Below, piece by piece: positions 1-24,363 of a stretch of DNA of 24,363 bases. Position 1 is the first letter of the stretch; each line of letters opens with the position of its first letter. The notes beneath the pieces were generated by a model, which did not search any database, was not told where the DNA came from, and saw nothing but the letters and a program-made list of their open reading frames with translations. A program made the translations under genes and the position numbers. The stretch covers positions 1-24,363 of the IMG/VR virus record IMGVR_UViG_3300009152_000200; one strand, given 5' to 3'. This DNA is from a virus.

Positions 1-167
1 AAGCGTATTCTCACGATTGGGAAAAAGAAGCTATAGCTGGTCAATTACTTGATTTTCGTGCTGGTGAGCCGCACGAGTTAATGGCGCTTGAGGACAACAC
101 ACGAATTTTTAACATTATTAAAAAACATGGTGGTGTTTCTAATGACTATCAAACGGTGAACACATGA
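1..167 (+). CDS. C-terminal end of an unrecognised phage protein (partial)
   Basis: The reading frame is open from the window edge (first full codon at position 3) to TGA at 165-167, giving the last 54 residues. They are charged and include the stretch DWEKEAIAGQLLDFRAGEPH. The stop overlaps the next gene's start in an ATGA junction, typical of translational coupling in phage head operons. By P22-type gene order this would lie just after the coat protein and before the tail accessory factor. The sequence does not look like the end of a P22 coat protein to me, and I do not recognise the family. Confidence 0.6.
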   Translation, partial: AYSHDWEKEAIAGQLLDFRAGEPHELMALEDNTRIFNIIKKHGGVSNDYQTVNT

Positions 168-475
168 GATTTGTTTGGAAAATCTCCGAATTAAAGGGTG
201 ACGAGAAAGCCATTATTCAGGCTAAGTACCTTGTTTCTTTGATTGAAGATGATCTGACAATTGAGACTGAAGGATATTGGGACTTTGACCCTGAAAAGGC
301 GACAATCCCAACATCCCAAGTTACCGAGCAAATGGTGGCAAATTGGATTGATGAAGGCACTACCCAAGATGGTGTAAGTAGCATAAAATCAAGACTACTT
401 GAGCAGCTTGAATCAGTCAAAAAACAGCAAGAAATTGCCTTGCCGTGGAAGCCGCCCACATTTAGATTAAGTTAA
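164..475 (+). CDS. Small phage protein of unknown function between head and neck genes
   Basis: 103 residues, with no signal peptide or membrane segment. The N-terminal half looks like a small beta-rich fold with acidic segments (EDDLTIETEGYWDFDPE). A helix with several Q and K follows, and the protein ends LPWKPPTFRLS. Small proteins ending in a similar LPW-P-TF motif are common in phages near structural genes or replication genes. I think this is such a domain of unknown function, but I cannot name it firmly. It starts in an ATGA overlap with the gene before and ends 9 bases before the gp4-like gene, so it is part of the head-neck operon. Confidence 0.75.
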   Translation: MRFVWKISELKGDEKAIIQAKYLVSLIEDDLTIETEGYWDFDPEKATIPTSQVTEQMVANWIDEGTTQDGVSSIKSRLLEQLESVKKQQEIALPWKPPTFRLS

Positions 476-484
476 GGAATCACT

Positions 485-1465
485 ATGGCTGTGCCTTATG
501 AAATTATTAGCAGAGCGCTAAAAGACATTGGTGCATTGGAAGCTGGTGAAACTCCTACTCCAGACGCAGCAAAAGATGCGTTTGAGATGATGAATGACAT
601 GATTGACCAATGGTCAAACGAAAACATGATGGTTTTCAATGTCACAGAAATCATTTGCCCCGTTATTGCTGGACAGACCCAATACACGATTGGCCCTAAC
701 CCATCGACCCAGAACTTTATTGGTGCGTCTTTTATAGGCTCAATTTCTGGCAACATTTTGACCGTGACTGGCATCAACTCTGGTGCTTTGGCTCAAGGTC
801 AGACTTTGAGTGGCACAGGCATCACGGCTGGCACAAAGATTACCCAACTGTTGACTGGCGCTGGTGGCAACATCAATGAAGTTGGTACATACCAAGTCAA
901 TATATCGCAGACTGTAGCCTCCACAACAATTACTGGTTACTACCAAAAGCCTTTAAGTCTTGATTCTGCGTTTGTTAGGGTAAATACTACATCTAACGGT
1001 CAGCCCATTACAGGCGGTGGTTTGGACTACCCAATGTCAATTTTGGCATTGCAAGACTACGAAATGATTGGTTTGAAGACGCTGAACGGCCCTTGGCCTA
1101 AAGCGGTTTACTTTAACCCAGGCTCTGATTCAGGCAACCTTTTCATTTGGCCTAGCCCATCGCAAGGTGAGATGCACTTGTTTGCCAATACCTTGTTTAG
1201 CCGTTATGACTCAATGTATGAGGACATAAACCTCCCACAAGGCTACGCAATGTGCCTCAGATGGTGTTTGGCAGAGCGTTTGATGCCCATGTATGGCAAG
1301 GCCTCACAAACGCAAATAGCGATGATTCAGACCTTTGCTGGTCAGGCCAAAGCTACGCTGAAACGCACCAATATGTCGCCATTGCAGACTGCACGTTACC
1401 CTGACGCTTTGTTGGTTAACAAGGCAAAAGATGCGGGTTGGATTTTGTCTGGCGGCTTTATTTAA
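485..1465 (+). CDS. P22 gp4-like tail accessory factor (neck protein) with an inserted domain
   Basis: In P22, gp4 docks under the portal and starts the neck that seals the head after packaging; this 326-residue protein probably does the same. The N-terminus ([20 protein letters not shown], then a helix with [15 protein letters not shown]) and the C-terminal region ([19 protein letters not shown]) match the family pattern as I know it. P22 gp4 is about half this length. Part of the excess is a glycine/threonine-rich insertion at residues 83-151, which also occurs twice in the next gene. The gene begins after an AAGGAAT ribosome site and lies 9 bases upstream of the gp10-like gene. The family call is from memory of its motifs. 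Confidence 0.85.
731..937 (+). repeat. Inserted Gly/Thr-rich domain, copy 1 (in gp4-like protein)
   Basis: Residues 83-151 of the gp4-like protein follow the pattern G-S-x-x-G-x-x-LTVT-x-x-x-SG-x-x-x-x-GQ-x-L-x-G-x-G-x-x-x-G-T-x-IT-x-L-x-TG-x-GG, then GTY and SQTV-x-S-TTITG. The same pattern recurs at 1871-2062 and 2087-2284 in the next gene. The alternating hydrophobic/Thr strands suggest a small beta-sandwich. The flanking sequence (ending PSTQNFIGA before it, starting YYQKPLSLD after it) would read through as one gp4-like domain, so this looks like an insertion. Confidence 0.75.
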
Positions 1466-1474
1466 GGGGCTGAT

Positions 1475-3475
1475 ATGCCAGATTTCGCATTTGTCGGATC
1501 AGCTTATGAAGCGCCAAGCATTTATCAAGATGCGCAAGAGTGCATCAATTTCTTTCCTGAAGTTGATCCTACTAAGCAGCCTGGTGAACGCGGTGTAATT
1601 GCGCTTTACCCAACGCCAGGACTTACGGTTAAGGCAGTATTGCCAAACCAACAAGAAGTGCGTGGGCTTCATTCTGTTTCTGGTGGTGAGCAACTGATCG
1701 CGGTTTGTGGGCCTTATGTTTACGCCCTGACAGCCAACCTTGTCCCCTCTGTTATTGGCTTACTTAATTCCAGTACAGGAATAGTCCGCATCACAGATAA
1801 CGGTGTCAACGTCTATATTGTTGACGGTGCTTATCGTTACACATGGTATATCTCAAGCCCTGCAACAGCCGTGTTTACTGGCTCAACCAGCGGCACAACT
1901 TTGACCGTGACAAGCGTGTCTAGTGGCACTATTGCTGTTGGACAATCTTTATACGGTGTTGGTGTTTTGGCTGAGACCGTAATTACTGGTCTTGGATCAG
2001 GAACTGGCGGTGCTGGTACTTACACGATCAACAGAAGCCAAACAGTAACGTCTAGAAGTCTTAATTCAGCAAATGTTGGTGCGGTTGTTACGGCAACTAT
2101 TGCGGGGACTGTGATGACAGTTTCTGCCGTAACGTCAGGTTCTTTGCACGTTGGTCAGACCGTTCAAGGCGCTGGTGTTACCCTTGGCACGATCATCACG
2201 GCTTTAGGAACTGGTACTGGTGGCACAGGAACATACACACTAAGCACTTCTAGCACCGTTGCTGTTGGCGTGACCATGTACGGTCTGAACTTCTCAGTTT
2301 TACCATCTACAGATGGTGCGTTTAGCGGTGCAAACACGGTTGATGTGATTGACAACTATATTGTCTATAACAACCCAACGACTCAGCAATGGGGTTCTAC
2401 CGACCTTTTGTCGCCTATTTCGCCTAATACTAGCTATTCGCTAAAAGATGGCGCACCAGATGATTTGGTGGCTTTGATTGTTGATCACCGCGAAGTCTAT
2501 TTGATGGGTGAGATTTCGTCAGAAGTCTGGACGGATGTGGGTGCTGTGCCTTTCCCATTCCAACGAATTCCTGGCACATCGACTCAACACGGTATCGCAG
2601 CGCCATTTTCTGTGGCACGCTTGGGCAACTCTTTTGCTTACGTTTCCCGCAACAATCGTGGTCAAGCCCAGATCATGCAAATGCAAGGGTATATCCCACA
2701 GAGGATTTCTACCCATGCCGTTGAGAATTCTTTGGCAAACCAATATGTTGGCGATGCAATTTCGTGGACTTATCAGCTAGAGGGCCATGAGGTCTTTGTT
2801 GTCACATTCCCATCGTTGCAACTGACATGGGCTTATGACATTACCACTCAGATGTGGCACAAATGGCTTTACACAACAGATAAAAATGTTTATCAGCGTC
2901 ACCGTGGCAACTGCTGTGCAACTTTCCAAGGTCTAGTCATTGTTGGTGACTATGAAAACGGCAAGCTGTACGAATTGGACAAAAAGAACTATACAGATGA
3001 CGGTCAAAATGTCCGCAGATTGCGTAGAGCGCCACATTTGGTGACTGAGTTCCAGCGTCAATACTTTGACGAATTGCAGATTCAGTTTCAGCCTGGTGTG
3101 GGGACTACTGGCTTGTCTGGCCCTGCCCAAGTTACGAGTTCAAACACCGTATATTTAGGTAATACATATACAATTACACCTAGTGCCGAATTGGATATTG
3201 AGGCTGAAAAAACCTATATTTTGGCGACTCAACAATCCATTAGTTTTGTCACTACAGATAACCCACAGGCAATGTTGCGGTGGTCAAATGATGGTGGCTC
3301 AACTTGGTCAAATGAATATTGGGTCAGCGTTGGTCAACTTGGCAAGTACAAGAATCGTGCCATCTGGCGCAGATTGGGCATGGCTCGTGATCGGATTTTT
3401 GAAGTTTCGGTAAGTGATCCAGTCAATTTTGTGATTATTTCAGCAAACTTGAAGATGCAAGGGGCGGAAAACTGA
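1475..3475 (+). CDS. P22 gp10-like packaged-DNA stabilisation (head-completion) protein
   Basis: The 666 residues resemble the P22 gp10 family, which forms the middle neck ring and holds DNA in the filled head. Recognisable parts are the N-terminus ([30 protein letters not shown]), the central beta-propeller-like region ([41 protein letters not shown]) and the C-terminus ([41 protein letters not shown]). P22 gp10 is roughly 470 residues, so this one is much longer. The extra length is two tandem Gly/Thr-rich domains (residues 133-196 and 205-270) and probably a third insertion near residues 546-593. It starts after AGGGGCTGAT and ends in a TGATG overlap with the next gene. Confidence 0.85.
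1871..2062 (+). repeat. Inserted Gly/Thr-rich domain, copy 2 (in gp10-like protein)
   Basis: Residues 133-196 of the gp10-like protein: [19 protein letters not shown], then [10 protein letters not shown], then [11 protein letters not shown], then SQTVTS. The residue pattern is the same as in copies 1 and 3. At the DNA level only short stretches are shared, for example TTTGACCGTGAC with copy 1, so the copies have diverged and are not a fresh duplication. Confidence 0.75.
2087..2284 (+). repeat. Inserted Gly/Thr-rich domain, copy 3 (in gp10-like protein)
   Basis: Residues 205-270 of the gp10-like protein: a start [14 protein letters not shown], then [10 protein letters not shown], then [11 protein letters not shown], then STSSTVAVG. 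It follows copy 2 after a linker of about eight residues, so the two form a tandem pair inside the N-terminal half of the protein. Confidence 0.75.
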
Positions 3476-3714
3476 TGGCTACTTCTGGACTTTCAACCAC
3501 TCAGCAAGTTAATCCTTATCCGCAATCTGCGTTTTTGGATGCAAATACGCAAAGACCGACAAGAAGTTGGCAACAATTCTTTCTTAATTTGTTAAACTTC
3601 AGTAGTGCAACTACGGCAACTGCTGGTTCTGGTACTTTGCCCAGCAATCCTGTTGGGTTTATCAATGTCACAGTAAACGGTCAACCTTATAAAGTTCCTT
3701 ATTACAACCCATGA
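3475..3714 (+). CDS. Small structural protein of the neck/tail region, unknown function
   Basis: 79 residues. The sequence has FLDANTQRPTRSWQQFFLNL in the first half and ends in NPVGFINVTVNGQPYKVPYYNP. A closing GFI-x-V-x-V-NG-x-x-x-x-(I/V)PYY motif is familiar to me from small phage structural proteins that follow gp10-like genes. Its place in the operon matches that of the P22 tail-needle gene, but the protein is far too short to be a needle. It starts in a TGATG junction with the gp10-like gene and ends in an ATGATAA junction with the acetyltransferase gene, so the three genes are translated together. Confidence 0.7.
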   Translation: MATSGLSTTQQVNPYPQSAFLDANTQRPTRSWQQFFLNLLNFSSATTATAGSGTLPSNPVGFINVTVNGQPYKVPYYNP

Positions 3715-4163
3715 TAACTTTTCAAAAAGAACTAATTTCAACATTTGCAAATGATGCAATGGTTCTTTTTAAAGAGCATTATGAAGAACTTGCAGAACGT
3801 ACTGATGTTATAGAACTTGACCCCGACTTTGAACGGTATCAAACTCTAGAAAACGCCAAGATTTTGGAAATACATACAGCACGAGACGATGGCAAATTGG
3901 TTGGTTATAGCTTGTGGGTGGTGATTAACCATTTGCACTATAAAAAGAGCGTCACGGCTAGTTCTGACATTCTCTACATTCACCCTGAATATAGAAAAGG
4001 TATGTTTGGATATAAGTTCTTAAAATGGACAACCGAGGAAATAAAGAAGCGGTCGCCACAAAGGATTACGTTCCACATGAAGCCGTTTCTGGACTATGGG
4101 CATTTAGTTGAAAGATTAGGTGGTCGTTATTTTGAAAAAACCTATTCAATAGTTTTGGGGTAA
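3711..4163 (+). CDS. GNAT-like N-acetyltransferase
   Basis: 150 residues, the usual length of a single GNAT domain, which moves an acetyl group from acetyl-CoA to an amine. The acetyl-CoA-binding motif A is seen at about residues 87-106 (ILYIHPEYRKGMFGYKFLKW): a strand, then R-x-G-x-x-G before the helix. This departs slightly from the classical (R/Q)-x-x-G-x-(G/A). The preceding strand (LVGYSLWVV) is the usual beta-4 strand. The gene overlaps the one before by four bases and ends three bases before the first ejection-protein gene. Its place inside the virion cassette suggests a target on a virion or host protein, but the substrate is unknown. Confidence 0.75.
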   Translation: MITFQKELISTFANDAMVLFKEHYEELAERTDVIELDPDFERYQTLENAKILEIHTARDDGKLVGYSLWVVINHLHYKKSVTASSDILYIHPEYRKGMFGYKFLKWTTEEIKKRSPQRITFHMKPFLDYGHLVERLGGRYFEKTYSIVLG

Positions 4164-4166
4164 ATT

Positions 4167-5714
4167 ATGGGCTTTGCTGCTGTTATTGATGCTATTATCG
4201 GTTCTGTCGCTGAATCCGCTGTTGCGGATGCGGTTGTCGGTGGGCTTGGCGAGGCCGCATTAGGTGGTCTTGGAGAAGCCGCATTAGGTGATGTCGCAGC
4301 GGGTACTTTGGGCGATGCACTACTAAGTGGTGGCGCTGATGCCTTTTTAGGCGGAGAACTTGGTACATCACTAGGCTCACTAGGTGAGCTAGGTGCGGCA
4401 ACTGATGTTGCTGGCATGGGTGCTGGCACAGGAATCACGGCAGGAGGGTCAGGACTTGGCTTTGGAACTGCTGATGCCGCTAATTTAGCTTCTATGGGCG
4501 GTGGTCAAGGTTTAACCACTTCAACTATTGGCGGTGGCACACTAGGTGAATTAGGCACTAACCTTGGCGCAACTGGACTTGGAAGTCTTGGCCTTGGAAC
4601 AACCAATGTAGGATTAGGAACTGCGGGTGCTGGCGCTACTGGTCTTGGCAGTCTTGATTTAGGTACTGGTTTAGTTGGTACTGGTTTGGGTACTGGACTT
4701 GTTGGAAGTGGCGTTTTATCTGGTTCTGACTTAGGTTCTACCCTTTTAGGAACAGGCGCAGGCGTTGGTACTGGCGGCACAGGTTTGGTTACTGGCGGTG
4801 GTGCAGGAACAGATTTGGGCGGTAGCGTTCTAGGCGGTACTGGCGACATGGGCGGTGCTGGCAATAACACAGGCAATTTGTTAAGCACAGGAACTGGTCT
4901 AGGTTTAAACACATTAGGCGGTTTGGCTGGTGCGGCGGCTAATCAAGCGGGTATATCTCAAGCTAGAGATTTGATTAACCAATATGGCACTCAAGCACAA
5001 GGCAACCTTGCGCAAGCCTATGCAAATGCACAAAACTTAAATGCCGCCAACCGTACAGATTTAGGCAACATTTATGCAAATACGACTGGCAATTTGCAGA
5101 ATTTGTATAACCAACAAGTAGGTTATCAACAGCCATATCAAGACATTGGTCGTGCGGGCTCTCAAGGTTTACTTGCAAATCAACCTTACTTTTCCCATCA
5201 ATTTGATGTAAATGATTTAAACACTAATCTTGCCCCTAACTACGCATTCCAATTGGCACAAGGCCAGATGGCTAACCAACGTGCTGGCAACATGGGTGGT
5301 GGTGCATTGGGTGGTAATGCTTTGCAAGGTCTGCAACGCTATACGCAAGACTATGCTGGTAATGCTTATCAGCAAGCGTTTAACAACTACAACACCCAAC
5401 GTAATAACATTTACAACAGCTTGGCTGGTATGGCTCAAATTGGTGGAACATCTGCTGGTCAACTGGCTGGTCTTGGCAATACTTATGGTTCTAACATGGC
5501 TGGTCTGTCATCAAACTATGGTGGCAACCTTACAACATCCGCTGGTCAAGGCATCAACGCTGCAAATCAATATGGTTTAAATACAGCGGGTTTAGCAGCT
5601 GGCATAGGTGGTGCGTTGGCAGGAAACGCTGTGGCAAGTGGCGCAAACACTTCTAGTGCTTTGAGCAACCTTGGTAATGCGGCACTTCTTGGTTCAATGA
5701 TCAAAGCGACATAA
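4167..5714 (+). CDS. Glycine-rich ejection (DNA-transfer) protein
   Basis: 515 residues in two parts. Residues 1 to about 260 are low complexity, rich in Gly, Ala, Leu and Thr (repeats of the LGxTGLG kind), and probably hydrophobic and flexible. Residues about 260-515 are rich in Gln, Asn, Ala and Tyr. They carry a motif I know from phage DNA-transfer/injection proteins: YAFQLAQGQMANQRAG, then GALGGNALQGLQRYTQDYAG, then YQQAFNNYN. Such proteins sit inside the virion and are expelled into the host cell with the DNA. The position, after the neck genes and before two further internal proteins, matches the P22 gp7-gp20-gp16 cluster. The start has GGGG six bases upstream. Confidence 0.75.
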   Translation: MGFAAVIDAIIGSVAESAVADAVVGGLGEAALGGLGEAALGDVAAGTLGDALLSGGADAFLGGELGTSLGSLGELGAATDVAGMGAGTGITAGGSGLGFGTADAANLASMGGGQGLTTSTIGGGTLGELGTNLGATGLGSLGLGTTNVGLGTAGAGATGLGSLDLGTGLVGTGLGTGLVGSGVLSGSDLGSTLLGTGAGVGTGGTGLVTGGGAGTDLGGSVLGGTGDMGGAGNNTGNLLSTGTGLGLNTLGGLAGAAANQAGISQARDLINQYGTQAQGNLAQAYANAQNLNAANRTDLGNIYANTTGNLQNLYNQQVGYQQPYQDIGRAGSQGLLANQPYFSHQFDVNDLNTNLAPNYAFQLAQGQMANQRAGNMGGGALGGNALQGLQRYTQDYAGNAYQQAFNNYNTQRNNIYNSLAGMAQIGGTSAGQLAGLGNTYGSNMAGLSSNYGGNLTTSAGQGINAANQYGLNTAGLAAGIGGALAGNAVASGANTSSALSNLGNAALLGSMIKAT

Positions 5715-5723
5715 GGATAAATC

Positions 5724-7175
5724 ATGGCTGACCTATCATTTAATGTAAATTACCCAAAGCCTCAAGGTCAAACCCTTGGGGAAATGGTAAATATGCTCGG
5801 TGGAATGCAACAGTTCCAACAAGCACAGCAGATGAATCCTTTGGCTTTGCAAAAAGCGCAAATTGAGAATCAGACTTTGCAACAAGCAAATCAAGAACGT
5901 CTTGCTATGCAAAAGTTCATGGCAGACCCTAATAATTTTCAGACTAATGGTGAAGTAGACCAAGAGAAAATCAACAAAGCAGTTTTCAGCCTTGCCCCAA
6001 TGACAGGTTCAAAATATGCTGATGACTTGACTAAATTGGCTAAATCACAAACTGATTTAATTGGTGCAAGAAATCAATTGACCACTCAAGAACGTGGAAT
6101 TTTTGGTGCTACTTTGCTAGAAAAAGCCAATGGTAAAGTAACTGATCCAGAAGAATACAAAAAAGCATTTGATGAAATTGCAAGTCAATATGATTCAAAG
6201 CATATTAGAAAAATTGCCGAGACTTATAAAAATTCAATTGATTTAATTAAAGACCCTGCCATGCTTCCTAAAGTGGCTGGCAAGATTGCTCTTGGTATGT
6301 TGTCACCAACTACCACACAAGAAATTAGTGGTCAGAAACTTCAAGTCACGCCATCTGGTCAAACTGTTACAACATCCAATATTCCAGGTCAAACGCCTAC
6401 TGCTACTTTTGGTGTTGCTGGTGGTTTGCAAAACACCCCACAACAAGCTGGCGGTGGTATGGGTGAAAAACCCACGTTGGGCAATATGCAAATGCGCTAT
6501 CCAGTTCGAAGCGCATCACAGCCCTACACGCCAGAGCCTACAGAAGCAGCAGATCAAACCGCTGGTCAAGAATACCGCAACCGTTTGGTTGAGGCTCAAG
6601 GTGGTTTAACACAAGCTCGTAGAAATACCGAAGAGGTTATCCAACAAGCCAATAAAATTGGAAATGAACTTTACTTTGCCAAAGGTGGCATACCTGGTCA
6701 AGTTGAGCAAAAAATCCGAATGGCTATTGGTAGCGAACAATATGATATGTTGGCTAAAGATTTGGCTAACATGGCATTATCAAACACTAAAGCAATGGGC
6801 GGTCTAGGCAACACGGTCGCTGGTCTTGATATGCAAGCTGTTGCAAATGGCACAATCAAAGTTCCTCCAGAAGTGTTGACCAAGATTGCCCGTAGAGTTC
6901 AAGCTGATCAAACCAATATTGATATGCAAGCTAATGGCGCACAAAAGTTTGCACAACAGTTTGGTGATAACAACATGAATTCTTACAAGCAATTGTGGAA
7001 TGCCAATGCCGACAGTAAGATTTTTGAAGTTATGAACATTTATCGTGACATAACTGACCCAACTCAACGCAAATTTGAGATTGAAAAATTGCTTGGCAAT
7101 GACCCCAAAAAGCGTCAAGAGTTCTACAATAAGTATCAGAACATCAAGAAATTGACTGAAACTGGAGGTTTGTGA
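5724..7175 (+). CDS. Second ejection/internal virion protein
   Basis: 483 residues with no membrane segment. The N-terminal 120 residues are helical and rich in Gln (MQQFQQAQQMNPLALQKAQI and on). The middle is flexible, with Gly, Pro and Gln. The C-terminal 200 residues are again helical (TQARRNTEEVIQQANKIGNE onward) and end KKLTETGGL. The composition and position, between the glycine-rich protein and the transglycosylase protein, fit the second of three proteins ejected with the genome. I recognise the context rather than a named family. The ribosome site AAGGAT lies seven bases before the ATG, and the stop overlaps the next start. Confidence 0.7.
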   Translation: MADLSFNVNYPKPQGQTLGEMVNMLGGMQQFQQAQQMNPLALQKAQIENQTLQQANQERLAMQKFMADPNNFQTNGEVDQEKINKAVFSLAPMTGSKYADDLTKLAKSQTDLIGARNQLTTQERGIFGATLLEKANGKVTDPEEYKKAFDEIASQYDSKHIRKIAETYKNSIDLIKDPAMLPKVAGKIALGMLSPTTTQEISGQKLQVTPSGQTVTTSNIPGQTPTATFGVAGGLQNTPQQAGGGMGEKPTLGNMQMRYPVRSASQPYTPEPTEAADQTAGQEYRNRLVEAQGGLTQARRNTEEVIQQANKIGNELYFAKGGIPGQVEQKIRMAIGSEQYDMLAKDLANMALSNTKAMGGLGNTVAGLDMQAVANGTIKVPPEVLTKIARRVQADQTNIDMQANGAQKFAQQFGDNNMNSYKQLWNANADSKIFEVMNIYRDITDPTQRKFEIEKLLGNDPKKRQEFYNKYQNIKKLTETGGL

Positions 7176-9508
7176 TGGATGAACTTGGCGAACTTATCTT
7201 AGGGAAAAAGCCAGAATCCAAATCTTCTGTCATTTCTGACCAATTATTAGATAGTTTGAAGCGTGTTGAAAGTGGCAAAGACCCTTTTGCTATTAACAAA
7301 CAAACTAAGGCTATGGGCGCGTATCAGTTCATGCCTGATACTGTCCAAATGCTTCATAAGCAAGGGATTAAATTTAACCCCTTTGACGAACAAGAAGCCC
7401 GTGGCGCAGCCAAAACATATCTTGAGCAATTGGTGCAACGCAACGGTGGCGATGTCAATAAAGCATTAGCCCAATATGGTGGCTTTGTTACTAAAGACCC
7501 GTCAGCGTATGTTGGCAAGGTCATGCAAGGCACAGCCCAACAACAAGCCCCTGAAGATGAATTAGGGGCAATGATTCTTGGTAAGCAAACAACACAACCT
7601 ATGCAGACAAGTTCTGCTGGTGGCGGTCGTGGGTCGTACGCAGGATTTAATCCTGAAGCTAAAGCAGCGGCTGAAGCACAATCAACCCGTGGCCCAATGG
7701 CATCAAGCGGAAATGTAGCTATTGATTTAGCCAATCAGTTCCAACAAAGCAGAAAGAATTTGCCAGGCTTATTGGCTTCAACAGCCGATGTGGTTGCTGG
7801 TGCGCCATCCGCTATTGCGGGAACGGTTGGTTATGGTGCTGGACGCCTTTTTGGTTTATCACCTGAACAAGCTACAGAAGCCTCACAAAAACTTGCTGGC
7901 GCACTTGCCGAGCCTGTTGGGCGCATGACTGGCTTGTCTCAAACAGAAGGTTATCGTCAAGCGTTGCCAACTAAGATCATGGAATACATTGGTCAAAACA
8001 TTGGCGAAGGCGCACAGTCAATAGCACAAAAATTTGGCGTTCCTGTTGCTGACGTTGAAAACGCTATCAATGCTAGTTTGATGGCGGGTGGCGCGGTTGC
8101 GCCAAAAATAGGTAGAGGATTTAAATCTGCGGCTGCTGAACTTGATTTGCAAAAACAATTTCAAGCCAAGGGTGGTTTGCAAAGTGCTGGTGCTGCTGCG
8201 ACAACTGATCAAGCGGCTGTTAATGCAATGCTTGCTAAAGCTAGTCCTGAATTGCAAAACGAAATAAAGTCCACACCTGTTAATCAGATTAATATGCCAG
8301 CCCTTGAGCGTCATGTTGAGGCTGATACGTTGCCTGTGCCTGTGCGTTTAACCCGTGGTCAAGCTACTCAAGATATAAATTTGCTTTCTGACGAAATGAA
8401 CATGAGGGGCAAAAACCCTGACTTGGCTAATCGTTTTAATGAGCAAAACGGCAAATTGATTGAAAACATGAACGCCATTAGGGACAAAGCCGCCCCTGAT
8501 GTTTATGGCACAAATCATATTGAAAATGCAGAGACTGTTATTAATGCTTACAAAGCTCTTGATGACACAAGGACTGCTGACATTTCTGCTAAATACAAAG
8601 CGCTAAAAGATGCCGCTGGCGGTGACTTTCCTATTGATGGAAAACAATTTGCCATTAACGCTGAAAAAATGTTGGGAAAAGACCTTAAAACAGATTTTCT
8701 GCCGCCCGCTATTGCCAAACAATTAGAACGCTACAAAAGTGGCGAAACAATGACGTTTGAAAATTTTGAGGCCATGAGAACTAATCTGGCGGCAGAAATG
8801 CGTAAAGCAGAACGTTCAGGCGATGGTAACGCTAAATCCGCCTCTAGTATTGTTCGAACAGCATTGGAAGAATTGCCTTTGTCTGGTGAAGCTGAAGCCC
8901 TCAAGCCTTTAGCAAACGAAGCTAGAAGCGCGGCTAAAGCTAGGTTTGATATGTTGAAAAAAGACCCTGCTTATGAAGCCGCGGTCAATGATGCAGTACC
9001 TGATAAATTTATTAATAAATATATTATCAATGGCAACAAACGTGATTTGGAAGCGTTGACTGCACAGCTTGGCAAAGGTTCTGAAGGCCATCAAGCCGTG
9101 TCAGCGGCTGTGGTTAACTATCTTAAAGACAAAGCTGGTGTCATAAATGATAATGGCAACTTTAGCCAAGCAGGGTATAACAAAGCGCTTAAACAACTTG
9201 ATCCAAGATTGTTAGAGTTAGTTGACGGTGAGACTGCTCAACAACTTAGGGCTTTAGGTAATGTGGCTAGATACACACAAGCACAGCCTCGTGGAAGCTA
9301 CGTCAACCAATCCAATACATTTGTGGCGGGTGCAAAAGAGATGGCTAAAGGTGGGCTAGAAAAAGCGGCAAACGTGGCTGGTTTTGGTGGTGTTATTCCT
9401 TTGGGGACAATGACCCGTGAAGCCTTGGCAAATAGAGCCGCGGCAAAGCAAACCAAAGAATCTTTAAAGCCTGGCGCTGGCACTAAACTTTCAGACTTAG
9501 GAAAATAA
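7175..9508 (+). CDS. Ejection protein with N-terminal lytic transglycosylase domain
   Basis: 777 residues from the ATG at 7175. A GTG at 7172 is also possible, but GGAGG at 7164-7168 stands six bases from the ATG and only three from the GTG. Residues about 20-117 form an SLT-type lytic transglycosylase domain: likely catalytic Glu32 in RVESGKDPF, then KAMGAYQFMPDT and ALAQYGG. It would open peptidoglycan during DNA entry. After it come hydrophobic Ala/Gly-rich helices (about 190-310) and a long charged helical region to the end, as in large phage internal proteins. The motif DELGxxILGK occurs both at residue 2 and at residue 128, on either side of the SLT domain. Confidence 0.82.
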   Translation: MDELGELILGKKPESKSSVISDQLLDSLKRVESGKDPFAINKQTKAMGAYQFMPDTVQMLHKQGIKFNPFDEQEARGAAKTYLEQLVQRNGGDVNKALAQYGGFVTKDPSAYVGKVMQGTAQQQAPEDELGAMILGKQTTQPMQTSSAGGGRGSYAGFNPEAKAAAEAQSTRGPMASSGNVAIDLANQFQQSRKNLPGLLASTADVVAGAPSAIAGTVGYGAGRLFGLSPEQATEASQKLAGALAEPVGRMTGLSQTEGYRQALPTKIMEYIGQNIGEGAQSIAQKFGVPVADVENAINASLMAGGAVAPKIGRGFKSAAAELDLQKQFQAKGGLQSAGAAATTDQAAVNAMLAKASPELQNEIKSTPVNQINMPALERHVEADTLPVPVRLTRGQATQDINLLSDEMNMRGKNPDLANRFNEQNGKLIENMNAIRDKAAPDVYGTNHIENAETVINAYKALDDTRTADISAKYKALKDAAGGDFPIDGKQFAINAEKMLGKDLKTDFLPPAIAKQLERYKSGETMTFENFEAMRTNLAAEMRKAERSGDGNAKSASSIVRTALEELPLSGEAEALKPLANEARSAAKARFDMLKKDPAYEAAVNDAVPDKFINKYIINGNKRDLEALTAQLGKGSEGHQAVSAAVVNYLKDKAGVINDNGNFSQAGYNKALKQLDPRLLELVDGETAQQLRALGNVARYTQAQPRGSYVNQSNTFVAGAKEMAKGGLEKAANVAGFGGVIPLGTMTREALANRAAAKQTKESLKPGAGTKLSDLGK

Positions 9509-9509
9509 C

Positions 9510-10052
9510 ATGGCAGTTAATCTTGCACCCATTGGTAACGGTTTCCAATTCTTTACCAGCACAGGCATTCCCCTTAATGGTGGATATATCTACACCTACC
9601 AAGCTGGGTCTAGCACTCCTCTTGCCACTTACACAACGGCTGCTGGCACAATTGCCAACACCAACCCAATCCAATTAGGAACTGATGGTCGCCCCCCACA
9701 GGAGATTTGGCTGACTGAAGGTTACTCATACAAGTTCATCTTGACAGACTCAGCCGCTGTCCAGATTGCTACTTACGACAACCTGTATGGCATTTTGGGA
9801 ACAGCCGCAAGCACCAACCCAATTCCCTCTGGTGGCATCATCATGTGGTCTGGCTCTATTGGTTCTATCCCTGTTGGATATTACCTGTGTAACGGCTCTA
9901 ACGGCACACCAGACTTGCGTGACCGCTTTGTGGTGGGTTCTGGTAGTACCTATGCTGTGGGTAATACTGGAGGCTTTACGTCAAACGTAGCGGGTTCTGG
10001 CGGTACTAATCTGCCCTTGTACTATTCATTAGCATTCATTCAGAAAGCATGA
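9510..10052 (+). CDS. Short tail fibre with collar-type domain
   Basis: 180 residues. Residues about 1-95 form a virion-binding domain typical of podovirus fibres and tailspikes (GIPLNGGYIYTYQAGSSTPL, ATYT, PIQLGTDGRP, YKFILTDS). Residues about 103-150 resemble the phage tail-collar domain (SGGIIMWSGSIGSIPVGYYL, CNGSNGTPDLRDRF, VVGSG). A short end (LPLYYSLAFIQKA) follows. There is no long shaft, depolymerase or chaperone domain, so host binding must use this small tip or another protein. AGGAAAATAAC gives a ribosome site before the ATG. The protein is complete, since the stop is followed at once by the next gene. Confidence 0.85.
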   Translation: MAVNLAPIGNGFQFFTSTGIPLNGGYIYTYQAGSSTPLATYTTAAGTIANTNPIQLGTDGRPPQEIWLTEGYSYKFILTDSAAVQIATYDNLYGILGTAASTNPIPSGGIIMWSGSIGSIPVGYYLCNGSNGTPDLRDRFVVGSGSTYAVGNTGGFTSNVAGSGGTNLPLYYSLAFIQKA

Positions 10053-10053
10053 T

Positions 10054-10257
10054 ATGACTGAAATTGACTTGGTTGAATATGGCGTTCTTCGACAAAAGGT
10101 CGAATCTATGGAAGCCAAGATCAATAAAATGGAAACTCAGCTTGAAACCCTTATTGAACTGGCAAACAAAGGCCGCGGTGGTTTTTGGATGGGTATGGTT
10201 TTTGTGTCTGCTCTATCAACAATTTTGGGATACTTTAGCCATCAATGGTCAAAGTAA
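10054..10257 (+). CDS. Small coiled-coil plus single-membrane-segment protein (possible holin or lysis accessory)
   Basis: 67 residues. Residues 1-40 are a charged heptad-like helix (VLRQKVESMEAKINKMETQL), followed by GRGG and one membrane helix (FWMGMVFVSALSTILGYF) ending HQWSK. This layout resembles haemolysin XhlA-type phage proteins, which act with holins. The gene starts two bases after the tail-fibre stop and opens the lysis region. A role in lysis is inferred from topology and position only. Confidence 0.7.
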   Translation: MTEIDLVEYGVLRQKVESMEAKINKMETQLETLIELANKGRGGFWMGMVFVSALSTILGYFSHQWSK

Positions 10258-10261
10258 ATGA

Positions 10262-10549
10262 ATGCGTTGGCTTGTTGCATTTGCTTTAATACTTGCGCTT
10301 CAGACTGCTGGCAAAGATTTATGCAGCGTCCGTGAGTTTTATTCAATTGCTTGGTCAATACACAACCCTACTGAACGATATGAAAAGATGGCTGAGTGGC
10401 TTACAAAACATCAGAACTTATGCAAAAGTACCGACTTTGTCGTAATCTGGAACAATTTAAGTGAATGGGGTGGAACGTCAGACAGTCATGCGTTAAGAGG
10501 ACTGGTTATATCTGGCTACAAAGAGGCTCTTGAGCGAGAAAAAAAATGA
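10262..10549 (+). CDS. Small exported or membrane-anchored protein, unknown function
   Basis: 95 residues. The start MRWLVAFALILALQTAG is a signal peptide or membrane anchor without a lipobox. The rest is helical and polar, with two Cys (residues 21 and 54) that could form a disulphide outside the membrane, and ends KEALEREKK. It lies among lysis genes, so a spanin-like role was considered, but there is no proline-rich or coiled-coil periplasmic region and no lipoprotein partner. I do not recognise it. The last codons overlap the next start by four bases (ATGA). Confidence 0.7.
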   Translation: MRWLVAFALILALQTAGKDLCSVREFYSIAWSIHNPTERYEKMAEWLTKHQNLCKSTDFVVIWNNLSEWGGTSDSHALRGLVISGYKEALEREKK

Positions 10550-10785
10550 TACAAATGCACAAATGGTATCCGTTTGTGTATCCCAAAGAATACGATGTCA
10601 GGGCTATTGCTGTTGAAAAACGTGCCGAAAGATTGGAATTTGAACAACGACAGGCAGAAAAAGCGCAGAAAGTTCGTGATGTAGTTGAAGCGTATGACCT
10701 TGAGTTATACAACAAACGGGCAGAACAACATTCTGTTGAACTTGAAATGTTCAAAGACAGAAAGCAATTTGATAAATTTGCATAG
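10546..10785 (+). CDS. Small charged coiled-coil protein, unknown function
   Basis: 79 residues, beginning MIQMHKWYPFVYPKEYDVRA and then one long charged helix with many Glu, Lys, Gln and Arg (EKRAERLEFEQRQAEKAQKV). There is no membrane segment. It starts within the stop of the previous gene (ATGA). A second ATG at 10555 is possible. It stands in the lysis block next to holin candidates, but nothing in it shows a function. Confidence 0.65.
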   Translation: MIQMHKWYPFVYPKEYDVRAIAVEKRAERLEFEQRQAEKAQKVRDVVEAYDLELYNKRAEQHSVELEMFKDRKQFDKFA

Positions 10786-10793
10786 GAGTGAAG

Positions 10794-11039
10794 ATGGAAG
10801 ACATTAAAAGCAGATTGACTTATTCAGTTACTTTGATGGTTAGTGCCACTCTTTGTATATCTATTCTTGCTATGGTCACAGCGTTTATGCTTGGCCTCTG
10901 GGCAAAACAAGTTGATAACCATGAAATCTTTAAACTGATTAGCCCTGCTTTTCAGACGATTGTTGGTGGATTCATCGGACTGTTGGCGGGTGTAAAACTT
11001 TCGCACGATGAACATAAATGTAAACATTGCGGAGAATAA
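10794..11039 (+). CDS. Two-membrane-segment protein with Cys/His tail (holin candidate)
   Basis: 81 residues from the ATG at 10794. AGGAG at 10784-10788 is five bases before it and overlaps the alternative GTG at 10788, which rules that start out. Two hydrophobic helices are visible (about residues 12-36, SVTLMVSATLCISILAMVTA onward, and about 51-68, FQTIVGGFIGLLAGVKL). A charged tail HDEHKCKHCGE follows. Size and topology fit a class II holin. The CxxC/HxxC tail is unusual for a holin and may bind metal. The function is an inference. Confidence 0.7.
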   Translation: MEDIKSRLTYSVTLMVSATLCISILAMVTAFMLGLWAKQVDNHEIFKLISPAFQTIVGGFIGLLAGVKLSHDEHKCKHCGE

Positions 11040-11041
11040 AT

Positions 11042-11536
11042 ATGTTTGAAATGTTATCTGGTGGTTTGTTAGGTTCTATCTTTGGTGGCGTGTTTCGCCT
11101 TGCCCCTGAAGTATTAAAGTGGCTTGATAAAAAGAATGAGCGTGAGCATGAACTTGCCATGTTCAAGAATCAATGCGAACTAGAGCAAATGCGCGGTCAA
11201 CAGAAGTTGGCTGAGATTGGCGCACAGCGTGAGGCCGCAGTAGATGTGGGCGTGATGGATGCGTTTAACAGCGCTATTCAACAGCAAGCTGAGATGGTTA
11301 AAGCAGCGGGTGGATGGGTAGCCAGTATGTCGGCCTCTGTGCGCCCTGTGGTCACATATTGGGTCTTGTTAATTTACACATTTATCCATGTGTGGTTTTC
11401 TTACAACGCATGGTGTATGGGTTCGCCCCCAACCGAAGTGTTTAAAACAATGATGACACCAGACTTTTCTGCGCTGTTGTCAGGAACAATCAATTACTGG
11501 TTTCTTGACCGTACTTTAGCCAAGCGTGGTTTATGA
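11042..11536 (+). CDS. Holin-like protein resembling the three-TM GTA holin family
   Basis: 164 residues from the ATG at 11042, which has GGAG seven bases upstream; a TTG-led longer form is not needed. A short hydrophobic N-terminal segment (MLSGGLLGSIFGGVF) is followed by a long charged helix (about residues 28-70) and two C-terminal hydrophobic helices (VTYWVLLIYTFIHVWFSYNA and FSALLSGTINYWFLDRT). This layout is that of the family called holin of 3TMs for gene-transfer release. It would make holes that let the endolysin reach the wall. It overlaps the endolysin gene by four bases, which strongly supports a lysis role. Confidence 0.72.
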   Translation: MFEMLSGGLLGSIFGGVFRLAPEVLKWLDKKNEREHELAMFKNQCELEQMRGQQKLAEIGAQREAAVDVGVMDAFNSAIQQQAEMVKAAGGWVASMSASVRPVVTYWVLLIYTFIHVWFSYNAWCMGSPPTEVFKTMMTPDFSALLSGTINYWFLDRTLAKRGL

Positions 11537-11976
11537 ACTTAGAACTGGCAGCAACCCTCTGTCGCCAGTTTGAGGGGTTTAGGTCTAAGCCTTACCTATG
11601 CCCCGCTGGTATTCCTACCATTGGATATGGGTCAACTTACTATTCTGACGGGCGCAAAGTGACCTTGGGAGATGATCCTATGGACGAGTTTAACGCAAGA
11701 GCATTGCTCATGGCTGAACTCCAACACACTTATTTGCCTGGCGTTCTTCGGAACTGTCCCATCCTTGCATCTGATGAAAAGAAGTGCAATGCCATCGTAG
11801 ATTTTTGCTACAACCTTGGTGTTGGCAGACTGCAAACATCCACTTTAAAGCGCAAAATAAATGCTCAAGATTGGGATGGTGCTAAAGAACAATTGATGTT
11901 GTGGACTAAAGGCGGTGGTAAAGTACTGCCAGGTCTTTTAAAACGCAGACAAGCTGAATGCGCTTTGTTAAATTAA
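11533..11976 (+). CDS. Endolysin, GH24 lysozyme (muramidase)
   Basis: 147 residues, normal for a T4/P22-type phage lysozyme that cuts the MurNAc-GlcNAc bond. The catalytic pattern E-x8-(C/D)-x5-T is present as Glu14, Cys23 and Thr29 (FEGFRSKPYLCPAGIPTIGY). Cys at the middle position is as in several phage lysozymes. The C-terminal region WTKGGGKVLPGLLKRRQAE is the usual family ending. There is no signal peptide or SAR segment, so release needs a holin, in keeping with the holin-like gene it overlaps by four bases. Confidence 0.95.
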   Translation: MNLELAATLCRQFEGFRSKPYLCPAGIPTIGYGSTYYSDGRKVTLGDDPMDEFNARALLMAELQHTYLPGVLRNCPILASDEKKCNAIVDFCYNLGVGRLQTSTLKRKINAQDWDGAKEQLMLWTKGGGKVLPGLLKRRQAECALLN

Positions 11977-12006
11977 ATTGTCATAAATAATGTTTAAGGT
12001 GTTGAA

Positions 12007-12381
12007 ATGTCTAATATTCCAACATCTGATGATGCTGAGTTTTTTGCACAATCTGTGCAGAAATGGCAAAAGATTCTTAATCTAGCAGATTGGAGAATTG
12101 AAAAGGGCATGAAACCAGCAAAGGCTGCAATGGCCTCTGTTGAGTTCAATGACAATGCTAGGCTTGCCACTTACAGACTTGGTGATTTTGGTGCGGAAAA
12201 AATCACAAAAGAGTCATTAGACAAAACCGCACTTCATGAGTTACTTCATGTACTCCTACATGACTTAATGGTAACTGCCACAGACCCTAAATCCTCAGAC
12301 GAGGACATTGAGATGCAAGAGCATAGGGTCATCAATTTGCTAGAAAACTTACTGAGTAAGGATTGCAATGGGATCGAGTAA
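12007..12381 (+). CDS. HEXXH zinc-peptidase-like phage protein
   Basis: 124 residues. His77-Glu-Leu-Leu-His81 inside a hydrophobic helix (ALHELLHVLLHDL) is a zinc-metallopeptidase motif; Glu105 or His106 (MQEHRV) could be the third ligand. The first part (VQKWQKILNLADWRIEKG) is similar to what I know from small SprT-like or ImmA-like phage proteins. The protein is too short for a larger peptidase, has no signal peptide, and would work in the cytoplasm. The target is unknown. The ribosome site AAGG lies seven bases upstream. It overlaps the phosphoesterase gene by 14 bases. Confidence 0.7.
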   Translation: MSNIPTSDDAEFFAQSVQKWQKILNLADWRIEKGMKPAKAAMASVEFNDNARLATYRLGDFGAEKITKESLDKTALHELLHVLLHDLMVTATDPKSSDEDIEMQEHRVINLLENLLSKDCNGIE

Positions 12382-13357
12382 TCACAATGAAAAATGCACA
12401 GATGAGGAATTTATTGCCCTATGGCAAAAACACCAATCTGTTACAAAAGTAGCAAAGATTCTTCAGGTTTCAGAAAGGTCTGTAAATTACCGCAGACGCA
12501 ACATGGAAAAGTTCCATGAAACCAAGTTGCCAGCGTCAGATTTCAGAGGCGGTATTTATGATGCTAAACAGAAATCGCATTCGCCCTTGAAACAAATCAA
12601 TCTTGGCATAGAGAACGGCTCAGTCATCGTGTTCTCTGATGCTCACTTTATACCTGGTCAGCGTTCTACAGCCTTTAAAGGGCTTTTATGGGCTATTGAG
12701 GAGTTCAAACCCAAGGCTGTGATATGTAACGGGGATGCGTTTGACGGTGCGTCTATAAGCCGCCATGATGTGACTGAAATGCCTCAAACTTCTGTTATTC
12801 AAGAGTTAAAAGCTACGCAAGCTGCGTTGGATGAAATTGAGGAAGCCGCCAAAGCCGTAAGGCACAATGTAAAGCTAATCTTTACATGGGGCAACCATGA
12901 CATTCGATTTGGCAATCGTTTAGCACAACACGCACCACAATTTAAAGAAGTTCTAGGCTTTAAGTTGACGGACCATATTACCAATTGGGACTTTTGTTGG
13001 GCAGTATGGCCTACTGATAAGGTCATTATTAAGCACCGATACAAGGGCGGTATTCATGCAGCACACAACAACACTGTTAACGCTGGCGTATCTATTGTTA
13101 CTGGTCATCTTCACTCTCTAAAAGTCACGCCATTTAGTGATTACAACGGCAATCGGTTTGGCGTTGATACGGGAACACTTGCCGAACCAGATGGCCCACA
13201 GTTCACCTACTCTGAACTTAATCCCTCTAACCACAGGTCAGGCTTTGCAGTTCTGACCTTTTTTAATGGTCGATTGCTTTGGCCTGAGTTAGTCCATAAG
13301 TTTGGAGAAAACTTAATTGAGTTCAGGGGTGAGGTTGTTGATGTGAGCGCACTATGA
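12368..13357 (+). CDS. Calcineurin-like metallophosphoesterase with N-terminal helix-turn-helix
   Basis: 329 residues. Residues about 13-45 look like a helix-turn-helix (SVTKVAKILQVSERSVNYRR). The rest is a metallophosphoesterase with the full metal-binding set: D-x-H at Asp91/His93 (SDAHF), GD-x-x-D at 122-126 (GDAFD), GNHD at 175-178, and GHLH at 246-249. Such enzymes cut phosphodiester or phosphomonoester bonds. A helix-turn-helix fused to one suggests nucleic acid as a partner. AAGGA at 12358-12362, five bases before the ATG, supports this start inside the end of the previous gene. It ends in an ATGA junction with a 47-residue membrane protein gene. Confidence 0.9.
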   Translation: MGSSNHNEKCTDEEFIALWQKHQSVTKVAKILQVSERSVNYRRRNMEKFHETKLPASDFRGGIYDAKQKSHSPLKQINLGIENGSVIVFSDAHFIPGQRSTAFKGLLWAIEEFKPKAVICNGDAFDGASISRHDVTEMPQTSVIQELKATQAALDEIEEAAKAVRHNVKLIFTWGNHDIRFGNRLAQHAPQFKEVLGFKLTDHITNWDFCWAVWPTDKVIIKHRYKGGIHAAHNNTVNAGVSIVTGHLHSLKVTPFSDYNGNRFGVDTGTLAEPDGPQFTYSELNPSNHRSGFAVLTFFNGRLLWPELVHKFGENLIEFRGEVVDVSAL

Positions 13358-13497
13358 GTTCATGGCTTATCATTCTCACAGGGGCGATTTACGCCTATAT
13401 TGCTGGTGAACAGCTTATAAAAGAAAACCCCTACATGGCTATCGTGTACGCTGGGTACAGCTTTAGCAATGTGGGGTTATATCTGTTGGCAAAGTAA
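13354..13497 (+). CDS. 47-residue membrane protein
   Basis: Starts in an ATGA overlap with the phosphoesterase gene and ends with TAA at 13495-13497. It begins MSSWLIILTGAIYAYIAGEQ and ends SFSNVGLYLLAK, with one or two hydrophobic helices around a short polar turn (LIKENPYM). Small proteins of this design (IAxxYAGYxxxNxGLY) are common in phages of Proteobacteria but have no known function. The gene is the last of the rightward group and ends one base before the stop of the first leftward gene, so the two operons converge head-on without a spacer. Confidence 0.65.
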   Translation: MSSWLIILTGAIYAYIAGEQLIKENPYMAIVYAGYSFSNVGLYLLAK

Positions 13498-13716
13498 TTA
13501 AGCGTTATCGTCAAGGCCAGCTAAAACTACTTCTTCATCCTCTGTATCTTCTTCTTCAAAAATCTCAGAGTCGTAATCATCTTCAGAGTCATCGAGCCAG
13601 CCGTTTTGTTCTTGGTATTCAACAAATGCCTGAATGATTTTGATTTTATCAAAGTCATAGGTTTCAATTGTAATTTTCTCATTGCCAGTCCATCCGAATT
13701 CCATTTCAAATTTCAT
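13498..13716 (-). CDS. Small acidic protein, last gene of the leftward operon
   Basis: 72 residues from the ATG at 13714-13716, chosen because AAGGAG stands six bases before it; a longer form from 13734 would leave that site inside the gene. The N-terminal part (FEMEFGWTGNEKITIETYDF) looks like a small beta fold. The C-terminal third is very acidic (EDDYDSEIFEEEDTEDEE). Acidic tails of this kind occur in DNA-mimic and chaperone-like phage proteins, but I do not assign that role. It is separated from the zinc-ribbon gene upstream by about 55 bases and has its own strong ribosome site. Confidence 0.7.
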   Translation of the reverse strand: MKFEMEFGWTGNEKITIETYDFDKIKIIQAFVEYQEQNGWLDDSEDDYDSEIFEEEDTEDEEVVLAGLDDNA

Positions 13717-13770
13717 GATTTTCTCCTTGAGCAACCGATTGTTGCAATTAAATCCTAAGTGGGATTTATG

Positions 13771-13926
13771 TCAGCTAGGTGTCTTTCTACCTGTGTTTTT
13801 AGCTATCCAACAGGCTTGACAAATCCACTTATGCCCCATGTCAATCCCGCCCTCTGGCGGTTTACTTTTATCGCAAGAATTACAACATTTGTATTTATGT
13901 ACAGGGCTGTGAATCCCAAATTTCAC
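13771..13926 (-). CDS. 51-residue zinc-ribbon-like protein (GTG start)
   Basis: The frame opens with GTG at 13924-13926, overlapping the stop of the winged-helix gene (GTGA), and closes with TGA at 13771-13773. It has two Cys pairs, Cys15-x2-Cys18 and Cys36-x2-Cys39 (YKCCNSCDK and WICQACW), with 17 residues between them, the spacing of a zinc ribbon or knuckle. The end is basic (KNTGRKTPS). There is no in-frame ATG near the start. A clear ribosome site is missing, so translation probably depends on coupling to the gene before. The plus-strand frame across this stretch has no such features. Confidence 0.6.
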   Translation of the reverse strand: MKFGIHSPVHKYKCCNSCDKSKPPEGGIDMGHKWICQACWIAKNTGRKTPS

Positions 13927-14243
13927 TTCGTGCATTCCCATTCTCTTTCGCTTCTTCCTGAGTTTGATTTAACTGTGTTGCCTGTAAGCTGAATAAGCCC
14001 AAGCACTTTCATTTCGTTCAAGCGCCTGGCGACTTGGTTGCTGTCTAAGTTTGTAAATGCAGCAATCCCATCCTTGCCCAATGCGCCATATCTTTGGAGA
14101 CAATCCAAAATAAGCTGGTGATGTTGACCAACAACTTCCTTGATGGAGTCTGCCGCCTGAAACGAGGTCAAGGGATCGTTTGTGCGAACTCTTGGAAATT
14201 CTGGTGTGCCAAAAATCTTTTTAAATGCGTCTAAATATTCCAT
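13923..14243 (-). CDS. Small winged-helix DNA-binding phage protein
   Basis: 106 residues. The region RVRTNDPLTSFQAADSIKEV, then LDCLQRYGALGKDGIAAFT, then SNQVARRLNEMKVLGLI and TVKSNSGRSEREW, matches a small phage family I know by pattern: a helix-turn-helix (about residues 53-80) and a wing (about 80-98). It is probably a regulator or DNA-binding accessory. AGGA lies six bases before the ATG. There is an 82-base gap upstream to the SSB-tip gene, without a clear terminator, so it likely stays in the leftward operon. It is coupled to the zinc-ribbon gene by a GTGA overlap. Confidence 0.8.
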   Translation of the reverse strand: MEYLDAFKKIFGTPEFPRVRTNDPLTSFQAADSIKEVVGQHHQLILDCLQRYGALGKDGIAAFTNLDSNQVARRLNEMKVLGLIQLTGNTVKSNSGRSEREWECTK

Positions 14244-14325
14244 GTTATTTCCTAAAGTGGTGGGGGTACTAACTGCTCTTTCGCTAGCTTTCGGAAAAAA
14301 CTTTGCACAGCTTTCCCCCCGTTAA

Positions 14326-14565
14326 TCAAAATGGCAAGTCCTCATCGTCCTTGGGTAAGCCTTTAAATTCTTCCTTGGGCTTTGGTGTGTTTAGATAAGC
14401 CCAACCGTTCCAACCGCCCGCATCTGTCAAAGGCAAAGTGTCTAGCTTCAACATTGGGCCGTTCTTGGTCTCAATGACTGAGCCAATGGTTTGATAGCGG
14501 GTTTTCTCTTGACCGTCTTTGGTGTATTTACCAACGTTTACGGTGACTTCATATATTTTAGACAT
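14326..14565 (-). CDS. Small protein with an SSB-like acidic tip (probable ssDNA-binding or recombination accessory)
   Basis: 79 residues. A beta-rich core (KIYEVTVNVGKYTKDGQEKT, then YQTIGSVIETKNGPMLKLDT, then GGWNGWAYLN) is followed by a charged linker and the end KDDEDLPF. The acidic stretch closed by Pro-Phe is the hallmark of the C-terminal tip of bacterial SSB proteins (DDDIPF), which recruits DNA-repair partners. The core is shorter than a normal OB-fold SSB. The gene overlaps the exonuclease gene by eight bases and lies next to the annealing protein, so it belongs to the recombination set. DNA binding is an inference. Confidence 0.75.
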   Translation of the reverse strand: MSKIYEVTVNVGKYTKDGQEKTRYQTIGSVIETKNGPMLKLDTLPLTDAGGWNGWAYLNTPKPKEEFKGLPKDDEDLPF

Positions 14566-15184
14566 TCTTGACTTTCATAAGTTTATTGATTTTGTCATCC
14601 AGTTCAGCAATAAATTGGACGATCTCAGCTTCCATTAGTTTGATATACATCTCATCCCGAGGGACACGTTTAACAAACAATTGAAGTTCCTCTGGCAGAC
14701 GATTGTCAAAAGACACAAAGTCACACCATTCACGACCCGTACACGCAAGCTGAAATTGCATCTGGGTGTAGTATTTTGTCGGCACATTTTCAGACAATAA
14801 AGTCTCAATGTGCGTGGCGGTGTTGGGGCATTTAATCTCTATCAGCCCATCATCGCCCACAAGCCCGTCAGGGGATGCACCAGCCATTTTAATTGTTGGG
14901 TGAGGTACAAACCCCACTTCATCAACCAAAACGTCTTTAAGCGCCTCGTATGCGGCTCGGGCAAGCGGTTCTGTTTCTGTGCCGTGTTGCATGGCGGCAT
15001 TGGTGAAACTCTCGCCTTTTTGCCCTGTCAAGCGTTCGCAGACAAGTTGAGCCATGTAATTGTCGCGACTGGCTGAGTAGCCTGATTTAGTCTTGGCGAT
15101 TACGTCAGCCACACGGGATGCCGTGACCTTGCCTATGCGAATGGCAAACCATTCGTCTGTGCCTTGTTCCATTAGTTCAATCAT
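14558..15184 (-). CDS. YqaJ-type (lambda exonuclease-like) PD-(D/E)XK nuclease
   Basis: 208 residues from the ATG at 15182-15184; AGGA stands six bases before it, though 15187 (next ATG) and 15214 (TAATG overlap with the annealing-protein gene) are possible. Motifs of the YqaJ/lambda-exo family are clear: QGTDEWFAIRIGKVTAS near the start, HGTETEP at 67-73, SPDG with Asp106, EIK with Glu116 and Lys118, and YYTQMQFQLACTG. The enzyme degrades one strand of double-stranded DNA from ends, giving single strands for the annealing protein encoded just upstream. It is the middle member of a SAK3-exonuclease-SSB-tip set. Confidence 0.92.
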   Translation of the reverse strand: MIELMEQGTDEWFAIRIGKVTASRVADVIAKTKSGYSASRDNYMAQLVCERLTGQKGESFTNAAMQHGTETEPLARAAYEALKDVLVDEVGFVPHPTIKMAGASPDGLVGDDGLIEIKCPNTATHIETLLSENVPTKYYTQMQFQLACTGREWCDFVSFDNRLPEELQLFVKRVPRDEMYIKLMEAEIVQFIAELDDKINKLMKVKNV

Positions 15185-15213
15185 CATGTTTCCTATTTGT
15201 CGTTTGCGCCACA

Positions 15214-15768
15214 TTACAGTTTCGCTTTTGCTATGTCTTTTGCTTGGATGACTTTCATCTGCCAGGCTTTGTCACCATCACAAGCTGCATACGCTACTTT
15301 GTAAGCAATCTTGAGTTCGTCTTGCGTGGTGGCGTTCTCGATGGATTTAAACAAGTCAACCATCGTTTCTGGGTCAATCGTTGACTCAGGTTCAGCACCG
15401 TTTGGTAAGTCTTCGCCAGCGTAGATGTACAGGCCAAGACCATGTAAGCTAAGTGCTTTGGTCATGCAACGCATGATTGATGTGTTGACCTGAAAAGCAT
15501 CAGGACTCTGAATAGCCTTATTGCGGTGATCCATCACGGGTAGCTGGCAAGTCATTGGCTTGTCAAACATGGTGACTGTGACCCAGACCATTGCTGTGCC
15601 GTTAATGTCCATGTAGCACTTGTCGCCAAACATTTCTACCTTGAACGTGGCTTTAGGGTCGGCCTTGAGTGCTTCAGCCCATCCCCAAGCCCATGACAAG
15701 TAAGTCAGGTTGGCTTTCTTTTCGGTGTGGTCGTTGACGTTGAGCGTCAGTAAGTTTGCGACTGTCAT
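15214..15768 (-). CDS. SAK3-type (DUF1071) single-strand annealing protein
   Basis: 184 residues. The region KANLTYLSWAWGWAEALK, then ATFKVEMFGDKCYMDINGTA, then VWVTVTMFDKPMTCQLPVMD, then NTSIMRCMTKALSLHGLGLY matches the DUF1071/SAK3 family of Rad52-like annealing proteins as I remember it. A less conserved helical tail follows. It would bind single-stranded ends made by the YqaJ nuclease and pair them with complementary DNA during phage recombination. AGGAG lies eight bases before the ATG, and the start overlaps the previous stop by four bases. Confidence 0.85.
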   Translation of the reverse strand: MTVANLLTLNVNDHTEKKANLTYLSWAWGWAEALKADPKATFKVEMFGDKCYMDINGTAMVWVTVTMFDKPMTCQLPVMDHRNKAIQSPDAFQVNTSIMRCMTKALSLHGLGLYIYAGEDLPNGAEPESTIDPETMVDLFKSIENATTQDELKIAYKVAYAACDGDKAWQMKVIQAKDIAKAKL

Positions 15769-15986
15769 GCTTCAACTCCTAAATTTTTAGCTATTCTTTC
15801 AATAGCATCTGCAACACTTGTGTTTAACGCTATGCCTATTAACCTTAACGATTCGTCAATTATTTCATCCCAATAAGGGTCTGCCTCTTTAATAGCGTCT
15901 AGCGTAGCTCTTGCATCTTCTAATGCAGCTATGTCTAAGCTGTTTACTTTGTAGAGTAAATCTACATCTTGCTGTAAAGAATTCAT
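15765..15986 (-). CDS. Small acidic helical protein, unknown function
   Basis: 73 residues, helical and acidic (MNSLQQDVDLLYKVNSLDIA, then LEDARATLDAIKEADPYWDE). There is no cysteine, membrane segment or known motif. It is linked to both neighbours by four-base ATGA overlaps, so it is made with the annealing protein. I do not recognise it. Confidence 0.65.
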   Translation of the reverse strand: MNSLQQDVDLLYKVNSLDIAALEDARATLDAIKEADPYWDEIIDESLRLIGIALNTSVADAIERIAKNLGVEA

Positions 15987-16168
15987 GCTTCATCCTTTAA
16001 ATAAGCCGTAAGGCGTTTGATTCTGTCTGCGTGATAGTCAGCCATGCGCCTGGCATATTCTTGGGCGCTGAGAGCCTCCAATAGCTTGCGTTGGGCTGAT
16101 TCAAGTTCATTGGCAGCCATTTCTTTGGCTGATGGCAAACGCCAGTAGTTTTTTAGTATGTCAATCAT
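15983..16168 (-). CDS. Small helical protein of a common phage type, unknown function
   Basis: 61 residues from the ATG at 16166-16168, which has AGGAA upstream and overlaps the previous stop (ATGA); a longer form to 16234 would overlap that gene further without a ribosome site. The sequence (MIDILKNYWRLPSAKEMAAN, then ELESAQRKLLEALSAQEYAR, then a tail KRLTAYLKDEA) is one amphipathic helix after a short start. Similar small proteins with YW-x-x-P-x-x-x-E-x-A occur in many phages of Proteobacteria. Their function is unknown. Confidence 0.65.
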   Translation of the reverse strand: MIDILKNYWRLPSAKEMAANELESAQRKLLEALSAQEYARRMADYHADRIKRLTAYLKDEA

Positions 16169-16392
16169 GCGTGTTTCCTTGCTCTGATACGCTCTGCAAT
16201 TACTGTAGATGGGTGAGGCCAACCTACTGCCCATTCATCTGCAATCTTTGCACACGCCTCACGCTCATGCTGTGCTACTAGATTGGCAAATGCAATGATC
16301 TCGTCAAGGTATTTGTACTCCCAGTTAATATCACCGTGCTCATCGCAAAGATCGGCTTTTATTCCCATCTCAATGATTTCATCTTGTGTCAT
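16165..16392 (-). CDS. Small hypothetical protein
   Basis: 75 residues from the ATG at 16390-16392. GGAG stands six bases before it, and this ATG shares its bases with the stop of the 30-residue gene upstream (TAATG). The sequence begins MTQDEIIEMGIKADLCDEHG and continues with a helix (FANLVAQHEREACAKIADEW) and a basic end (ERIRARKHA). The helix EREAC-x-x-(I/V)-A is frequent in small phage early proteins of unknown role. Confidence 0.65.
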   Translation of the reverse strand: MTQDEIIEMGIKADLCDEHGDINWEYKYLDEIIAFANLVAQHEREACAKIADEWAVGWPHPSTVIAERIRARKHA

Positions 16393-16484
16393 TAGCCTCT
16401 CCATGCGAGCATTACGCCCCAACCGCCAAAAATGATGATTGCCAGAGTGCATTCGATGAGTGTTTGAATAATCTTAGATTTCAT
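16392..16484 (-). CDS. 30-residue single-membrane-segment peptide
   Basis: The frame runs from ATG at 16482-16484 to TAA at 16392-16394. Its start lies inside the end of the 90-residue gene and its stop shares bases with the next ATG (TAATG). The peptide begins MKSKIIQTLIECTLAIIIFG and ends GWGVMLAWRG: a short basic start, one hydrophobic helix of about 18 residues, and a short polar end. Small size makes this call less sure, but the coupling on both sides and the membrane pattern support a real gene. The function is unknown. Confidence 0.5.
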   Translation of the reverse strand: MKSKIIQTLIECTLAIIIFGGWGVMLAWRG

Positions 16485-16746
16485 TTTGTTCTTTCAACAT
16501 ACGTTCGTGGTGAATCTTGACTTCAGACATAAGATGCTCTGAGTTCTCTTTGTCGAGGTCATAGGTAATGTCTTCACCCCGTTGGTCGTACACAAACACA
16601 TCGTAGATTTCGGCTGTGTCGTGGTCGTAGGGTTGATTGCGTTCTGCTGGGTAGTGGTCATACCCAACACGGACTTTTTCAAGTGTGTTGCCGTCATCGT
16701 ATGTGACGTATTCATCGAAGTAGTAGCGGAGGTTGAAGTCGATCAT
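16474..16746 (-). CDS. First gene of the leftward early operon, unknown acidic protein
   Basis: 90 residues, rich in Asp, Glu and Tyr (MIDFNLRYYFDEYVTYDDGN, then YDHYPAERNQPYDHDTAEIY). There is no membrane segment or cysteine. The composition is that of a small, soluble, beta-rich early protein; I do not recognise it. AAGG lies about seven bases before the ATG. A leader hairpin stands just upstream at 16764-16780. As the first gene after the control region it should be expressed early. A different frame in the same stretch is a shadow. Confidence 0.65.
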   Translation of the reverse strand: MIDFNLRYYFDEYVTYDDGNTLEKVRVGYDHYPAERNQPYDHDTAEIYDVFVYDQRGEDITYDLDKENSEHLMSEVKIHHERMLKEQNEI

Positions 16747-16763
16747 TTTGTGCCTTAAATAGA

Positions 16764-16780
16764 CCCCGAGAAGTTCAGGG
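16764..16780 (-). promoter_or_regulatory. Leader hairpin before the leftward operon
   Basis: Read on the minus strand this is CCCTGA-ACTTC-TCGGGG, a six-pair stem (one G-U pair) with a five-base loop. On the plus strand the fourth pair would be C-A, so the stem is continuous only in the leftward transcript. It ends about 17 bases before the first ATG, close to the AAGG ribosome site. There is no T run after it, so it is not a simple terminator. Confidence 0.4.
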
Positions 16781-16789
16781 CATGACGCT

Positions 16790-16817
16790 ACTGTACATCA
16801 AAATTAACAACACGCAA
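16790..16817 (-). promoter_or_regulatory. Weak candidate promoter for the leftward operon
   Basis: On the minus strand TTGCGT (16817-16812) and TACAGT (16795-16790) are 16 bases apart. Both match the sigma-70 boxes only in part (three and four of six). Transcription would start near 16783, just before the leader hairpin. Other AT-rich hexamers lie nearby, for example TATAAA near 16830 on the minus strand, so the exact place is uncertain. Confidence 0.25.
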
Positions 16818-16844
16818 AATTTATTTATAAGGACTTTCCCTAAT

Positions 16845-16860
16845 GTTGTATTTATGCAAC
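16845..16860. promoter_or_regulatory. Imperfect inverted repeat, candidate operator 1
   Basis: GTTGTATTTATGCAAC: the half-sites GTTGTATT and, on the other strand, GTTGCATA agree at six of eight positions. It lies 33 bases before the Cro-like gene, between the rightward promoter and the leftward operon. A repressor site is inferred from symmetry and position. Confidence 0.4.
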
Positions 16861-16861
16861 T

Positions 16862-16882
16862 TAGCAAATGTTTAGTTTGCTA
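16862..16882. promoter_or_regulatory. Perfect 7-bp inverted repeat, candidate operator 2
   Basis: TAGCAAA (16862-16868) and TTTGCTA (16876-16882) are exact inverted copies separated by seven bases. The right arm covers the TG of the extended -10 element and its first bases, so a protein bound here would block the promoter of the Cro-like gene. The 14-base centre-to-centre distance is suitable for a small helix-turn-helix dimer. Confidence 0.55.
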
Positions 16883-16886
16883 TACT
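16878..16886 (+). promoter_or_regulatory. Extended -10 promoter of the Cro-like gene (leaderless transcript)
   Basis: TGCTATACT holds the extended -10 TGn followed by TATACT (five of six to TATAAT). No good -35 box is seen at 16-18 bases, as expected for an extended -10 promoter. Start of transcription about seven bases after the box would be at or next to 16893, the A of the ATG. No ribosome-binding sequence lies before the ATG, in keeping with a leaderless mRNA. Confidence 0.5.
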
Positions 16887-16892
16887 GATTGC

Positions 16893-17045
16893 ATGGACAA
16901 ACAAAAAGCAATCACATTGGCTGGCTCACAGAGTGAGCTTGCACGCATCTTGGGCATCTCAAGAGCAGCAGTACACAACTGGAAAACCATTCCGACTGGT
17001 CGTCTCTATCAATTGATGGTGGTCAAGCCAGAGTGGTTTTTGTAG
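16893..17045 (+). CDS. Cro-like helix-turn-helix repressor
   Basis: 50 residues from the ATG at 16893: MDKQKAITLAGSQSELARIL, then GISRAAVHNWKTIPTGRLYQ, ending VVKPEWFL. The helix-turn-helix is at about residues 12-30 (SQSELARILGISRAAVHNW), and the pattern is that of P22 Cro-type proteins (Q-x-x-x-A-x-x-LGIS-x-x-AVxxW). A longer form from 16782 would include the promoter and both inverted repeats as code, which is unlikely. The gene stands opposite the leftward operon, as cro does opposite the cI side in lambdoid phages, but no cI-like gene is visible. It probably controls both operons through the inverted repeats. Confidence 0.8.
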   Translation: MDKQKAITLAGSQSELARILGISRAAVHNWKTIPTGRLYQLMVVKPEWFL

Positions 17046-17068
17046 TAAAATAATTTGAAACACGGCTA

Positions 17069-17090
17069 GGTCTGAAGTCATGAGCAGACC
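17069..17090 (+). promoter_or_regulatory. Hairpin in the leader between cro-like and replication genes
   Basis: GGTCTG (17069-17074) and CAGACC (17085-17090) are exact inverted copies with a ten-base loop. There is no T run right after, but a pyrimidine stretch with TTTCTTTTTT follows at 17120-17129. The 105-base gap also holds CTCCCT (17102-17107) that can pair with AGGGAG (17130-17135). These may be a weak terminator or an RNA control element between the two genes. Confidence 0.35.
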
Positions 17091-17150
17091 GAAAAGAGTT
17101 CCTCCCTCTCCTGCCGCAGTTTCTTTTTTAGGGAGTGTAAAAGGCGAGTT

Positions 17151-17903
17151 ATGCACTATTACCAGTTCAACATTGGTGACTATCAAAGTCACACATCACA
17201 CCTTGACCCTCTTGAGGATTTGGCATATCGCAGAATGCTAGATTGGTGTTATTTACACGAAAAACCTTTACCTAAATCAACAGCGGAAATAGGCCGTTTA
17301 ATTCGCTTACGCGATGAAACTGTTGTCATACGCAACATTTTGAACGAGTTTTTTGTTGAAATTGAACTTGGATATTGGTCTGATAGAATTGGCAAAGAAA
17401 TTGAACATTTCAGGTCAAAAATCGAACAGGCGTCTAGGGCTGGTAAAGCATCCGCTGAACGCAGGATCAACGGACGTTCAACGGACGTTCAACCAACCAA
17501 TAACCATAAACCAATAACCAATAACCAAGAACCAATAGATATAGATGCTCACGCATCTTTGTCGGCAGAAGGTCTGCCCGACTGCCCTCACAAACAAATT
17601 TTATTGCTTTACAAGAAGCATTTGCCCAATCTGTCTCAGCCAAGGATTTGGGAAGGGGCGCGTCAAGTTAATCTTAAACAACGGTGGAGGCAAGCTGCTA
17701 AACCATCTAACTATTCGCCTGAAGGTTATAAAAACATGGAAGATGGCTTGAAGTGGTGGGATTCTTTTTTTGCTTATGTTGCCAACGATACTAAGCTAGC
17801 TAATGGATTTCAAACTAAAGACAGAACGTGGTTGCCAGACTTAGAGTGGATTGTTAACGCAACAAACTTTGCCAAAATTATTGACGGGAAATACGCCAAA
17901 TGA
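17151..17903 (+). CDS. DUF1376-type phage replication initiation protein
   Basis: 250 residues. Residues 1 to about 100 match the DUF1376/YdaU-like domain (MHYYQFNIGDYQSHTSHLDP, then LEDLAYRRMLDWCYLHEKPL, then LPKSTAEIGRLI), a winged-helix unit in phage replication proteins. A basic helix (ASRAGKASAERR) is followed by a low-complexity Asn/Gln/Pro linker at about 110-135. The C-terminal region (LYKKHLPNLSQPRIWEGARQ to the end) looks like a primosome-type domain that could recruit host helicase. The linker DNA is an array of short repeats, so the gene may hold the origin, as lambda O does. AAGGCGAG precedes the ATG. Confidence 0.8.
   Translation: MHYYQFNIGDYQSHTSHLDPLEDLAYRRMLDWCYLHEKPLPKSTAEIGRLIRLRDETVVIRNILNEFFVEIELGYWSDRIGKEIEHFRSKIEQASRAGKASAERRINGRSTDVQPTNNHKPITNNQEPIDIDAHASLSAEGLPDCPHKQILLLYKKHLPNLSQPRIWEGARQVNLKQRWRQAAKPSNYSPEGYKNMEDGLKWWDSFFAYVANDTKLANGFQTKDRTWLPDLEWIVNATNFAKIIDGKYAK
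17468..17537 (+). repeat. Short direct-repeat array inside the replication gene (candidate origin)
   Basis: Two tandem copies of CAACGGACGTT (17468-17489) are followed by AACC units and five 7-bp units: AATAACC (17499-17505), ATAAACC, AATAACC, AATAACC and AAGAACC (17527-17533). The code is the linker with QPTNNHKPITNNQEPI. The array is AT-rich, G-poor on this strand, and set in the middle of a replication initiator gene, which is where lambdoid phages keep their iterons. Origin function is inferred. Confidence 0.55.
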
Positions 17904-18118
17904 CATTTGCTAAACCAAACCGATATGAAATTCCTGAAGAACAAAACACAAGTCTTTGTTCTGTGCCTGGTTGCACAAACTTGTGGTCAGTTAAGATTGA
18001 CAGCCCAAAATGCTCATTCCATCAATGGAATACAGGATCAAAACCAAAAGCCAAACCGTTGCCAGAACTAAAAGAAAAAACTGTTGCGCAATGGTATGAC
18101 GAGAAGGATGTTTTTTAA
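17900..18118 (+). CDS. Small Cys/His protein, probable zinc knuckle
   Basis: 72 residues. Cys20, Cys25, Cys38 and His41 (SLCSVPGCTNLWSVK, then PKCSFHQW) give a C-x4-C-x12-C-x2-H pattern able to bind one zinc ion. The tail is basic with prolines (GSKPKAKPLPELKEKT). It overlaps the replication gene by four bases (ATGA) and is likely made with it. A role in replication or transcription control is possible, but I do not recognise the family. Confidence 0.7.
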   Translation: MTFAKPNRYEIPEEQNTSLCSVPGCTNLWSVKIDSPKCSFHQWNTGSKPKAKPLPELKEKTVAQWYDEKDVF

Positions 18119-18139
18119 TGAATTTTCATTGGCCTATTG

Positions 18140-18355
18140 ATGACTCCAAAAGAATTGGAACATTTCAAGAACTGCGAAGCCCAAGAGTGGACGAGGCGGT
18201 ACAAACAGAAGAAATTGACGATTGGCTCGAGCAAAGCGTTGCTCTGGTGGCAAGGAGTGTTGCTGGACTTGCAAAAAATCAGAGGCGAGTCCGCTACTTT
18301 GGATTTGAGACAACGCATGAACAGGATTCAAGATGAGATACGCAGCAAGGGTTGA
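18140..18355 (+). CDS. Small basic helical protein of a common phage type
   Basis: 71 residues from the ATG at 18140. The sequence (MTPKELEHFKNCEAQEWTRR, then YKQKKLTIGSSKALLWWQGV, then RQRMNRIQDEIRSKG) matches a small phage family known to me by the EAQEW-x-RRY and WW patterns; its function is unknown. A second frame starting at 18118 covers the same stretch but has no such pattern and was left out. No clear ribosome site is seen before 18140. The gene overlaps the nuclease gene by 23 bases. Confidence 0.75.
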   Translation: MTPKELEHFKNCEAQEWTRRYKQKKLTIGSSKALLWWQGVLLDLQKIRGESATLDLRQRMNRIQDEIRSKG

Positions 18356-18599
18356 CGCAAACCAAGACCAAATAGTTTCAGCATTAAGAGCCGCTGGCGC
18401 TTATGTCTGGATTATTGGTCTGCCTGTTGACCTTTTGGTGGGCTACAAGAATCACACGTTCTTGGTGGAGATCAAAACAGACTCTAAAAAGCGTTTAACG
18501 AAGCTACAATCCGATTTTTTTGATAATTGGTCTGGAAGTACCTTGGCACGAGTTGACAGCCCTGAAGCGGCTTTACGCATGATCGGAGTGGTCAAATGA
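18333..18599 (+). CDS. VRR-NUC-like / resolvase-like PD-(D/E)XK nuclease
   Basis: 88 residues, a minimal nuclease domain. After RVDANQDQIVSALRAAGAYV come Asp33 (GLPVDLLVGY) and Glu46-x-Lys48 (FLVEIKTD), with KLTKLQSDF-type residues (here RLTKLQSDFFDNW) and Gln59 behind them: the PD-(D/E)XK core of the VRR-NUC group. Stand-alone VRR-NUC proteins of phages are thought to cut branched DNA or flaps. Its place after the replication gene supports a role in processing replicating DNA. AGGA lies six bases before the ATG, and the stop overlaps the next start. Confidence 0.82.
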   Translation: MRYAARVDANQDQIVSALRAAGAYVWIIGLPVDLLVGYKNHTFLVEIKTDSKKRLTKLQSDFFDNWSGSTLARVDSPEAALRMIGVVK

Positions 18600-18928
18600 A
18601 AGCGCCTTACAAAGCAATCGAATTTATCCTTGAGCAAGCCCCAAAGTTTGCTGTTGCTAAATCGCAACGGATTTACCTTGAGGAATACCGCAAGACCAAA
18701 AAAGCCTTGCTCATGAAAGATGCGTTGACAAAAGGCTTTGATTCAGCCGTGGCACAAGAGCGTGAGGCTTATGCGCACCCTGAATACCAAGAACTATTGC
18801 AGGGCTTGGCTGCGGCAATTGAGCAAGAAGAACTTTTAAAATGGAAGCTAGCGGCTGCCCAGATGAAATCAGACATTTGGCGTTCAGAGCAAGCAAGCGA
18901 GCGCCTTGGCGTAAAAACAACGGAGTAA
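18596..18928 (+). CDS. Conserved-type helical phage protein, unknown function
   Basis: 110 residues, almost all helical and charged. The part REAYAHPEYQELLQGLAAAI, then QEELLKWKLAAAQMKSDIWR, then SEQASER is a pattern I have seen in phage genes between replication and packaging genes; there is no known function. GGAG lies seven bases before the ATG, which overlaps the nuclease stop by four bases. Confidence 0.75.
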   Translation: MKAPYKAIEFILEQAPKFAVAKSQRIYLEEYRKTKKALLMKDALTKGFDSAVAQEREAYAHPEYQELLQGLAAAIEQEELLKWKLAAAQMKSDIWRSEQASERLGVKTTE

Positions 18929-18932
18929 ACTT

Positions 18933-19163
18933 ATGATGTGTCCGCGCTGTAGCTCTGAAAACCTTAAAGTTTTAGATACCCGATCAACCCCTGAATTTGT
19001 TAGCCGAAGACGCATTTGCATCAACGGACACAAATTTCTAACCAAAGAATATGCAATACCTGAAGCACAAGTATGTGAGAAGCCAGAAACTTCTCAAGTT
19101 AGTGGCGGCTCTCTCTTGTCAAAGCTGTGGCATGGACAATGGCGTCCAAGCGGCTCACAGTAA
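18933..19163 (+). CDS. NrdR-like zinc-ribbon protein, out-of-frame overlap with the next gene
   Basis: 76 residues. Residues 1-40 (MMCPRCSSENLKVLDTRSTP, then FVSRRRICINGHKFLTKEY) match the zinc ribbon at the start of NrdR-type regulators: Cys3-x2-Cys6, Cys29 and a His33 or second ligand, with the DTR and RRR signatures. The ATP-cone domain that makes NrdR a dNTP sensor is absent; the remaining 36 residues have no visible fold and overlap the next gene by 113 bases in another frame. GGAG lies seven bases upstream. It may be a small DNA-binding factor. Confidence 0.65.
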   Translation: MMCPRCSSENLKVLDTRSTPEFVSRRRICINGHKFLTKEYAIPEAQVCEKPETSQVSGGSLLSKLWHGQWRPSGSQ

Positions 19164-19365
19164 TTGGGGCGGTGGAAAGGGTAAAGGCATCAAAGCAGAT
19201 GACAACCTAGTGGCTGCTTTATGCCTCAAATGCCATTACAAAATAGACCAAGGTGCGCATCTGTCAAAGGACGAGCGCAAAGATATGTGGTTAAAAGCCC
19301 ACAAAGCTACGGTTGAGGCACTTGGCGACCGTTGGCCTACCGAAGTGCCAAAACCATCAATATGA
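19051..19365 (+). CDS. DUF1364-type HNH-like nuclease/zinc protein
   Basis: 104 residues. The start KHKYVRSQKLLKLVAAL, then CQSCG (Cys23, Cys26), AAHSNWGGGKGKGIKADDN with His36, and LCLKCHYKIDQG (Cys58, Cys61, His62) match the DUF1364 family, which has an HNH-like zinc fold found in lambdoid phages near recombination genes. It would cut or bind DNA, but the exact activity is not known to me. The ATG at 19051 lies inside the zinc-ribbon gene and lacks a strong ribosome site, so the two may be coupled. Confidence 0.8.
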   Translation: MQYLKHKYVRSQKLLKLVAALSCQSCGMDNGVQAAHSNWGGGKGKGIKADDNLVAALCLKCHYKIDQGAHLSKDERKDMWLKAHKATVEALGDRWPTEVPKPSI

Positions 19366-19554
19366 ACGCATATTGGGCAGAGGGGCAGACTTTTGCCCGT
19401 GAGCCTTTTCAGCGTTTTCAGACTCATGCTTTTTCAGTTCTTTTTCCAAAGCACCGATTCTGCGAATCTCCATGCGATGCTCAGATTCTTTTTCATAATG
19501 ACCGCCAGGTGTAGATTGGCGTTTCATTTCGGCAATTTTAAAGTTGGTAGCCAT
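19357..19554 (-). CDS. Isolated minus-strand small basic helical protein
   Basis: 65 residues: MATNFKIAEMKRQSTPGGHY, then a charged helix (MEIRRIGALEKELKKHESEN) and a basic end. AGGA lies about eight bases before the ATG, which supports this strand; the plus-strand frames here have no ribosome site and no sensible composition. It is the only leftward gene between 17151 and the window end, and its 3' end overlaps the DUF1364 gene's end by nine bases. The function is unknown. Confidence 0.65.
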   Translation of the reverse strand: MATNFKIAEMKRQSTPGGHYEKESEHRMEIRRIGALEKELKKHESENAEKAHGQKSAPLPNMRSY

Positions 19555-19578
19555 GATAAATTCCTGTTAAAATGGTGA

Positions 19579-19607
19579 TTGACATTGTGCCACATTGCGC
19601 ATAAAGT
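19579..19607 (+). promoter_or_regulatory. Candidate sigma-70 promoter before the 70-residue gene
   Basis: TTGACA (19579-19584, a perfect -35 box), a 17-base spacer, and TAAAGT (19602-19607, four of six). Transcription would start near 19614, 25 bases before the ATG at 19639. The spacer holds two similar 9- to 10-base direct repeats, ACATTGTGCC and ACATTGCGCA, 11 bases apart, on the same face of the helix, which may be a regulator site. Confidence 0.55.
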
Positions 19608-19638
19608 CAAAACCATAAATTCTTTGCAAGGAAAAATC

Positions 19639-19851
19639 ATGGGAAAAGCAGATACAACTATGGCTAAAAGCACAACTGGTGCAACAGCCCCTAAAGGTGC
19701 AACAGCTTCTGACCGTTCAGGCGAGCGCATGGAAAAACTGCGCGGTGGCGTAGCCATGGGCATGGAAGACAAAATGGGTGATAACAAGCAATTCAATACT
19801 GGCAAGACTGACGGTATTTGCTACACCAAAACCCGTTCAGAGTACCGCTAA
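19639..19851 (+). CDS. Small basic Gly/Thr/Ala-rich protein, unknown function
   Basis: 70 residues from the ATG at 19639, which has AAGGA seven bases upstream; a longer frame to 19579 would read through the promoter. The sequence begins MGKADTTMAKSTTGATAPKG and includes a repeated GAT-A pattern, MEKLRGGVAMGMEDKMG and the end YTKTRSEYR. It appears to have its own promoter, which suggests separate control. I do not recognise it. Confidence 0.7.
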   Translation: MGKADTTMAKSTTGATAPKGATASDRSGERMEKLRGGVAMGMEDKMGDNKQFNTGKTDGICYTKTRSEYR

Positions 19852-19916
19852 AAAGCGAAACCCAAACAGCCGAGCAGGGCTGAATGGGCTTCTAGGCACA
19901 ACAAAGAAAGGTTGTC

Positions 19917-20129
19917 ATGCTTGATCAGAATTGTAAGGCTTGTACGTTCTTTAACGATATAGGTCAATTGGGGCAATGCAGACGATACCCCACATATCAA
20001 AACCGCCATCACACAGAGTGGTGCGGTGAGTTTTCTCCGAGTGTAGTTGCCGTTGAGAGTTCACCCGTCCCAGAGGCGGGTGCTTTTTCTCCAAAGAAGC
20101 GCGGCAGACCAGCAAAGGACGCAAAATGA
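19917..20129 (+). CDS. Small Cys-rich protein with AT-hook-like tail
   Basis: 70 residues. Cys6, Cys9, Cys21 and Cys36 (NCKACTFF, GQCRRYPTY, WCGEFSP) form a metal-binding-type set common in short phage proteins. The C-terminal part ends KKRGRPAKDAK, with the RGRP core of an AT-hook that binds the minor groove of AT-rich DNA. AAAGG lies six bases before the ATG. A terminator-like hairpin (20062-20088) is set in the code before the AT-hook, so transcripts may end early. It overlaps the GroES gene by four bases. Confidence 0.72.
   Translation: MLDQNCKACTFFNDIGQLGQCRRYPTYQNRHHTEWCGEFSPSVVAVESSPVPEAGAFSPKKRGRPAKDAK
20062..20088 (+). terminator. Terminator-like hairpin inside a coding region
   Basis: CACCCG (20062-20067) pairs with CGGGTG (20077-20082). 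Two more C-G pairs form after a bulged T, with a four-base loop, and CTTTTT follows at 20083-20088. This is the form of a Rho-independent terminator. It lies within the code of the 70-residue Cys-rich protein, upstream of the GroES, methyltransferase and terminase genes. The T run is short, so the strength is doubtful. Confidence 0.45.
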
Positions 20130-20413
20130 ACTTGCAGCCCTTGAGAGACAAAATCCTTGTTCGCCCCGAAAAGCGGACGTTAAGCGAAACATTGATTATC
20201 CAATCGGCAGAAGCTGATAGCCGTGGAACTGTCGTTGCGGTTGGCCCAGACGCATTGGCTGAAGGCTTAAATGTTGGCGACCGCATCACTTTTGGTACAT
20301 TTGCCAAAGATTACAAAGATGAATACCTCAAGTTCGAGGAAATCAAGCACAATGATGAGCGCCTACTGAAAATGAGTTGGCAAGATGTTTGTTTTGTAAT
20401 GGAGGAAGAATAA
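20126..20413 (+). CDS. Phage co-chaperonin (GroES/Cpn10 homologue)
   Basis: 95 residues, the normal length for GroES, which caps the GroEL ring as a heptamer. The start LQPLRDKILVRPEKR, the mobile loop at about 17-29 with hydrophobic Leu23-Ile-Ile25 (which would bind GroEL), GTVVAVGP at 34-41, VGDRITFGTF at 50-59, and the last strand (LKMSWQDVCFVMEEE) all match. Phage co-chaperonins such as T4 gp31 replace host GroES to fold the coat protein. The gene lies shortly before the packaging genes, in line with such a role. It starts in an ATGA overlap and ends in a TAATG overlap. Confidence 0.93.
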   Translation: MNLQPLRDKILVRPEKRTLSETLIIQSAEADSRGTVVAVGPDALAEGLNVGDRITFGTFAKDYKDEYLKFEEIKHNDERLLKMSWQDVCFVMEEE

Positions 20414-20556
20414 TGCCCTTGATCAAATCCAAATCCCCCGAAGCGTTCAAAAAGAACATTAAAGCTGAAATCAAAACTGGCAAACCTGTCAAGCAGGCCG
20501 TTGCCATTGCATATTCGGAAAAGCGTGAAGCTGCCAAGAAGGACAAAAAGAAATGA
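20413..20556 (+). CDS. 47-residue basic protein, common small phage type
   Basis: Starts in a TAATG junction with the GroES gene and stops with TGA at 20554-20556. The sequence begins MPLIKSKSPEAFKKNIKAEI and includes KPVKQAVAIAYSEKREA and a Lys-rich end. The pattern KSxSxxAFxxNIxxEIxxGKPxKQAVAIAY is one I know from very many phages; the function is not known. It is coupled to the genes on both sides. Confidence 0.75.
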   Translation: MPLIKSKSPEAFKKNIKAEIKTGKPVKQAVAIAYSEKREAAKKDKKK

Positions 20557-20705
20557 AAGAGCAAATCCAAGCCCGTATTGCTGAACTAGAGAAGCAAAAA
20601 GAGCAAATGCTTGCCAACTTCCATGCTATTTCAGGCGCTATTGCCGAAAATGAAGCCTGGCTCAGACAACTGGACAAAGATGCAAATAGTTCAACGCAAG
20701 ATTGA
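20553..20705 (+). CDS. 50-residue coiled-coil peptide
   Basis: Starts in an ATGA overlap and ends at 20705, 26 bases inside the methyltransferase gene. The sequence (MKEQIQARIAELEKQKEQML, then ANFHAISGAIAENEAWLRQL) is one coiled-coil helix with a short polar tail. Small peptides of this form are often found next to phage packaging genes. The function is unknown; the coupling supports expression. Confidence 0.65.
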   Translation: MKEQIQARIAELEKQKEQMLANFHAISGAIAENEAWLRQLDKDANSSTQD

Positions 20706-21840
20706 GGATTTAATTCCTTACGTCAAAAACAGCCGTACACACTCCGAAGACCAGATTGCTCAAATAGCGGCAAGCATCAAAGAGTTTGGTTGGACTAATC
20801 CTGTCTTGATTGACGGGGATAACGGCATCATTGCGGGTCATGGACGGGTCATGGCAGCCAGAAAGCTGAAGTTTAAGGAAGTACCTACTATTGAACTGAA
20901 AGACCTGACCGAAACCCAAAAGAAGGCTTACATCATTGCCGACAACCGCCTGGCGTTAAATGCAGGGTGGGACAATGAAATGCTGACCATCGAGTTAAAC
21001 GATTTGTTGGCTGACGGCTTTGCCTTAAACATTCTGGGCTTTGACGCTAAAGAGTTAAACGCCTTGCTTGAGCCAGAGGTGGTCGAAGGGTTAACTGGTG
21101 AAGATGAAGCACCGCCATTACCTGAAGAGCCTAAAACAAAATTGGGCGATATATACCAACTTGGCAACCATAGGCTCATGTGTGGTGATTCCACAAGCGT
21201 AGATGCCGTGGAAACGTTATTACAAGGCCAACGTGCCGACATGGTGTTTACTGACCCGCCATACAATGTAGCCTTTAATGGGCGTAGCGGTAAGTTTGAT
21301 GTAATTAAAAACGATGACTTGCCTGATGACGAGTTTTCCCAATTTATCCAAGATTGGTTGCAAACTTTTGAGGCGTTTCGACCAAACAGTTATTACATTT
21401 GCTGTAATTGGGCGTTTTATGGAATTTTGCAGTCAGCCCTAAAACCCAAGGCTTGCATTGTGTGGGCTAAAAACGTTTTTGGTTTAGGTCGTGGATATAG
21501 GCATCAACACGAATTTATTATGTTTGATGGGCTAATTGACCCAGACATTAAAAACGAATCAGACTTGTGGAACATTGCTAAAGACAGCAAATATGTACAT
21601 CCAACACAAAAGCCTGTGGCTATAAGCGAACGTGCAATTAAAAACAGTACCAAGGTCAACAACATTGTGTTGGATTACTTTGGTGGCTCTGGCAGCACAC
21701 TTATTGCTTGCGAAAAACAAAACCGTCATGCTAGGCTTATGGAACTAGACCCAAAATACTGCGATGTCATAGTAAAGCGATGGGAAGACTTCACAGGCAA
21801 AAAAGCCGTACTATTGACAGAAGTAACACAAAATGTGTAA
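20680..21840 (+). CDS. ParB-domain DNA methyltransferase (beta class, DPPY)
   Basis: 386 residues from the ATG at 20680; a longer form from 20611 would cover the coiled-coil peptide's code and adds no domain. Residues 1 to about 110 are a ParB/sulfiredoxin-like domain (NSRTHSEDQIAQIAASI, IIAGHGRVMAARKL, AYIIADNRLALNAGWD). The rest is an N6-adenine/N4-cytosine methyltransferase: DPPY at 192-195 (motif IV) comes before FGGSGS at 334-339 (motif I, SAM site), the beta-class order, with HPTQKP at 307-312. DPPY favours adenine N6. It may protect phage DNA from host nucleases or mark it for packaging. No partner restriction gene is nearby. Confidence 0.9.
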   Translation: MQIVQRKIEDLIPYVKNSRTHSEDQIAQIAASIKEFGWTNPVLIDGDNGIIAGHGRVMAARKLKFKEVPTIELKDLTETQKKAYIIADNRLALNAGWDNEMLTIELNDLLADGFALNILGFDAKELNALLEPEVVEGLTGEDEAPPLPEEPKTKLGDIYQLGNHRLMCGDSTSVDAVETLLQGQRADMVFTDPPYNVAFNGRSGKFDVIKNDDLPDDEFSQFIQDWLQTFEAFRPNSYYICCNWAFYGILQSALKPKACIVWAKNVFGLGRGYRHQHEFIMFDGLIDPDIKNESDLWNIAKDSKYVHPTQKPVAISERAIKNSTKVNNIVLDYFGGSGSTLIACEKQNRHARLMELDPKYCDVIVKRWEDFTGKKAVLLTEVTQNV

Positions 21841-21843
21841 TAT
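21814..21843 (+). promoter_or_regulatory. Candidate late promoter for the packaging genes
   Basis: TTGACA (21814-21819, perfect) and TAATAT (21838-21843, four of six) with an 18-base spacer. Transcription would start near 21850, leaving a leader of about 16 bases before the terS ATG at 21867. It lies at the end of the methyltransferase gene. With the terminator-like hairpin upstream at 20062-20088 it would let packaging and virion genes be expressed as a separate unit. Confidence 0.5.
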
Positions 21844-21866
21844 TTGGTTAAATTCCCCTCTATAAA

Positions 21867-22208
21867 ATGAACCACGAGCATATTCCCACCGACGACAGCA
21901 AGAAACTGGTTGAATCCAGTTCGGGATTAGGCTTGCCTCATGAATCTATTGCCATTCTTGTGGGCATTGATGACAAGACATTGCGTAAGTATTACCGCCA
22001 TGAACTAGACATGGGCAAAGCTAAAGCCAATGGTCAAATAGCCAAGACGCTATTTCAAAAAGCAACGTCAGGCGACACAACAAGCCTAATTTGGTGGACA
22101 AAGAGCCAAATGCGTTGGTCTGAGACTGTGCGGCAAGAGTTGACAGGTGAGAATGGCGCACCGTTGCTTTCAGGCATTCAAGTGTCATTTGTAAAGCCCG
22201 ATGAGTGA
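21867..22208 (+). CDS. Terminase small subunit-like DNA-binding protein
   Basis: 113 residues. A helix-turn-helix at about 20-45 (GLGLPHESIAILVGIDDKTL, then RKYYRHELDMGKAKAN) is followed by LFQKATSGDTTSLIWWTKSQ and RWSE, a pattern I know from genes placed just before large terminases. Terminase small subunits choose the packaging site on the DNA. There is no good ribosome site before the ATG, only an AT-rich leader. It overlaps the large-subunit gene by eight bases. Confidence 0.85.
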   Translation: MNHEHIPTDDSKKLVESSSGLGLPHESIAILVGIDDKTLRKYYRHELDMGKAKANGQIAKTLFQKATSGDTTSLIWWTKSQMRWSETVRQELTGENGAPLLSGIQVSFVKPDE

Positions 22209-23484
22209 AATTAGCCAGGCTATTGCAAAGGCTGAGTTTCCACTCAAGCTAGAGTGCCTGTTTAAGCCATCCCGTTACAAAGTCTTATACGGTGGTCGTG
22301 GCGGGGCAAAGTCATGGGGTGTTGCTAGGGCTTTGCTTATTAAAGCTGCCCAAAACCCATTACGAGTGCTTTGCGCCCGTGAGTTCCAAACATCCATTAA
22401 AGACTCGGTTCACAAGCTACTGTGCGACCAGATCGAGGCGCTTGGGCTTGGCACGTTTTATGAGATCACGCAGACAAGCATTCGGGGCAAGAACGGCTCA
22501 GAGTTCAGCTTTGTCGGTCTGAAGAACAATGTGGCAAACGTCAAGTCCTATGAGGGCGTTGATGTGTGTTGGGTTGAGGAAGCCCAAACAACCAGCCGAA
22601 TGTCGTGGAATGTGCTAATTCCAACGATTCGTAAGGAAAAGTCAGAAATCTGGATTACGTTCAATCCTGAGTTGGAGACAGACGAAACTTACCAGCGGTT
22701 TGTGCTAAACCCGCCAGAAGATTGCATCGTCACTAAAATCAACTGGTCGGATAACCCTTGGTTTCCTGAGACGCTAAGACTAGAGAAAGATGCGCTTAAG
22801 TTCCGCGACCCACAGGCTTACAACGTGGTTTGGGAAGGTTTATGCCGCCAGACGGTCGATGGCGCTATCTTTGCCAAAGAAATGCAAATGGCAGAGTTGG
22901 ATGGGCGCATCACAAAGGTCAACTACGACCCTATGAAGCCCGTACACGCGATTTTTGACCTTGGATGGTCTGATGCCACAGCCATCTGGTTCTTGCAGTT
23001 TATAGGCATGGAAACACGCCTAATCCGTTACATGGAAGGCAATCAGCAGACCATGAGCGACTACCTGGCTAAGATGCAGACGTTTGGCTATATCTACGAC
23101 ACGCTATGGTTGCCACACGATGCCGAGAACAAGACTCTGGCAGCCAACGGCAGAAGTATTGAGGAAATCGTCAGGTCTGCGGGATACAAGACCAAGATTA
23201 TTCCTAAAACGCCCATATTGGACTCAATCAACGCGGCAAGGACAATTTTTAGAAACTGCTGGTTTGACAGGGAAAACTGTCACGAGGGCTTGCAATGTCT
23301 AAGGCATTACCGTTACGATGTTGACCCAGACACCAAGCAATTTAGCAAAACGCCTTTGCACGACCAATATTCGCATGGCGCTGATGCGTTTAGATACATC
23401 GGTTTGATGGTAAATGAGCCTCGGCAGACGAGGAAACCCAGACCAAACGCAAATTATGGTAGCCAACATTCTTGGATGGCGTAA
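22201..23484 (+). CDS. Terminase large subunit (packaging ATPase/nuclease)
   Basis: 427 residues, as usual for PBSX-type large terminases. Walker A at 31-38 (GGRGGAKS), Walker B at about 122-128 (VCWVEEA), and the coupling region (TFNPELETD) show the ATPase that drives DNA into the prohead. The RNase-H-like nuclease has likely metal ligands at Asp253 (FDLGWSDA), Asp307 (LPHDAE) and Asp395 (SHGADAFRY). It starts within the terS stop region, eight bases before the end. The portal gene begins 29 bases after its stop. Confidence 0.95.
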   Translation: MSEISQAIAKAEFPLKLECLFKPSRYKVLYGGRGGAKSWGVARALLIKAAQNPLRVLCAREFQTSIKDSVHKLLCDQIEALGLGTFYEITQTSIRGKNGSEFSFVGLKNNVANVKSYEGVDVCWVEEAQTTSRMSWNVLIPTIRKEKSEIWITFNPELETDETYQRFVLNPPEDCIVTKINWSDNPWFPETLRLEKDALKFRDPQAYNVVWEGLCRQTVDGAIFAKEMQMAELDGRITKVNYDPMKPVHAIFDLGWSDATAIWFLQFIGMETRLIRYMEGNQQTMSDYLAKMQTFGYIYDTLWLPHDAENKTLAANGRSIEEIVRSAGYKTKIIPKTPILDSINAARTIFRNCWFDRENCHEGLQCLRHYRYDVDPDTKQFSKTPLHDQYSHGADAFRYIGLMVNEPRQTRKPRPNANYGSQHSWMA

Positions 23485-23513
23485 AATGGCTATATCACAT
23501 TTAGGGCAACATC

Positions 23514-24363
23514 ATGGCTGATGATTACGACTCACGAATTCAGGAAGCAATCGACTTCCTAAAGTTTGCTAACGATGCAGACACAATGAATCGCCAAGAG
23601 GCTTTAGAAGACCTGAAGTTTGGCGGTGGTGATCAATGGCCTGTTGAATTGCAAAATTCGAGAAATCTGGAATCAAGGCCCGTAATTACTGTAAACAAGG
23701 TGGACAATTACTGCCGCCAAGTTTCTAACCAACAGCGCCAGCAGCGCCCTCGCATCAAAGTTCATGCCACAAACACGCATGATGACATGGTGGACGCACA
23801 GACCATTCAGGGCATTGTTCGTCACATTGAGGTCAATTCCAACGCAGATCACGCCTATGACAACGCATTTGAGTATGCTGTTCGCATGGGTTGGGGCTAT
23901 ATGCGGGTGCGCACAGACTACATTTCCGAAGATTCATTTGATCAGGAAATCTACATTGACCCTGTGGATAACCCATTCACGGTGTACTTTGATCCCAATT
24001 CAGTATTGCCTGACGGCTCAGATGCAGACCGTTGTTTAATTACAACAATGATGCTCAAGAGCGAGTTCCGCAAGCTGTACCCTGATGCGGATGATGGTGG
24101 CACAAGTTTTACTCAGCGTGGAACTGGCGACTCTCAGTCTGAGTGGATTACCAAAGAGGACATTCGCCTTGCTGAGTATTACTACACGGTCAGGGAAAAG
24201 GCTACTTTGTACCTTTTGAGCGATGGTTCAGCGACATTTGCTGATGACAAAGACTTCTTTAAGCGCCTAGAGGCTTACGGCATTACCGTGGTGGACAAGC
24301 GTGATTCATTCAAGAAAACAATTAAGTACGTCAAGATGACTGCGGTTGAGATTCTTGAGGAAC
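23514..24363 (+). CDS. P22-type portal protein (N-terminal part)
   Basis: 283 codons are visible from the ATG at 23514; the gene runs off the window. AGGG lies seven bases upstream. The start (DSRIQEAIDFLKFANDADTM, RQEALEDLKF, GDQWP) and VNKVDNYCRQVSNQQRQQRP, then the region AFEYAVRMGWGYMRVRTDY and PFTVYFDPNS, match the P22 portal family. The portal is a twelve-part ring at one corner of the head; DNA goes in and out through it, terminase binds it on the outside and gp4-like protein later. P22 portal is more than 700 residues, so more than half is missing here. Confidence 0.92.
   Translation, partial: MADDYDSRIQEAIDFLKFANDADTMNRQEALEDLKFGGGDQWPVELQNSRNLESRPVITVNKVDNYCRQVSNQQRQQRPRIKVHATNTHDDMVDAQTIQGIVRHIEVNSNADHAYDNAFEYAVRMGWGYMRVRTDYISEDSFDQEIYIDPVDNPFTVYFDPNSVLPDGSDADRCLITTMMLKSEFRKLYPDADDGGTSFTQRGTGDSQSEWITKEDIRLAEYYYTVREKATLYLLSDGSATFADDKDFFKRLEAYGITVVDKRDSFKKTIKYVKMTAVEILEE

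Follow-up and report, generated by a model that had tools for sequence, protein, structure and literature searches.

We identified one ~68-residue Gly/Ser/Thr-rich domain that occurs three times in two adjacent neck proteins of a widespread lineage of short-tailed phages, once in a gp4-like head-tail adaptor and as a tandem pair in a gp10-like hub, both encoded in the window (the whole 24,363-nt stretch of viral DNA that we analysed; Table 1). On balance, we favour a reading in which this is a promiscuous decoration domain that entered the gp4-like protein first and the gp10-like protein later as a pair, would face outward on the neck, and would play a passive role there. The analysis singles out a common yet unnamed virion domain and links it, through probable kinship, to a solved decoration protein; it also suggests that neck ring proteins, usually taken as conserved plumbing, may double as display sites.

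The initial annotation had placed three copies with a shared motif at residues 83–151 of the gp4-like protein and at residues 133–196 and 205–270 of the gp10-like protein, and had described them as differing much at the DNA level. Local BLOSUM62 scores between the copies were 153 (A-B), 137 (A-C) and 170 (B-C), against a maximum of 77–84 among 500 shuffles per copy pair, and a search of the whole window with the consensus recovered exactly three copies. The positions and the motif were as claimed, and the limits shifted a little, the model-based ones being slightly wider (Table 1). Copies B and C were 45–50% identical to copy A in protein sequence, and DNA identity among the three copies was 54–58%. 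A recent DNA duplication is ruled out by this DNA identity together with the fixed, diverged state of the copies. The gp4 copies have a 4-residue insertion in the GTGG loop (GGNxNE) that is missing from the gp10 copies. Scans with Pfam and with NCBIfam yielded no model in either that covers the domain.

Table 1 Copies of the inserted domain in the window and the two proteins that carry them
Feature	Window positions	Strand	Basis
gp4-like head-tail adaptor, 326 aa, with copy A	485..1465	+	phrog_12985, P22 gp4 profile, AF2 fold
Copy A, gp4-like residues 80-152	722..940	+	alignment, AF2 model, absence in insert-less relatives
gp10-like hub / packaged-DNA stabilisation protein, 666 aa, with copies B and C	1475..3475	+	phrog_578, 7eeq
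Copy B, gp10-like residues 132-200	1868..2074	+	alignment, AF2 tandem model
Copy C, gp10-like residues 203-271	2081..2287	+	alignment, AF2 tandem model, weak match to 8eci_1

The proteins that carry the insert resemble, in profile and fold, the P22 gp4 and T7 gp11 adaptors on the one hand and the P22 gp10 and Pam1 needle-head hubs on the other. The gp4-like protein matched phrog_12985 (E = 8e-42) and, weakly, the Ad3 adaptor family, and its profile matched the P22 gp4 structures 8eb7, 8eao, 8tvu and 4v4k at E = 2–4e-4. Its AlphaFold2 (AF2) model was matched in Foldseek by podophage adaptors with a probability of 1.00 and by T7 gp11 with a probability of 0.99; both this profile relation and the helices-with-beta-extension fold are those of the P22 gp4/T7 gp11 type of adaptor. 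The gp10-like protein belongs by sequence to the P22 gp10/head closure Hc3 family: it matched phrog_578 (head closure Hc3) at E = 2e-95, PDB 7eeq (Pam1 needle head) at E = 7e-14 and 9vyg at E = 1e-9, and the Pan3 stabilisation protein was also among its matches.

The isolate relatives of gp4 and gp10 that we aligned lack the insert, with the exception of Xanthomonas phage PBR31, whose gp4 has a divergent one in the same position. The gp4 proteins of P26218, EBPR1, VvAW1, PAE2, DSL-LC05 and others (~234 aa) align without it and run scarlessly from the YTIGP strand to the RP strand, and insert-less gp10 proteins (~470–490 aa) pass seamlessly from the YxWxIS stretch to the FSVL stretch; it is by this alignment that the gp10 insertion loop is placed. 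Two Manatee Spring genomes have the insert in gp4 and none in gp10. Since the insert-less relatives have seamless cores, we conclude from the alignments that the three segments are true insertions and not core strands, in agreement with the inserted domains proposed by the initial annotation.

A profile search over 319 loci found 540 domain copies in 357 ORFs. In the 339 ORFs that were gp4-like (174) or gp10-like (165), every copy lay at a single site per protein. Gp4-like ORFs had one or two copies; gp10-like ORFs mostly had two, with three in thirteen ORFs and four in one (L234), and the six gp10-like ORFs with a single copy were apparently short or truncated. Among 215 distinct loci with both genes, counted after insert-less gp10 relatives had been added, the gp4/gp10 copy numbers were 1/2 (121 loci), 1/0 (66), 1/3 (11), 0/0 (8, meaning no recognisable copies), 2/0 (8) and 2/3 (1). 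Copies in the larger relative records (33–38 kb) were in neck-gene-sized ORFs, with one clear exception, a 509-aa ORF with one copy. Because the gp4 and gp10 sites naturally tolerate zero to several domains, a role in neck decoration would be testable by removal of the insert.

Fixation of the copies at one site among close relatives is also what would be expected if the segments simply belonged to the core strands of these two folds, gp4 and gp10. However, homologues without the insert keep seamless cores, unrelated proteins carry the same domain, and L234 has undergone tandem expansion to four copies. We regard the core-strand interpretation as extremely improbable, and rejected it on the strength of the insert-less relatives. 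As far as the analyses were run, the segments did not emerge as core strands in the models, and relatives did show a boundary at these points.

In several gp10-like ORFs (L068, L067, L033, L041, L082, L016, L021 and L073), a different Thr/Gly-rich block separates the two domain copies. This wedged block reads VAITGTAGQFSC...GYTNPTTYYIIATN..TTFTLSATLGGAAITTTAGTP and is repeated in some loci. The gp10 site is therefore an insertion hotspot.

AF2 predicted a four-strand fold common to all three copies. The tandem B-C model (pLDDT 88, pTM 0.80) has strands in the order long-short-short-long, twice. In the gp4-like model (pLDDT 79, pTM 0.67), for which the alignment consisted of the window and fetched viral loci only, copy A was mostly predicted at pLDDT 85–95 with one weaker loop, and its strands span residues 80–99, 107–109, 118–122 and 134–152. 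Copy A lies within a beta region (residues 52–236) that is flanked by helix pairs.

Among solved structures, the closest fold to the domain was, for both models (built from different alignments), the decoration protein of the Arthrobacter phage Bridgette (PDB 8eci chain 1, 8eci_1). The tandem model matched it with a Foldseek probability of 1.00 (E = 0.049, rmsd 2.9 Å over 70 columns, 27% identity), and the gp4-like model with a probability of 0.99 (a weak E of 0.2, rmsd 2.3 Å over 83 columns). Two sequence queries also matched 8eci_1 at weak E values of 0.66, where the copy C region aligns, and 0.81, and the domain and 8eci_1 have in common the motif G-x-T-(V/I)-x-x-(A/G)-G-(V/I)-x-x-GT-x-IT; a pooled single-domain profile did not match 8eci_1. 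Because the fold and sequence lines agree but each is weak, we consider kinship of the domain with the Bridgette protein probable. The fold match from two models lends support to the decoration-like nature suggested earlier for these segments. The Bridgette protein is a capsid cementing protein, dimeric around pentons (PMC13033339). It is a free capsid protein, whereas the domain described here is built into two neck proteins.

As a small, promiscuous beta domain on capsid, tail and fibre proteins with a probable accessory surface role, the domain resembles the Ig-like domains of tailed phages (Fraser et al. 2006, as cited in PMC13033339 and PMC13320782), but it is made of two long and two short strands and lacks an immunoglobulin fold. 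An Ig fold was rejected: antibody-type Foldseek matches had probabilities of ≤0.04, and the Pfam scan returned no Ig family.

The initial annotation had also suggested that similar repeats occur in many virome phage proteins. Such wide use was supported, as we found the domain in decoration, cement, capsid, tailspike and fibre proteins. The inserted segments alone matched PHROG 21413 and PHROG 38233 (tail fibre) at profile positions of about 397–466 and 551–628; these are whole-protein families, in which this stretch has no name of its own. Individual occurrences were in a lambda-gpD-like decoration protein (PF02924; L315), three times in tandem in a cement/minor capsid protein (PF23982; L312), in a pectate-lyase tailspike (L297) and in several fibres. 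Predicted viral structures with the domain comprised a gp10 relative, an HK97 capsid protein, collar proteins, fibres, a pectate lyase and Indivirus collagen-like proteins. The domain thus shares with Ig-like domains a promiscuous distribution in virion proteins. With the tandem model as query, two collagen-repeat proteins of Indivirus ILV1 were matched in BFVD, A0A1V0SCQ2 (E = 6.5e-13, 42% identity) and A0A1V0SDM6 (E = 3.6e-9, 33% identity).

Three of 300 genomes of one bacterial order, the starting genome included, carried the domain. In INPHARED, six records matched copy A, including Sinorhizobium phage tail fibres. A tblastn search of the bare gp10 copy against phage records gave no match; since copy A retrieved six records, this blank probably reflects the low-complexity filter. 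A search of 399 genomes from one bacterial order for relatives of the gp4-like protein (E = 1e-20, no positive control) gave no match and hence no pointer to a host. Copies were also present in large proteins of bacterial contigs that are not phage-virion-like (L313 4026–7112, L317 3177–5993 and L318 2775–5942). Our search of the open literature found no description of the domain in neck proteins. We conclude that the kind of trick is known, and that the family and its location are new.

The copies had been described as old or acquired separately, which a domain-free core tree of 95 loci sharpened to a likely order of events, an older gp4 insertion and a single, later gain of the gp10 tandem pair. 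In this tree, which came from a quick search and has insert-less outgroups on long branches, presence of the gp10 pair changes exactly once: the 53 carriers form one clade (support 97), nested in a clade of 87 rows that have the insert in gp4 (support 100). Among the loci examined, there was no clear case of a one-copy gp10 intermediate. As regards an origin of copies B and C by duplication within gp10, a single clade of gp10 copies was neither recovered nor rejected (p-AU 0.14, vs 0.34 for the gp4 copies).

Values of dN/dS were 0.070 for copy A vs 0.062 for the gp4 core, and 0.120 and 0.119 for copies B and C vs 0.100 for the gp10 core, and copy A distances tracked gp4 core distances with r = 0.82; in these comparisons the pairs are non-independent and dS is near 0.8–0.9. 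Judged from these sequences, selection on the copies is purifying and close to that on the host proteins, and inheritance of the copies after the gains appears to have been mainly vertical. Free swapping of the domain between phages is unsupported, as copy distances follow the host protein.

We propose that the repeat is a self-standing beta domain with four strands, one member of a promiscuous family of virion surface domains. It would have entered the gp4-like adaptor first, in a loop of its beta part, and a tandem pair would later have been placed in a loop of the gp10-like hub. The adaptor count is 12 and the nozzle count 6 in T7 (PMC6702177), and Peru-2 likewise has a 12-fold adaptor and a 6-fold nozzle (PMC13320782). 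With these usual podophage numbers (12 adaptors, 6 hubs), 12 + 12 copies would surround the neck, ~24 per virion. From the capsid, decoration, fibre and spike proteins that host the family, we infer a place on the outside of the virion, and for the copies in the assembled neck ring we presume an outward orientation. Their most likely role would be passive decoration, in which they would stick weakly and multivalently to polymers of cell surfaces or the environment, shield the neck, or both; specific receptor recognition is not the role that we favour. Weak host contact has been proposed for the Ig-like vertex protein of Peru-2 (PMC13320782). More tentatively, the domain may define a new and widely shared viral decoration-domain family, spanning tailed phages and, going by one structure match, collagen-like proteins of a giant virus, that here would make the podophage neck a multivalent adhesive collar of at least 24 domains.

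The main rival to outward decoration is that the domains are part of a fibre-docking belt, where they would secure the short fibre of 180 residues or serve as a brace between the two rings. The beta domain of the T7 adaptor is a fibre dock, and T7 fibres are held between docks on the adaptor and the nozzle (PMC6702177); copy A is likewise inside a beta region between helix pairs, both adjoining ring proteins have gained the same domain, and the copies are under strong constraint and follow the protein that carries them. Nevertheless, gp4/gp10 pairing is not obligate, because 66 loci combine a single copy A with a gp10 free of the domain and 8 have no recognisable copies in either protein. Copy number is also variable (1–2 in gp4, 2–4 in gp10), and the domain occurs in proteins without a fibre dock, namely capsid and decoration proteins. 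P22 gp4 itself has no fibre dock (PMC6702177). We consider a docking or bracing role rather improbable, and prefer outward decoration.

Charged residues make up 0–4.5% of the domain and one aromatic is conserved, which leaves no usual sugar-binding platform; there is little sequence support for specific sugar binding. Selection is purifying and not diversifying, nor does narrow specificity suggest itself for one domain family shared by unrelated phages and even by a giant virus. It is true that the mycobacteriophage Douge has surface Ig-like domains that label the surface of host cells (PMC13033339), and that the fibre protein in the window has just 180 aa, which makes other host contacts plausible. 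Even so, we think it quite unlikely that the domains are specific carbohydrate receptors for host surface sugars that help to set host range.

Elsewhere in the window, a fibre-like protein with a collar-type domain is encoded at positions 9510–10052, and no large tailspike or needle family was matched by the window ORFs that were scanned. An acetyltransferase-like ORF (3711–4163) lies between the neck genes and a Gly-rich 515-aa ORF; PBR31 likewise has an acetyltransferase in the corresponding region. The gp10-like protein also contains a third, unrelated insertion of ~45 residues near its C-terminal part (window positions 3146–3289, residues ~558–605), which takes another form in cta1H496 and is absent from ctn9Y15 and others.
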